Assembly: GCF_001187915.1 (NCBI RefSeq)
Contig: NZ_LGIU01000038.1
Coordinates: 1 to 64,000 of the forward strand
Direction: 5' to 3'
Length of the DNA: 64,000 bases
DNA from: Arthrobacter sp. RIT-PI-e
GTDB lineage: Bacteria > Actinomycetota > Actinomycetes > Actinomycetales > Micrococcaceae
Positions 1 to 64,000 of this stretch are shown in pieces. The first letter of the stretch is position 1. Each line of letters begins with the position of its first letter. Position numbers and translations under genes: made by a program. Below the pieces are notes generated by a model. It was not told the origin of the DNA and did no database searches. It saw only the letters and a list, made by a program, of their open reading frames with translations.

Positions 1-2
1 CC

Positions 3-488
3 GCGTGGGCGCCCGCCCCCCGCCGCGCCCCCGGGCGGCAGGACCGGTTGGACGAGGCGTCCGTGGACGGGGCGGACGCGGTGGTCCTGGCCGCCGCGGG
101 CTCCTCGGACCCCTGTGCGGCCGAGGACGTCGCCGAGGTCCACGCGGTCCTCGCCGGCGTGCGGACCGGCCCGGTGAGCACCGGCTTCGGCGCGAAGGCC
201 GCACCGTCCGTCCGCGAGGCCGTCGCCGCGTCCCGGAAGGGCGCCGACACCCCACCCGTGGCGATCGCCTCCTACCTGCTGGCCCCTGGGTATTTCCACG
301 ACCAGCTGGCGAAGGCGGGGGCGCGAACCATCAGCGCCCCCCTGCTGCCGCACCCGGTGATCGCGGAGCTGGCCCTGGGCCGCTACGACGACGCCGTGCA
401 CCGGCTCCGCTCCGGTGCTGGCGCCCCGGCCCCCTGCGACCGGCCGTGCCGCGCGAGAACGGCCGCGTGCGTCCGCGACGGGTCGTGA
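3..488 (+). CDS. Sirohydrochlorin chelatase (CbiX family), 5' truncated by window edge
   Basis: The C-terminal part of a CbiX/SirB-type chelatase, which inserts a divalent metal into sirohydrochlorin for siroheme or cobalamin synthesis. The visible protein reads VVLAAAGSSDPCAAEDV, then TGFGAKAAPSV, then PVAIASYLLAPGYFHDQL and ISAPLLPHP; this spacing of strand–S/GS–'YLLAPGYF' is typical of the second CbiX half. The frame is open back to base 3 without a good start, and a TTG at 48 would sit in mid-domain, so the gene starts outside the window. It ends with TGA just before the convergent glmM. The last ~25 residues are Arg/Ala-rich and probably a disordered tail. The family is fairly sure; the metal is not known. 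Confidence 0.8.
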   Translation, partial: AWAPAPRRAPGRQDRLDEASVDGADAVVLAAAGSSDPCAAEDVAEVHAVLAGVRTGPVSTGFGAKAAPSVREAVAASRKGADTPPVAIASYLLAPGYFHDQLAKAGARTISAPLLPHPVIAELALGRYDDAVHRLRSGAGAPAPCDRPCRARTAACVRDGS

Positions 489-492
489 CCGA

Positions 493-527
493 GCACCCGG
501 TGGTGGGCCGGATCAGCCCACGGGTGC
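493..527. terminator. Imperfect hairpin between convergent chelatase and glmM genes
   Basis: Arms GCACCC (493–498) and GGGTGC (522–527) enclose a second pair GTGGGC (503–508) / GCCCAC (516–521) with a 4-nt bulge. It straddles the glmM stop and follows the chelatase stop by a few bases, so it could end transcription from either side. No T-tract. Confidence 0.4.
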
Positions 528-1871
528 GAGGGCCAGTCTCTCCTGCACCGTCGCGGCCAGGTCACCGGCCACGCGCTGCGCCGTCTCCGTGTCGGCCGCC
601 TCCACCATGACGCGGACCACCGGTTCGGTGCCGGAGGGGCGCAGGAGCCCCCGGCCGGTCTCGCCGAGGAGGGCGCTCGCGGCCCGGACGGCCTCCTGGA
701 CGCCCTCGTCCGAGTTCACGGCACCGCGGTCCACGCCCCTGACGTTGACGAGCACCTGAGGCAGCTTGGTCATCACGGTCACCAGGTCCTTGAGGGTCCT
801 GCCGGTCTGGGCGATGCGTGCCGCGAGCTGGAGTCCCGTGAGCACGCCGTCCCCGGTGGTCGCGTGCTCGGCGAAGATCACGTGGCCGGACTGCTCGCCA
901 CCGAGGCTGAAGCCGCCCTCCGCCATCCCCTCGAGGACGTAGCGGTCACCCACCCCGGTCTCCTTGAGCGTGATCCCCGCCTCGCGCAGGGCCAGCTTGA
1001 GGCCCAGGTTGCTCATCACCGTGGCCACCAGCGTGTCGTCCTTCAGGGTGCCGGCGTCCCGCATGGCCAGCGCCATGACGGCCATGATCTGGTCGCCGTC
1101 CACCACGGTGCCCTCGTGGTCCACGGCGAGGCAGCGGTCGGCGTCGCCGTCGTGCGCCACACCGAGATCGGCTCCGTGCTCGAGGACGGCGGCCTGCAGC
1201 TTCTCGAGGTGGGTGGACCCGTAGCCGTCGTTGATGTTCACACCGTCCGGGTCCGCCCCGATCACCACGATCTCGGCGCCCGCGTTGCGGAAGACCTCGG
1301 GCGAGCACCCGCTCGCGGCTCCGTGCGCGCAGTCGAGTACCACCTTCAGGCCCTCGAGGCGGTGCGGGAGGGTCTGCAGGAGGTGCACCACGTAGCGGTC
1401 CTCGGCGTCGGCGAACCTCTGGATCCGGCCGACGTCGCCGGCCACCGGGCGCAGCCGCGGGCGTGCCATCTCCTCCTCGATGGCGTCCTCGAGCGCGTCG
1501 CTGAGCTTCTTGCCGCCACGGGCGAGGAACTTGATGCCGTTGTCCGGTGCCGGGTTGTGGGAGGCCGAGATCATCACCCCGAAGTCGGCGTCGAGGTCCG
1601 CCACGAGGAAGGCGGCGGCCGGGGTGGGGAGCACACCGGCGTCGAACACGTCCACTCCGGAGCTTGCGAGGCCTGCCTCCACCGCTGCCGCGATGAACTC
1701 ACCGCTGATGCGTGGGTCGCGTGCGATCACCGCGGTGGGGCGGCGTGCGCCGTCCACGGCACGGTGACCGAGGACGACGGCGGCCGCCTGGGACAGCTGC
1801 AGGGAGAGTTCCGCGGTGATCAGGCCGTTGGCCAGGCCACGCACGCCGTCCGTGCCGAATAGTTTGCTCAT
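513..1871 (-). CDS. glmM: Phosphoglucosamine mutase
   Basis: Converts glucosamine-6-phosphate to glucosamine-1-phosphate, the precursor of UDP-GlcNAc for peptidoglycan. It has 452 residues, the usual GlmM length. Seen: the phosphoserine loop SASHNP (residues 102–107, active Ser 104), the Mg-binding loop DGDADR, the sugar-binding GGEQSGH and the phosphate-binding C-terminal RPSGTEP motif. This four-motif set with SASHNP and GGEQSGH points to GlmM rather than phosphomannomutase. ATG at 1871. It lies downstream of rplM-rpsI on the same strand, as in many actinobacteria, but a strong terminator after rpsI separates it from that operon. Confidence 0.97.
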
Positions 1872-2052
1872 GGTTGATGATCCTTCGTGAAGAACATGAG
1901 ACCGAATGGCTTGGGTTCCCCCAACAGGTTAAAGCACGATGCCCGCCCGGAACCCCGGACGGGCGATCGAGCGTGTCCCGGACAACGGAAGAACCGGACC
2001 CAGCCACATGCTCGAGGAGCGTGGAGCCAAGCGGCAAATACCGCTGAGGGGA

Positions 2053-2086
2053 CCCGAGGGAGATCGCTCCGGCGATCTCCCTCGGG
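2053..2086 (-). terminator. Terminator of rplM-rpsI
   Basis: Perfect 15-bp inverted repeat (arms 2053–2067 and 2072–2086) with a TCCG loop, 11 nt after the rpsI stop codon. It sits inside a wider inverted repeat (AAATACCGCT 2036–2045 against AGCGGTATTT 2090–2099). No T-run, as is common for actinobacterial terminators. Confidence 0.85.
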
Positions 2087-2097
2087 GTAAGCGGTAT

Positions 2098-2595
2098 TTA
2101 CCGCTTGGAGTACTGAGGCGCCTTGCGTGCCTTCTTGAGACCGGCCTTCTTGCGCTCGATGACGCGGGCGTCACGGGTCAGGAAGCCTGCCTTCTTGAGG
2201 GCGGGGCGGTTGTTCTCGCGGTCGATCTCGTTCAGCGTGCGTGCCACACCGAGGCGCAGGGCACCGGCCTGGCCGGAGGGTCCACCACCGTGGATGCGGG
2301 CGATGACGTCGTAGGCGCCGTCGAGCTCGAGGAGCTTGAAGGGGTCGTTGACCTCCTGCTGGTGCAGCTTGTTGGGGAAGTAGTCGGCGAGCTCGCGCCC
2401 GTTGACGATCCACTTGCCCGTGCCGGGGACGAGGCGCACGCGGGCGACTGCTTCCTTGCGGCGGCCGACTGCTCCGCCGCCGACGGTCAGCGCGGGGCGC
2501 TCCTTCGCGGGGGCCTCGCCGGCGTCGGTGGATTCCGAGGTGTAGCTCGTGAGCTCCTCAGTCGGTTCGTTCAGCTCTTCGGTGTTCTGAGCCAC
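2098..2595 (-). CDS. rpsI: 30S ribosomal protein S9
   Basis: Small-subunit protein whose C-terminal tail reaches the P-site tRNA. The protein has 165 residues: about 35 extra acidic/Thr-rich N-terminal residues, as seen in actinobacterial S9, then the S9 fold ([35 protein letters not shown]) and the conserved basic end ending KAPQYSKR. It follows rplM after 40 nt and is presumably co-transcribed from the promoter at about 3.3 kb. Confidence 0.98.
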
Positions 2596-2635
2596 GGTTC
2601 TCCTTGAAGTGATTTCTTAGTGTCGGTGGCCAGGA

Positions 2636-3079
2636 CTACTGGGCGACCTGGGTGATTTCGAACGTCTGGGGTTGCTGTGCCGCGTGGGGGTGCTCCGCTC
2701 CGCGGTACACCTTGAGCTTGCCGATCTGCTGGGCGGCGAGGGAGTTCTTGGGGAGCATGCCGCGGACGGCCTTCTCCACTGCCCGCTCCGGGTTCTTGTC
2801 CAGGAGCTCGACGTAGCTGACGGACTTGAGGCCGCCCGGGTAACCCGAGTGGCGGTAGGCGCGCTTCTTCTCGGCCTTGGAGCCGGTGAGGGCGACCTTC
2901 TCTGCATTGATGATGATCACGAAATCGCCCATGTCCATGTGGGGGGCAAAGGTCGGCTTGTGCTTTCCGCGCAGCAGCGTTGCGGTCTGGCTGGCAAGAC
3001 GGCCTAGGACTACGTCAGTGGCGTCGATGACGTGCCACTGGCGGGAGATGTCGCCTGGCTTCGGGGTGTACGTACGCAC
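2636..3079 (-). CDS. rplM: 50S ribosomal protein L13
   Basis: Early-assembling 23S rRNA-binding protein. I chose the GTG at 3079, which gives [11 protein letters not shown]... and 147 residues, the family length, with GAAGG 8–9 nt upstream; the frame is open further upstream, to an ATG at 3157, but that extension is not L13-like. Conserved segments include [34 protein letters not shown] and RGMLPKN. First gene of the rplM-rpsI unit. Confidence 0.97.
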
Positions 3080-3301
3080 GGTTATGGCCTTCGTTTCTAT
3101 TTCGGTGTCGCCAGCGATTCCGGACAGCGTCCGTCCTCGCGGGCTCAGCTTATTCATGCGTTACCGGAACTTCAGGTGAGGGCTGACATGCAACCGGTTA
3201 TCCCGGGAATCTCGGCTCCGCCCCCGGGCCAGGTGGTCCTGCAACTGAACCGCTCCGGAGGGCACAGACGTATCGAGGTGGGATACGCACAACGACTACC
3301 C

Positions 3302-3331
3302 AGATTAGCCTGCCGCCACGCCGCAGGTCAA
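3302..3331 (-). promoter_or_regulatory. Promoter of rplM-rpsI with ~215-nt leader
   Basis: On the minus strand TTGACC (3331–3326) is followed after 18 nt by TAATCT (3307–3302), a good SigA-type pair. Transcription would begin near 3295, leaving a leader of about 215 nt before the rplM GTG. Apart from this promoter and the possible -10 of the plus-strand gene at 3493, I see no gene in the 413-nt spacer 3080–3492. Confidence 0.65.
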
Positions 3332-3492
3332 AACCGGTGACGGCGGTGTTCGTGGGGACGGAGACCGGGGACCCGCGCGGCCCCGATCGCGGGACGGACT
3401 CCCGGGCAGGGCGGGCGCAACTTCTGCGCAGTGCATGTACAGCATCTGCCGTTTCGGGTATCCGCGGACGCGTCCGGACGTAGCCTGACTGC

Positions 3493-3909
3493 GTGTTCCT
3501 CGATACCGCCCTGCAGGTCCTGCCCCTGGTGGATCTCGCCGTCCTCTCCGAGCTGGAGAGCCAGCTGAACGACCCCCTGCCCGCGAAGGCCTTCGCGGGC
3601 GACTACGTCGCGGGTTTCCCGGAGCGTCAGCTCCGTCTGCGCGACTCCGTCGGCGGCCGGGATCTACCCGCGGCCCTCGACGCCGCGCTCAGTCTGCGCA
3701 ACGCCTCCACCATGGTCGGGGCCGCCCGGCTCGCGGGGTTGGCCACGGACGTGCTGGCGGCCGTCGGCGCGGCGGATCTCGAGACGCTGCGCCGTCTCCT
3801 CCCGCTCGTCGAGCGCTGCGGTCTCGAGACCGTCGAGGACCTGCGGTCCGGCTACCTGGCCGACGCCGTGATCCGCCTTCCTCAGGACCGCGGCGGCGTG
3901 AGCCGGTAG
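3493..3909 (+). CDS. Degenerate Hpt (histidine phosphotransfer)-like domain protein
   Basis: A 138-residue, all-helical protein. Residues ~68–90 (ALSLRNASTMVGAARLAGLA) match the core of Hpt domains (AHxLKGSSxxVGAxxLxxxx), but the phospho-accepting His is Leu and the Lys-Gly after it is Arg-Asn. It is therefore probably not a phosphorelay carrier; a binding or decoy role is an inference. The GTG start lies 6 nt after TAGCCT (3481–3486), so the mRNA may be leaderless. It converges on, and overlaps by 28 bp, the gene for an OmpR-type regulator, with a sensor kinase beyond, which suggests one signalling module. Confidence 0.6.
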   Translation: MFLDTALQVLPLVDLAVLSELESQLNDPLPAKAFAGDYVAGFPERQLRLRDSVGGRDLPAALDAALSLRNASTMVGAARLAGLATDVLAAVGAADLETLRRLLPLVERCGLETVEDLRSGYLADAVIRLPQDRGGVSR

Positions 3910-4667
3910 CCCACGCCCCGCACCGTCTGCAGCCACCGGGGATTCTTCGGGTCCTCGTCCAGCTTGCGACGCAGGTTGCCGATGTGCACCTCGATCGCCC
4001 GTTCGTCCGAGTCGCTGATGTAGGTGTCCTCGCCGTAGTAGTCGCCGCGGACCACGCGCACGAGGTCCGCCTTGGTGCGCACCGCGCCGTTGCTCCTGAG
4101 CATCTCGTTCAGGAGGTCGAACTCGCTGCGGGTCAGCGGGAGGTCCTGCCCGTTGAGGTCCACGGTGCGGGCGGAGGGGTTGAGGGCCAGCCCGTTGTGC
4201 TCCACCACCGGTGATGCGCTCGGAACCGCGAGCGGCGCGGAAGCCGGTGCGGACGACGCCGTCGCTCCGTGCGGTCGGGCCTCCGCAGCGGGCTCGACGC
4301 GCGGACGGCGCAGCATCGCCGAGATCCGCGCCCGCAGCTCGCGCGGGCGGAAGGGTTTGGTGAGGTAGTCGTCGGCGCCCGACTGCAGTGCCGTGAGCGT
4401 GTCCAGCTCGTCCCCGCGCGAGGTGAGCATCACCACGTAGCAGGTGCTGAAGGCGCGGATGCGTCGCAGCACCTCGTACCCGTCGATGTCCGGCAGACCG
4501 ACGTCCACGGTGACCACCGTGGCGTCGTGGGTGCGCACCAGCTCCACCCCGGCCTTCCCGTTCGGCGCCACGTGCACCTCGAAGCCGGACTGACGCAGCA
4601 CGGCCATGACCAGATTCCTCACATCGGCGTCGTCCTCGACGACCACCGCCACCCCAGGGTCACTCAT
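3882..4667 (-). CDS. OmpR/PhoB-family two-component response regulator
   Basis: DNA-binding regulator of 261 residues. Receiver domain: acidic pair in VVEDDADV, phospho-Asp in TVDVGLPDIDGYEVL, switch Thr in VMLTSRGDE and Lys in YLTKPFRPREL. An Ala/Pro-rich linker of ~50 residues follows, then a winged-helix domain (LTRSEFDLLNEMLRSNG, VEVHIGNLRRKLDED, GVGYRLTPP; here IEVHIGNLRRKL). The ATG at 4667 follows AGGGAGGGGG; the frame upstream of it is non-coding in character. Divergent from the kinase at 4862, its likely partner, and convergent with the Hpt-like gene. Confidence 0.93.
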   Translation of the reverse strand: MSDPGVAVVVEDDADVRNLVMAVLRQSGFEVHVAPNGKAGVELVRTHDATVVTVDVGLPDIDGYEVLRRIRAFSTCYVVMLTSRGDELDTLTALQSGADDYLTKPFRPRELRARISAMLRRPRVEPAAEARPHGATASSAPASAPLAVPSASPVVEHNGLALNPSARTVDLNGQDLPLTRSEFDLLNEMLRSNGAVRTKADLVRVVRGDYYGEDTYISDSDERAIEVHIGNLRRKLDEDPKNPRWLQTVRGVGYRLTPPRS

Positions 4668-4861
4668 CGAGTCCCCCTCCCTCTTCGACCAGCACCGAGC
4701 TGGAAACTTCGTCCCGACCCCATTGTGCCTGCCCGGGGACCGAATCGATGCCGTCCAGCGGACCAAACACGACGCCGGGCTACATAATGGTAGGCAGTAC
4801 GTAGGTCTCAGCGTCGGGAAGTTGCTCAACATGTGGTGTTCCACCGGTCTTTGGATAGTGC

Positions 4862-6544
4862 GTGCCCAGGGGTGACAGCGCACCGTGGTTGCTCGGGGCG
4901 GCATCGAGGTTCACGGTCGACCGATCGGTGGTGCTCTGCCAGTTCCCGCTCACCCTGATCGTCGTCGTGGTCGGCGTCACGTCGCCGGCCCTCGGGCCCG
5001 CACTGCTGTCCGATCGCATGTTCGAGCTCGGGTTCTCCCTGACCCTGGTGCTGCTGGCCCTCGGCGCCGTGGTCCCGTGGAGCGAGCTGCCACGCGGCGG
5101 CATCCTCGTGCTGCCCACCCTGGACTTCGCCGCGATAGCGCTGGTGCATGCCGGCGCCGCGGAAAGCCTCCCCGGCCTCGGTGTCCTCGCCGTCCTCCCC
5201 GTGGTCTGGCTCATGCGCTCCTCCCTCCCGCTCTGGGCGGCCCTCACCCTCACGGGTGCGGGTACCCTCCTGGTCACCGCGCTGCCGGGACTCGCGGGCG
5301 GTGGTGCGCCGGGACCCGCCGGCGTGGCCCTGCTGCCGGTCGTGATGCTCTGCGTCGGCACCGTCGTGCGCGTCACGACCATGGGCGCGCTGGTGCGCGA
5401 GTGCGAGCTCGAACGCAAGGACGACGAACTCGGCGACCTGCTCCGGGCGGCGATCGAGCGCGAACGGCTCCTCACGGCCATCCTCGACACCGTGGACGTC
5501 GGGTTCACCGCGGTGGACGCGCACGGCAACACCACGCTCACCAATCGCCAGCAGGAGCTGTTCAACCGGCTGTCCTACGGTTCCGGCCACGAGGGTGCCA
5601 CCCGCGTGCTGCTCTTCGGCGCGGACCGCACCACCGAGCTCCCCGTGGAACGGCGCCCCGTCTACCGTGCCCTGACCGGCGAGACGTTCGCGGACGAGCT
5701 GGTGTGGGTGGGTGACGGTGAGGCCCAGCGCGCCCTCTCCACCGCGGCACGCCCCATCAAGAACGCGGACGGTGGCATCACCGGTGCGCTCATCGTGTGC
5801 AGCGACGTGACCGAGCTCGTGGAGGCGGTCAACGCGAAGGACACCTTCATCTCGAACATCTCGCACGAGTTCCATGCCCCGCTGACCTCGGTGCTGGGGT
5901 ACCTGGAGCTGGTGCTGGAGGACGAGCACACCCTCCCCAACCACCTCACCGGCTACGTGGACGTGGCAGGGCGCAACGCGGAGCGGGTGCTGCACCTGGT
6001 GGCGGACCTGCTCTCCACCGCCGGCGACCGGGTGCGCGTCCATCCCCGCCCCGTGGACCTCGCGGCCCTGATCGAGATGAGCGTACGGTCCAACCGGCTC
6101 AGGGCCGAGAAGAACGACGTCACGCTGAGGTCCTCCGCGGTGGCCCCGCTCTGGACCCTGCTCGATCCCCTCCGCATCTCCCAGGTGCTCGACAACCTGC
6201 TGTCCAACGCCATCAAGTACTCCCCCGGCGGGGGCGTGGTGAGCATCCTGGCCGAGGAGACGCCGTCGGCCATCAACCTGCACGTGGAGGATCGCGGGAT
6301 CGGGATGACCGAGCAGGAGGCCCGGCTGGTGTTCTCCCGTTTCTACCGCACGCCCTCGGCGAGGAAGGCCGACATCGACGGCGCCGGTCTTGGGCTCGCG
6401 ATCACCAAGTCCATCGTGGAGAGCCACGGTGGTTCCATCCACTGCGTCAGCGCACCGGGCGAGGGCAGCCGGTTCACCGTGATCCTGCCGGTGAACGGGG
6501 AGGTGGGCCGGGTGTCCCCCGATCCGGTGCAGGAATCGGTCTGA
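4862..6544 (+). CDS. Membrane sensor histidine kinase (PAS, HisKA, HATPase)
   Basis: A 560-residue kinase. About six hydrophobic segments in residues 20–172 form a membrane sensor without a large outer loop. A PAS-like region follows (~200–320: ILDTVDVGFTAVDAHGN, LIVCSDVTEL), then the H-box SNISHEFHAPLTSVLGYLEL, with His-Ala-Pro where most kinases have Arg-Thr-Pro, then the N-box DNLLSNAIKYSP, G1 DRGIGM, the F-box FSRFYR and G2 GAGLGLAI. GTG start at 4862. Between it and the divergent regulator gene (4668–4861) no clear promoter pair was found. The signal is unknown. Confidence 0.92.
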   Translation: MPRGDSAPWLLGAASRFTVDRSVVLCQFPLTLIVVVVGVTSPALGPALLSDRMFELGFSLTLVLLALGAVVPWSELPRGGILVLPTLDFAAIALVHAGAAESLPGLGVLAVLPVVWLMRSSLPLWAALTLTGAGTLLVTALPGLAGGGAPGPAGVALLPVVMLCVGTVVRVTTMGALVRECELERKDDELGDLLRAAIERERLLTAILDTVDVGFTAVDAHGNTTLTNRQQELFNRLSYGSGHEGATRVLLFGADRTTELPVERRPVYRALTGETFADELVWVGDGEAQRALSTAARPIKNADGGITGALIVCSDVTELVEAVNAKDTFISNISHEFHAPLTSVLGYLELVLEDEHTLPNHLTGYVDVAGRNAERVLHLVADLLSTAGDRVRVHPRPVDLAALIEMSVRSNRLRAEKNDVTLRSSAVAPLWTLLDPLRISQVLDNLLSNAIKYSPGGGVVSILAEETPSAINLHVEDRGIGMTEQEARLVFSRFYRTPSARKADIDGAGLGLAITKSIVESHGGSIHCVSAPGEGSRFTVILPVNGEVGRVSPDPVQESV

Positions 6545-6564
6545 CCCGCCTGCCGCCGGTCCGG

Positions 6565-6580
6565 CGCTCCCGCGGGAGCG
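6565..6580. terminator. 16-bp perfect palindrome between convergent kinase and truA
   Basis: CGCTCCCGCGGGAGCG is self-complementary and lies in the 48-nt spacer between the kinase stop and the truA stop. It could act in both directions; no T-tract. Confidence 0.5.
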
Positions 6581-6592
6581 TACGTACCGGGC

Positions 6593-7552
6593 TCAGCCGT
6601 CCGTCGGCCCTTCCGCGTCCGACAGGTGCGCCTCGGTGCGGCGCGCCCGTGTGAGCTCGGCCCTGGCACCCAGGTCCTGGTCCGCCGGGTAGGCGATCTC
6701 CTCGAGGACCAGCGGGTGCGGCGCGGCGAGGATCGAGCGGGCGTCCTTGGTCCTCGCGGCCAGCCGCTCCCCCAGCCACCCGGGCCGCATCTCGCCCGAA
6801 CCGACGCGCAGGGTGGAACCCACCAGTGCCCGCACCATGTTGTGGCAGAACGCATCGGCCTGCACCGTGGCGGTGATCACGCCGTCCGGCCCGCGGGCGA
6901 ACTCGAAGCGCTGCAGTTCGCGGATCGTCGTGGCGCCCGGACGCGGTTTGCAGAACGCAGCGAAGTCCTGCATGCCGCGCAGGTGGGCCGCGCCCTCGTC
7001 GAGCAGCTCCGTGTCCAGCGGGGCCGGGTACCAGAGCGTGGTGCCGCGCCGCAGCGGGTCCTGCCCGGTCCGGGTGTCGGCGATGGCGTAGCTGTACCGC
7101 CGCCAGAGGGCCGAGAAACGGGCGTCGAAGCCCTCCGGCGCGGGTCGCGCCGAGCGGACGACGACGGCGGGTACCGAGTTCCGCACGGAGCGGCCACGTC
7201 CGGTGATGCCGTCGGTCAGCTCCCGGTTGACGGTCCCCGTCAGGCGGCGGAGGAAGGCGTCACCCGGGTCGACGTCCCGCCCCCTGCCCATGGCCGCCCA
7301 CTCCGCGGGGTCGAGGTCCACGTGGGCCACCTGCCCGCGCGCGTGGACACCGGCGTCGGTGCGTCCGCCGACGGTGAGCCGGACCGGACGCTGGAGGAGG
7401 GTGCGCAGCGCGTCCTCGAGCACCCCCTGCACGGTGGTCCGCCCGGGTTGCAGGGCCCATCCCGAGAAGGGCGCGCCGTCGTACGCGATGTCCAGGCGGA
7501 CGCGCAGAAGCCCGCCGCTCCTCTCGGGAACGGCGGGCTTCTGGGCGGGCAT
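6593..7552 (-). CDS. truA: tRNA pseudouridine synthase A
   Basis: Makes pseudouridine at positions 38–40 in the anticodon arm of many tRNAs. The protein has 319 residues. Seen: [15 protein letters not shown], the catalytic loop [18 protein letters not shown] (active Asp in RTDAG), RRYSYAI, and the C-terminal [20 protein letters not shown] at 7552 is the only sensible start; its first ~15 codons run over a perfect hairpin (7506–7542) that looks like the alpha-operon terminator, and there is no clear ribosome site. The rplQ frame runs into this gene (see rplQ). As elsewhere, truA ends the rpsM–rplQ cluster. Confidence 0.95.
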
Positions 7553-8162
7553 GGGATGCGTCAGGGACGAAGAACTTCTTCTTCTCGTCCTCGACGGTAC
7601 CTTCGACGACGACGACCTCGTCCGCGACCCCGGCCTCGGCGTCGACGGTGGTGTCCTCGGCGGCCACCTCGTCGGTGACGGGTGCGTCGGCAGATTCCAC
7701 GGTACCGGCGTCATCAGCGGACACCGCGGTCTCGTCGGCGACGGGAGCGGAGGCGGGCGCCTTGGCCTGCTCGGCCTCGGCGACGGCCGACTGCTTCGCG
7801 GACATGGGCTCCAGCACCAGCTCGATGACGGCCATGGGGGCGTTGTCGCCCTTGCGATTGCCGATCTTCGTGATGCGGGTGTAACCACCCTCGCGGTTGG
7901 CGACGGCGGGCGCGATGTCCGTGAACAGCTCGTGGACGATCCCCTTGCTGCTGATGACGGCGAGGACGCGACGGCGGGACGCCAGGTCACCCTTCTTCGC
8001 GAACGTGATGAGACGCTCGGCGTAGGGGCGGAGGCGCTTGGCCTTCGTCACCGTGGTGGTGATGCGCTTGTGCTCGAACAGTGAGGCGGCCAGGTTGGCG
8101 AGCATCAGGCGCTCGTGCGCCGGACCGCCTCCGAGACGTGGGCCCTTGGTGGGTGTGGGCAT
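7260..8162 (-). CDS. rplQ: 50S ribosomal protein L17 with run-on C-terminus (probable frameshift)
   Basis: L17 sits near the peptide exit of the 50S subunit. Residues 1–118 are ordinary L17 ([39 protein letters not shown]). An Ala/Glu/Val-rich acidic tail follows, to KKKFFVP at about residue 200. After that the frame does not stop but reads ~100 Arg/Pro-rich residues out of frame through truA, to 7260. A TGA at 7563–7561 would close the gene if one base were missing upstream in the window. I give the literal frame; the genuine protein probably ends near 7561. ATG at 8162 with GAGGAG. Confidence 0.8.
7506..7542 (-). terminator. 12-bp perfect hairpin inside the start of truA
   Basis: Arms AGAAGCCCGCCG (7506–7517) and CGGCGGGCTTCT (7531–7542), loop 13 nt. 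It lies just past where an L17 gene would be expected to stop and over truA codons ~4–16. It may be an attenuator limiting truA expression. No T-run. Confidence 0.55.
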
Positions 8163-8183
8163 GGTGATTTCTCCTCATTAGGA

Positions 8184-8215
8184 GCCCGCCCGCCGCACGG
8201 GTGCGGCGGGCGGGC
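8184..8215 (-). terminator. 15-bp perfect hairpin between rpoA and rplQ
   Basis: Arms 8184–8198 and 8201–8215 around a 2-nt loop, beginning 10 nt after the rpoA stop. A terminator or attenuator that could lower rplQ-truA relative to rpoA. Almost pure G/C, no T-tract. Confidence 0.7.
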
Positions 8216-8225
8216 GGGTGTCGTT

Positions 8226-9236
8226 TTAGAGCTCTTCGTCGCTGTAGGCGGCGTCGTCCTCTTCGATGGCTGCTGCACGGGCGGCGAGGTCGAACCCTGG
8301 AGGGGAGTCCTTCAGGGACAGACCGAGCTCCACGAGCTTCGCCTTGACCTCGTCGATGGACTTCGCACCGAAGTTGCGGATGTCCATGAGATCGGCCTCG
8401 GAGCGTCCTACGAGCTCACCCACGGAGTGGATGCCCTCACGCTTGAGGCAGTTGTACGAGCGGACCGTCAGTTCGAGGTCCTCGATCGGCAGTGCCATGT
8501 CCGCGGCGAGGGCCGCGTCCGTGGGCGACGGGCCGATCTCGATGCCCTCGGCCGCGGTGTTCAGCTCGCGTGCGAGACCGAACAGCTCGACCAGGGTGGT
8601 GCCGGCGGAGGCGACGGCGTCGCGCGGGGCGATGGCGTCCTTCGTCTCGACGTCGACGATCAGCTTGTCGAAGTCGGTGCGCTGCTCCACACGGGTCGCC
8701 TCCACGCGGAAGGTGACCTTCAGGACCGGCGAGTAGATCGAGTCGACCGGGATGCGGCCGATCTCGGAGTCGCCGGCCTTGTTCTGCGAGGCGGAGACGT
8801 AGCCACGCCCGCGCTCGATGGTCAGCTCGAGCTCGAACTTGCCGTTCGAGTTGAGCGTCGCGATGTGCAGGTCCGGGTTGTGGAACTCCACACCTGCGGG
8901 GGGTGCGATGTCCGCGGCCGTGACGACGCCGGGACCCTGCTTGCGCAGGTACGCCACCACGGGCTCGTCGTGCTCCGAGGAGACGGCGAGATTCTTGATG
9001 TTGAGGATGATCTCGGTGACGTCCTCCTTCACCCCCGGGACGGTGGTGAATTCGTGCAGCACGCCGTCGATCCGGATGCTGGTGACAGCCGCTCCGGGGA
9101 TCGAGGACAGCAGCGTGCGGCGCAGCGAGTTGCCGAGGGTGTAGCCGAAACCGGGCTCGAGGGGCTCGATGACGAACCGCGAGCGGTTATCGGCGACGAC
9201 TTCTTCGGTCAGGGTGGGGCGCTGTGCAATGAGCAC
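8226..9236 (-). CDS. rpoA: DNA-directed RNA polymerase subunit alpha
   Basis: Scaffold of RNA polymerase assembly. 336 residues. The N-terminal domain holds the dimer/β contact [26 protein letters not shown]. After a linker at ~230–245 the C-terminal domain has the UP-element/activator surface [20 protein letters not shown] and [15 protein letters not shown]. It ends in an acidic tail. ATG at 9236. Located between rpsK and rplQ; rpsD, which precedes rpoA in many bacteria, is absent here. Confidence 0.98.
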
Positions 9237-9333
9237 TTACATTTCCTTTCAGGGAGCATCCGCTATATGACGCTTCCGCATGGGCGGGACTGCTGGTGAG
9301 CCGGTTCCGAAGGCTCCTCCGGACGCCACCGAA

Positions 9334-9368
9334 CCGCCCTGCCTGAACACGGGGTTCCTGCAGGGCGG
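9334..9368 (-). terminator. Hairpin between rpsK and rpoA
   Basis: Arms CCGCCCTGC (9334–9342) and GCAGGGCGG (9360–9368); the loop contains a second short pair GAAC/GTTC. It starts 23 nt after the rpsK stop, in the 155-nt rpsK–rpoA spacer. Probably a partial terminator or processing site. Confidence 0.5.
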
Positions 9369-9391
9369 CGCGGTGAGCACGGGTGGACCGA

Positions 9392-9793
9392 TCAGACGCG
9401 GCGGCGCTTGGGCGGGCGGCAGCCGTTGTGCGCGCTCGGGGTGACGTCCTGGATGGAGCCGACCTCCAGGCCGGTGGCCTGCAGCGAACGGATGGCGGTC
9501 TCGCGGCCTGATCCCGGGCCCTTGACGAAGACGTCGACCTTGCGGACGCCGTGCTCCTGTGCACGCTTCGCGGCGGCCTCGGCGGCCATCTGCGCGGCGA
9601 ACGGGGTGGACTTGCGTGAGCCCTTGAAACCGACCTCGCCCGCGGAGGCCCAGGAGATGACAGCTCCGCTGGGGTCCGTGATGGAGACGATGGTGTTGTT
9701 GAAGGTGCTCTTGATGTGCGCCTGACCGAGCGCGATGTTCTTCTTGTCCTTGCGACGCGGCTTGCGTACCGCTCCACGGGTCTTGGGGGGCAT
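9392..9793 (-). CDS. rpsK: 30S ribosomal protein S11
   Basis: Platform protein of the 30S subunit that lines the E-site mRNA path. 133 residues, usual length. Recognised by [49 protein letters not shown] and the end [15 protein letters not shown] at 9793. It follows rpsM after a 152-nt spacer that holds a large hairpin. Confidence 0.98.
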
Positions 9794-9880
9794 TACTTCT
9801 CCTACGAAGGTATCGGGTGGTGCATGATTCGGCTGATCGGGCGTCCCTCGGTGATCGTGACCGTCACTGAGCGGATGGGC

Positions 9881-9944
9881 CCCTGATGGCGGGGTTCCCT
9901 GGCCGGGCGAGCGCTAGCGAGACCGGTCAGGGGGGCCATCAGGG
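9881..9944 (-). ncRNA. Nested 64-nt stem-loop between rpsM and rpsK
   Basis: Outer arms CCCTGATGGC (9881–9890) and GCCATCAGGG (9935–9944) pair perfectly. Inside them CCCTGGCCGG (9897–9906) and CCGGTCAGGG (9923–9932) pair with one mismatch, and the apex holds the palindrome CGCTAGCG. It starts 1 nt after the rpsM stop. A cis-acting mRNA element (attenuator, processing site or protein-binding site) is the likely meaning; no known RNA family was recognised. Confidence 0.5.
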
Positions 9945-9945
9945 A

Positions 9946-10323
9946 TTAGCGTCCGACCTTCTTCTTGCCTGCGACCGTACGCTTGGGGCCCTTGCGGGTA
10001 CGCGCGTTCGTCTTCGTACGCTGTCCGCGCACGGGAAGGCCGCGGCGGTGCCGGATGCCTTCGTAGCTGCCGATCTCCACCTTGCGGCGGATGTCGGCGG
10101 CGACCTCACGGCGGAGGTCACCCTCGACCTTGAAGTTGCCCTCGATGTAGTCGCGGAGCTGGACCAGCTCCGCGTCGGTGAGGTCCTTGACGCGCGTGTT
10201 CGGGGAGATGCCCGTGTCGACGATCGTCTTCTCCGCGCGGGTCTTGCCCACGCCGTAGATGTAGGTGAGTGCGATGACTACCCGCTTTTCGCGGGGGATG
10301 TCTACGCCAGCGAGACGTGCCAT
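9946..10323 (-). CDS. rpsM: 30S ribosomal protein S13
   Basis: Head protein of the 30S subunit that contacts the 50S subunit (bridge B1) and P-site tRNA. 125 residues. Recognised by [30 protein letters not shown], the [18 protein letters not shown]-type segment (here [19 protein letters not shown]) and the basic tail [20 protein letters not shown] at 10323. First gene of the alpha cluster; a group of three hairpins separates it from rpmJ. Confidence 0.98.
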
Positions 10324-10374
10324 GGTGGCGGTGCTCCTTCAGTGGTTCCCGGAGGTCTGCAGCAGGACGTCCCC

Positions 10375-10434
10375 GGGACCGTCGGTCCCGGTCCCCGGCC
10401 TCCGAGCCGGGGGTGTCCGCTCCTCACGGAGCGG
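10375..10434 (-). terminator. Three tandem hairpins between rpmJ and rpsM
   Basis: GGGACC/GGTCCC (10375–10389), CCCCGGC/GCCGGGG (10393–10412) and CCGCTCC/GGAGCGG (10417–10434) follow each other in the 167-nt spacer. On the minus strand they come after rpmJ and before rpsM, suggesting the end of the infA-rpmJ transcript or an attenuator in front of the alpha operon. Confidence 0.55.
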
Positions 10435-10490
10435 TGTTCTGCTGTCGAATGTACTTCTACGTGCGCGGGTGGAGCCTCGTGGAGGAGGTT

Positions 10491-10604
10491 CTAGCCCTGA
10501 CGCTGCTTGTGGCGCGGGTTCTCGCAGATGACGAGGACGTTGCCCTGGCGGCGGACCACCTGGCACTTCTCGCAGATACGCTTCACGCTCGGCTGGACCT
10601 TCAT
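10491..10604 (-). CDS. rpmJ: 50S ribosomal protein L36
   Basis: A 37-residue zinc-ribbon protein of the 50S subunit. The sequence starts [19 protein letters not shown] and ends [11 protein letters not shown], with the Cys-Cys-Cys-His zinc ligands of the C+ (zinc-binding) form (CEKC...C.....H). ATG at 10604, TAG at 10491–10493. It lies 21 nt after infA, as in most bacteria. Confidence 0.96.
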
Positions 10605-10625
10605 GGTTTTCCTTTGCGTCGATTC

Positions 10626-10847
10626 TTATTTGTAGCGGTAGACAATACGGCCCCGGGTGAGGTCGTACGGGCTGAGTTCCACTACGACCCGGTCCTCGGG
10701 AAGGATCCGGATGTAGTGCTGACGCATCTTTCCCGAGATGTGGGCGAGGACAATGTGTCCGTTGGCCAACTCAACGCGGAACATCGCGTTGGGCAGTGCC
10801 TCGTTCACAGTGCCTTCAATCTCAATGACACCGTCTTTCTTGGCCAT
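10626..10847 (-). CDS. infA: Translation initiation factor IF-1
   Basis: Binds the 30S A-site during initiation. 73 residues, an OB-fold protein: [40 protein letters not shown] and RGRIVYRYK. The ATG at 10847 is preceded by AGCGGAGG; the frame stays open upstream but is not conserved. First gene of an infA-rpmJ unit with a promoter ~150 nt upstream. Confidence 0.98.
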
Positions 10848-10994
10848 ATCCTCCGCTAACGTCGATGCCCACCACGTGTGCGGCAGGCGGGTTCTGGATT
10901 CTGGTCGTCGTGGTCCGTCGGCGAGCCGCGAGGCCGGCACCGGACCGTCGCACGGACCCTGATGGGCACCGGAAGCAGGGACGACCAACAGGAC

Positions 10995-11024
10995 ACTCTA
11001 CGCCAACGCGCGGCGATAGTTAAA
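10995..11024 (-). promoter_or_regulatory. Promoter of infA-rpmJ
   Basis: Minus-strand TTTAAC (11024–11019), 18-nt spacer, TAGAGT (11000–10995). It lies between the end of map and infA; the leader would be about 140 nt. Confidence 0.5.
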
Positions 11025-11089
11025 TCGGTGGGATGCCGACGGCATACCGTCCGGCACCGTCCGTCGTCGTCGGTGCGCCCGGGGAGGTG

Positions 11090-11917
11090 CTATCCGGCCA
11101 GGGGTACCGGCGTGACGCCGAGGGGTACCAGGCGTGAGGCTCCTCCGTCGGCGGCGGTGAGCACCCAGATCCCGCCGTCGTGCACGGCGACGCTGTGCTC
11201 CCACTGGGATGCGCGCCTCCCATCGGTGGTGACGACGGTCCAGTCGTCGTCGAGCACCGTGGTCTCCAGCCCGCCCTGGACCAGCATCGGCTCGATCGCG
11301 AGGCACAGACCGGGGCGCACCTTCGGCCCGCGGTGCGCGGACCGGTAGTTCAGGACGTCCGGCGCCTGGTGCATCTCGGTGCCGATGCCGTGGCCCACGT
11401 AGTCCTCGAGGATGCCGAGCGGCGCGCCGTCCACGGAGGAGACGTAGTCGTCGATCGCGGACCCCACGTCCCCCACGAACCGCGCGGAGGCCAGTGCTGC
11501 GATACCGCGCCACATGGCCTCCTCGGTGACCTCGGAGAGCCGCACGTCCTCGGGACGCGCCGCGCCCACGAGCACGGTGCGCGCCGAGTCGGAGTGCCAC
11601 CCGTCGATCACGGCGCCGCCGTCGACCGAGATGATGTCGCCGTCCTGCAACACGTACCCGCCGGGGATGCCGTGCACCACCTCGTGGTTCACGGAGGTGC
11701 AGATGCTCGCCGGGAAGCCGTGGTAGCCGAGGAAGTTCGACGTCGCGCCCTTCTCGCGGAGTACGCCCTCGAACACCTCGTTGAGCTCGGCCGTGGTGAC
11801 CCCCGCCCGCACCGAGGCCACGGTGGTGTCGAGCGCCTGCGCGAGGACCAGGCCCGCTTCGTGCATCATGAGCATCTGGGCGGTCGTCTTGTACTCGACC
11901 TTCGGCTGACGGAACAT
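11090..11917 (-). CDS. map: Methionine aminopeptidase type I
   Basis: Removes the initiator Met from nascent proteins. 275 residues, the usual ~250 plus a short tail. Metal ligands are visible: Asp in ISVDGGAVIDGWHSDSART (both Asp positions), His in GHGIGTEMHQAPDV, Glu in LAIEPMLVQGG and Glu in QWEHSVAV; the substrate His is in GYHGFPASICTSVN. ATG at 11917. It follows adk by 9 nt, so secY-adk-map form one operon. Confidence 0.97.
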   Translation of the reverse strand: MFRQPKVEYKTTAQMLMMHEAGLVLAQALDTTVASVRAGVTTAELNEVFEGVLREKGATSNFLGYHGFPASICTSVNHEVVHGIPGGYVLQDGDIISVDGGAVIDGWHSDSARTVLVGAARPEDVRLSEVTEEAMWRGIAALASARFVGDVGSAIDDYVSSVDGAPLGILEDYVGHGIGTEMHQAPDVLNYRSAHRGPKVRPGLCLAIEPMLVQGGLETTVLDDDWTVVTTDGRRASQWEHSVAVHDGGIWVLTAADGGASRLVPLGVTPVPLAG

Positions 11918-11926
11918 CGTCGCGAC

Positions 11927-12496
11927 CTAGCTCGTGACCTTCAGGGCTGCCATGACCCGCTCGGTGACCTCGTCGATCGGCCCGATGCCGTCCACCTTCG
12001 TGACGATGCGGCGCTCGTCGTACTGCGACACCACTGCCTCGGTCTGGTCGTGGTAGAGACCCAGGCGGTGCCGGATCACCTTCTCGTTGTCGTCGGAGCG
12101 GCCGTCCTGCACGGCACGGTTGAGCAGTCGCTGGACGAGTTCGTCGTCGTCGGCGGTCAGCTGCAGCACCACGTCGAGGGTGAGGGCGTTCTCGCGGAGG
12201 ATGTCGTCGAGCTCCGTCACCTGCGCCGCGGTCCGCGGGTACCCGTCGAGCAGGAACCCCTCGCGGACGTCGTCGGCGGCGAGGCGGTCGCGCACCATGC
12301 TGTTGGTCACACTGTCGGGCACGAAGTCCCCGGCGTCCATGTACTTCTTGGCCTCGACACCCAGCGGTGTCTCGCGTCTGACGTTGTCGCGGAAGATGTC
12401 GCCGGTGGAGATCGCCACCAGGCCCAGTCGGTCGGAGATCCGCGCCGCCTGGGTACCCTTGCCCGATCCTGGGGGACCGATGATCAACATGCGCAT
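11927..12496 (-). CDS. adk: Adenylate kinase
   Basis: Interconverts ATP + AMP and 2 ADP. 189 residues, the short form without the zinc-type LID insertion, as usual in Actinobacteria. Seen: P-loop GPPGSGKGTQA, STGDIFRDN, AMP site LLDGYPRT and the short LID around DGRSDDNEKVIRHRL. The ATG at 12496 shares one base with the secY stop (TGATG), indicating translational coupling. Confidence 0.98.
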   Translation of the reverse strand: MRMLIIGPPGSGKGTQAARISDRLGLVAISTGDIFRDNVRRETPLGVEAKKYMDAGDFVPDSVTNSMVRDRLAADDVREGFLLDGYPRTAAQVTELDDILRENALTLDVVLQLTADDDELVQRLLNRAVQDGRSDDNEKVIRHRLGLYHDQTEAVVSQYDERRIVTKVDGIGPIDEVTERVMAALKVTS

Positions 12497-13806
12497 CAAC
12501 GCAACAACCCTTCGTAGTGACGCTGCTGGAGCTGCGCGTCGATCTGCTTCACCGTCTCGAGTCCCACACCCACCATGATCAGGATGGAGGTACCGCCGAA
12601 CGGGAAGTTCTGGTTCGCACCGATGGCCACCAGCGCGATGAGTGGGATCAGCGCCACGAGGCCCAGGTAGATGGCGCCCGGCAGCGTGATGCGGGAGAGC
12701 ACGTACTGCAGGTACTCGGCGGTGGGCCGCCCGGCGCGGATGCCCGGGATGAATCCGCCGTACTTCTTCATGTTCTCGGACACCTCGTCCGGGTTGAACG
12801 TGATGGCCACGTAGAAGTAGGTGAAGAAGACGATCAGGAGGAAGTACATGGCCATGTACAGCGGGTGGTCGCCGCTCGTGAGGTACGTGGTGATCCAGTT
12901 GACCCATCCCGTCGGTGCGGTGCCGTCCTGCGGGGTGTTGAACTGCGCCACGAGGCTCGGGAGGTACAGCATCGAGGAAGCGAAGATCACCGGGATCACA
13001 CCGGCCATGTTGACCTTGATGGGGATGTAGGTGCTGCTGCCGCCGAGGGTGCGCCGCCCGATCATCCGCTTGGCGTACTGCACCGGGATGCGGCGCTGCG
13101 ACTGCTCCACGAAGATCACCAGGGACACGACCACCACGCCCATCAGGAGCACCGCGGCGAAGACCCCCGCGCCCTGGGTGCGGAAGATCTCCCCGAGCGA
13201 GCTGGGGAAGCCGGCCGCGATCGCCGTGAAGATGAGCAGTGACATCCCGTTGCCCACACCCTTCTCGGTGATGAGCTCGCCCATCCACATGATCAGGCCG
13301 GTACCCGCGGTGAGGGTGATGATCAGCAGGAGGATGTTGATGAAGGAATCGTCCGGGATGAGCGGGACCGGGCAGTTGCCGAGCAGCGCACCGGTGCGTG
13401 CCAGCGACACGAGGGTGGTCGCGTTGAGCAGACCCAGGGCGATCGTGAGGTAGCGCGTGTACTGGGTCAGCTTGGACTGCCCCTGGGCGCCTTCCTGGTG
13501 CAGCTCCTGGAAACGGGGGATGACCACCCGGAGGAGCTGTGTGATGATGCTCGCCGTGATGTACGGCATGATCCCGAGGGCGAAGATCGACACCTGCAGC
13601 AGTGCGCCACCGCTGAAGAGGTTGACGAACTGGTAGAGACCGCCCTCGGTGTTGCCGAGGTCCAGGCAGGTCTGGACGTTCCCGTAGTCGACACCGGGAG
13701 CGGGGATGAAGGCTCCGAGGCGGAAGATGGTGATGATTCCCAGCGTGAACAACAGCTTGCGCCGCAGGTCTGGCGTCCGGAAAGCCCGGCCAATAGCGCT
13801 AAGCAA
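12496..13806 (-). CDS. secY: Preprotein translocase subunit SecY
   Basis: Channel-forming subunit of the SecYEG translocon. 436 residues with ten hydrophobic segments. Recognised by KLLFTLGIITIFRLGAFIPA, the plug region (GALLQVSIFALGIMPYITAS), QYTRYLTIALG, GTGLIMWMGELITEKGVGNG and the cytoplasmic tail ALIPLIALV...GGTSILIMVGVGLETVKQI (split here). ATG at 13806. Unlike the classic spc operon, a strong terminator lies between rplO and secY, so secY-adk-map probably has its own promoter; TACACT (13861–13856) is a possible -10. Confidence 0.98.
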   Translation of the reverse strand: MLSAIGRAFRTPDLRRKLLFTLGIITIFRLGAFIPAPGVDYGNVQTCLDLGNTEGGLYQFVNLFSGGALLQVSIFALGIMPYITASIITQLLRVVIPRFQELHQEGAQGQSKLTQYTRYLTIALGLLNATTLVSLARTGALLGNCPVPLIPDDSFINILLLIITLTAGTGLIMWMGELITEKGVGNGMSLLIFTAIAAGFPSSLGEIFRTQGAGVFAAVLLMGVVVVSLVIFVEQSQRRIPVQYAKRMIGRRTLGGSSTYIPIKVNMAGVIPVIFASSMLYLPSLVAQFNTPQDGTAPTGWVNWITTYLTSGDHPLYMAMYFLLIVFFTYFYVAITFNPDEVSENMKKYGGFIPGIRAGRPTAEYLQYVLSRITLPGAIYLGLVALIPLIALVAIGANQNFPFGGTSILIMVGVGLETVKQIDAQLQQRHYEGLLR

Positions 13807-13922
13807 GCGTCCTCCTGAAGGTCTGTCGGTCCGCGGGGACCATGCACAACAACCGAGTGTAACGGTTGCTCACCGGTGCCGAGCACCGGCGGATGGGGCG
13901 GGGGTCCGGCATTAAGGAAGAA

Positions 13923-13962
13923 GACCCTCGGTGGGCCGGTCGGTACCGGCCCACCAAGAGTC
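13923..13962 (-). terminator. Terminator of the spc operon after rplO
   Basis: 18-bp stem (13923–13940 with 13945–13962, two G·U wobbles on the minus strand) and a 4-nt loop, 70 nt after the rplO stop. The 11 bp nearest the loop pair perfectly. It divides rplO from secY. Confidence 0.8.
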
Positions 13963-14032
13963 TAGTTCGCAGGGAGCCCCCGATCCGGTACCTCCGCCTC
14001 GTGTTCGTCCGAGGAGGAGGTACCGGGAGGTG

Positions 14033-14524
14033 CTACAGGGCGGTGGTGGTCCCGCCTGCTGCGGCGATCTTCTCGGCCGCGGAGGCCGAGAACGCGTTCG
14101 CCGAGATGTTCACGGCCACGGTGATCTCACCGGTGCCGAGAACCTTGACGGGCTGGTTCTTGCGAACCGCGCCGTTGGCCACCAGGGAGGCGACGGTGAC
14201 GTCGCCACCCGCCGGGTACAGCTCGGAGAGCTTGTCCAGGTTGACCACCTGGAACTCCACGCGGAACGGGTTCTTGAACCCGCGCAGCTTGGGAAGGCGC
14301 ATGTGCAGCGGCAGCTGGCCGCCGGCGAAACCCGCCTTCACCTGGTAGCGGGCCGCCGTTCCCTTGGTACCACGGCCTGCGGTCTTGCCCTTCGAACCCT
14401 CACCACGGCCCACACGGGTCTTCGCGGTCTTGGCTCCGGGGGCGGGACGCAGGTGGTGGACCTTGAGTGCGTGGACGCGCTCTGCCTTCGCCTCGGTCGC
14501 GGCCGGGGTGTTGTTCTCTACCAC
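14033..14524 (-). CDS. rplO: 50S ribosomal protein L15
   Basis: Late-assembling 50S protein. 163 residues with a ~15-residue N-terminal extension before [20 protein letters not shown]. Then comes the glycine-rich [16 protein letters not shown], and the fold continues to the C-terminal Ala-rich end. GTG at 14524 overlaps the rpmD stop by one base (TAGTG). Confidence 0.97.
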
Positions 14525-14742
14525 TAGTTGGCCTCCTCGACCTTCAGAAGGTGCGGAACCGTGTTGACCATGCCGACCGTCACGGCGTCGGCTTCACGGA
14601 CCACGGTGTGGCCGATCCGCTTCAGACCGAGCGAGCGCAGCGTGTCGCGCTGGTTCTGCTTGCCGCCGATGGCGGACTTGATCTGCGTGATCTCGAGCTT
14701 GGCCGAGCTCACGGCCACGCGCTTGGGAGTGATCGCGGTCAT
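14524..14742 (-). CDS. rpmD: 50S ribosomal protein L30
   Basis: 72 residues, with the short L30 fold: [20 protein letters not shown] then [14 protein letters not shown]. The ATG at 14742 overlaps the rpsE stop (ATGA). The frame is open upstream, but that is out-of-frame rpsE sequence. Confidence 0.97.
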
Positions 14743-15482
14743 TTCGCACCTACCTTCTGGGCTGCGATGGCTCGCAGCATCTGGTGGGACGCAACCTCGT
14801 CGAGGGGCAGACCGCGACGCGCTGCCACGGCCTGGGGCTCCTCGAGGCGCTTGAGCGCGTCGACGGTGGCGTGCACGATGTTGATCGCGTTCGCCGATCC
14901 GAGCGACTTCGAGAGGACGTCGTGGATGCCGACGCACTCCAGGACGGCGCGCACCGGACCACCGGCGATCACACCGGTACCCGGGGACGCGGGACGCAGG
15001 AGCACGACGCCGGCCGCAGCCTCGCCCTGCACCAGGTGCGGGACGGTGCCACCGATGCGCGGCACGCGGAACATGGTCTTCTTGGCTTCCTCGACGGCCT
15101 TCTGGATGGCGGAGGGAACTTCCTTCGCCTTCCCGTAGCCGACACCGACCATGCCGTTGCCGTCGCCTACCACCACGAGGGCGGTGAAGCTGAAGCGACG
15201 ACCACCCTTGACCACCTTGGCCACGCGGTTGATGCTGACGACGCGTTCGATGAACTTGTCCTTGTCGTCGTTCCGGCCGCCGTCGCGCCCGTCACGGCCG
15301 CCACGGCCCCCGCGCTCGCCACCGCGGGAGTTGCCCCCACGCTCGCCACCGCGGGCATTGCCGCGGCGGTTGGCGGCCGCCGACGCGTTCTCGGTCGATC
15401 CTGCGGCTGTCGTCGCCTCGGCAGCGGGCTGCTCTGTAGCCGTATTCAATGGGGCTTCCTTTGCCTTGATTTCCTCGGTCAC
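14739..15482 (-). CDS. rpsE: 30S ribosomal protein S5 with RGG-rich N-terminal extension
   Basis: Fidelity-related 30S protein near the mRNA entry. 247 residues: an N-terminal extension of ~75 residues, acidic/Ala-rich first and then repeats such as [19 protein letters not shown], precedes the S5 core ([76 protein letters not shown]). The extension resembles RNA-binding RGG tracts; its function is not known. GTG at 15482 overlaps the rplR stop (GTGA). Confidence 0.97.
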
Positions 15483-15862
15483 AGTGCCAGCCCACCGATC
15501 CGTGCGCCGTCTGCGATTGCTGCAACGCGACCGTGGTACTTGTTACCACCGCGGTCGAAGACGACAGCCTCGACACCGACGGCCAGGGCACGCGCTGCGA
15601 CGAGCTCGCCGACGCGCTTGGCCTTGGCGGTCTTGTCGCCGTCGAAGGCCCGGAGGTCAGCTTCGAGGGTGGAGGCTGACGCGACGGTGACACCCTTGGT
15701 GTCGTCGACGACCTGCACGAAGACGTGGCGCGCCGAACGGTTGACCACCAGACGGGGCCGTACGGCCGTACCGGAGACGCGCTTGCGTACCCGGAGGTGC
15801 CGGCGTCCCCTGGAGGCGGACCTGCTCTTCGAGCTGCGCTTCTTGTTGATGCTCAGACCCAT
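15479..15862 (-). CDS. rplR: 50S ribosomal protein L18
   Basis: 5S rRNA-binding protein. 127 residues: basic N-terminus with [20 protein letters not shown], then [20 protein letters not shown] and the end [20 protein letters not shown]. Overlaps rpsE by 4 nt; 2 nt after rplF. Confidence 0.98.
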
Positions 15863-15864
15863 GA

Positions 15865-16401
15865 TTACTTACCAGCCTTTCCGACCTTGCGGCGGATGAT
15901 CTCGCCCGCGTAGCGGATGCCCTTGCCCTTGTAGGGGTCCGGCTTGCGCAGCTTGCGGATGGTTGCAGCGACCTCGCCGACCTGCTGCTTGTTGATCCCC
16001 GCGACCGAGAGCTTGGTGGGGCTGTCGACGGTGAGGGTGATGCCCTCGGGGGCCTTCACGGCCACCGGGTGGCTGTACCCCAGCGCGAACTCGAGGTCGG
16101 CGCCCTTGGCCTGGACACGGTAACCCGTACCCACGATCTCGAGGTTCTTCTTGTAGCCGTCCGTGACACCGACGATCATGTTGGAGATCAGGGTGCGGGT
16201 GAGCCCGTGCAGCGAACGCGACTCGCGCTCGTCGTTGGGGCGCGAGACGGTGAGGGTGCTCTCGTCGAGGGAGACCTCGATGGGGTTGGGGACCACGTGG
16301 GTCAGTTCACCCTTGGCACCCTTGACGGAGACCTCGTTGCCGTTGACCTTGACCTCGACACCGGAGGGAACGGTGATGGGGAGACGTCCAATACGTGACA
16401 T
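15865..16401 (-). CDS. rplF: 50S ribosomal protein L6
   Basis: Binds near the sarcin-ricin loop and factor-binding site. 178 residues, usual length. Seen: [55 protein letters not shown] and the C-terminal signature [23 protein letters not shown] at 16401. Confidence 0.98.
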
Positions 16402-16419
16402 GTTTCTTTCCCTTTCCCG

Positions 16420-16818
16420 CTACCAGACGTAGGCGAGGACTTCCCCACCTACACCCTTCTTGGATGCCTGGCGGTCCGTGAGCAGACCGGAGGACGTGGA
16501 CAGGATGGCGATGCCGAGCCCGCCGAGGACCTGGGGCAGGTTCGTGGACTTCGCGTAGACGCGGAGACCGGGCTTGGAGATGCGGCGGATACCGGCGATG
16601 GAACGCTGGCGGTCCGGACCGAACTTGAGGTCGAGGGTCAGCTTCTTGCCGACCTCGGCCTCCTCCTCCTTCCAGCCCGCGATGTAACCCTCGGACTTCA
16701 GGATGTCCGCGACGCGGGCCTTCAACTTGCTGTACGGCATGGACACGGAATCGTGGTATGCCGAGTTTGCGTTGCGCAGACGCGTGAGCATGTCTGCGAC
16801 AGGATCTGTCATTGTCAT
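16420..16818 (-). CDS. rpsH: 30S ribosomal protein S8
   Basis: Central-domain 16S rRNA-binding protein and, in E. coli, the repressor of the spc operon. 132 residues: [48 protein letters not shown] and [10 protein letters not shown] prefer the ATG at 16818 because GGAAGGG lies 10 nt upstream; a second ATG at 16812 is possible. It directly follows rplE: there is no rpsN in the 87-nt spacer. Confidence 0.97.
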
Positions 16819-16905
16819 GTGGGCTCTTGCCCTTCCTCGGAACGGTTTCCGGTTTCCGGCCGGCGCGGGGAGCGACTACCGGAGCGGACCTGCAACGTAG
16901 TTAGA

Positions 16906-17481
16906 TTAATCTTCGGATTTGAAGGGGAAGCCGAGCGCCTTGAGGAGCGCACGGCCCTCGGCGTCGGTCCTGGCGGTGGTCACGACGGTGATGTCCATGC
17001 CACGGACGCGGTCGATGCGGTCCTGGTCGATCTCGTGGAACATCGACTGCTCGGTCAGGCCGAACGTGTAGTTGCCGTTGCCGTCGAACTGCTTGCCGTT
17101 GAGCCCGCGGAAGTCGCGGATACGGGGCAGTGCGAGGGAGATCAGGCGGTCCGTGAACTCCCACATGCGGTCCCCACGCAGCGTGGCGTGTGCACCGATG
17201 GGCATGCCCTCGCGGAGCTTGAACTGCGCGATGGACTTGCGGGCCTTCGTGACCTGGGGCTTCTGGCCCGTGATCGCGGTGAGGTCCTTGACGGCTCCGT
17301 CGATCAGCTTGGAGTCCTTGGCGGCGTCACCGACACCCATGTTCACGACGACCTTGACCAGGCGCGGGACCTGGTTCACGTTGGAGTAGTCGAACTGCTC
17401 CTGCAGGGTCGCCTTGATCTCGGCCTGGTAGCGGGCCTTGAGACGGGGAAGAACCTTGGTCTCTGTGGTCTCGACAGTCAT
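16906..17481 (-). CDS. rplE: 50S ribosomal protein L5
   Basis: Binds 5S rRNA and P-site tRNA. 191 residues. Seen: [70 protein letters not shown] and [17 protein letters not shown]. The ATG at 17481 overlaps the rplX stop (TAATG). Confidence 0.98.
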
Positions 17482-17855
17482 TACAGATCCTTCCCTGATG
17501 ACTTGGCGATGCGGATGCGGACAACGCGCTCGCGGCCGTCGCGCTCGACGGTCTCGGTGCGGTACCCGACGCGCGTCGGCTTCTTGGTCTCGGGATCGAC
17601 GACGGCCACGTTGCTGATGTGCACCGGGGCCTCGACCACCTGGATCCCACCGGTGGTGGTGCCGCCCTGCGACTGCCCCGCCTTGGTGTGCTTGGTGATC
17701 CGGTTGATGCCCTCGACGAGCACGCGGTTGGACTCGGGGAACACCTTGAGGACCTTGCCCTGCTTGCCGCGGTCTCCGCCGCGCTCCTGCTTGGCCCCGG
17801 TGATGACCTGCACGAGGTCACCCTTCTTGATCTTGAGCTTTGTCTTCTGTGCCAT
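17481..17855 (-). CDS. rplX: 50S ribosomal protein L24
   Basis: Assembly-initiator protein at the exit-tunnel rim. 124 residues with the KOW motif in [29 protein letters not shown] (residues ~10–40), split here as [15 protein letters not shown] and [20 protein letters not shown]. Then INRITKHTK and [20 protein letters not shown] at 17855, 3 nt after rplN. Confidence 0.97.
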
Positions 17856-17858
17856 GGA

Positions 17859-18227
17859 CTACAGCACCTCCGGCGCCAGCGAGATGATCTTCATGAAACG
17901 CTTGTCGCGGAGCTCGCGACCGACAGGGCCGAAGATACGGGTACCGCGGGGGTCGCCGTCGTTCTTCAGGATCACTGCTGCGTTCTCGTCGAACTTGATG
18001 TAGGAACCGTCCGCGCGGCGGCGTTCCTTCTTGGTGCGGACGATGACCGCCTTGACGACATCACCCTTCTTGACGTTGCCGCCGGGGATCGCGTCCTTCA
18101 CGGTGGCGACGATGACGTCGCCGATGCCTGCGTAGCGGCGCCCGGATCCTCCGAGAACACGGATGGTCAAGATTTCCTTGGCCCCCGTGTTGTCGGCGAC
18201 CTTTAGCCGCGACTCCTGCTGAATCAC
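17859..18227 (-). CDS. rplN: 50S ribosomal protein L14
   Basis: Intersubunit-bridge protein. 122 residues: [68 protein letters not shown] and [14 protein letters not shown] at 18227. First gene of the spc unit; the preceding 326-nt spacer ends the S10 operon with a terminator. Confidence 0.98.
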
Positions 18228-18474
18228 TGATAACTCCTGTCGTCGCGCCGGTTCTCTCGTCGAGCCTTGCGGAACGGATATGGGTGGGCCCCGAGATACT
18301 GGTCCTCACCGACAGTGCGCGGGGCGCACGATCGTGCCTGGGAGCTGCACGGGACGGTGAACAAGATCATCGGGCTTTTGCCTATTTGCCCGGTGTGCGG
18401 GTCAACCCCGGAGGAGACCTCGTGAGGGCATGCGCCAGCCCACCAGACAGACAAGATTCACAGCATATCGCGGA

Positions 18475-18508
18475 AGGGCCCCGGACACGAAATCGTGTCC
18501 GGGGCCCT
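18475..18508 (-). terminator. Terminator of the S10 operon after rpsQ
   Basis: Perfect 16-bp inverted repeat (18475–18490 and 18493–18508) with a 2-nt loop, 45 nt after the rpsQ stop, in the 326-nt spacer 18228–18553. The rest of the spacer has no gene and should hold the spc promoter. TTGACC, upstream of an A-rich stretch, is a -35-like hexamer on the minus strand but lacks a good -10. Confidence 0.9.
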
Positions 18509-18553
18509 GCCGTGCGAGGTCCGGCGTACCGTTCCCGCTGCTGCTGCTCGGTG

Positions 18554-18865
18554 CTACTTGGCCTTCTCGATGACCTCGACCAGGCGCCACCGCTTGGTGG
18601 CGGACAGCGGACGGGTCTCGCTGATCAGGACCATGTCGCCGATGCCGGCGGTGTTCTGCTCGTCGTGCGCCTTGATCTTGGAGCTGCGACGGATCACCTT
18701 GCCGTACAGGCCGTGCTTCACGCGGTCCTCGACCTCGACCACGATGGTCTTCTGCATCTTGTCGGACACCACGTAGCCGCGGCGGACCTTGCGGTAGCCA
18801 CGCGAGTCGGCGCCGTGCACTGCCTTCTCGGTCCCGACGGTGGTCTCACTCTGCTGCTCACTCAT
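18554..18865 (-). CDS. rpsQ: 30S ribosomal protein S17
   Basis: Primary 16S rRNA 5'-domain binder. 103 residues: an N-terminal extension of ~25 residues, then the OB-fold [39 protein letters not shown] and [20 protein letters not shown]. The ATG overlaps the rpmC stop (ATGA). Last gene of the S10 operon. Confidence 0.98.
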
Positions 18866-19206
18866 TTGGCGTCCTCCTCAGAAGCCTCGGTGTCCGCGAC
18901 AGGTGCGTCCTTCGCGGAGGCCTTCTTGGCTTTCTTGGGTTTCTCCGCCTTCGCGGGCGCAGCTTCCTCGACGGGAGCTACGACCTCGGGGCGGATACCC
19001 AGTTCACGCTCACGCAGCACCGTGTAGATGCGGGCGATGTCGCGCTTGACCGAGCGAAGGCGCCCGTGACTCTCCAGCTGGCCGGTGGCCGACTGGAAGC
19101 GGAGGTTGAACAGCTCCTCCTTGGCCTTGCGCAGTTCTTCCACCAGACGATCCTTGTCGAAGCCGTCCAGCTGGTCCGATGCCAGTTCCTTTGAACCCAG
19201 AGCCAA
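18862..19206 (-). CDS. rpmC: 50S ribosomal protein L29 with charged C-terminal extension
   Basis: Exit-tunnel rim protein that contacts the signal recognition particle and trigger factor. 114 residues: the L29 helices ([40 protein letters not shown]) in residues ~5–70, then ~40 residues rich in Lys, Ala and Glu. The tail is typical of actinobacterial L29 and likely flexible. ATG at 19206, 2 nt after rplP. Confidence 0.97.
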
Positions 19207-19208
19207 AA

Positions 19209-19625
19209 CTATTCACCACCCTCACGACGCACGATGCGTGCCTTCAACGGCAGCTTGTGGATCGCGAGGCGCAGGGCTTCGCGGGCTACCTCTTCGGAAA
19301 CACCGGAGAGTTCGAAGAGAACCCGTCCCGGCTTGACGTTGGCCACCCACCACTCGGGCGAACCCTTACCGGAACCCATGCGGGTCTCGGCGGGCTTCTT
19401 GGTCAACGGACGGTCCGGATAGATGTTGATCCAGACCTTGCCGCCACGCTTGATGTGGCGGGTCATGGCGATACGGGCGGACTCGATCTGCCGGTTGGTG
19501 ACGTATGCCGGGCTCAGCGCCTGGATACCCCACTCGCCGAAGCTGACCTCGGTACCGCCGGTTGCAGCGCCCGAGCGACCCGGGTGGTGCTGCTTGCGGA
19601 ACTTGACTCGACGTGGGATCAGCAT
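19209..19625 (-). CDS. rplP: 50S ribosomal protein L16
   Basis: Organises the A-site side of the peptidyl-transferase region. 138 residues: [79 protein letters not shown] and [21 protein letters not shown] at 19625 directly abuts the rpsC stop. Confidence 0.98.
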
Positions 19626-20462
19626 TTAAGCCTGTCCTCCTTCAGTCGCGGCTGCGGGAGCCGCGGCGGTCTCGGCGGGTGCCTGGGCACCCTGGCCCTC
19701 GGAGCGCTCGGGAGCACGACGACGACGGTCGCCACCGCGATCGGCGCCGGCGGGGCCACGGCCCGGCCGGTCCCCACCGCGGCCGCGGGAAGGAGCTGCA
19801 GCGGCCTGGGCCGCGAGTTCCTTCGCCGTGACGTCACCCTTGTAGATCCAGACCTTCACGCCGATGCGGCCGAAGGTGGTCTTCGCCTCGAAGAAGCCGT
19901 AGTCGATGTTGGCGCGGAGCGTGTGCAGGGGAACGCGTCCCTCGCGGTAGAACTCCGAACGGCTCATCTCGGCCCCGCCCAGACGACCGGAGCACTGGAC
20001 ACGGATGCCCTTGGCGCCGGCGCGCTGCGCGGACTGCATGGCCTTCTTCATGGCGCGGCGGAACGCCACGCGGGAGGAGAGCTGCTCCGCGATGCCCTGG
20101 GCCACCAGCTGCGCCTCGACCTCGGGGTTCTTGACCTCGAGGATGTTCAGCTGCACCTGCTTGCCGGTGAGCTTCTCGAGCTCGCCGCGGATGCGGTCGG
20201 CCTCTGCTCCGCGGCGGCCGATGACGATGCCCGGACGTGCCGTGTGGATGTCCACGCGGACGCGGTCACGGGTGCGCTCGATCTCGACCTTGGCGATGCC
20301 GGCCCGGTCCATGCCGGTGGACATCAGCTGACGGATCTTGATGTCCTCACGGACGAAGTCGCGGTAGCGCTGACCGGGCTTGTTGCTGTCGGCGAACCAG
20401 TGTGACCTGTGGTCGGTGGTGATGCCGAGTCGGAACCCGTGCGGGTTTACTTTCTGTCCCAC
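19626..20462 (-). CDS. rpsC: 30S ribosomal protein S3
   Basis: mRNA-entry protein with helicase activity. 278 residues: [22 protein letters not shown] domain with [19 protein letters not shown], then [20 protein letters not shown] and [12 protein letters not shown]. The C-terminal ~65 residues form an Arg/Gly and Ala/Glu-rich tail, common in Actinobacteria. GTG at 20462, directly after the rplV stop. Confidence 0.98.
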
Positions 20463-20828
20463 TTAGCGGACCTCCACTTTCTCAGGGGTAGCGACGACAA
20501 CCGTGATGTGGCTGGTCCGCTTGTTGATGCGGAACGCGCGGCCCTGGGCACGCGGACGGAACCGCTTCATCGTGGGGCCTTCGTCAACGAATGCTTCGCT
20601 GATGATGAGGTTGTCCTCGTCGAAGGCGACGCCGTCACGGTCCGCGAGGACACGTGCGTTGGCGACGGCCGACTGGACCACCTTGAATACCGGCTCCGAA
20701 GCAACCTGTGGGGCAAACTTCAGAATAGCCAGAGCCTCGTTCGCCTGCTTACCACGAACAAGGTTGACGACGCGCCGGGCCTTCATAGGCGTTACGCGGA
20801 TATGACGCGCAATAGCCTTGGCTTCCAT
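20463..20828 (-). CDS. rplV: 50S ribosomal protein L22
   Basis: Extends into the exit tunnel; the macrolide-contacting hairpin is in its second half. 121 residues: [40 protein letters not shown] and [20 protein letters not shown], with no tunnel-loop insertion or deletion apparent. ATG at 20828. Confidence 0.98.
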
Positions 20829-20865
20829 TGCTTTCCTTCTCTCGTCTTAGCCGTAAGAGCAGCGC

Positions 20866-21147
20866 CTAGCGGCGCTTGCCCTTGCGGTCGTCCTTAACAT
20901 GGCCGCGGAAGGTCCGCGTCAGAGCGAACTCGCCGAGCTTGTGCCCGACCATCGACTCGGTGACGAACACCGGGATGTGCTTGCGTCCGTCGTGCACCGC
21001 GATCGTGTGACCGAGCATGTCGGGCACGATCATGGAGCGGCGTGACCAGGTCTTGATGACGTTCTTCGTACCCGATTCGTTCTCGCGAGTCACCTTCACA
21101 TAGAGGTGCTGGTCGACGAAGGGGCCTTTCTTCAGGCTGCGTGGCAT
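20866..21147 (-). CDS. rpsS: 30S ribosomal protein S19
   Basis: Head protein partnering S13. 93 residues: [54 protein letters not shown] and [22 protein letters not shown] at 21147, 12 nt after rplB. Confidence 0.98.
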
Positions 21148-21159
21148 GTCTCCAGGCTC

Positions 21160-21999
21160 CTATCGCTTGTTCTTGCCGGAACGACGGCGACGCACGATGA
21201 GTGAGTCGCTCTCTTTGTTGGGGCGGCGCGTACGGCCCTCGGGCTTACCGTTCGGGTTGACCGGGTGACGTCCACCGGAGGTCTTGCCCTCACCACCACC
21301 GTGCGGGTGGTCCACCGGGTTCATGGCCACACCACGGACGGTCGGGCGGATGCCCTTCCAGCGGTTGCGGCCGGCCTTGCCCCAGTTGATGTTCGACTGC
21401 TCGGCGTTGCCGACCTCGCCGATCGTCGCGCGGCAGCGGACGTCCACGTTCCGGATCTCGCCGGAGGGCAGCCGCAGCTGGGCGAACCGGCCCTCCTTGG
21501 CGACGAGCTGCACCGATGCACCGGCGGAACGCGCCATCTTGGCGCCGCCACCGGGACGGAGCTCGACGGCATGGATGACGGTACCCACGGGGATGTTGCG
21601 CAGCGGCAGGTTGTTGCCCGGCTTGATGTCGGCACCGGCACCGGCCTCGACGAAGTCGCCCTGCTTGAGCTTGTTCGGCGCGACGATGTAGCGCTTCGTG
21701 CCGTCCACGTAGTGCAGCAGCGCGATGCGCGCGGTGCGGTTCGGGTCGTACTCGATCTCGGCCACGCGGGCGTCGACGCCGTCCTTGTCGTGACGACGGA
21801 AGTCGATCAGACGGTACTGGCGCTTGTGTCCACCACCCTTGTGGCGCGTGGTGATCTTACCGGTGTTGTTGCGTCCGCCCTTCTTGGGCAGGGGACGCAC
21901 CAGGGACTTCTCCGGCGTCGACCGGGTGATTTCTGCGAAGTCGGCGACGCTCGAGCCACGGCGGCCCGGCGTTGTCGGCTTGTATTTACGGATTCCCAT
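21160..21999 (-). CDS. rplB: 50S ribosomal protein L2
   Basis: Core 50S protein needed for peptidyl-transferase assembly. 279 residues: [57 protein letters not shown] and the universally conserved loop [20 protein letters not shown] (catalysis-related His in HPHGGG). ATG at 21999. Confidence 0.99.
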
Positions 22000-22030
22000 A
22001 ACTCAATTCCTCGTTAAAGTGGTCTCCGCC

Positions 22031-22336
22031 CTAGGAGAGCGGACCGCCGAAGATGTCGATCGAGCCCTCTTTGAGGGACACGATGGCACGCTTGGTGCCC
22101 TTGCGCTGACCCCAGCCGAACTTGGTGCGCTTGCGCTTACCGACCCGGTTGATGGTGTTGATGGAGTCGACCTTCACGGAGAAGATCTTCTCGACCGCCA
22201 GCTTGATCTCTTCCTTGTTCGACCGAGGGTCGACCAGGAAGGTGTACTTGCCCTCGTCGATCAGGCCGTAGCTCTTCTCCGACACGACGGGTGCGATGAC
22301 GACGTCGCGCGGATCCTTTGCGATGCTGCCGCTCAC
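22031..22336 (-). CDS. rplW: 50S ribosomal protein L23
   Basis: Docking site for trigger factor and SRP at the tunnel exit. 101 residues: [40 protein letters not shown] and the basic [23 protein letters not shown] at 22336 overlaps the rplD stop (GTGA). Confidence 0.97.
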
Positions 22337-22956
22337 TTGGCATCCTCCTCGGAGATGACGTCGACCGAACCCACGAACTGGTCGTAGGCGGCCTTGGTGA
22401 AGATCACGTCGTCGGAGACCAGCACGTCGTACGTGTTGAGCTGGTCCACATAGAGGACGTGTACCGCGGGGACGTTGCGCACGGAGAGCGCGGCGACGTC
22501 GTTGGCGCGCTCGATCACCACGAGCAGGCGGGGCCGCTCGGAGATCGCGCGCAGGGTCTCGATGGCACCCTTGGTGGACGGCTTGTCGCCGGTCACCAGG
22601 GACTCGAGGACGTGGATGCGGCCGTTGCGGGCCCGGTCGGAGAGGGCTCCGCGCAGGGCGGCGGCCTTCATCTTCTTGGGGGTGCGCTGGCTGTAGTCAC
22701 GCGGGGTGGGTCCGTGGACCACGCCACCACCGGTCATGTGGGGAGCGCGGATCGAGCCCTGGCGGGCGCGACCGGTTCCCTTCTGCTTGAACGGCTTGCG
22801 GCCTGCGCCACTGACCTCGGCGCGGGTCTTCGTCTTGTGCGTACCCTGGCGGGCGGCAGCGAGCTGGGCGACGACGACCTGGTGCAGCAGCGGCACGTTG
22901 GTCTGTGCGTCGAAGATCTCCGCGGGGAGATCTACCTGTACTGGATTGGCAGCCAT
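22333..22956 (-). CDS. rplD: 50S ribosomal protein L4
   Basis: Tunnel protein; in E. coli also the autogenous repressor of the S10 operon. 207 residues: [20 protein letters not shown], the tunnel-loop basic segment [40 protein letters not shown] and the Rossmann-like C-terminal half. ATG at 22956. Confidence 0.98.
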
Positions 22957-22960
22957 GTGG

Positions 22961-23617
22961 CTATGCTCCCTTCACGGCGGTGCGTACGAGGACGACCTGG
23001 CCGCGGGCGCCGGGAACGGCGCCCTTGATCAGCAGCAGCGACTTCTCGGCGTCGACGGCGTGGACCCGGAGGTTCAGCGTGGTCTGACGGACGGCGCCCA
23101 TACGGCCCGCCATCTTCATTCCACGGAAGACGCGGCTGGGGGTGGATGCTCCACCGATGGAACCGGGCTTGCGGTGGTTCTTGTGCGCACCGTGCGAGGC
23201 ACCCACGCCGTGGAACCCGTGGCGCTTCATGACACCGGCGAAGCCCTTGCCCTTGGTGGTGCCGATGACGTCGACCGTCTGACCGGCCTCGAACATCTCG
23301 ACGGAGAGCTCCTGACCGAGCGAGTAGGACTCGGCGTCGGAGGTGCGCAGCTCGACGACGTGACGGCGGGGCGTGACGCCTGCCTTCTCGAAATGCCCGG
23401 CGAGCGGCTTGGTGACCTTGCGGGGGTCGATCTGACCGAAGCCGATCTGCACGGCGGTGTAGCCGTCCTTCTCGGCCTCGAGGAGCTGGGTGACGACGTT
23501 GGAGTCGGCCTGCACCACGGTGACCGGGATCAGGATGTTGTTCTCGTCCCAGACCTGGGTCATGCCGAGCTTGATGCCCAGCAGGCCCTTGACCTGGCGT
23601 GTAAGTGAAGTAGACAT
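22961..23617 (-). CDS. rplC: 50S ribosomal protein L3
   Basis: Assembly initiator near the peptidyl-transferase centre. 218 residues: [69 protein letters not shown] (methylated Gln position follows) and [22 protein letters not shown] at 23617. Confidence 0.98.
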
Positions 23618-23633
23618 GTGTATCCGCTCTCCC

Positions 23634-23942
23634 CTACAGCTTGATCTCGATGTTCACGTCCGCCGGCAGATCGAGACGCATCAGCGAATCGACGGCCTTG
23701 GGCGTGGGGTCAATGATGTCGATCAGACGCTTGTGAGTCCGCATTTCGAAGTGCTCACGGCTGTCCTTGTACTTGTGCGGGGACCGGATGACAACGAAAA
23801 CGTTCTTCTCCGTGGGCAGGGGCACGGGGCCCACTACCGTTGCGCCTGCGCGCGTCACCGTCTCAACGATCTTCCGTGCTGACACGTCGATGACCTCGTG
23901 GTCGTACGACTTCAGCCGGATGCGGATTTTTTGTCCCGCCAT
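23634..23942 (-). CDS. rpsJ: 30S ribosomal protein S10
   Basis: Head protein, also NusE of antitermination complexes. 102 residues: [59 protein letters not shown] and [15 protein letters not shown] at 23942. First gene of the S10 operon. Confidence 0.99.
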
Positions 23943-24374
23943 GGCGTCTCGACTCTCTCTCTACACAACTGCCGGGGCAGTCTGGGTACGTACGTGCATG
24001 TGCTGCGTCCGTTGTACGACGCTCCCTCGACAGGCTGAATCCGGACGGATCCGGGTTCCTCACCCTGTGAGGGCTCCGACCCCCGCGCTCGGGCGTGTCG
24101 CGCTTTGTGGTGAAAACCACTACCGAGATACACACACGATCCACTGTTCCGGACGAGCCGGACGGGGTGGGTTCTGTTTTCTGGGCCGACCTCGCGATGG
24201 ACCCGATCCCTGCATCAGGCATTATCCTGACCGGGATGGGACCGCTGATCGCGCGCATCAGCACTTGAACAACTTCTCCAGTGTGGCAGATCGCCGGGTC
24301 GAATGCGAACCGGCCTCGGGACGTACGCCGTGACATCGGCCACGGGGAACACCGGGGCGTGGACCGGCAGGCGG
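23943..24374 (-). promoter_or_regulatory. Gene-free 432-nt spacer upstream of rpsJ (S10 promoter/leader region)
   Basis: No gene is seen here. Minus-strand GATAAT (24226–24221) is a good -10 without a clear -35. It lies in the loop of an imperfect hairpin (24202–24240; arms CCCGATCCC and GGGATGGG with inner TCAGG/CCTGA), which could instead be the end of the upstream membrane-protein transcript. The leader holds small hairpins (CCTCA/TGAGG near 24060) and could carry S10-operon control; I recognise no known leader. Confidence 0.35.
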
Positions 24375-27300
24375 TCAGGACGCCGGTCCGCGCGTCTGGC
24401 CGTTGAGCTTCCACACGGCGAACGCGAGCAATGCCAGCGCGGCGACGGTGAGCAGGAGGAACGTGTACCCGCGCAGGAACCACACCAGGGCCAGGACGAT
24501 GCCGACGGCACCCCAGGCGCTGAAGAGCCTGCGGGACAGCGCGACCCCGGCGGCCAGCAGCAGCACGTGCCCGCACAGGGACCACACCTGTGCACCCGCG
24601 CTCCCGCCGACGACGGTCAGCAGGCCGGTGCACGAGAGCACGGTCCCCGACGCGGCCAGCCGGACGGACCCGCGCCCGGCGGCACCGCGCAGGAAGGAGG
24701 ATGCCGCGAGGACCGCGAACGCCACCGCCCACCACTGGGCCGCCCAGAAGAGACCGATGCCGTCCGAGACCACCCAGGTGATGCGCTGCACCGCGGCCAC
24801 CAGCACGAGGAACACCGCTTCGGCCGCAGCCGGCCGAACGGCCGCGGGGACCTCGCGCAGGGCGAGGAGCGCCACCGTTCCCAGGACCACCGAGCCGGCC
24901 ACGGCCTCCTGATCGGGGACCATGGCGGTCAGGGCCGCCGCTGCGGCCCACGAGAGCGCCGCCGTCCCGAGGATCCGGTGGCGTAGTTCGTGCCGATCGC
25001 CCGCGGGCAGGAGCTGCCGGGCGAGGTACAGGAGAACGGCGGCGAGCACGGCGCCGAGGAGCAGGCGCAGCACCGCCGATCCCGGCGGACCTCCCGCCCC
25101 CCGGGTGACCTCCTCCACGAAGGCCGCGGACAGGACGACGACCGCGAGTGCTGCTGCTGCATCGAGCCAGGCGATCGCCTCGCGCCGCGAGAGGGCGAAG
25201 CCGGCACCGGCGACCGCCGCCGTGACGAGGACTCGATCCCACCCGCCGTCCGGGAACGCGAGGATGCATGCCTCGAGGGCGAAGAGCGCGGCACCTCCGT
25301 GGATCGGCGGTCCGTGCCGTTCGCCGGCAGGGCGGAGGCGGAGGGCCACCAGGACGAGCAGGCAGGCCGCCGCCACCAGCGCTCCGCCTTCCGGCGCCAG
25401 CGGCGCGCGGACCAGCCATCCCGCCGGCGCGGTGTCCACCGCTCCCGAGAGGACGGCGATCACGGCAGCGAGGGCGTACAGGGCGGGATAGGCGGCGGAG
25501 TCCCTGCGCTGCACCGCGAACAGGACCACGGAGACGACGAGGAGGAGTGCCAGGTGGGCGACGATCACCCCGAGCCGGACCGTCGGGCCTGCCAGCACGC
25601 CGTACACCAGGGGCAGCGCAGCGAGCACCGCGGTACTCAGCCAGACCGACGACGACTGCAGGCCGAGATCGCGGAGGCGCCTGCGCAGGATCACACGGAC
25701 GATCTCCTGCAGTGCGATCCCTCCGGCGACGACGGTCAGCACCTGGTGCACGTCCGGGTCCAGGTCCGCGGAGACGAGTGCGGGGAGGACGGTGAAGGCG
25801 ATCTGCGCGGTGAGCAGGTATCCGCCGCGCCGCCGGTGATCGATGGAGCGGCGCGCCGTGAGCCCGGCATGCAGGACGACGGCGATCAGCAGGACCTCGT
25901 ACGAGCGGTACCCGGAGCCTGCCACGGCACAGGCGAGAGCCGCGGCGAGCAATGAGACGGGGGCGATCCCCCCGACGTCCCGGGCGCGCAGCACCGCCGA
26001 CCGGGTACCGATCCCGTACTGCCGACCGGCCGGTGGCCCGGAGCGGTCCGCGGGTCGGGCCGAGGGGTCCTCCACCTCGCCCGCCGCGCCCCCTGCTGCA
26101 CTGCCAGGGATCCCGGGCGCTCCGGCAGGCGACGGTGGTCGGAGCGCCGTCCCCTCGTCCGCCAGGGGCAGCGCGAGTGTGGTCAGGACGCCCGCGGCCA
26201 CGGTGCTCCAGATGGCGACCGCCGCGACCGGTCCCGCCCCGGCCGCCGTGGCGAGCACGACCGTCGCCACCAGCGACACACCGCTCGAGGCCGCGATGAC
26301 CCAGGGGCTGTGGGCGGTCCCCCGCGCTCGCCGCACGCGCACCACCTCGGCCAGCTGGTTCACGACGGCCGCGAGCACGAGGGCGAGGACGGCCGGCTCC
26401 CCCAGCCGGCCACCGGTCAGCTCCGGTGCACGCAGGTGTACCAGGACCATGAGCGGTGCGAGCAGGACGCCGCCCGCCCGTGCGGCGAGGAGGAACTTCT
26501 CGCGCAGCCCACCGGTGGAGGTCCTGGCGCGCACCACCAGGAAGCCGACGATCAGCGCCACCACGAGCTCGGTGCGCCACGGGGTCTCCCCCGGCGTGGT
26601 GGTCCCGAGCAGGAGACCCGGCAGCACCGACGCCTCCGCGGCCCCCCTGAGATGCACCGCGACCCACATCCCGAGAAGCAGCACGAGGAGCACGGGGACG
26701 AGGACGTCGGGGCGGTCCCCCCACCCGGCACCGCGTGACCACCCGATCACGACGACGGCGGCCAGGGCGGTGATGGCTGTGAGGGCGAAGGTCACCAGGA
26801 CGTCCCACCGGTACCGCGCTGCCCCGCGCTCCTCCGCGGCCATCTCACCGACGGGTGGAGGTCCGATGGCGGGGCTCGTGGGGGTGGAGTCGGTCCTGAC
26901 GGGGTTCGTGTCGGACGCCGCCGTGCCCGGGGTGAGGAGGCGCCGCAGCGGTGCCGACAGGACCAGCGCCGCAGCCACCTGCAGGGCGAGGCCGAGGGCC
27001 GGCACCAGGGCCGCCCACGCGAACGGCAGGTCCAGCGCGGCTGCGACGAGGACGATCGCCACCACGACGACGAGACGCCCCGCGTAGAGGTGCTCGATCC
27101 TCCGCACCGGGACGAACACCAGCAGGGAGGCGTAGTAGACGCTCGCCACGACCCACAGGAGGGCGCGCTCGCCCGGTCCCAGGACGCCGCCGAGCAGGAG
27201 GGAGGCACCCAGTGCCAGCGGGGTCAGGACGCGGTGCGCGTCGAGCACGGCCCGTGTGAGGATCTCGGGCATCCATCGGGGAGCAGGATGGGCCAGGACC

Positions 27301-28184
27301 GCGAGCAGCGCGGCCACACCGACGGAGCAGGTGAAGTACCAGATCAGTGCGCCGCCGATCAGCGACACCGAGGACAGCGCGATGGACAGGAAGAACGGGA
27401 GGCTGAGGTACGCGACCACCCGGCTCTGCAGGCGCACGGCGGCGAGGAGGTAGGCCACCGTGCCGAGCACCGCCGTGCCGAACCAGGCCGACGGGCCCTC
27501 ACCGGTCAGGACCCCGAACAGGAGGCCCGCCACCGGCAGCAGGGCGAGACCCGTGCCGGTGAAGGCGACGGCCGCCGGACGCAGCCGTGGCAGTCGGGAA
27601 TGGAGGACCAGGCCACCGAGGTAGAACACCGCAACGACGGCACAGATCGTGACCGCCCGTGCAGGGCCGGGAACCGCCGCCCCGATGAACAGACCGGCCG
27701 CGGCCACGAGCAGGAGGCTCGCGGAGTAGAGGGCGATGTTGATGCTCCGAAGGTCTCGTGCGGCCTTCGTGGCGGCCTGCTCGGCGGGCGACGGCGCGGG
27801 GCCACCCTCCCCTGCCACTGCCGGCGGTGCAGGACGACCGGCCGGCGCCGGAGCACCGTCGTCCGCTGACGACGTCGGGAATCCACCGGTAGAGGAGGGC
27901 GGGAGCACGGCGCTCGGTGGGTGGCCCGACTGCACGGAGCCGCTCCCCACGTCCCGCGCACCCGGTACCGCCTGCAGCTCCCGCGCCTGGAGGCCGGCCC
28001 TGTACCCGGCGTCGTACCCCTCCTCGTACACGGCGGCCGGAGGAGGGACGTCCCGTGGCCGGCTCGACGAGCGTCGGACGCTGCGTGCCCCGAGGAACCA
28101 TCCGATGCCGGTGAACGCGCCCAGCACCGCCAGGACGAACAGCAGTACCACGCCCATCGCACTCCCCCGGGTCGGGCGCATCAT
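24375..28184 (-). CDS. Very large polytopic membrane protein, 1269 aa, function unknown
   Basis: An N-terminal membrane helix ([20 protein letters not shown], residues ~10–30) is followed by a Pro/Ala/Ser-rich soluble stretch to ~150. About thirty hydrophobic helices then run to the end, broken by two flexible Pro/Thr/Gly-rich loops near residues ~430 and ~690. There is no transporter, kinase or glycosyltransferase motif that I can name; the layout recalls actinobacterial DUF2339/SCO7613-like membrane proteins, which is a weak guess. ATG at 28184 has GAAGG upstream; the ATG at 28157 with GGGGGAG is an alternative. It sits between tuf and rpsJ on the same strand, behind the tuf terminator boundary. 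Confidence 0.8.
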
Positions 28185-28233
28185 CCGCGCACCTTCCGGC
28201 CAGTGTAGGGGTTCGTGCGTCCGTGGACACGGA

Positions 28234-28263
28234 AGAGCCCCCGCTGTGGACAGCGGGGGCTCT
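28234..28263 (-). terminator. Terminator of tuf
   Basis: Perfect 14-bp inverted repeat (28234–28247 / 28250–28263), 2-nt loop, 42 nt after the tuf stop and ~50 nt before the start of the membrane-protein gene. Confidence 0.85.
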
Positions 28264-28305
28264 CTCGGGTGTCACCGGTTCACACCGGCGACGGGTGGAG
28301 CAGGG

Positions 28306-29496
28306 TTACTTCAGGATCTTCGTGACACGTCCCGAACCGACGGTGCGGCCGCCTTCGCGGATCGCGAAGCCGAGGCCGTCCTCCATGGCGATGGGCTGGA
28401 TCAGCTCGACGCTCATCTCGGTGTTGTCGCCGGGCATGACCATCTCGGTGCCCTCGGGGAGGGTGATGACGCCGGTCACGTCCGTGGTGCGGAAGTAGAA
28501 CTGCGGGCGGTAGTTCGAGTAGAACGGGTTGTGACGCCCGCCCTCGTCCTTGGCCAGGATGTAGACGTTGGCCTCGAAGTCGGTGTGCGGGGTGATGGAA
28601 CCCGGCTTCACGATGACCTGGCCGCGCTCCACGTCCTCACGCTTGATACCGCGCAGCAGCAGACCACAGTTCTCGCCGGCCCATGCCTCGTCGAGCTGCT
28701 TGTGGAACATCTCGATACCGGTGACCGTGGTCTTCTGGACCGGACGGATACCGACGATCTCGACCTCGGAGTTGATGGCGAGGGTTCCACGCTCGGCGCG
28801 GCCGGTGACGACCGTTCCACGACCCGTGATGGTGAAGACGTCCTCGACGGGCATGAGGAACGGCTTGTCCTTGTCGCGGATGGGGTCCGGGACGTTCTCG
28901 TCCACTGCCTCCATGAGGTCCTCGACGGACTTGACCCACTCGGCGTCGCCCTCCAGGGCCTTGAGGCCGGAGACGCGCACCACGGGGGCGTCGTCGCCGT
29001 CGAAGCCCTGCGAGCTGAGGAGCTCACGCACCTCCATCTCGACGAGGTCGAGGAGTTCCTCGTCGTCGACCATGTCCGACTTGTTCAGCGCGACCAGCAG
29101 GTAGGGGACGCCGACCTGGCGGGCGAGCAGAACGTGCTCACGGGTCTGGGCCATCGGGCCGTCGGTCGCCGCGACCACCAGGATGGCGCCGTCCATCTGC
29201 GCCGCACCGGTGATCATGTTCTTGATGTAGTCGGCGTGGCCGGGGGCGTCGACGTGTGCGTAGTGACGCTTCTCGGTCTGGTACTCGACGTGCGAGATGT
29301 TGATCGTGATACCGCGCTGCTTCTCCTCGGGAGCCGAGTCGATCGACGCGAAGTCACGCTGCTCGTTGAGAGTGGGGTACTTGTCGTATAGCACCTTGGA
29401 AATGGCAGCCGTCAACGTGGTCTTACCATGGTCGACGTGACCGATGGTGCCGATGTTAACGTGCGGCTTAGTCCGCTCGAACTTTGCCTTCGCCAC
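28306..29496 (-). CDS. tuf: Elongation factor Tu
   Basis: GTPase that delivers aminoacyl-tRNA to the ribosome. 396 residues: P-loop [14 protein letters not shown], switch I REDFASID-like segment (here [20 protein letters not shown]), [21 protein letters not shown], domain [14 protein letters not shown] and domain [26 protein letters not shown] start at 29496 with AGGAGG. A fusA terminator lies upstream, so tuf probably has its own promoter; TAGACT (29571–29566) is a candidate -10. Confidence 0.99.
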
Positions 29497-29605
29497 GGGT
29501 TCCTCCTAGAACGTTTTGAGAAGAATTGCTTCCCAGCCACGCTGTTCGCGGCTGAAACTCATGCAAGTCTACTGGGGGCTTTTGGTTTTGATGAAATTGC
29601 TGTTC

Positions 29606-29674
29606 GCCGCGGACCGGGTGGGTCCGCGGCCGGGGAACGGGCCGGTGGGTCTCGACGACCCACCGGCCCGTTCC
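29606..29674 (-). terminator. Two tandem terminator hairpins between fusA and tuf
   Basis: The first after fusA is an 18-bp perfect stem (29634–29651 / 29657–29674, loop TCGAC), 31 nt after the stop. Directly behind it is a 10-bp stem GCCGCGGACC/GGTCCGCGGC (29606–29630). A palindrome GTTCCCGGGAAC (29685–29696) lies even nearer to the fusA stop. Confidence 0.85.
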
Positions 29675-29705
29675 AGGGGTCCCCGTTCCCGGGAACCTCC
29701 GGGAT

Positions 29706-31820
29706 CTACTCCCCGCGGGTCTTCTGGATGATCTCGTCGGCCACTGCCTTCGGGACCTCGGAGTAGCTGTCGAACTGCATCGAGTACACCGCGCGGCCCT
29801 GGGTCTTGGACCGCAGGTCGCCGATGTAACCGAACATGCCGGAGAGCGGCACGTGGGCCCGGATGACCTTCACGCCGCTGGCATCCTCCATCGACTGCAT
29901 CTGGCCACGACGCGAGTTCAGGTCACCGATCACTTCACCCATGTACTCCTCGGGCGTACGCACCTCGACGTCCATGAGCGGCTCGAGCAGCACCGGCTGC
30001 GCCATGCGCGCGGCCTCCTTGAACGCCATGCGACCGGCGATCTTGAACGCCATCTCCGACGAGTCGACGTCGTGGTAGGCACCGTCGAGCAGGGTTGCCT
30101 TGATGCCCACCACAGGGTAGCCGGCCAGCACGCCGTCGTTGAGGGCGTCCTGGATCCCGGCGTCCACCGAGGGGATGTACTCGCGGGGCACGCGGCCGCC
30201 GGTGACCTTGTTGTCGAAGGCGTAGAGCTCGCCCTCGGACGTGTCCAGGGGTTCGATCGCGATCTGGATCTTCGCGAACTGACCGGATCCACCGGTCTGC
30301 TTCTTGTGGGTGTAGTCGTGCTTGGCGACCGTGCGCTTGATTGTCTCGCGGTACGCGACCTGGGGCTTACCCACGTTCGCCTCGACCTTGAACTCGCGGC
30401 GCATGCGGTCCACCAGGATGTCGAGGTGGAGCTCGCCCATACCGGCGATGATCGTCTGTCCGGTGTCCTCGTTGAGGGAGACCTGGAAGGTGGGGTCCTC
30501 GGCCGAGAGCTTCTGGATGGCGGTGGAGAGCTTCTCCTGGTCACCCTTGGTCTTCGGTTCGATGGCCACCGAGATCACGGGCTCCGGGAAGCTCATGGAC
30601 TCGAGCACGATCTGGTTCGCCGAGTCGGACAGGGTGTCACCGGTGGTGGTGTCCTTCAGGCCGATGGCCGCGTAGATGTGACCCGCGAGGGCCTCCTCGA
30701 CGGGGATCTCCTTGTTGGCGTGCATCTGGAAGAGCTTCCCGATGCGCTCCTTCTTGGTCTTCGTCGAGTTGGTCACCTGCGTACCCGCGGAGATCTGTCC
30801 GGAGTACACGCGGATGAAGGTCAGCTGACCGAAGAACGGGTGCGTGGCCACCTTGAAGGCCAGGGCGGAGAAGGGCTCCTCCGTGCTGGGCTTGCGGGTC
30901 AGCTCCGTCTCCTCGTTGCGGGGATCGTGACCGATCATCGCGGGGACGTTCAGCGGGGAGGGCAGGTAGTCGATGACGGCGTCGAGCATCGGCTGCACAC
31001 CACGGTTCTTGAACGCAGAACCGCAGAGCACCGGGTAGAGCTCGGAGTTGATCGTCATCTTGCGGATGCCGGCCTTCAGCTCCTCGATGGTGATCTCCTC
31101 GCCCTCGAGGTACTTGTTCATGAGCTCGTCGGAGGACTCCGCGACGGTCTCGACGAGCGTCGCACGGTACTCCTCGGCACGCTCCCTGAGATCGGCGGGG
31201 ATCTCCTGGATCTCGTACTTGGCACCCATGGTCACGTCACCCTTGGAGTCACCGGGCCACACGAGAGCGCGCATGTAGAGCAGGTCGACGACGCCGATGA
31301 AGTCGTTCTCGGCACCGATGGGCAGCTGCAGCACGAGCGGCTTGGCACCGAGGCGGCTGATGATGGTGTCTACGGTGAAGTAGAAGTCCGCGCCCAGCTT
31401 GTCCATCTTGTTGACGAAGCAGATGCGGGGCACCTCGTACTTGTCCGCCTGGCGCCAGACGGTCTCCGACTGGGGCTCGACGCCCTCCTTGCCGTCGAAC
31501 ACCGCGACGGCACCGTCGAGGACGCGGAGCGAACGCTCCACCTCGACCGTGAAGTCGACGTGCCCGGGGGTGTCGATGATGTTGATCTGGTTGTTCTCCC
31601 AGAAGCAGGTCACCGCGGCAGACGTGATGGTGATGCCGCGCTCCTTCTCCTGCTCCATCCAGTCGGTGGTGGAGGCGCCGTCGTGCGTCTCACCGATCTT
31701 GTGGTTGACACCCGTGTAGAAGAGGATGCGCTCGGTAGTGGTGGTCTTGCCGGCGTCGATGTGGGCCATGATGCCGATGTTGCGGACCTTGTTGAGGTCG
31801 GTAAGCACGTCCTGTGCCAC
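29706..31820 (-). CDS. fusA: Elongation factor G
   Basis: GTPase driving translocation and, with RRF, recycling. 704 residues: P-loop [15 protein letters not shown], switch I region [50 protein letters not shown]. Domain [16 protein letters not shown], domain [17 protein letters not shown] and domain [21 protein letters not shown] follow. GTG at 31820. Third gene of the str operon. Confidence 0.99.
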
Positions 31821-31907
31821 GGTGTCTCCCTTTTGACGAAGATGGAGTTCTGCTGGACCGCGGCCGGGCCGGCCCTGGTGAGGTCTCGGCCCGGCCTGCA
31901 GCTTGAG

Positions 31908-32378
31908 CTACCAGCGGTAGTGTGCGAAGGCCTTGTTGGACTCGGCCATCTTGTGCGTGTCCTCCCGGCGCTTCACAGCGGCACCGAGACCGTTGGAGGC
32001 GTCGAGGATCTCGTTCTGCAGGCGCTCGGTCATGGTCTTCTCACGACGAGCCTTGGAGTACCCCACGAGCCAGCGCAGCGCGAGGGCGGTGGAGCGGCCG
32101 GGCTTGACCTCGACGGGCACCTGGTACGTGGCACCACCGACGCGGCGTGAGCGGACCTCGAGGGTCGGCTTCACATTGTCCATGGCCTTCTTGAGCGCTG
32201 CCACGGGGTCTCCCCCGGACTTCGCGCGTGCACCCTCGAGTGCACCGTAGACGATGCGCTCGGCGGTGGACTTCTTGCCGTCGACGAGCACCTTGTTGAT
32301 CAGCTGCGTGACCAGGGGCGAACCGTAGACGGGATCGACGACGAGCGGCCGCTTGGGAGCCGGACCCTTACGAGGCAT
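31908..32378 (-). CDS. rpsG: 30S ribosomal protein S7
   Basis: Head-assembly nucleator; in E. coli the translational repressor of the str operon. 156 residues: [60 protein letters not shown] and the end [17 protein letters not shown] at 32378, one base after the rpsL stop. Confidence 0.99.
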
Positions 32379-32379
32379 A

Positions 32380-32754
32380 TTACTTCTTCTCCATCTTCGC
32401 GCCGTAGCGGCTACGAGCCTGCTTGCGGTTCTTCACGCCCTGGGTGTCCAGTGCGCCGCGGACGATCTTGTAGCGGACACCGGGGAGGTCCTTCACACGG
32501 CCGCCGCGCACGAGCACGATCGAGTGCTCCTGCAGGTTGTGACCGACGCCGGGGATGTACGCGGTGACCTCGATGCCACCGTTCAGGCGGACGCGGGCCA
32601 CCTTGCGCAGTGCCGAGTTCGGCTTCTTCGGGGTGGTGGTGTAGACGCGGGTGCAAACGCCGCGCTTCATGGGGCTGCCCTTGAGAGCGGGCGCCTTGGT
32701 CTTCGCGATCTTCGGTGACCGGCCCTTGCGGACCAGCTGGTTAATCGTAGGCAC
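32380..32754 (-). CDS. rpsL: 30S ribosomal protein S12
   Basis: Decoding-centre protein. 124 residues from the GTG at 32754 ([21 protein letters not shown] 9 nt upstream); the longer open frame upstream is not conserved. Lys43 ([12 protein letters not shown]) and Lys88 ([12 protein letters not shown]) are both wild type, so no streptomycin-resistance substitution at these positions. First gene of rpsL-rpsG-fusA. Confidence 0.99.
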
Positions 32755-33088
32755 TTTCGTGTTCTCCGTAATGTCTGCGGATAGGTTCTCTGTCGCCCTG
32801 CTCCGCGGCGGCGGCCCGGACGGGCCGCACCATCCGGGATCGGGATGATCAGTCGTTTGTGCATCACCGTTCGGGAAACTGCCGCTGGAACGACCGTAGG
32901 CGTGCGAAAATGTGGCATTCGCTGTACAACTTACGTACAACACGGAGATACGTTTCGCAACGCCGATCCACTGCCACACAAACAATTGCTGTCAACTCTA
33001 CCAGACATCGGGTGTACCTCCCGGCACGGCCCGCATCCTCACCTCCGTCCCGGCTCCGCAGGGGACGGCGGCGGGACGGCGTCAGGAC
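32755..33088 (-). promoter_or_regulatory. Upstream region of the str operon
   Basis: No gene is seen in this spacer, which is unusually AT-rich for the window between ~32880 and 33000. Minus-strand TTGACA (32995–32990) is a perfect -35, but the best -10 behind it (GTGGAT, 18-nt spacer) is poor. A direct repeat GTACAAC occurs at 32924–32930 and 32935–32941, one helical turn apart. The true start point is unresolved. Confidence 0.4.
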
Positions 33089-33183
33089 AGGACAGGGCCC
33101 CGCACCAGGAGGTACGGGGCCCTGTCCTACCGGCTCCGTCGGAGCCGGGACGGTCCCGGGCGGGAATCGATCCCGCCCGGGAC
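33089..33183 (-). terminator. Triple hairpin terminator after rpoC
   Basis: Three inverted repeats in tandem, in order from the rpoC stop: 13 bp at 33153–33183 (loop ATCGA), 8 bp at 33130–33148 (loop GTC) and 14 bp at 33089–33128 (12-nt loop). The first begins 7 nt after the stop codon. This separates rpoBC from the str operon. Confidence 0.9.
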
Positions 33184-33190
33184 GGAGGTC

Positions 33191-36100
33191 CTAGCGGAAG
33201 TCGCTCGAACCCATGTCGTAGTCGTCCAGCGGGATCGCCTGGAAGTCGGGGCCGAGGCCACTGTCCACGCCGGCGTAGTCGAAGTCGCTGAACGCGCTGG
33301 GACCCGTGAAGAGGTTGGCCTTCGCCTCCTCGGTGGGCTCCACCGTGACCTTCGTGTAGCGGTCCAGACCGGTACCGGCCGGAATGAGCTTACCGATGAT
33401 CACGTTCTCCTTCAGGCCGAGCAGCGGGTCGCTCTTGCCCTCCATGGCGGCCTGCGTGAGAACACGCGTGGTCTCCTGGAAGGAAGCGGCCGACAGCCAG
33501 GACTCCGTGGCGAGCGATGCCTTGGTGATGCCCATGAGCTCGGGACGGCCGGAGGCCGGCTTCTTGCCCTCGGACACCACGCGGCGGTTCTCGTCCTCGA
33601 AGCGACGACGCTCCGCCAGCTCGCCCGGCAGGAGATCGGACTCGCCCGACTCGATGACCGTGACGCGACGCAGCATCTGACGGACGATGACCTCCACGTG
33701 CTTGTCGTGGATGCCCACACCCTGGCTGCGGTACACGCGCTGCACCTCGTCGACCAGGAACTCCTGGGCCTTGCGGGGGCCGAGGATGCGCAGGATCTGC
33801 TTGGGATCCACCGCACCGAAGACGAGCTGCTGCCCGACCTCGACGTGATCGCCGTCGGCCACCAGGAGACGTGCACGGCGCAGCACCGGGTACGCGATCT
33901 CCTCGGAGCCGTCGTCGGGCGTGACCACCAGGCGGAGCTGCTTCTCGGCGTCCTCGATGGTGACACGGCCGGCGACCTCGGAGATCGGGGCGACACCCTT
34001 GGGGGTACGCGCCTCGAAGAGCTCCTGGATACGGGGCAGACCCTGGGTGATGTCCTCCGCGGAGGCCACACCACCGGTGTGGAAGGTACGCATGGTCAGC
34101 TGCGTGCCGGGCTCACCGATCGACTGCGCGGCGATGATGCCCACGGCCTCCCCGATGTCCACGGTCTTGCCGGTGGCGAGCGAGCGTCCGTAGCACAGTG
34201 CACACGTTCCCACGCTGGACTCGCAGGTGAGCACCGAGCGGATCTTGATGTCGGTGACACCGGCCTCGAAGAGCTCCGCGATGAGGACGTCACCGACGTC
34301 CGAACCGGCGGCGGCGAGCACCTCACCCTTGGAGTCAACGACGTCGGTGGCCAGCGTGCGTGCGTAGGCCGAGTTCTCGACCTCCTCGTGCAGCACCAGC
34401 TCCCCGTCCGGGTTCGGCACGGCAATGGTGACCTTCAGGCCACGCTCCGTGCCGCAGTCGTCCTCGCGGACGATGACGTCCTGCGAGACGTCCACCAGAC
34501 GACGCGTGAGATAGCCCGAGTTCGCGGTACGCAGCGCGGTGTCGGCCAGACCCTTGCGCGCACCGTGGGTGGCGATGAAGTACTCCAGGACCGAGAGACC
34601 CTCGCGGTACGAGGACTTGATCGGACGCGGGATGATCTCGCCCTTGGGGTTGGCCACGAGGCCACGGATACCGGCGATCTGGCGGACCTGCAGCCAGTTA
34701 CCACGGGCACCGGAGGACACCATGCGGTTGATGGTGTTGTCCTTCGGCATCGCGGCACGCATCGAGGCGGCGACCTCGTTGGTGGCCTTGTTCCAGATGT
34801 CGATGAGCTCCTGGCGGCGCTCCTCGTCGGCGATGAGGCCCTTGTCGAACTGCGACTGCACCTTGGCGGCCTGCGTCTCGTAGCCCTCCATGATGCCGGC
34901 CTTGTTGATCGGCGCGGAGATGTCCGAGATGGCGACGGTGACGCCCGAGCGCGTGGCCCAGTAGAAACCGGCGTCCTTCAGGTTGTCCAGCGTCGCCGCC
35001 GTGACGACCTTCGGGTAGCGCTCGGCGAGGTCGTTGACGATCGTCGAGAGCTGACCCTTGTCCGCCACCTTGTCCACCCACGGGTAGTCCAGGGGGAGGG
35101 TCTCGTTGAACAGGACCTGCCCGAGCGAGGTCTCGATCAGCGCAGGCGTCCCCGACTCCCAGCCCTCGGGAGCGGCGACGTCCGCACTCGGCACGAAGTT
35201 GTCGACGCGGATCCGGACCACCGAGTTCAGGTGCAGCTCACCGGAGTCGTGCGCCATGATGGCCTCCGACGCGCTGGTGAACACGCGACCCTCACCGGCG
35301 CTTCCCTCACGCTTGGTGGTGAGGTGGTGCAGACCGATGATCATGTCCTGCGAGGGCAGGGTGACCGGGCGGCCGTCGGACGGCTTCAGGATGTTGTTCG
35401 AGGAGAGCATCAGGATGCGCGCCTCGGCCTGGGCCTCGGGGCTCAGCGGCAGGTGCACCGCCATCTGGTCGCCGTCGAAGTCCGCGTTGAAGGCGCCGCA
35501 GACCAGCGGGTGGAGCTGGAGTGCCTTGCCCTCGACGAGCTGCGGCTCGAACGCCTGGATGCCGAGACGGTGCAGGGTGGGTGCACGGTTCAGCAGCACG
35601 GGGTGCTCGGTGATGATCTCCTCGAGCACGTCCCACACCTGGGGGCGGTAGCGCTCGACCATGCGCTTGGCGCTCTTGATGTTTTGCGCGTGGTTGAGGT
35701 CCACCAGGCGCTTCATCACGAACGGCTTGAAGAGCTCCAGGGCCATCTGCTTGGGCAGACCGCACTGGTGCAGCTTCAGCTGCGGGCCCACCACGATGAC
35801 CGAACGGCCCGAGTAGTCGACACGCTTGCCGAGGAGGTTCTGGCGGAAACGACCCTGCTTGCCCTTCAGCATGTCGCTCAGCGACTTCAGGGGCCGGTTG
35901 CCGGGCCCGGTGACGGGACGGCCACGGCGGCCGTTGTCGAACAGGGAGTCCACGGCCTCCTGCAGCATGCGCTTCTCGTTGTTCACGATGATCTCGGGGG
36001 CACCGAGGTCCAGGAGGCGCTTGAGGCGGTTGTTGCGGTTGATCACGCGGCGGTACAGGTCGTTCAGGTCCGACGTCGCGAAACGTCCACCGTCCAGCTG

Positions 36101-37084
36101 CACCATGGGACGCAGCTCCGGCGGGATCACCGGGACGGCGTCGAGGACCATGCCCAGGGGGCTGTTGGTCGTCGTGAGGAACGCGTTGACCACCTTGAGG
36201 CGCTTGAGCGCACGGGTCTTCCGCTGGCCCTTGCCGTTCTGGATGATGTCGCGCAGCGTCTCCGCCTCGGCCGGCATGTCGAAGTTCTCGAGGCGCTTCT
36301 TGATGGCCTCGGCGCCCATCGAGCCCTCGAAGTACAGGCCGTAGCGGTCGCGGAGCTCGCGGTAGAGCCCCTCGTCACCCTCGAGGTCGGCGACCTTCAG
36401 GGTCTTGAAGCGCTCCCACACCTGCACGAGCCGCTCGATGTCGGCGTCCGCGCGCTTGCGGACGTTGGCCATCTGGCGGTCCGCCGAGTCGCGGGCCTTC
36501 TTCTTGTCCGCGGCCTTGGCGCCCTCGCCCTCGAGACGGGTGAGCTCGTCCTCGAGGTCCTTGGCGATCGCGGCGATGTCGGAGTCGCGCTGGTCCGTCA
36601 TCTGCTTCTTCTCGAGGTCGTGCTCGGCCTGGAGGTTCGGCAGTTCGGCGTGGCGGTTCTCCTCGTCCACGGACGTGATCATGTACGCGGCGAAGTAGAT
36701 GATCTTCTCGAGGTCCTTGGGGGCCAGGTCGAGAAGGTAGCCGAGGCGCGACGGAACGCCCTTGAAGTACCAGATGTGCGTGACGGGGGCGGCGAGCTCG
36801 ATGTGCCCCATGCGCTCACGGCGCACCTTGGCACGCGTGACCTCGACGCCGCAGCGCTCGCAGATGATGCCCTTGAAGCGCACGCGCTTGTACTTGCCGC
36901 AGTAGCACTCCCAGTCGCGGGAGGGGCCGAAGATCTTCTCGCAGAAGAGTCCGTCCTTCTCGGGCTTGAGCGTGCGGTAGTTGATGGTTTCCGGCTTCTT
37001 GACCTCGCCGTAGGACCAACCACGGATTTCGTCCGCGGTGGCAAGGCCGATTCGCATGAGGCCGAAGGAGGATTCGCTGGACAT
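33191..37084 (-). CDS. rpoC: DNA-directed RNA polymerase subunit beta'
   Basis: Catalytic subunit. 1297 residues, normal for Actinobacteria. Seen: the N-terminal zinc site [19 protein letters not shown], the switch and rudder regions ([20 protein letters not shown]), the Mg-binding NADFDGDQM, the second zinc site ([20 protein letters not shown]), the trigger loop with [20 protein letters not shown] and [13 protein letters not shown] at 37084. Downstream partner of rpoB after a long 186-nt spacer. Confidence 0.99.
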
Positions 37085-37270
37085 AGGGTCCCTGTTCTCT
37101 CTTTGTTCTCTAAATTCTTGAAGTCTCGAGGGGTGCGGCGACGAGCCAGGTGCGCACCGGTTCGGGGAGGTGCCCGGAGGAAGGCGGCTTTAATATTTCA
37201 AGGCCGCCCGCGGCCGCAAGAAATTTCGTTGCCGCCGTTCCGGGCACCGGACCGAACCAGTACGTCAGAC
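37085..37270 (-). other. rpoB–rpoC spacer with an AT-rich island
   Basis: A 186-nt spacer inside an operon where gaps are usually short. GGCGGC...GCCGCC arms near 37182–37208 enclose TTTAATATTTC, conspicuous in this GC-rich DNA, and a GCGGCCGC palindrome follows. It may be an mRNA cleavage site or a weak internal promoter; the sequence does not decide. Confidence 0.3.
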
Positions 37271-40780
<3,510 letters not shown>

Positions 40781-40978
40781 GAGGGATCCTTCCACAGACC
40801 GTCAGGCTTGTCAGCGCTTACGCCTCCGCACCGCCACCGCAGTATGCTGCGGGGAGTTCGGTGCCCACCAGAGTCCACCCGCGACGACCCGAACCGTGTG
40901 GCCGGACAGGACGAGGAGAGCAGAGCAAAGCCCACCGCTATATGAAGGCTGAGGTTCAGAGGGAAGACGCAAAGAACT

Positions 40979-41033
40979 ACGCTACGCCACGGGCTGCCAT
41001 AAGTCCAATAAACCCTCGTCCCCGCTCCGTCAA
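40979..41033 (-). promoter_or_regulatory. Candidate promoters of rpoBC
   Basis: Two overlapping minus-strand pairs: TTGACG (41033–41028), 17 nt, TATTGG (41010–41005); and TTGGAC (41008–41003), 18 nt, TAGCGT (40984–40979). The leader to rpoB would be ~190–220 nt. No gene is seen in the 313-nt spacer 40781–41093, and no obvious terminator after crtI. Confidence 0.5.
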
Positions 41034-41093
41034 GCCGGCCGGGTCACATCCCTGCCACCACGGCTCGGCCCCCTCCTCGCGCAGCGGTGCCGG

Positions 41094-42710
41094 CTAGCCG
41101 ACGGCGGGTTCCGGCAGCGGCCCGGTGCTCGTGTCCCCGCGCAACCGCTTCACGACCAGTTCGGCGCTGATCAGGCACATGGGGATGCCGATGCCGGGGA
41201 TCGTGGAGCTCCCCGCGTACAGCAGGTTCGCCACGCGCGCGCTCCGGTGCGAACCGCGGAAGAAGGCGCTCTGCTTGAGGATGTGCGCCGGCCCGAGGGA
41301 GGTGCCGCTCCAGGCGTTGAGATCGGTGGCGAAGTCCTGCGGCCCGTAGCTCCTGCGCACCACGATGCGCTCGGCGAGGTCCGGGACGCCGGCCCACTCG
41401 GCGATCTGGGCGATCACCGTGTCCGCGAGCTCCTCGACGCGGGGGTCTCCCCCGCTGTTCTCCCCGCCCTTGCCGATCGAGACGTCCGCAGGGATGGGTA
41501 CCAGGACGAACACGTTCTCGTGCCCCTCCGGCGCGACCGATCCGTCGGTGGCGCTCGGGCGGCAGACGTAGAGCGAGGCGGGTGAGGGGATCGAGGTCTC
41601 CGCGCCGAAGATCCGCCCGAAGTTGTCGCGCCAGTCCGTGGTGAACAGGAGGGTGTGGTGCTCGAGCTCCGGGAGCTCGCCCTGGACGCCGAGGTAGAGC
41701 AGGAGTGCACTGGGGCCGGGGACGCGCTTCGCCCAGTACTCCTCCGGGTAGGTGCGGAGTCCGGGTTCCACCAGCTCGGTCTCGGTGTGGTGCAGGTCCG
41801 CGGCCGAGACCACGAGGTCGGCCGAGACCGACGTCGTGGTGGCGGCGGTGCGGTAGGTGACACCGCGGACCGCGGCGGTGCGGCGGTCGAGCGGGTTCCG
41901 CCCGGAGGTGCGCGGGACCGTGTCGATCGAGATGACGTCGGCCCCGGTCCGGATGTCAACGCCGGCGGCCACGGCCACGCGGCGCATCGCGTCGACGAGC
42001 GTGGTGAAGCCGCCCCTCGGGTAGAGCACGCCGTCGTCCAGGTCCAGGTGGCTCATGAGGTGGTACATGCTGGGGGCGTCGAAGGGCGAACTCCCGAGGA
42101 ACACCGCCGGGTACCCGAGGATCTGCTGGATCCGCGGATCCTCGAAGCGCTTCTCCACGAAGGTCTGCAGCGGTTGCAGGAGCAGGGAGCCGATGCGCGG
42201 CAGCCGCCGGATCACGTCGGGCCGCAGGAAGGGCAGGAAGGACTGGAACGTCGGGTAGAGGAACCGCTTCTTGGCGATCTCGTAGGCGTCCTCGGCGGAG
42301 TCGAGGTACGCGGAGAGTCTGGGCCCCGCACCGGGCTCCAGGGACTCGAAGAGCTCGGTGACGGCGGCGCGGTCCGCCGGGACGTCCACGGACTCGAAGC
42401 CCTTCTCGAAGATGACCCGGTAGCCGGGGTCCAGCTTCACGAGGTCCAGCTCGGCGTCGGCGCTGGTGCCCATCAGCTTGAAGAAGTGGTCGATCACCTC
42501 GGGCATGAGGTACCAGGAGGGCCCGGTGTCGAAGCGGAAACCGTCCGTCTCCCAGGACCCGGCACGGCCGCCCACCTCGTCCTGCTTCTCCAGCAGGGTG
42601 ACGCCGCGCCCCTCGCGGGCCAGGAGTGCGGCCGTGGCCAGGCCACCGATCCCGCCCCCGATCACGACGACGTCCTCGGCTCCGGCCCGCACGCTCCGCT
42701 GCTCACTCAT
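41094..42710 (-). CDS. crtI: Phytoene desaturase (lycopene-forming type)
   Basis: FAD-dependent membrane-associated enzyme that desaturates phytoene to lycopene. 538 residues. Seen: the FAD fold VVIGGGIGGLATAALLAREG with EKQDEVGGRAGSWE, the substrate-region GFRFDTGPSWYLMPEVIDHF, and the C-terminal family signature AGSSTIPGIGIPMCLISAEL. Third gene of the operon crtE-crtB-crtI: its ATG at 42710 overlaps the crtB stop (ATGA). Number of desaturation steps is inferred from the pathway, not seen. Confidence 0.94.
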   Translation of the reverse strand: MSEQRSVRAGAEDVVVIGGGIGGLATAALLAREGRGVTLLEKQDEVGGRAGSWETDGFRFDTGPSWYLMPEVIDHFFKLMGTSADAELDLVKLDPGYRVIFEKGFESVDVPADRAAVTELFESLEPGAGPRLSAYLDSAEDAYEIAKKRFLYPTFQSFLPFLRPDVIRRLPRIGSLLLQPLQTFVEKRFEDPRIQQILGYPAVFLGSSPFDAPSMYHLMSHLDLDDGVLYPRGGFTTLVDAMRRVAVAAGVDIRTGADVISIDTVPRTSGRNPLDRRTAAVRGVTYRTAATTTSVSADLVVSAADLHHTETELVEPGLRTYPEEYWAKRVPGPSALLLYLGVQGELPELEHHTLLFTTDWRDNFGRIFGAETSIPSPASLYVCRPSATDGSVAPEGHENVFVLVPIPADVSIGKGGENSGGDPRVEELADTVIAQIAEWAGVPDLAERIVVRRSYGPQDFATDLNAWSGTSLGPAHILKQSAFFRGSHRSARVANLLYAGSSTIPGIGIPMCLISAELVVKRLRGDTSTGPLPEPAVG

Positions 42711-43606
42711 GGTGTCCTCTTCTGTGCGACGGGTCCCGGTACCGCGCGACCGGTCAGGGCCCTCGCCGCGATCCTGAGCTTGACGGGGTCGGGGACGCGG
42801 ACGCGTGCCCGGAGGAGTTGCTCGGCCGGCGTCGCACGCAGCCGCGAGGCGAGCTCGGTGAACAACCCCTGTGCCAGGGCCACCGCGCGGCGGGCGTTGA
42901 TCGGCAGACCCGGGAGCGCGGCGGCCGAGATGCGGAGGTCGTCGTCGATGTCGTCGAGGAGGCGGATCTTGTCCGCCTCGGAGAAGCTCCCGGGCCGCAC
43001 CCCCGGGAAGTAGCTCCGACCTAGGGTGGAGAAGTCCTCGGCGAGGTCGCGGAGGAAGTTGATCTTCTGGAACGCGGCCCCGAGGTGGCGTGCACCGTCC
43101 ACCAGTACCGCCTCCTCATGGGCGGGGACACTCCGGCCCACCAGGAACGCCCGGAGGCACATCAGCCCCACCACCTCGGCGGATCCGTAGACGTAGCGGT
43201 CGAAGGACTCCTGCGTGTGCTCGGTCTGCGTGAGGTCGGCGCGCATGGAGGCGAAGAACGGCCGGGTCAGCTCCACGCCGATCCCCGTGGATCGTGCGGT
43301 GACGGCGAACGCGTGGACTACCAGGTTGGCGCTGTAGCCGGTGCCCATGGCGGTCTCGGTGTCCCGTTCCAGGCCGTCGAGCAGCTCACCCACGGCGGCG
43401 ACGTCGAGCCCCGCACCCGCGGCCGCGCCGTCCACGATCTCGTCGGCCACCCGCACCAGGGCGTACACGGCCTCGATGCGGCGCCGGGTGGCGGCGTCGA
43501 GGATCCGGGAGGCCATCCCGAAGGAGGTGGAGTAGCACCGGATCACCTCGGCGGAGGTCTTCAGTGCCGCCGCGTCGTAGCGCGCCAGCGAGGTCTCGAC
43601 ACCCAC
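42707..43606 (-). CDS. crtB: Phytoene synthase
   Basis: Condenses two GGPP to phytoene. 299 residues of the trans-isoprenyl-diphosphate (squalene/phytoene) fold. First Asp motif in VRVADEIVDGAAAG (residues ~51–56); second in NFLRDLAEDFSTLGRSYFP. SFGMASRILDAATRRRIEAV and YVYGSAEVVGLMCL are family segments. The ATG at 43606 abuts the crtE stop; overlaps crtI by 4 nt. Confidence 0.95.
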   Translation of the reverse strand: MGVETSLARYDAAALKTSAEVIRCYSTSFGMASRILDAATRRRIEAVYALVRVADEIVDGAAAGAGLDVAAVGELLDGLERDTETAMGTGYSANLVVHAFAVTARSTGIGVELTRPFFASMRADLTQTEHTQESFDRYVYGSAEVVGLMCLRAFLVGRSVPAHEEAVLVDGARHLGAAFQKINFLRDLAEDFSTLGRSYFPGVRPGSFSEADKIRLLDDIDDDLRISAAALPGLPINARRAVALAQGLFTELASRLRATPAEQLLRARVRVPDPVKLRIAARALTGRAVPGPVAQKRTP

Positions 43607-44674
43607 TCAGTGGACCCGGTCCACGACGGCGGTGACCACGGGCTCCAGCACGGCCCGGAGTGCGGGGGGCACGACGTCGGACCCGAGGTGGGTGCGGGCA
43701 CGGGCGGCGTAGTCCGCCGCGAGATCCGCCGAGTAGTCCCGGGCGCCGCTGTCCACGAGGATGCCGCGCACGTACTCGGCGTCGGCCGCGGACATCCCGG
43801 GGTGTCCCACCAGGGAGGCGATGCTCTCCCACTCGGGCCGGGCCGCCATGTAGGACATGAGGGCCGTGCGCTTGCCCTCGCGGAGGTCACCCCAGTTGGT
43901 CTTGCCGGTACGGGTCTCGTTGCCGAACACGCCGAGCAGGTCGTCGGCGATCTGGTAGGCGATCCCGGCGTCCTGCCCGAAGCGGCCGAGTCGCTCGATC
44001 AGGTCCTCGTCCGCACCCGCGAGCACGGCCCCCGCCTGCAGGGGCCCCTCGAAGGAGTAGACGGAGGTCTTGAGCCGCGCCATGTGCACGATGTGCTCCA
44101 GCGACGGCATGGCCGGGTCGAGGGCGGACTCGATGTCGAGGAACTCCCCCGCCGCCGACGCGAACACCGCCTCGTCGAGGATGTCGCCGAGCCGACGCCT
44201 GGTGGTCGGCGGGGCCTGGACGCGTTCGAGGAGACGGTAGGCGTTGGACAGCGCGAGGTCGCCCGCGATCACGCCCGCGGAGAAACCGATGTGGCTCGCG
44301 CCGTCGGCCGGCACCCCGGCGGTCTCGGCCAGGGTGCGGTAGCGGCCGGACACGTTCGGGATGCCCCGTCGGGTGAAGTCGCGGTCGATCACGTCGTCGT
44401 GCACGATCAGCGCGGTGTGCAGCAGCTCGAAGGCCGCCGCGAGCTCGGCCACGTTGTCCAGGTCCGTACCGCCCAGCATCTGGTAGGCGGAGACGACCAT
44501 CCGCGGACGGAACCGCTTGCCACCGGCGGTGCACCGCTCCAGGGTCTCCCACAGCGAGTGGTAGCCGGGCCCTATCCTGGCCGCCCGCGCCTTCGATTCC
44601 TCGAAGAACCTGGCGAGGGCACCCTCCACCTGCTCGAGCCCCGCGGGCTCGACCAGCAGAGTGTCCATGTCCAT
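43607..44674 (-). CDS. crtE: Geranylgeranyl diphosphate synthase
   Basis: Adds IPP units to allylic diphosphates to make GGPP for carotenoids. 355 residues. Seen: GGKRFRPRMVVSAYQMLGG, the first Asp-rich motif LIVHDDVIDRDFTRRG and the second QIADDLLGVFG with the following TGKTNWGDLREGKRTALMSY. I start at the ATG at 44674: codons before it (to an ATG at 44701) include TTA and TTT, very unlike the gene, and form a likely -10, so the mRNA may be leaderless. First gene of crtE-crtB-crtI, divergent from idi. Confidence 0.94.
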   Translation of the reverse strand: MDMDTLLVEPAGLEQVEGALARFFEESKARAARIGPGYHSLWETLERCTAGGKRFRPRMVVSAYQMLGGTDLDNVAELAAAFELLHTALIVHDDVIDRDFTRRGIPNVSGRYRTLAETAGVPADGASHIGFSAGVIAGDLALSNAYRLLERVQAPPTTRRRLGDILDEAVFASAAGEFLDIESALDPAMPSLEHIVHMARLKTSVYSFEGPLQAGAVLAGADEDLIERLGRFGQDAGIAYQIADDLLGVFGNETRTGKTNWGDLREGKRTALMSYMAARPEWESIASLVGHPGMSAADAEYVRGILVDSGARDYSADLAADYAARARTHLGSDVVPPALRAVLEPVVTAVVDRVH

Positions 44675-44678
44675 AGGT

Positions 44679-44684
44679 AAAGTA
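44679..44684 (-). promoter_or_regulatory. Possible -10 of a leaderless crtEBI transcript
   Basis: Minus-strand TACTTT lies 4 nt before the ATG at 44674 in an AT-rich patch (TTGTTTACTTTACC). A start ~5 nt downstream would coincide with the ATG. No good -35 is visible at 17–18 nt. Confidence 0.4.
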
Positions 44685-44757
44685 AACAACGGATGAGTCA
44701 TTACTGGCGAAACGGGAGGCAGCGGCCCCCGGATGCGGCGGTACCAGGGATTGCGCC

Positions 44758-44763
44758 TAGGAT
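44758..44763 (+). promoter_or_regulatory. Possible -10 of idi
   Basis: TAGGAT on the plus strand would start transcription near 44770, ~22 nt before the idi GTG. The crtE and idi promoters would then lie ~75 bp apart in one shared regulatory region. Confidence 0.45.
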
Positions 44764-44791
44764 ACGGGCGATCAGCGGAGGAAGTGCCACA

Positions 44792-45382
44792 GTGACCGGT
44801 CGAACAGTCGTCAGCGAGCAGGAGCTCGGCGAACACGCCCTCGGCACCGAGGTGGTGGTGCTCCTGGCGGAGGACGGTACCGCCCTGGGCACGCACGACA
44901 AGGCGACGGTCCACACGTCCGACACGCCCCTGCACCTCGCCTTCTCCACGCACGTGTTCGACGACGCCGGGCGGATCCTCGTGACGCGCCGCGCGCTGGA
45001 CAAGAAGGCGTGGCCCGGGGTCTGGACGAACTCCTTCTGCGGACACCCCGCCCCCGGGGAGGCGTTCGAGGACGCCGTCCGGCGCCGGGCTGCACGGGAA
45101 CTCGGGTTCACCGTCACGGACATCACCCCGGCGCTGCCCGATTTCCGGTACCGGGCCGTGGACGCCTCCGGGATCGTGGAGAACGAGATCTGCCCGGTGT
45201 ACACGGCCCGCGCCACCAGCACGGTGAGTGCCGCACCGGACGAGGTGATGGACCACCGGTGGGTGGACGTGGCGGAGCTGGTCCGCGCGGTCGCCGCCAC
45301 CCCCTGGGCCTTCAGCCCCTGGCTGACCCTCCAGCTTCCCCTGCTCTACCCCGCCGGTCCCGACGCACCAAGCCCGGCATGA
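44792..45382 (+). CDS. idi: Isopentenyl-diphosphate delta-isomerase, type I
   Basis: Interconverts IPP and DMAPP, feeding prenyl and carotenoid synthesis. 196 residues of Nudix fold: LHLAFSTHVFDDAGRILVTR, active Cys in WTNSFCGHPAPGEAFEDAV, RRRAARELGF and active Glu in IVENEICPVYTAR. The GTG at 44792 follows GGAGGA by 9 nt; a frame-open ATG at 44693 would overlap crtE and has no ribosome site. Divergent from crtE, which it supplies. A short hairpin (CGGCAT/ATGCCG, 45375–45390) covers the stop. Confidence 0.93.
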   Translation: MTGRTVVSEQELGEHALGTEVVVLLAEDGTALGTHDKATVHTSDTPLHLAFSTHVFDDAGRILVTRRALDKKAWPGVWTNSFCGHPAPGEAFEDAVRRRAARELGFTVTDITPALPDFRYRAVDASGIVENEICPVYTARATSTVSAAPDEVMDHRWVDVAELVRAVAATPWAFSPWLTLQLPLLYPAGPDAPSPA

Positions 45383-45442
45383 GCATGCCGAGCACGCAGC
45401 ACACGGACGCTTCCCGGTCCATGCCGCATCGGCCGTCCGCCC

Positions 45443-45955
45443 GGCACCGGTGACGCCAGGTCGACGACGACCGAGAAGAGTTCCGCCACGGCACTCCCCG
45501 GGGTCTCCCCCGCCGTCATCCTGGACAAGGCGTGCCTGTCCGGTCTCAGCGCGGTGATCGACGCCGCCCGGCTCGTCCGCAGGGGTGAGGCCTCCGTGGC
45601 GGGCGGTCAGGAGTCGGTGACCGACGGCCGGTAGCGCAGGGGCGGGAGCGCGGTGCTGGGCGCGGACGAGGGCGGCCGCCCCGCGACCCCCATGGACCCC
45701 CGGGCGAGGCTCGGCCCGTCCTCCCCCGGACGGCGCGATCACGGCGGGGAACTCAGCCCCCTGTCCGACGGGGCGGCCGCTCCCGTGGTGACCAGGCGGG
45801 CACGCGCCGAGGAGCTGGGCTCATGGGCCGTGGCGGTGCCGGGTTCCCCGGGCCAGGTGGCAGGACCGGACGACTCCCTGCACTCCGCCCCGGAACCGGC
45901 CCGGCGCGGTACGGGGAGATCGGCCGTGCACTGTGCGGTGGCGGAATCAGGGTGA
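45443..45955 (+). pseudogene. Relic of a thiolase (acetyl-CoA acyltransferase) gene
   Basis: One frame carries two thiolase pieces interrupted by a TAG at 45632–45634. The first (45443–45631) reads PGVSPAVILDKACLSGLSAV then IDAARLVRRGEASVAGGQES, matching the nucleophile-Cys region (xxNKxCLSGLxA...VVAGGxESM). The second (45653–45955) holds DEGGRP, LSDGAAAPVVTRRARAEELG and GQVAGPDDSLHS, matching the region 'ISDGAAAVVV..RAEELG..G.VAGPD.S'. The middle (~120 residues), the N-terminus and the C-terminal His/Cys domain are missing, and there is no start. A decayed gene rather than a functional one. Apart from it, 45383–46061 holds nothing recognisable. Confidence 0.75.
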
Positions 45956-46061
45956 GGCCCTGCTGCTCTGGTGCCAGGCGGCCCCGAGCACGGTCGGGGC
46001 ATGCCGTGTGCCCGCGGTACCGCCCTGGAGGGGTGCGGCGCCGTTCCCGTCCCCGGACATG

Positions 46062-46101
46062 ACAGGAGCCCTGCTTCCACGAGGGGAAGCAGGGCTCCTG
46101 T
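46062..46101 (-). terminator. Terminator of rplJL
   Basis: Perfect 17-bp inverted repeat (46062–46078 / 46085–46101) with a 6-nt loop, 41 nt after the rplL stop. The longest perfect stem apart from the fusA one in this window. Confidence 0.9.
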
Positions 46102-46142
46102 TCTCACTGTCGTGACCCGGCCGGGCCGCGGACAGCGGGGTG

Positions 46143-46520
46143 TTACTTGAGGGTGACGGTGGCTCCGGCGGCCTCGAGGGTCTCCTTGGCCTTCTCCGCA
46201 GCTTCCTTGGTGGCGCCTTCGAGGACGGCCTTGGGGGCGCTGTCGACGACGTCCTTGGCTTCCTTGAGGCCCAGCGAGGTGAGCGCGCGGACTTCCTTGA
46301 TCACTGCGATCTTCTTGTCACCGGCAGCCTCGAGGATGACGTCGAACTCGGTCTGCTCCTCGGCCTCGGCCTCGGCTCCGCCACCGGCGGGGCCTGCGAC
46401 TGCAACTGCGGCAGCGGTGACGTCGAAGGTCTCCTCGAACAACTTCACGAAGTCCGAGAGTTCGATGATGGACAGTTCCTTGAAAGCCTCGATGAGCTCT
46501 TCGTTGGTGAGCTTCGCCAT
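46143..46520 (-). CDS. rplL: 50S ribosomal protein L7/L12
   Basis: Stalk protein that recruits translational GTPases. 125 residues: N-terminal dimer domain [20 protein letters not shown], Ala/Gly/Glu hinge ([20 protein letters not shown]) and C-terminal domain [25 protein letters not shown]. The ATG at 46520 is chosen over an upstream ATG at 46553 because it starts the conserved protein. Transcript ends at the terminator; rpoB does not follow. Confidence 0.98.
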
Positions 46521-46579
46521 GGGTGGCGTCCTTCCTTCAGTGGTGCACTGCACCTTCAGTAATGGGGGAGAAGCGGAAA

Positions 46580-47179
46580 CTAGTTCGCTTCGGGTGCTGC
46601 GGCTTCCTCGACGGGAGCTTCGGCGGGGGCCTCTGCGGGAGCAGCGGTCTCCTCGGCAGCAGGAGCGTCGGCGTCCGCTGCCGGAGCAGCGCCGCTTCCC
46701 TCCTCGAGCTTGACGCGCAATGCGTCCACGGTGCGTGCCAGTGAGGACATCGGCGCCTTGAGGACGGCGGCCACACGGGCGAGCTGCAGTTCACGTGACT
46801 CGAGAGCTGCGAGTGCGACCACCTCGGAAGCGGCGAGGGCCTTGCCCTCGAAGATCCCGGTCTTGATGACGAGCTTCGGGTTGGCTTTCGCGAAATCCGT
46901 GAGGCTCTTGGCAGCAGCTACGGCGTCACCCTTGATGAACGCGATCGCGGTGGGTCCGGCCAGCTGGCCATCGAACGCGTCGATGCCCGCTTCCTTCGCC
47001 GCGATGCCTGTCAGGGTGTTCTTGACGACCGAGAACTTGTTGTCCGCACCCAGGGCGCGGCGGAGTTCCTTCAGCTGAGCAACGGTGAGCCCGCGGTATT
47101 CGGTCAGGACAGCGGCGGTGGAGTCCTTGAAATCGGTGGTGATCTCATCCACTGCAGAAACCTTGGTTGGCGTTGCCAT
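46580..47179 (-). CDS. rplJ: 50S ribosomal protein L10
   Basis: Stalk base that binds L7/L12 dimers and, in many bacteria, its own mRNA leader. 199 residues: [55 protein letters not shown], then L12-binding helix and a ~40-residue Ala/Glu/Pro tail. ATG at 47179 with GGAGG. Confidence 0.97.
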
Positions 47180-47400
47180 AACCCTCCTTCCGGGGGAATA
47201 TGCGCCGGCTTCCCAGCTCCAATGGAAACGCCCCGCGCAGATGCACGGGGCTGGACTCGACACGGACATGATCCGTGGAGAGGAGCTTCGTTCACCTGCG
47301 TAGGCCGTCCCTTCACGGGAGCTTTCGGATCTTCGTCCTTCTCGGGATCTCACGACGAATCGTGGGGAGCGAGCGGAGTGGACCGACCGACGGTCTTTGG
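47180..47400 (-). promoter_or_regulatory. Long rplJ leader, probable L10-type autoregulatory leader
   Basis: About 220 nt of untranslated RNA between the predicted start and rplJ. A hairpin at 47231–47250 (8 bp with one G·U, 4-nt loop) lies ~50 nt before the ATG, the position where L10(L12)4-binding leaders usually have their conserved stem. Family assignment is by position and shape only. Confidence 0.5.
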
Positions 47401-47407
47401 TACTTCA

Positions 47408-47436
47408 AGAGTACGTGAGGACCCCGGGCACGCCAA
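47408..47436 (-). promoter_or_regulatory. Promoter of rplJL
   Basis: Minus-strand TTGGCG (47436–47431), exactly 17 nt, TACTCT (47413–47408). It lies between the rplKA terminator and the L10 leader. Confidence 0.7.
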
Positions 47437-47469
47437 ATCGCGGGAGCGGGCGACGGATGGGGGCAAAGC

Positions 47470-47502
47470 GGAAGCCCCGCAGCTCTGTGCTGCGGGGCTT
47501 CC
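47470..47502 (-). terminator. Terminator of rplKA
   Basis: Perfect 14-bp stem (47470–47483 / 47489–47502), loop TCTGT, 38 nt after the rplA stop. Confidence 0.88.
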
Positions 47503-47540
47503 TGGGTCGCGGCGACCCGCGATGGTGCTCTCGGGTGGGA

Positions 47541-48245
47541 CTAGACCGCGAACACCTTGGTGACGTTCGGGTCCACGGAGATCCCGGGGCCGAACGTCGT
47601 GGAGACGGTGGCCTTCTGGATGTACCGGCCCTTGGACGCCGAGGGCTTCAGGCGGAGGATCTCCTCGAGTGCAGCGGCGTAGTTCTCGCCGAGCTTCTGC
47701 TCGTCGAAGGACACCTTGCCGATGATGAAGTGCAGGTTCGAGTGCTTGTCCACGCGGAAGTCGATCTTTCCGCCCTTGATGTCCGTGACGGCCTTGGCGA
47801 CGTCCGGGGTGACGGTGCCGGTCTTCGGGTTCGGCATCAGGTTGCGGGGGCCCAGGATCTTCCCGAGGCGTCCCACCTTGCCCATGAGGTCCGGCGTCGC
47901 GACCGCGGCGTCGAAGTCGGTCCAGCCGCCCGACACCTTCTCGATCATGTCGTCCGAGCCCACGAAGTCGGCCCCGGCGGCGATGGCCGCCTCGGCCTTC
48001 TCGCCCGTGGCGAACACGAGGACGCGAGCCGTCTTACCGGTGCCGTGGGGCAGGTTGACCGTTCCGCGGACCATCTGGTCGGCCTTGCGGGGGTCGACGC
48101 CGAGGCGGAAGGAGACCTCCACCGTGGCGTCGAACTTCGACGGGTTGGTCTCCTTCGCCAGGGTCACTGCGTCGAGGGGCGTGTACTGCTTGTCCGCCTC
48201 GATCTTCCCTGCAGCTCCCTTGTATGCTTTGCTGCGCTGTGCCAT
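47541..48245 (-). CDS. rplA: 50S ribosomal protein L1
   Basis: L1-stalk protein; in E. coli represses its own operon. 234 residues: [80 protein letters not shown] and [17 protein letters not shown] at 48245 with AAGGAGAG; upstream open frame is not conserved. Confidence 0.98.
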
Positions 48246-48388
48246 CTGCTTGCTCTCCTTTTGCAGTCGTGGTCCACGGGCCGCGCCGGGCCCTGCCACT
48301 CACGCCGTCGCCGGTGCGGCGCCGTCGTGCTCATGAATTGTCTGGTGCCCGGTGCCGGAGGAACCGGCGGGGCGGGGGGTGTGGGTGA

Positions 48389-48820
48389 TCAGCCCTCGAC
48401 CGTGATGCCCATGGAGCGGGCGGTACCGGCGATGATCTTGGCGGCTGCCTGGACGTCGTTGGCGTTCAGGTCCTCCATCTTCATGGTGGCGATCTCCTCC
48501 ACCTGGGCGTTGGTCAGCTTCGCGACCTTGACGGTGTGCGGCGTACCCGAGCCCTTGGCCACTCCGGCTGCCTTCTTGATGAGCTCGGCGGCCGGCGGGG
48601 TCTTCGTGACGAACGTGAACGAGCGGTCCTCGTACACCGTGATCTCCACGGGGATGACGTTTCCGCGCTGGGATTCCGTCGCGGCGTTGTACGCCTTGCA
48701 GAATTCCATGATGTTGACACCGTGCTGTCCGAGCGCAGGACCAATGGGGGGAGCCGGGTTGGCGGCACCTGCATTGATCTGCAGCTTGATGAGGCCGGTG
48801 ACCTTCTTCTTGGGGGCCAT
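48389..48820 (-). CDS. rplK: 50S ribosomal protein L11
   Basis: GTPase-centre protein, thiopeptide target. 143 residues: [58 protein letters not shown] and [20 protein letters not shown]. Pro residues of the thiostrepton region ([11 protein letters not shown]) are wild type. ATG at 48820. First gene of rplK-rplA. Confidence 0.98.
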
Positions 48821-48847
48821 GAAAGGGTCCTTCTCTTACATTGCGTT

Positions 48848-48899
48848 CCCGCGGGACAGGAGCGTCCTGCGGGCTGGTGGCCATCATGGCGTGATGGCC
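48848..48899 (-). terminator. Two hairpins between nusG and rplK
   Basis: GGCCATCA/TGATGGCC (48879–48899, loop 5) and, behind it, CCCGC...GCGGG with inner GGAC/GTCC (48848–48873). The first lies 42 nt after the nusG stop. Partial termination between secE-nusG and rplKA is likely. Confidence 0.55.
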
Positions 48900-48941
48900 T
48901 CGCCGACGCCGTCCGGCCAAGCGAGCCGGGGCGTCGAAGTT

Positions 48942-49832
48942 CTAGGAGATCTTGGTGACCTGGCTGTAGGAGAGCGTGACCGGGGTCTCGCGCTCGAAGA
49001 TCGAGACGAGCACCACGAGCTGCTGGGACTCGTGCTTGATCTCGGAGATGCTGGCGGGCAGCGTCTCGAAGGGGCCCTCGTTGACGGTCACGGACTCGCC
49101 GATCTCGAAGTTCACGGTCGCCGGCGTGAAAGCGGGCTGGACCGGCTTCCCCGACTCCGCGTCCGTGTGGACGATGGTGTGCTCGAGCATCGAGAACACC
49201 TCGGAGAGGCTCAGCGGTACCGGGTTGTGTGCGTTCCCCACGAAACCGGTCACACCCGGCGTGTGGCGGACCGCACCCCAGGACTCGTCGGTGAGTTCCA
49301 TCCGGACCAGGACGTAGCCGGGGATGCGCACACGGTTGACGATCTTCCGCGTGGTGTTCTTGATCTCCACGACCTCCTCCATGGGCACCTGGATCTCGAA
49401 GATGAAATCCTCCATGTCCAGGGTCTGGATGCGGGTCTCGAGGTTCGCCTTCACGCGGTTCTCGTAGCCGGCGTAGGAGTGGATGACGTACCAGTCACCC
49501 TCCTGGCGGCGCAGTTTGGCCTTGAAGTCCGCGACCGGGTCCGCTGCGGAAGCATCGATCTCGGCGACGATTCCTTCCGCCTCGACCTCCTCCTCGGTCG
49601 GGGCTATCGCGCCGGGCGTGTCCAGCCCGGGGCCGACGACGTCGAGCTCGGCGTCGTCCGCGAGGAGCCCGCCCTCGGCGGCCACCTCGGTGTCAGCCGT
49701 GTGCTCGGCCACCTCGGAGTCGTCGGCGGACGCGTCGACGGCGGAGGCCTCGGCCTCCACCTGCGCTCCGTACTCCTCGTCGTCCAGACCGTCCTCGGGG
49801 GAGATCTGCTGTTCGAGTTCTTGCTCCGACAC
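48942..49832 (-). CDS. nusG: Transcription termination/antitermination protein NusG
   Basis: Binds RNA polymerase and couples it to Rho or S10. 296 residues: a ~110-residue acidic N-terminal extension (Glu/Asp/Ala-rich), then the NGN domain ([55 protein letters not shown]) and the KOW domain ([20 protein letters not shown]). The extension is usual in Actinobacteria. GTG at 49832 starts the conserved end SEQELEQQ; frame upstream is not conserved. Confidence 0.97.
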
Positions 49833-49930
49833 CTTGCCGCCTGCTTTCTGACATTCTTCAGCGTTGTCTTGCTTGTCTGTGGCCGGCCCCCGTACCTCGG
49901 TACCGGGACCGGTGCGTTGCCCCGCTCCGG

Positions 49931-50185
49931 TCAGCGCCCGAAGACCCATCCGGCGCCGAACCCGAACAGGAAGTCCAGGGCCGTGACGATCAGCATCATG
50001 ATGACCACGAAGGCGAGGACGGTGATGGTGAAGCGGACCAGTTCGCGGCGGGTGGGAGTGACCACCTTCCCGAGCTCCGCGAGGACCTGCCGGACGAACA
50101 GCGCGATACGGGAGAAGAACCCGCGCTTGGTGTCCTTCTTGCCTGAAGGCCCTCCCGTGGAACTACTCGCAGCGGTATCGGTCAC
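49931..50185 (-). CDS. secE: Preprotein translocase subunit SecE
   Basis: Small clamp subunit of SecYEG. 84 residues: soluble N-terminus, amphipathic helix [20 protein letters not shown] with the conserved TPTRREL, and one membrane helix [20 protein letters not shown]. The GTG at 50185 has GAGG 6–7 nt upstream; an ATG at 50197 lacks a ribosome site. Located between tRNA-Trp and nusG, the standard place. Confidence 0.95.
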
Positions 50186-50335
50186 CGTCAACCTCATCAA
50201 TCTGTGTGGTCGCCCAGCCGGACCACCGATGGCGCCCCAGCTGATCGAACGTACTGGGACGCGGGGCTCATGCCCGCGCCGGGACGTGATCTTTCTCTGC
50301 CGCACCCTCAGCGTTCGTGCTGTGAGGGTCACGCG

Positions 50336-50408
50336 CAGGGCAGACAGGACTCGAACCTGCAACCTGCGGTTTTGGAGACCGCTGCGCTACCAATTGCGCC
50401 ACTACCCT
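50336..50408 (-). tRNA. trnW: tRNA-Trp (CCA anticodon)
   Basis: 73 nt, read on the minus strand: acceptor AGGGTAG pairs with CTGCCCT, discriminator G, D-arm with TTGGTAG, anticodon loop CTCCAAA (anticodon CCA), T-arm GGTTCGAGTCC. The CCA end is not encoded. A 7-bp hairpin (ACCCTCA/TGAGGGT, 50304–50329) follows before secE. Confidence 0.95.
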
Positions 50409-50491
50409 ATGGTGATCGAACACTTCCTGCGTCCACTCCGGTGAGGCCTGCGAGGGCACGAACCATCATGGTGTTTCAACACCGAGGGACA

Positions 50492-50520
50492 AGTCTACGC
50501 ACTCCGCGCCGGAACGTCGA
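50492..50520 (-). promoter_or_regulatory. Promoter of tRNA-Trp / secE-nusG
   Basis: Minus-strand TCGACG (50520–50515), 17 nt, TAGACT (50497–50492), ~80 nt before the tRNA. Confidence 0.5.
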
Positions 50521-50654
50521 ACCGGCGTCGCGTTCCCGCCGGGACGGCGGTTCCGGCACGCGTACGGCCCGGTGGCCTCCTCGACCTCCGGACCCGCGTC
50601 CCCGCCCGTCAGCACCTAAGCTGGGACCGGCCACAGATTCTCACGGAACGGGAC

Positions 50655-51893
50655 ATGATGAACGCGACCTCCGACGACGCCCGCCGGGCAGCCCTCCCCC
50701 GTATCTCCCAGCGGATCGGTTCGATCACGGAGTCCGCCACCCTGGCGGTGGATGCCCGCGCCAAGGCCCTCAAGGCCGCCGGCCGCCCCGTGATCGGTTT
50801 CGGGGCCGGTGAACCCGACTTCCCCACCCCGGACTACGTGGTGGAGGCGGCCGTCGCTGCCGCCCGGGAGCCGAAGTTCCACCGCTACTCACCGGCCGCG
50901 GGGCTTCCGCAGCTCCGCGAGGCGATCGCCGGGAAGACCCTGCGCGATTCCGGGTACGCCGTCGACCCCGCCCAGGTCCTGGTGACCAACGGGGGCAAGC
51001 AGGCGGTGTACGAATCCTTCGCGGCGCTCCTGGATCCCGGGGACGAGGTCCTGGTGCCCTCACCCTTCTGGACCACCTACCCGGAGGTCATCACCCTCGC
51101 CGGGGGCGTGCCCATGGAGGTGTTCGCCGGCCCCGAGCAGGGCTACCTCGTCACGGTGGACCAGTTGGAGGCGGCCCTGACACCGCGCACCAAGGTGCTG
51201 CTGTTCGTCTCCCCCTCCAACCCCACCGGTGCGGTGTACGGGCCGGAGGCCGTCCGGGAGATCGGCGAGTGGGCGGCCGAGCGCGGCCTGTGGGTGGTGA
51301 CGGACGAGATCTACGAGCACCTGACGTACGACGACGTCCCCTTCACCTCGATCGCCACCGCGGCGCCCTCGCTGGGCGACAGGGTGGTGATCCTCAACGG
51401 TGTGGCGAAGACCTACGCCATGACCGGCTGGCGCGTGGGATGGATGGTGGGCCCGAAGGACCTCGTCAAGGCCGCCACGAACCTGCAGTCCCACGCCACG
51501 TCCAACGTGGCCAACGTGTCGCAGATGGCCGCGCTGGCCGCCGTCTCGGGCCCGCTGACGGCGGTGGACGAGATGAAAATGGCCTTCGACCGCCGTCGCC
51601 GCGCCATGGTGGACGGCCTGAACGCGATCGACGGCGTCGAGTGCCCCACCCCGCACGGCGCGTTCTACGCGTACGCGGACGTACGTCCGCTCCTCGGCAG
51701 GAGCCTCGCCGGCGCCACCCCGGCGACGTCGGCCGAACTGGCCACACTGATCCTGGAGAAGGTGGAGGTGGCGGTGGTGCCGGGCGAGGCCTTCGGTCCC
51801 AGCGGCTATCTGCGCCTCTCCTACGCCCTCGGCGACGAGGACCTCGCCACGGGCGTGGGGCGGCTCCAGGAGTTCCTGGGATCGGCCCGCTGA
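50655..51893 (+). CDS. Class I aminotransferase, probable aspartate aminotransferase
   Basis: PLP enzyme of fold type I moving amino groups between aspartate (or a related amino acid) and 2-oxoglutarate. 412 residues. Seen: [55 protein letters not shown], the PLP-Lys in [16 protein letters not shown] and the carboxylate-binding Arg in [12 protein letters not shown]. Subfamily I-gamma (Thermus-like AspAT) is likely; prephenate or other side activity cannot be excluded. ATG at 50655, with a second at 50658. Divergent from tRNA-Trp. Confidence 0.93.
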
Positions 51894-51918
51894 CGACCCG
51901 CTGGTCCCCGTGCCCGAC

Positions 51919-52596
51919 TCAGAGCAGCCTGCGCTCGGTGGCCCACCGGGTGAGTTCGTGCCGTGAGGAGAGCTGCAGCTTGCGGAGTACCGCGGAGACG
52001 TGGGTCTCCACGGTCTTCACGGAGATGAACAGCTCCTTGGCGGTCTCCCGGTAGGTGTACCCGCGCGCGATCAACCGCATCACCTCCAGCTCCCTGGCCG
52101 AGAGTCGGTCCAGTTCGTCCTCCACCACCGCCGACGCCGTCCCGAAGGCGTCGAGCACGAAACCGGCCAGTCGTGGGGAGAACACCGCGTCCCCGGACGC
52201 GATCCGGTGCACGGCGTCGGTGATCTCGGCGCCGGAGATGGTCTTGGTCACGTAGCCGCGGGCACCGGCGCGGATCACCGCCACGACGTCCTCCGCCGAG
52301 TCCGAGACGCTGAGGGCCAGGAACCGTGAGGTTACACCGAGCCTCGCGCAGCGGTGGAGCACCTCGGCGCCGCCACCACCGCGGCCCCCGGGCAGGTGGA
52401 CGTCGAGGAGGACGACGTCGGGCTGGACGGCTCCGATCACGGCCTCCGCCTCCTCCACCGTGGCGGCCTCACCCAGCACGCGGACGGACGATCCCAGGGC
52501 GGTGCGGAGGCCGGAACGGAAGATGCCGTGGTCGTCGACGATCACCACGGTCAGCGAGCCGGGGACGTCCTCCTGCATCGGTGCCGCCGTCTCCAT
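51919..52596 (-). CDS. NarL/LuxR-family response regulator
   Basis: 225 residues. Receiver: VVIVDDHGIFRSGLRTALG, phospho-Asp in VVLLDVHLPGGRGGGGAEVL, LALSVSDSAEDV and Lys in GYVTKTISGAEI. C-terminal helix-turn-helix of the LuxR type: LSARELEVMRLIARGYTYRE, KELFISVKTVETHVSAVLRK. The kinase gene lies 146 nt upstream on the same strand; the pair resembles LiaRS/VraRS-type envelope systems. ATG at 52596. Confidence 0.93.
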   Translation of the reverse strand: METAAPMQEDVPGSLTVVIVDDHGIFRSGLRTALGSSVRVLGEAATVEEAEAVIGAVQPDVVLLDVHLPGGRGGGGAEVLHRCARLGVTSRFLALSVSDSAEDVVAVIRAGARGYVTKTISGAEITDAVHRIASGDAVFSPRLAGFVLDAFGTASAVVEDELDRLSARELEVMRLIARGYTYRETAKELFISVKTVETHVSAVLRKLQLSSRHELTRWATERRLL

Positions 52597-52742
52597 GCCC
52601 TGCCCCTCCCGTACCCCTGCCCGGTGTCCTCACCGGGCCTCCCTCGAACGGGACGGCACCGGCAGACCGCCGACACCCCGTAGGGCCGGGGAATCCCTAC
52701 GGCTGACTCCCCGGTGGAGGGATGGGACGGTCCTCCGTCAGC

Positions 52743-54056
52743 CTAGACGGTGGACCGCACGGATCGGGGCAGCCGCAACCGGACCTCGGTACCCCCGGTG
52801 CCGCTGCGCACCTCGGAGGAGCCCCCGTGCCGGCGCATCCTGCTGTGGATGGACTCCCGGACGCCGAGCCGATCCTCCGGGACGGCGTGCTGGTCGAACC
52901 CGGGGCCGCGATCACGGACGAACACCTCGACGGCGGACTCACCCACCTCCAGGTACACGGAGACCGCGGTCCGTGCATGCTTCGCGGCGTTCAGGATGGC
53001 TTCGCGTGCGGCCTGGGCGAGGGCGTCCTCGGCCGGTCCCGGCACGATGTCCCCGACCGTGACCACCTCCACGGGGTACCCGTGGCGGTCCTCGATCCCG
53101 CCCGCGATGATCCGCAGCCGCTCGGCGAGGCTGCCGGGGCCCTCCGCGGGATCGGCGAAGAGCCACTGGCGCAGCTCCCGCTCCTGCCCGCGTGCCAGGC
53201 GCACCACCTCGGTCTCCGACGCGGCGTGGTTCTGGATCAGCGCGAGGGTCTGCAGCACCGAGTCGTGGAGGTGGGCCGCGATCTCGGCCCGTTCCGTCTC
53301 CCGGACACGTGCGGCCCGTTCCGCCTCCAGGTCCCGCCAGAACTTCAGCGCCCAGGGTGCGAGGACCAGTCCCACCCCGGCCAGGCCGGCGAGGACCGCC
53401 CCCAGCGTGGCCATGGTCAGGGACCAGGACCCGCTGCTGGACAGTGCCACGAGGACCCCTACCACCACGAGGACGATCCCGGCGAACAGGCGCAGGGGGC
53501 CGCCCTCGCGGGCGGCACCGGTCCGGTTCATCACGCGTGCCCGGCGCACGGCGTCGAGCTGGGACCAGGCGAGCGCAGCCCCCACGACCACCACGGCCAC
53601 CGGGACCAGGAGGTTCCAGTCCACCCGCACCCCGAGCAGCTGGACCACCAGGACGGAGGCGAGGAGCAGGAGCCCGACTCCGAGGAGGATCTCCTTCCGC
53701 CCGGCGTCGAGCGTGCGCCGGTGCCACGCCTCCGCATCGAGTAGCCCCGCGGCCACGGAGGGCTGCGACGCCCGCGGCGGGGGTGCCCCGCCCCCGCCGG
53801 CCGCTGCCGGCCGGGGGTCCGTGCCCGCCATGAAGGCCGCCGGCCCGGTCCGGCGCGCGGGGTGGGAGGCGCCGTCGGCGGTGGTGGGGACGAAGATCCA
53901 GAGCCACCCGGAGAGGACGACGCCGGCTCCGGACAGGAGCGCCAGGCCCACCATGGCGAGCCGCACCCAGGAGAGCTTCACGCCGAGGTGGACGGCGAGC
54001 CCCGCGCAGACGCCGGCGATCATGCCGTCGGCCGTACGTTCGAGGGGCGGTCTCAT
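52743..54056 (-). CDS. PspC-domain sensor histidine kinase (HisKA_3 type)
   Basis: 437 residues. An N-terminal PspC domain (residues ~1–60: RTADGMIAGVCAGLAVHLGV, then a membrane helix) is fused to four further hydrophobic helices (~125–245) and a DesK/NarX-type kinase: phospho-His in AEIAAHLHDSVLQTLALIQN, N-box REAILNAAKHA and G1 VFVRDRGPGFD. The PspC part may itself sense membrane state. ATG at 54056. Upstream of the regulator gene and divergent from a second PspC gene at 54181; 124 bp are shared by both promoters. Confidence 0.93.
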   Translation of the reverse strand: MRPPLERTADGMIAGVCAGLAVHLGVKLSWVRLAMVGLALLSGAGVVLSGWLWIFVPTTADGASHPARRTGPAAFMAGTDPRPAAAGGGGAPPPRASQPSVAAGLLDAEAWHRRTLDAGRKEILLGVGLLLLASVLVVQLLGVRVDWNLLVPVAVVVVGAALAWSQLDAVRRARVMNRTGAAREGGPLRLFAGIVLVVVGVLVALSSSGSWSLTMATLGAVLAGLAGVGLVLAPWALKFWRDLEAERAARVRETERAEIAAHLHDSVLQTLALIQNHAASETEVVRLARGQERELRQWLFADPAEGPGSLAERLRIIAGGIEDRHGYPVEVVTVGDIVPGPAEDALAQAAREAILNAAKHARTAVSVYLEVGESAVEVFVRDRGPGFDQHAVPEDRLGVRESIHSRMRRHGGSSEVRSGTGGTEVRLRLPRSVRSTV

Positions 54057-54180
54057 ACGATCATCCAAGCACGCAGGGGCGCCGTCCGGGCCGTCGCAGG
54101 AACGGGACCAGGGTGCACTCAGGGTTTTTTCAGGGTGGTCCCGGATACCCCGGTGCTCCCCCTCCGGACAGGATGGATCC

Positions 54181-55692
54181 ATGACCTCCGTACCCCCGCC
54201 GGACGAGCCGTCCCGGCAGCAGCCCCCACCGCACGCACCGTCCTCGCCATCATCGCCGTCCCTCTCCTCGTTCTTCCGGTGGATCCGCGGACTCGGCGTC
54301 ACCCGGACGCCCGAGCGGTGGATCGGTGGTGTGTCCGGTGCCGTGGCGCACCGTACCGGACTCGATCTGGCACTGGTGCGCGGGCTGATCGTGGTCCTCA
54401 CGATCTTCGGTGGCATCGGGATCCTTTTGTACGGGGTGGCCTGGGCCCTCCTCCCGGAACCGGACGGGCGCATCCACGCCGAGCAGGCCGTCCGCGGGAC
54501 CTGGACCTCGGGGATGACCGGGGCCACCGCGTTCGTGGTGCTCGGTCTCCTGGGTCCCGGCATCCCCCTGGTCACGGAGGGGAACGGGGCGGCCTGGACG
54601 CTGTTCTGGGTGGGCGGTGCCGGACTGTTCGTCTACTGGATCGTCAACCGGTCCAGCGGGAGCGGCCCCGCGGGTGCACCCGGCGACGCTCGACCCGACT
54701 CACCGGGAGGAGGCCCTGCGGGAGGTGGCGGCAGCCGACCCGGCGGCGACGGCACCCCCGGCCGTCCGGGCGCCCCGGGCGCGGGCTCCTCCACCGGTCC
54801 CTCCACCGACCGGCCGAGCTCCGGCGGGACGCCGGGCTTCGGCACCGCCTCGGGGGCCGCCGACCGTGGGGGAGCACAGGGCCGGGCCGACGCACCCCTG
54901 CCCCACCCGCTCCCCTACCGGCCGTCACCGGAACTGGCCGCCTACCGGGACTACTCCCGCCCGGCGCAGGTACCGCTCCACACGGAACCGGGCAGGGCGC
55001 CGTCGCGCTCCGTCACAGCTCGTCGTACGCAGCCCTCGGGGGCCACGACGGCGCTGCTCCTTGGGGCGGCCGCCACCACGGCGGGCACCCTGCTGGTCCT
55101 CGACCGCGCCGGCATCCTGGTTCTCCCCCATGCCACCGTGGTGGCGCTCGCCGCGGCGACCGTGGTCCTGGGTCTCGGCGTGATCGGTCTCGGACTGCGC
55201 GGCCGGAGTTCCGGGCTCGTGGGATTCACGGCGGCGCTCACCCTGCTCTCCGCCGTGGCGTCCTCCTTCGCCGTGGTGGGCGGCACCTGGGTGGTAGCGC
55301 AGGAGGGCAGCAGTACGCCGTCGTCCCTGCGGACCGCCGCCGATGGCTACAGCGTGCTGGCATCGCAGAGCCCGCTGGACCTCCGGGGGCTGCCCCGCCC
55401 CGAACGCGATGTCGTGGTCCCGGTCGGATCGCTGGTCAGCGACGTCACCGTGCTGGTGCCCGACGACGTCCCGGTGGAGGTCCGGTTCCGCAGCGTGCTG
55501 GGACAGGCCGACGTCGTCGAGGACCGATCCTCGACGACGTCGGGCGGGAACGTCCTGGACCGGAGGACCGAGGTCCTGAACACCGACGCCACCGGCGCCA
55601 CCTTGATCGTGGACGCACGGAACGCCCTCGGACAGGTCACCGTCCTCACCGGGGCCGGCGCGGATGCCGCCCGCGACGGAGGCACCCCATGA
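54181..55692 (+). CDS. PspC/LiaF-like membrane protein
   Basis: 503 residues. Pro/Ser-rich start, PspC domain (~35–110: ERWIGGVSGAVAHRTGLDLA, LVRGLIVVLTIFGGIGILLY), two membrane helices, and a long Gly/Pro/Ser-rich loop (~160–280). Two or three more helices follow, then a C-terminal β-rich domain (RDVVVPVGSLVSDVTVLVPD, VEVRFRSVLGQADVVEDRSS) like the LiaF/DUF2154 fold. LiaF proteins inhibit their kinase, so it probably modulates the adjacent divergent kinase. Overlaps the next gene by 4 nt. Confidence 0.85.
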   Translation: MTSVPPPDEPSRQQPPPHAPSSPSSPSLSSFFRWIRGLGVTRTPERWIGGVSGAVAHRTGLDLALVRGLIVVLTIFGGIGILLYGVAWALLPEPDGRIHAEQAVRGTWTSGMTGATAFVVLGLLGPGIPLVTEGNGAAWTLFWVGGAGLFVYWIVNRSSGSGPAGAPGDARPDSPGGGPAGGGGSRPGGDGTPGRPGAPGAGSSTGPSTDRPSSGGTPGFGTASGAADRGGAQGRADAPLPHPLPYRPSPELAAYRDYSRPAQVPLHTEPGRAPSRSVTARRTQPSGATTALLLGAAATTAGTLLVLDRAGILVLPHATVVALAAATVVLGLGVIGLGLRGRSSGLVGFTAALTLLSAVASSFAVVGGTWVVAQEGSSTPSSLRTAADGYSVLASQSPLDLRGLPRPERDVVVPVGSLVSDVTVLVPDDVPVEVRFRSVLGQADVVEDRSSTTSGGNVLDRRTEVLNTDATGATLIVDARNALGQVTVLTGAGADAARDGGTP

Positions 55693-55934
55693 GCACCGTG
55701 ATCCCCCCACACCGACGCCGTGTCCGCGCCGGCACCGTAATCTGGGGTGTCACGCTCCTCGCCGTCGGTCTCCTGGTGCTGATCGGCGAGGTGAGCGCCA
55801 TCCCGCTCGACCCCGTGCTGGTGGCCCTCGGTCTGCTCCTCGGTGTGGGGGTGTCGCTGATCCTCGGCGGGCTCCTGTCCCTCAGGGCACGCCCGGCGGA
55901 GGACGAGGACCACTCGCCCACGCAACCCTCCTGA
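55689..55934 (+). CDS. Small two-helix membrane protein
   Basis: 81 residues with two membrane helices (VIWGVTLLAVGLLVLIGEVS and VLVALGLLLGVGVSLILGGL), a basic N-terminus and an acidic C-terminus. The ATG overlaps the stop of the PspC/LiaF-like gene (ATGA), so it belongs to the same operon. Function unknown. Confidence 0.8.
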   Translation: MSTVIPPHRRRVRAGTVIWGVTLLAVGLLVLIGEVSAIPLDPVLVALGLLLGVGVSLILGGLLSLRARPAEDEDHSPTQPS

Positions 55935-56045
55935 GCGGCTCCCACCCGTGCCGGCCGGCCAGGCCTGCCCCCTCCCTGTTCCCCCACCCTGTTCCGGCTC
56001 CCGCGCACTACCGTGGGAGCACCCGCTACGAAAGGCACCTCGACC

Positions 56046-56288
56046 ATGGAATCCTTCTACCGCGTTCTCCGTTCCTCCCCGATCACCAGGGCGCCCGGAG
56101 GGATCCTCGGCGGCATCGCCTCCGGGATCGCCCGGCACTTCGGCTGGCGGGCGAGCCTGGGGCGGATCGGGGTGCTGCTGAGCCTCCTGTTGCCCTTCCT
56201 TCGCCTGCCGATGTACGGGGTGCTCTGGCTCCTGCTCCCGAAGACGGACGGCACGATCGCCCTGGAGCAGCTCCTCGCGCGCAGCTGA
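56046..56288 (+). CDS. Short PspC-domain protein
   Basis: 80 residues, little more than one PspC domain: RAPGGILGGIASGIARHFGW, RIGVLLSLLLPFLRLPMYGV and LWLLLPKTDG. I prefer the ATG at 56046 (MESFYRVLRSSP); a GTG at 56013 is possible. Third PspC protein in 4 kb, following the same-strand envelope genes by 111 nt. Confidence 0.8.
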   Translation: MESFYRVLRSSPITRAPGGILGGIASGIARHFGWRASLGRIGVLLSLLLPFLRLPMYGVLWLLLPKTDGTIALEQLLARS

Positions 56289-56368
56289 TCCTCCCTCAGG
56301 ACACGGGTAGCGCGCCGGGACGGCATCGGGTGCCCCGCCCCGGCGCGCCACCTGGAAGGATGGGAGGC

Positions 56369-57175
56369 GTGCCGAAGACTACCGCAGCCCCCCGCGCCCT
56401 CCCTCCCCTGCTGATCGCCTTCTGTCTCTTCCTGTTCGTCTCGGGGTTCTTCGTGGTCGAGTTCCCCGACGTGGAGGGTGCCGAGTACGCGTCCTACGGC
56501 TTCAACCTGCTGATCGCCCTGCCTGCCTTCATCGCGCTGGTGCAGCAGCTCGGCGCGGTCCGCGGAGGTGTGGCCTTGGTCGCCGTCTCCGTGTTCGGCT
56601 ATCTCATCGAGGGCACGGGCACCGCCACCGGGTACCCCTACGGCCAGTTCCACTACGGGGACGCCATGGGACCGCGCATCCTCGACCACGTCCCCTACCT
56701 GCTCCCGCTCTCCTACGTACCCCTGGTGATCGGAGCCGTCGCCGTCGTGGCGGGCACCCGGCACGTCCTCGCGAGGATCGTGCTCGGCGGTCTGCTGCTC
56801 GTGGTGATCGACGGCGTGCTCGACCCCGGGGCGGTGTCGCTCGGCTTCTGGATCTGGCCCGACGGCGGACCCTACTACGGTGTGCCCCTCTCCAACTACG
56901 GGGGGTGGCTGATCTCCGGGCTCATCGCGTCCGCCCTGCTGGTGCTGATCGGCGGACGCCGCCTGGAGCGTCAGGTGCTGCGCCCCGGCCTCCTCGACAG
57001 CCTGCTGGTGTCGATGTTCCTGTGGATGAGCGTCTGCATCTTCTCCGGGCTCGTGTTCCCGGCCGTCCTCGCCGCGGCACTGATCGTCCTGGTCGCACGG
57101 CGTCGCGTCCAGCTCGTCAGGGCCGCCGCGAAAGCCGCAGGCGTCCCGGTTCCCGCGGCGAGCGTCGCGCGCTGA
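56369..57175 (+). CDS. cruF: CruF-type carotenoid hydratase (bisanhydrobacterioruberin hydratase family)
   Basis: 268 residues with about seven membrane helices, matching the 'carotenoid biosynthesis protein' (DUF422/CruF) family. Typical segments are FGYLIEGTGTATGYPYGQFH Y, YVPLVIGAVAVVAGTRHVLA, DGVLDPGAVSLGFWIWP and YYGVPLSNYGGWLISGL. CruF hydrates ψ-ends; in haloarchaea it turns bisanhydrobacterioruberin into bacterioruberin. The GTG at 56369 has GGAAGGA 8 nt upstream; an ATG at 56360 overlaps it. Convergent with the crtD-like and elongase genes, its likely pathway partners. Confidence 0.85.
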   Translation: MPKTTAAPRALPPLLIAFCLFLFVSGFFVVEFPDVEGAEYASYGFNLLIALPAFIALVQQLGAVRGGVALVAVSVFGYLIEGTGTATGYPYGQFHYGDAMGPRILDHVPYLLPLSYVPLVIGAVAVVAGTRHVLARIVLGGLLLVVIDGVLDPGAVSLGFWIWPDGGPYYGVPLSNYGGWLISGLIASALLVLIGGRRLERQVLRPGLLDSLLVSMFLWMSVCIFSGLVFPAVLAAALIVLVARRRVQLVRAAAKAAGVPVPAASVAR

Positions 57176-57198
57176 TCCAACCCGCGCTGATCCAACCC
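57169..57198 (+). repeat. 15-bp tandem duplication covering the cruF stop
   Basis: GCGCTGATCCAACCC occurs twice in a row (57169–57183, 57184–57198). Each copy carries an in-frame TGA, so cruF has a double stop 15 nt apart. Confidence 0.85.
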
Positions 57199-57294
57199 GG
57201 TCCGGTTACCGCTGGCCGGGTGCTCCCGCCCGGCACTTCCGGGCACGGCGGTTCCTCCCGGGGAGGATGCTCGACGGCGGACGGCGGTCTGCTC

Positions 57295-58746
57295 CTACTG
57301 CGCCGGACCGAGCCTGGCCAGCAGCTTCTGCATGGACATCATGGCGCCCCCGAGCACCGCCGGCAGGCCACCCCCAGGGTGCACGGACGCCCCCACGCGC
57401 CACAGCCAGGGTCGCAGCGGGTCCGAGAACCCCGGGACGTGCAGCGGGCCGCTCAGGAACACCGGGTGCACCGCCCCGTACAACGCGCCACCAGCCGAAC
57501 CGCGCTCGCCGAAGTGGCCGGGGTCCAGGATCCGGTGGTCCTCGAAGTACCCCTGCAGGGGTTCGGTGAGGCCGAGGACCTTCGTGGTGCGTTCCAGTTC
57601 ACGCACCACGAAGGGATCGTCGAGTGAGTACCGTTTGCCGTTGGCCGGCGCGGTGAGCAGCAGGGCGAGGGTGTCGGCGCTGTTCGGGTACACCCCGTCC
57701 GCCGGGTAGTAGTTGGCGAACGCCATGGTCTGGTACGGCTCCTCCCCCGCCTCCAGGGCACGGTAGAGCTCCGCCGGGTCGTCCGGCATGATCACGCCGT
57801 GCCGGGCCGTCCCAGCGGGGAGCGGACGATCGAGCACCGCGTAGATCCCGACGGCGGAGCAGGAGAGCTTGCGGGGGCTACGCGGCGCCCGCCCGGTCAG
57901 CAGGCCGCCCAGCCGGTGGGCGTCCAGGCCGCTGACCACCGCGTCCGCCGGGTAGGTGCCGACGGCGGTGGTGACCCGGCGCCGGCCGATCCGCTCCGCG
58001 GGTTCCCCGGTGTGGATCTCCACCCCGGCGTCGACCGCGAGTCGCTCGAGTGCCAGCACCAGTTCGTAGATGCCGCCCGCCGGGATCCAGACGCCGTCCT
58101 CCGCCATGACGGCCGGCATGCTGGCGTACAGGGCCGGTGTGCGGGTGGGGCTCACCCCGGCGTTGAGGGTGTGGATCGCGATGACCTCCCGGAGGCCCTC
58201 CGGCATCCAGTCGAGGCTGTCCAGGTAGCTGCGGGTGGTGAGCCGCGGTCCGTACAGGCCCCCCAGCTTGAGCAGTGCGGGGCGCACCGTGGGATCCAGT
58301 GGTGCCGTGGTGAGCAGGCGTGACACGTCGCCACCCAGGACGCCGTGCTCGGCGGCGAAGCGCGCCCACGCCGCGTGCCAGGGGTGGCCCTCGGGGACCG
58401 GCAGCGGGCACTCCTCGCCGCGGTAGTAGTACCTGCCCACCTCCGGCAGGCGCTGCAGGGGCAGTGCGGCGACCTCCGCGGCGGGCGCTGTGCCACCCGT
58501 TCCGCCCGCATGCGTCCCGTCCGGGACGACGTCGTCCAGGCGCCGCAGCAGCTCCTGCCACACCCCCGGGAAGGTGAACAGCGACGGCCCGGTGTCCACG
58601 CGCTGCCCCGCAAGATCGAGGCGACGGCTCTTGCCGCCCACGTACTCCGAGGCCTCGAGCAGGGTGACCCGGTGACCGGCCCGTCCCAGCAGCGCGGCGG
58701 CGGTGAGGCCGCCGATTCCGCCGCCGACCACGACGACGCGGCTCAT
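57295..58746 (-). CDS. crtD: CrtD-like carotenoid desaturase (CrtI family)
   Basis: 483 residues of the FAD-dependent phytoene-desaturase superfamily: VVVVGGGIGGLTAAALLGRA, LEASEYVGGKSRRLDLAGQR, VDTGPSLFTFPGVWQELLRR and a C-terminal GASVHPGGGLPAVLGGAMMS. It differs clearly from the crtI product at 41–42.7 kb. With the elongase upstream (ATGA overlap at 58743–58746) and cruF opposite, it fits the 3,4-desaturase CrtD of bacterioruberin synthesis. Another late oxidoreductase step is possible. Confidence 0.8.
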   Translation of the reverse strand: MSRVVVVGGGIGGLTAAALLGRAGHRVTLLEASEYVGGKSRRLDLAGQRVDTGPSLFTFPGVWQELLRRLDDVVPDGTHAGGTGGTAPAAEVAALPLQRLPEVGRYYYRGEECPLPVPEGHPWHAAWARFAAEHGVLGGDVSRLLTTAPLDPTVRPALLKLGGLYGPRLTTRSYLDSLDWMPEGLREVIAIHTLNAGVSPTRTPALYASMPAVMAEDGVWIPAGGIYELVLALERLAVDAGVEIHTGEPAERIGRRRVTTAVGTYPADAVVSGLDAHRLGGLLTGRAPRSPRKLSCSAVGIYAVLDRPLPAGTARHGVIMPDDPAELYRALEAGEEPYQTMAFANYYPADGVYPNSADTLALLLTAPANGKRYSLDDPFVVRELERTTKVLGLTEPLQGYFEDHRILDPGHFGERGSAGGALYGAVHPVFLSGPLHVPGFSDPLRPWLWRVGASVHPGGGLPAVLGGAMMSMQKLLARLGPAQ

Positions 58747-59609
58747 CGGTACAGTCCCAGCGTCAGGGCGACGACGAGCTGGACGCCGGCCACCGTCCCG
58801 GCCACGTACGGGAAGGCGATCGAGTACCGGTACAGCCGGTGCCCGGTCTCCGGCCGCGGATCGCGGGCCAGCCCCACCAGCAGCGCACCCGCGATCAGCG
58901 CGTTGACCACCGCCACCGGGATGTTGACGAGCGCGAAGCACACGGTGGACACGAGCCACCACGCACCGCTCCAGCCCACCACGCCCTTGGGTCCGAGCCG
59001 CACGGCCGTGGTGGTGATGCCCACGCCGCGGTCCTCCTCGATGTCCTGGACGGCATCGTAGGTGTGCTTGGCGGCGCTCCACGCCATGAGCCCGATCGCC
59101 GCGGACCACACGGGCCGGGAGCCGAGCGCGTACGGCACGAAGACCAGGGGCAGCGCGTAGGCCGCGTTGCTGATCGAGTCCAGGTAGGGCCGCGCCTTGA
59201 AGCGCAGCGGCGGGGCGCTGTAGTAGACGAACACGAGGGCGTAGACCGCCATCCAGGCGAGCGCCGCCGCCGGCAGGGTGAAGGCGAACCACAGCAGGAA
59301 GGGCACGTTGGTGGCGAGGACGGACACCCAGATGGTGCGCACCTCGGAGGCCCGGATCCTCGCACCCTCGATCGAACCCTTCCGGGGGTTCAGGGCGTCG
59401 GTGTCCTGGTCGAAGATGTCGTTCACGCCGTAGATCAGCAGGTTGAAGGGCAGGGTGAGCCAGACGAGCACCGCGAGCGCCTCCGCCTGCCACAGCGTGC
59501 CGGTGAGCCACATGCCCACCACACCCGTGCCGAGCGTGTTGATCCAGAGCACGGGCCGGGAGATGTGGACGATGCGCTGCGCCGCTGGCGCGAGAGAAGC
59601 CTGGGGCAC
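58743..59609 (-). CDS. UbiA-family prenyltransferase, probable lycopene elongase/hydratase
   Basis: 288 residues, eight or nine membrane helices. Prenyl-diphosphate motifs: NDIFDQDTD in LIYGVNDIFDQDTDALNPRK and DAVQDIEEDRG in AAKHTYDAVQDIEEDRGVGI. Matches CrtEb/LyeJ-type lycopene elongases, which add C5 units to both ends of lycopene to give C50 carotenoids. ATG at 59609; overlaps the crtD-like gene by 4 nt. A TAGGCT (59683–59678) is a possible -10. Membrane quinone prenyltransferase is excluded mainly by context. Confidence 0.85.
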   Translation of the reverse strand: MPQASLAPAAQRIVHISRPVLWINTLGTGVVGMWLTGTLWQAEALAVLVWLTLPFNLLIYGVNDIFDQDTDALNPRKGSIEGARIRASEVRTIWVSVLATNVPFLLWFAFTLPAAALAWMAVYALVFVYYSAPPLRFKARPYLDSISNAAYALPLVFVPYALGSRPVWSAAIGLMAWSAAKHTYDAVQDIEEDRGVGITTTAVRLGPKGVVGWSGAWWLVSTVCFALVNIPVAVVNALIAGALLVGLARDPRPETGHRLYRYSIAFPYVAGTVAGVQLVVALTLGLYR

Positions 59610-59755
59610 TGCGGGTGTCCTCCTCGGACCGGGTGGGGCGCGGACGGCGGGGTCCGCCCCCGCCTGCGCCGGTTCTCAGCCTACGTGGTTCCCTTCCGTG
59701 GCGAGGCGCCGGATCCCCGGGACGCCCGGCCCGGAGCAGCACCCGTGCATGTGTC

Positions 59756-59761
59756 TAGAAT
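59756..59761 (+). promoter_or_regulatory. Possible -10 of pfkA
   Basis: TAGAAT on the plus strand, ~68 nt before the pfkA ATG, without an evident -35. The 219-nt spacer 59610–59828 is shared with the divergent elongase gene. Confidence 0.4.
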
Positions 59762-59828
59762 CATAGGTGGGCCCGACGGCGCGCTCCCCGTAGGTCCACC
59801 ACCCCTCGTCGAAGGAACATCACGCCCC

Positions 59829-60854
59829 ATGAAGATCGGAATCCTCACCAGCGGCGGCGACTGCCCCGGACTCAACGCGGTGATCCGCGGTGCCGTGCTG
59901 AAGGGCATCAAGATCCACGAGCAGGAGTTCGTCGGCTTCCGTGACGGCTGGCGCGGTGTGGTGGAGGGGGACGTGATCGACCTCCCCCGCCACGCGGTCC
60001 GGGGCATCTCCAAGCAGGGCGGCACCATCCTCGGCACCTCCCGCACCAACCCCTTCGAGGGCAATGGTGGGGCCGAGGCCATCAAGGAGAATCTCGACCG
60101 GCTCGGGATCGACGCCGTGATCGCCATCGGCGGCGAGGGCACCCTGGCCGCCGCCAAGCGGCTCACGGACCTCGGCCTGAAGATCGTGGGTGTGCCGAAG
60201 ACCGTGGACAACGATCTCGACGCCACCGACTACACCTTCGGGTTCGACACCGCCGTGCAGATCGCCACCGAGGCCATCGACCGCCTCCGGACCACCGGCG
60301 AGTCCCACAGCCGCTGCATGATCGCCGAGGTCATGGGCCGGCACGTCGGGTGGATCGCCCTCCACGCCGGCATGGCCTCCGGTGCGCACGCCATCCTCAT
60401 CCCCGAGCAGCAGACCAGCATCGAGCAGATCGCCGACTGGGTGTCCACGGCGAACGCCCGGGGACGCGCGCCGCTGGTGGTCGTGGCCGAGGGCTTCGTG
60501 CCCTCGCACCTCGAGCAGGCGCACTCCGAGCGCGGCCTGGACACCTTCGGCCGCCCCCGCCTCGGTGGGATCGCCGACCAGCTGGCACCCGAGATCGAGG
60601 CCCGGACGGGCATCGAGACCCGCGCCACGATCCTCGGGCACATCCAGCGCGGCGGCGTGCCGTCGTCGTTCGACCGCGTGCTCGCCACGCGCCTCGGCAT
60701 GGCTGCGGTGGACTCGGTGCGGGACGGACTGTGGGGCACCATGGTGGCCCTCAACGGTACGGAGATCGCCCACGTCGGCTTCGAGGCGGCACTCGGCAAT
60801 CTGAAGACCGTACCGCAGCACCGGTACGACGAAGCCGCGATCCTCTTCGGCTGA
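59829..60854 (+). CDS. pfkA: 6-phosphofructokinase, probably ATP-dependent
   Basis: Phosphorylates fructose-6-phosphate in glycolysis. 341 residues: phosphate loop ILTSGGDCPGLNAVIRG, IAIGGEGTLAAAKRL, the catalytic loop PKTVDNDLDATDYTFGFDTA (Asp as base), EVMGRHVGWIALHAG, VVAEGF and LGHIQRGGVPSSFDR. Gly in GGEGT with Lys in PKTVDNDL is the mix seen in actinobacterial ATP-dependent enzymes; PPi-dependent ones have Asp in place of that Gly. ATG at 59829. Confidence 0.95.
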   Translation: MKIGILTSGGDCPGLNAVIRGAVLKGIKIHEQEFVGFRDGWRGVVEGDVIDLPRHAVRGISKQGGTILGTSRTNPFEGNGGAEAIKENLDRLGIDAVIAIGGEGTLAAAKRLTDLGLKIVGVPKTVDNDLDATDYTFGFDTAVQIATEAIDRLRTTGESHSRCMIAEVMGRHVGWIALHAGMASGAHAILIPEQQTSIEQIADWVSTANARGRAPLVVVAEGFVPSHLEQAHSERGLDTFGRPRLGGIADQLAPEIEARTGIETRATILGHIQRGGVPSSFDRVLATRLGMAAVDSVRDGLWGTMVALNGTEIAHVGFEAALGNLKTVPQHRYDEAAILFG

Positions 60855-60856
60855 GC

Positions 60857-61579
60857 GTGGAACTCGATCCCGGGACGGTCGCGATCGTCCAGCTCGCCTG
60901 GTCACGCCTGCTGGGGCTGAACGACACCGCACTCGGGGACGGCGGCACCGACCGGTTGTACCGCGTGGACGACGACGCCGGGGTCCTCACGTTCGTGACG
61001 CTGTTCGGCCGTGAGGCGCTGCGCGGCCCCGCCTGGGCCGTGGACGCCGCTCGCGGACTGTCCGGTCCCGAGCTGCGGGGCCACTCCACCCTGCTGGCCC
61101 TCAGCCGCGAGCACGGCGGGCGCGGCCTCGGCGAGGCGCAGCTCTACTTCTGCGACGAGCTCCCCGTGATCGAGGGCCCGGAGGCCGTGGTGTCCACCGA
61201 CGGCAGCGAGGTGCGGGACCTCGAGCAGCTCTGCCCGCCCGACGACGTCGGCGAGGCGGGACTCGGCGCCCTCGGGCACACGTTCGTGCTGCTCGAGGAG
61301 GACACGGCGTCGTCGACACCCCGAGCGCCCCTGGCCGGTGCCGGGTACGAGATCTGGGAGGGCATTCTCGCCCACCTCGCGGTCCTCACCCCGCCGGAGA
61401 GGCGCCGGCAAGGGCACGCGCAGCGGATCGCGGCCGTGGCGGTCGAGGAGGCGATGGCCGCGGGCCTCGTTCCCCAGTGGCGTGCGCGGACGGACAACAC
61501 CGCCTCGCAGCGCACCGCACGGCGTGCAGGTTTCGCCTTCGCCGGGACGCAGACCTCGGTGGCCCTGCAGCGCGACTGA
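60857..61579 (+). CDS. GNAT-family N-acetyltransferase with unknown N-terminal domain
   Basis: 240 residues from a GTG 2 nt after the pfkA stop; no ribosome site, so probably translated by coupling. Residues ~1–140 match nothing I know. Residues ~140–240 have the GNAT acetyl-CoA loop (HLAVLTPPERRRQGHAQRIA) and the C-terminal NTASQRTARRAGFAFAGTQT strand-helix. Substrate unknown. Confidence 0.8.
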   Translation: MELDPGTVAIVQLAWSRLLGLNDTALGDGGTDRLYRVDDDAGVLTFVTLFGREALRGPAWAVDAARGLSGPELRGHSTLLALSREHGGRGLGEAQLYFCDELPVIEGPEAVVSTDGSEVRDLEQLCPPDDVGEAGLGALGHTFVLLEEDTASSTPRAPLAGAGYEIWEGILAHLAVLTPPERRRQGHAQRIAAVAVEEAMAAGLVPQWRARTDNTASQRTARRAGFAFAGTQTSVALQRD

Positions 61580-61712
61580 TCTCGGACCCGGGCAGGGGTC
61601 GCGGCAGGTGCGGTCTCGCGGACGGGTTTCCCGGAGATTTCCGCATGTCGCTGCGGGACACGCTGCACCTCCGCCGTGGTCGTCAGTGGAACCCGTGCAG
61701 ATCGCCAGGCGA

Positions 61713-62228
61713 TCACGACGCCGGGCACGGGAGGACCAGGGCCACCCCATCCGGGACCACCGGACATCGCCCGAACAGGTCGAGGAGTTCCGTCCGGCCG
61801 AACAGCTCGGCGGCGGCACGGGCGGAGGGGGATCCCGCGTCCGGGTCCGCACCGGCTTCCGCGAGGATCCGCACCACGTCGAGGTGCCCCTTGAACACCG
61901 CTCCCGCCAGCGGCGTCTGGCCGCGGTCGTTCGCCTGCCCGGCGTCGGCCCCGCGTGCCAGGAGATCCCGGACGATCGCGGGGTGGCCGTTGTAGGCGGC
62001 GAGCATGAGCAGACCGTCCCCCGCGGTGTTGGTCAGGGTGAACGGGACACCCGCATCGAGGTACCGCCTGAGCATCGCGGCGTCACCCTGACGCGCCGCG
62101 TCGAAGAGTGCGTGCGCCAGGGCCACGGCTGCGGCCGCAGCGTCGTCGGCCGGGGCCGGATCCGCCGGACCGTCCACGTCCGCATGCCGCCCGTCGACGC
62201 CGTCGCCCTCGACAGAGGGGCCGGTCAT
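61713..62228 (-). CDS. Ankyrin-repeat protein
   Basis: 171 residues. A Asp/Ala/Pro-rich start, then about four ankyrin repeats: ALFDAARQGDAAMLRRYLDA, GDGLLMLAAYNGHPAIVRDL, GQTPLAGAVFKGHLDVVRIL and a final degenerate one. No signal peptide. Probably a small cytoplasmic binding protein. The ATG at 62228 overlaps the ygfZ stop (ATGA). Confidence 0.88.
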   Translation of the reverse strand: MTGPSVEGDGVDGRHADVDGPADPAPADDAAAAAVALAHALFDAARQGDAAMLRRYLDAGVPFTLTNTAGDGLLMLAAYNGHPAIVRDLLARGADAGQANDRGQTPLAGAVFKGHLDVVRILAEAGADPDAGSPSARAAAELFGRTELLDLFGRCPVVPDGVALVLPCPAS

Positions 62229-63316
62229 CGCGGAACCCGCAGGAAACCTGTGGCGCGCCCCACCACCTGCCCGGCATCCGGTGCCACGATGACCTCCTGC
62301 GCCGCGGCGTACGTCTCGTCGGCGTCCTGCACCAGGAGCTCGGCCGAGGCGTCCACCGAGCGCTTGAGCACGGCGAGCGCCACGGGACCCATCTCGTAGT
62401 GGTGCCCCACGGAGGTGACCCGGCCCACGGTGCGCCCCTCGCTGACCACCGCGCTGCCGGGGGCGGGGAGGGTGTGCTGGCTGCCGTCGAGGTGGAGGAA
62501 GGTGAGGCGGCGCGGCGGGTGGCCCAGGTTGTGCACCCGGGCCACGGTCTCCTGACCCTTGTAGCACCCCTTGGCGAGGTGGACGGCCGTGCGCATGAGG
62601 TCGAGTTCGTGCGGGATGGTCTTCTCGTCGGTCTCGAAGCCGGGCCGGGGACGCCACGCCGCGATGCGCAGGGCCTCGGCGGCGAGGGACCCGGAGAGCT
62701 GCAGTTCGGAGGAGGTCACCACGGTGTCGAGTTCGGCACGGGGCACGAGGTACTCGAACCAGGGGCGGTCGACACCGGGGTGCGCGGCGGCGTCGACGGT
62801 CGAGTAGGCGTAGCCGCCCGCACCGATCGCGGGCCAGGGATCCTCCCAGACGATCCTGCCCTCACCCAGCTCGGGAAGCGCCCGGGTGGCTCCGAGAACG
62901 GCCCAGGCCCCGGTGGCATCGGTCACCTCGACCCGGAGCATGAACTTCATGCGTTCGAGCCAGGCCGCCAGCGGCGCGGCCTCCCCGCCCTCGACGATCA
63001 GCCATGTGGTGCCGCCGTCGTCCACCACGTGGGCGGCGTGCTCGATACGGCCCTGCACGGTGAGGAGGAGGGTCTCGGAGCTCTGACCGGATACCAGGCC
63101 CAGCAGCAGCTGCGAGGAGAGGGTGTTGAGCCAGCTGAGGCGGTCGGGGCCGCTGACGGTGACCACCCCGCGGGAGGAGAGGTCCACCACGGCCTGCCCC
63201 TCGGCCAGGAGTCGCTGTTCGCGGAACGGGTCGCCGTAGTGGGAGGCGACGAGGGCGTCAGCTCCGCCGCCCGGTACGGCACCGGGTCGGGCGAGCAGGG
63301 GGCTGGAGGAGATCAT
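62225..63316 (-). CDS. ygfZ: Folate-binding protein YgfZ (Fe-S cluster maintenance)
   Basis: 363 residues of the GcvT/YgfZ family. The signature KGCYKGQETVARV, with its key Cys, separates it from GcvT. N-terminal segment VVDLSSRGVVTVSGPDRLSW and SSQLLLGLVSGQSSETLLL bind folate. YgfZ helps repair or assemble certain [4Fe-4S] enzymes such as MiaB. ATG at 63316. Confidence 0.94.
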   Translation of the reverse strand: MISSSPLLARPGAVPGGGADALVASHYGDPFREQRLLAEGQAVVDLSSRGVVTVSGPDRLSWLNTLSSQLLLGLVSGQSSETLLLTVQGRIEHAAHVVDDGGTTWLIVEGGEAAPLAAWLERMKFMLRVEVTDATGAWAVLGATRALPELGEGRIVWEDPWPAIGAGGYAYSTVDAAAHPGVDRPWFEYLVPRAELDTVVTSSELQLSGSLAAEALRIAAWRPRPGFETDEKTIPHELDLMRTAVHLAKGCYKGQETVARVHNLGHPPRRLTFLHLDGSQHTLPAPGSAVVSEGRTVGRVTSVGHHYEMGPVALAVLKRSVDASAELLVQDADETYAAAQEVIVAPDAGQVVGRATGFLRVPR

Positions 63317-63377
63317 GACCGGTACAACGCCTCCCGGACAGGTCTATTCCTGCCCGGGATCGAGCCGGGAGGTGGGT

Positions 63378-63977
63378 TCAGGAGGTTTTCTGCAGGATGG
63401 CGGAGGCATGTGCCTCGAGCGAATTGCCGTCCGCCGCCACGTCCCATCTCCAGTAGAGGTTGCCCTCCACCAGACCGAACAGCCGGGTGGCGGCCGTGTA
63501 CTCCTTGGAGTGCTGGCCGCGCATCACGAGGTCGGTGCTGAGCTGGATCTGCGGGCCTTTGATGTCGCCGTAGTACAGCTCGGCGATCCCGCCGGGGTGC
63601 ACGATCGTGGCCGTGAGGTCGAAGCCTCCCGCCTCGTTGCGGAACTGCTCCACCTCGTCGGCGGTCTTGAGGGCGGGCACGATGTCCGCCGGGTTCAGGC
63701 CCGGGCCCACGTCGGCGTCGTTGAGCTTGCGGTCCAGGGCCCAGAAGCCGGTCTCGCCGGACAGCGGACGCAGCTTGGCGCCCTCCTCGTCGATGAGCCA
63801 GGACTCGGCACTGTACTGGAGGTAGGGCAGCCCGTTCTGGGAGAAGACGACGCGCTGCGAGAACCGCTCGGACTCGGCGGTACCCTCACCGAGCATCCCC
63901 GTGCCCTCCCAGGTCCCGAGGAGCCACGACAGCGGGACGAGCTCGGGCGTGAGGTCGGTGGGGAGTTCGAAGGACAT
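63378..63977 (-). CDS. Nitrobindin-like FABP-family protein (DUF1794)
   Basis: 199 residues forming a β-barrel of the bacterial FABP/nitrobindin type. The start motif LLGTWEGTGMLGEG, then FSQRVVFSQNGLPYLQYSAE, ETGFWALDR and a C-terminal His in SLEAHASAILQK, at the place where nitrobindins hold heme iron. Heme binding and peroxynitrite isomerisation are inferred from the family. ATG at 63977; the frame is complete inside the window. Confidence 0.88.
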   Translation of the reverse strand: MSFELPTDLTPELVPLSWLLGTWEGTGMLGEGTAESERFSQRVVFSQNGLPYLQYSAESWLIDEEGAKLRPLSGETGFWALDRKLNDADVGPGLNPADIVPALKTADEVEQFRNEAGGFDLTATIVHPGGIAELYYGDIKGPQIQLSTDLVMRGQHSKEYTAATRLFGLVEGNLYWRWDVAADGNSLEAHASAILQKTS

Positions 63978-64000
63978 GATGTTCGTCGGCGGGTCTTCTA

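Follow-up and report, generated by a model that had tools for sequence, protein, structure and literature searches.

The 64,000-nucleotide stretch of Arthrobacter sp. RIT-PI-e DNA analysed here (the window), which lies on contig C10 of a 3.46 Mb draft genome (104 contigs, 99.5% complete), carries at positions 45490–45975 what is close to certainly a pseudogene, the decayed remnant of a thiolase gene. On balance, we think it probable that the native acetoacetate module to which this gene belonged was displaced by an acquired scoA-scoB-thiolase operon found elsewhere in the same genome, in one event affecting one genome. We stop short of a firmer wording because function and timing are reconstructed, and because the acquired thiolase may itself be impaired.

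Upstream of the remnant, idi (44792–45382, plus strand), encoding a type I isopentenyl-diphosphate isomerase, is intact and conserved in relatives (NF002995 matches its 229-aa frame at E 4.6e-78; the GTG start at 44792 was picked by eye). The zone that follows (45383–45489, plus strand) has lost thiolase codons 1–80 together with some upstream DNA, measuring 107 bp as compared with approximately 330 bp in the relative's locus L069. About 163 of 399 codons survive, in three colinear pieces on the plus strand, as established by alignment to the genes of 17 relatives and blastn comparison with 16 idi-rplL intervals. Piece A (45490–45631) corresponds to codons ~81–128 and contains the nucleophile motif CLSGL; it matches PF00108 (Thiolase_N, E 4e-7) and TIGR01930 (E 1.7e-7), is at most 79% identical to relatives by blastn and, by protein comparison, has lost about two codons in frame. 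An in-frame TAG (45632–45634, plus strand) lies near the junction of A with B, where some 85 codons are deleted. Piece B (45635–45901), covering codons ~214–303, yields no Pfam match; it matches TIGR01930 (E 8.9e-6) and the solved structure of a 3-ketoacyl-CoA thiolase (PDB chain 2iik_A, E 6e-7), and is ~69–75% identical to relatives by blastn. Deletions of two bases and of one base put approximately 12 of its codons outside the ancestral frame. Piece C (45902–45975), recognized by alignment, holds codons 375–399 out of frame; its blastn matches are mostly 71–79% identical, with no match to the relative's locus L096. Small indels disrupt the frame within B and C, and codons 1–80, ~129–213 and ~304–374 are wholly lost, the ends being approximate. 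Altogether the gene has suffered three large deletions, one stop and several frameshifts, and about 60% of its codons are gone. The interval between idi and rplL has shrunk to 760 bp, against ~1.4 kb in the relatives compared. On the other side is rplL (46143–46520, minus strand), which encodes ribosomal protein L7/L12 and is the thiolase gene's older neighbour. Between it and the remnant lies an inverted repeat with perfect 17-bp arms and a 6-nt loop (46062–46101, assigned to no strand), which probably terminates transcription of the rplL operon.

The initial annotation, which had called this a decayed thiolase gene, is borne out. Neither A nor B lacks significant thiolase similarity; both resemble the family beyond chance and are colinear in profile order (TIGR01930 positions 68–115, then 204–290). 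The frame described at 45443–45955 reads as it was given, TAG included. It had been presented as a single frame, and the open reading stands, but not the ancestral continuity, because of the shifted codons of piece B and those missing from piece A. Likewise, the N-terminus and middle are indeed missing, but the C-terminus is not wholly so, as codons 375–399 persist off-frame in piece C, which runs past position 45955. In their family matches, A and B resemble biosynthetic-type acetyl-CoA C-acetyltransferases (TIGR01930, with PRK08235 as the best model), while the window copy differs from such enzymes in its frameshifts and in its missing codons. It falls well short of a full-length thiolase frame of ~390–400 aa. 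The CxS nucleophile motif is retained as CLSGL, the NEAF and GHP motifs both fall inside the third deletion (codons ~304–374), and the DNA of the C-terminal CxG motif region persists out of frame.

Purifying selection on the remnant has been lost. At 236 sites that are invariant among relatives the remnant departs at 37, namely 18 of 104 first, 17 of 116 second and 2 of 16 third codon positions; junction columns, which MAFFT had misplaced, were excluded from this count. Control relatives (8 of the 17, each left out in turn) depart at 0–3 sites in all, and the intact genes of the window at 11/297 (idi), 17/587 (crtE), 5/253 (crtB, 168 codons) and 5/529 (rplA). As the changes in the remnant are spread evenly over codon positions and lie far above those in relatives and in intact window genes, the gene is dead, and we regard it as an ordinary pseudogene.

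In relatives, the interval between idi and rplL still holds an intact orthologue, the check that the initial annotation had proposed. With the protein of locus L069 (6926–8122, from genome G032) as query, 34 of 37 other genomes of the genus, G032 included, have an intact, nearly full-length match of 79–100%. The L069 protein itself matches TIGR01930 over its full length and above the cut-off, while its best model, PRK08235, is matched below its cut-off. In a 35th genome, G023, the orthologue is frameshifted into two overlapping frames with a TGA (L087, 6443–7640), and is perhaps a second decaying copy, or else a sequencing error. The two genomes without a match are G020, which is 68% complete, and G021, which has an assembly gap: the contigs carrying idi and rplL break off 145 and 91 bases past those genes, where the thiolase would sit. 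The thiolase adjoins rplL in all 34 genus genomes that show it in the inspected stretches, and, by its coordinates, in G018 also. In 23 of those 34, idi is directly beside the thiolase; it is ~1.5 kb away in four (G015, G023, G026 and G028) and outside the inspected stretch in seven (G012, G013, G030, G031, G035, G036 and G037). In G030 the contig ends ~0.5 kb beyond the thiolase, with idi on another contig. G018 has no idi match in its genome, yet has the thiolase beside rplL, making eight genus genomes with rplL-linked thiolase and no adjacent idi.

Outside the genus, 25 loci among the 30 best thiolase matches have rplL within a 1.5-kb flank in 19 cases, and idi in none. Twenty further, less similar loci, hand-chosen from the weaker thiolase matches, have rplL in four, scoA within the same 8–9-kb stretch in nine, neither in seven and idi in none; scoA is thus absent near the thiolase in 11 of these 20. 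Conversely, among the best 80 of 547 idi loci, 15 have the orthologous thiolase within the flank, with record titles naming Arthrobacter in 14 and Vibrio cholerae in one. The latter record (WNZI01000028.1, L119, 1–8015), titled Vibrio cholerae strain 35D, has Arthrobacter-type crtE-idi-thiolase-rplL genes with 86% idi identity, and its title looks like a mislabel or contamination. Since outside the genus the thiolase is often beside rplL and, in the loci inspected, never beside idi, and since eight genus genomes lack an adjacent idi, it was idi and the crt genes that moved next to the thiolase, and not the reverse. By gene order, then, the thiolase is native to the ribosomal neighbourhood, and idi/crt is the newcomer. 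A literature search on Arthrobacter thiolase together with rplL found nothing. Separately, a distant (29%) crtI-like stretch lies outside the crt cluster of the window, at 57943–58719 on the minus strand.

These neighbourhoods bear on the suggestion, made in the initial annotation, that the remnant is left over from a once larger isoprenoid (mevalonate) locus beside idi. Its attraction is the adjacency of thiolase and idi in the window and in the 23 genus genomes, plus the four with a ~1.5 kb gap. However, a search of 38 genus genomes, that of the window among them, found no HMG-CoA reductase (the control was detected in 5 of 14 reference genomes), the window's genome carries DXR, an enzyme of the MEP pathway, and none of the 25 or of the 20 loci outside the genus has idi next to the thiolase. 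On these three grounds we reject a mevalonate locus, which is very improbable. Equally hard to credit is that the remnant is a short functional protein or a regulatory RNA. A 100-codon GTG frame is open at 45653–45955, yet part of it lies outside the ancestral frame, and the even distribution of changes over codon positions at sites fixed in relatives speaks against this reading; a functional short protein is rejected on this basis. As the genome is a draft in many contigs and the analysis covered its assembled sequence, an artefact in place of true decay might be considered. This is scarcely believable, because a single contig holds three large deletions and scattered substitutions between an intact idi and an intact rplL, and an assembly artefact as the sole cause is rejected.

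The best account of the gene places it in acetoacetate breakdown. In five relatives (L268–L272), an operon near dxr has the order mccB-mccA-ivd-scoA-scoB-maoC-hpcH; in G020 this order is conserved through scoB, with neither maoC nor hpcH matched ahead of dxr. Here mcc and ivd are presumptive names, and no curated equivalog cut-off was passed. We take this to be a leucine-breakdown operon with a CitE/RipC-like lyase, whose protein scores below curated cut-offs. A search for an HMG-CoA lyase of the PF00682 type gave one match in the genome, inside a long open frame, which we take to be 2-isopropylmalate synthase; the CitE/RipC-like gene of the operon is the better lyase candidate. Rv2498c, a homologous kind of enzyme, yields acetyl-CoA and acetoacetate by cleaving (R)-HMG-CoA (PMC6689899). 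The relatives' operon resembles leucine breakdown of the Rv2498c type (PMC6689899) in its carboxylase, acyl-CoA dehydrogenase, MaoC and CitE/RipC-like genes, and differs in that its CitE/RipC-like protein, a putative lyase, falls under the curated cut-offs; the main text of that paper makes no mention of scoA or of a thiolase. Most likely, the native rplL-linked thiolase of relatives would split acetoacetyl-CoA made from acetoacetate by ScoAB, for instance in the closing steps of leucine breakdown, an assignment that draws on established biochemistry.

In the window's genome, this operon has been altered. The scoA locus of the leucine operon was examined in 20 genus genomes. Nineteen carry ivd-scoA-scoB consecutively; the twentieth, G002, has scoA-scoB-maoC-hpcH in a stretch containing 760 N. 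This count leaves aside L229, L230, L231 and L275, which hold a different scoAB pair, and L227 and L276 of the window's genome, and enters G007, G019 and G020, each seen twice, only once. The window's genome has mccB-mccA-ivd-maoC-hpcH near dxr, with the ivd and maoC matches 74 bp apart and no match to scoAB between them. A relative's scoA used as query finds a single match in this genome, 56% identical, on another contig, C26, while a scoA match is present in every other genome of the genus. The native scoA-scoB is therefore cleanly gone from the leucine operon.

The C26 match belongs to a scoA-scoB-thiolase operon (L109, 9518–12173, that is G000:C26:9518-12173, minus strand) with a divergent IclR gene. 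Nearby are genes for a LysR regulator, a CitMHS symporter, a presumably AtuA-like protein and a CocE/NonD hydrolase (L109, 3667–14444). Eight genomes had their flanks searched and seven of these (all except G017) were inspected at the corresponding site; none of the seven has a match there to the operon or to the regulator, symporter, AtuA-like and hydrolase genes around it. The flanking genes are 0.5–6.9 kb apart in these relatives, versus 10.9 kb in the window's genome, and G014 matches one small gene of the region (e13779) at 58%. In G136, a genome of another genus, the order thiolase-scoB-scoA-IclR recurs with matches of 68, 83, 75 and 62%, respectively, in a 19-kb stretch with no symporter and no AtuA-like gene. 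The C26 thiolase, like the native one, is acetyl-CoA C-acetyltransferase-like, both failing the PRK08235 cut-off and passing that of TIGR01930. In a maximum-likelihood tree of 69 rows, it groups with a thiolase of G014 (G014_C17) and four rows of other genera (support 99/95) and stands apart from the native ones. The program lists it among the long branches, and the native rows do not form one clean clade, two rows of another genus standing among them.

The C26 thiolase is thus of foreign phylogenetic origin in a genome whose native copies are lost, the thiolase decayed and scoAB absent. This is alike to xenologous gene displacement, in which a homologue of different phylogenetic place is present where the native copy is dead, and differs from it in that three genes from two native loci stand against one operon, that one dead copy is still visible, and that the replacement is putative. 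The lineage would have gained a full scoA-scoB-thiolase operon elsewhere in its genome. Its own scoA-scoB would have been lost from the leucine operon by a clean deletion, and its own thiolase would have decayed through its large deletions, stop and frameshifts. Probably the acquired operon took over the function, making the old copies unnecessary; we infer both the takeover and the order of events. That the partner genes vanished together and that a matching foreign operon is present is also what suggests a role in acetoacetate or leucine breakdown. The nine hand-chosen family loci with scoA near the thiolase count in favour of displacement, and the 11 without it count against. Also against displacement, G014 has a related second thiolase and retains its native one, which shows that having a second copy is not enough to bring about loss.

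The main competitor to displacement is plain gene loss, in which a dispensable native thiolase decayed by chance, with other thiolases covering for it, and the missing scoAB and the C26 operon have nothing to do with it. The genome still has four full-length thiolases, and the three other than that on C26, at 34–39% identity, could cover the step. The C26 thiolase (L109, 9518–10708, minus strand), moreover, lacks the base cysteine: it has Gly (GGC) at the CxG motif, at a position that is Cys in every one of the 68 other thiolases in the alignment. This cysteine is the catalytic base in the Zoogloea thiolase, as described in PMC3406046, and in the passages of PMC7137286 and PMC4595758 on Cys378, and in those of PMC3406046, no Gly at this position is reported in an active thiolase. 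Elsewhere the protein looks constrained: it differs at 2 of 104 invariant positions, as intact members do (two very divergent rows dropped, 67 of 69 kept), and the other change is E166D. The Gly-for-Cys change could make the acquired thiolase a poor or dead enzyme, and is either a base-call error or the mark of a working gene that recently lost its base residue. What argues against plain loss is that both likely partner genes are lost and a matching three-gene operon is present in the sole genome with an extensively decayed copy, which would be a pointed coincidence. Plain loss is, on this evidence, rather unlikely. Of a tentative nature, too, is the fuller version of displacement, in which the three-gene module of two native loci was displaced by the acquired operon, whose thiolase then lost its base Cys; acetoacetyl-CoA may then meet a different fate or a changed chemistry.

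Common as pseudogenes are, if displacement is the right explanation, the likely cause of the formation of this one can be read from the same genome. The Gly-for-Cys change poses a clear enzymology question. For the family as a whole, many genera of which carry the rplL-linked thiolase, the role of this gene points to acetoacetate and leucine breakdown and not to isoprenoids, a proposal that is testable.
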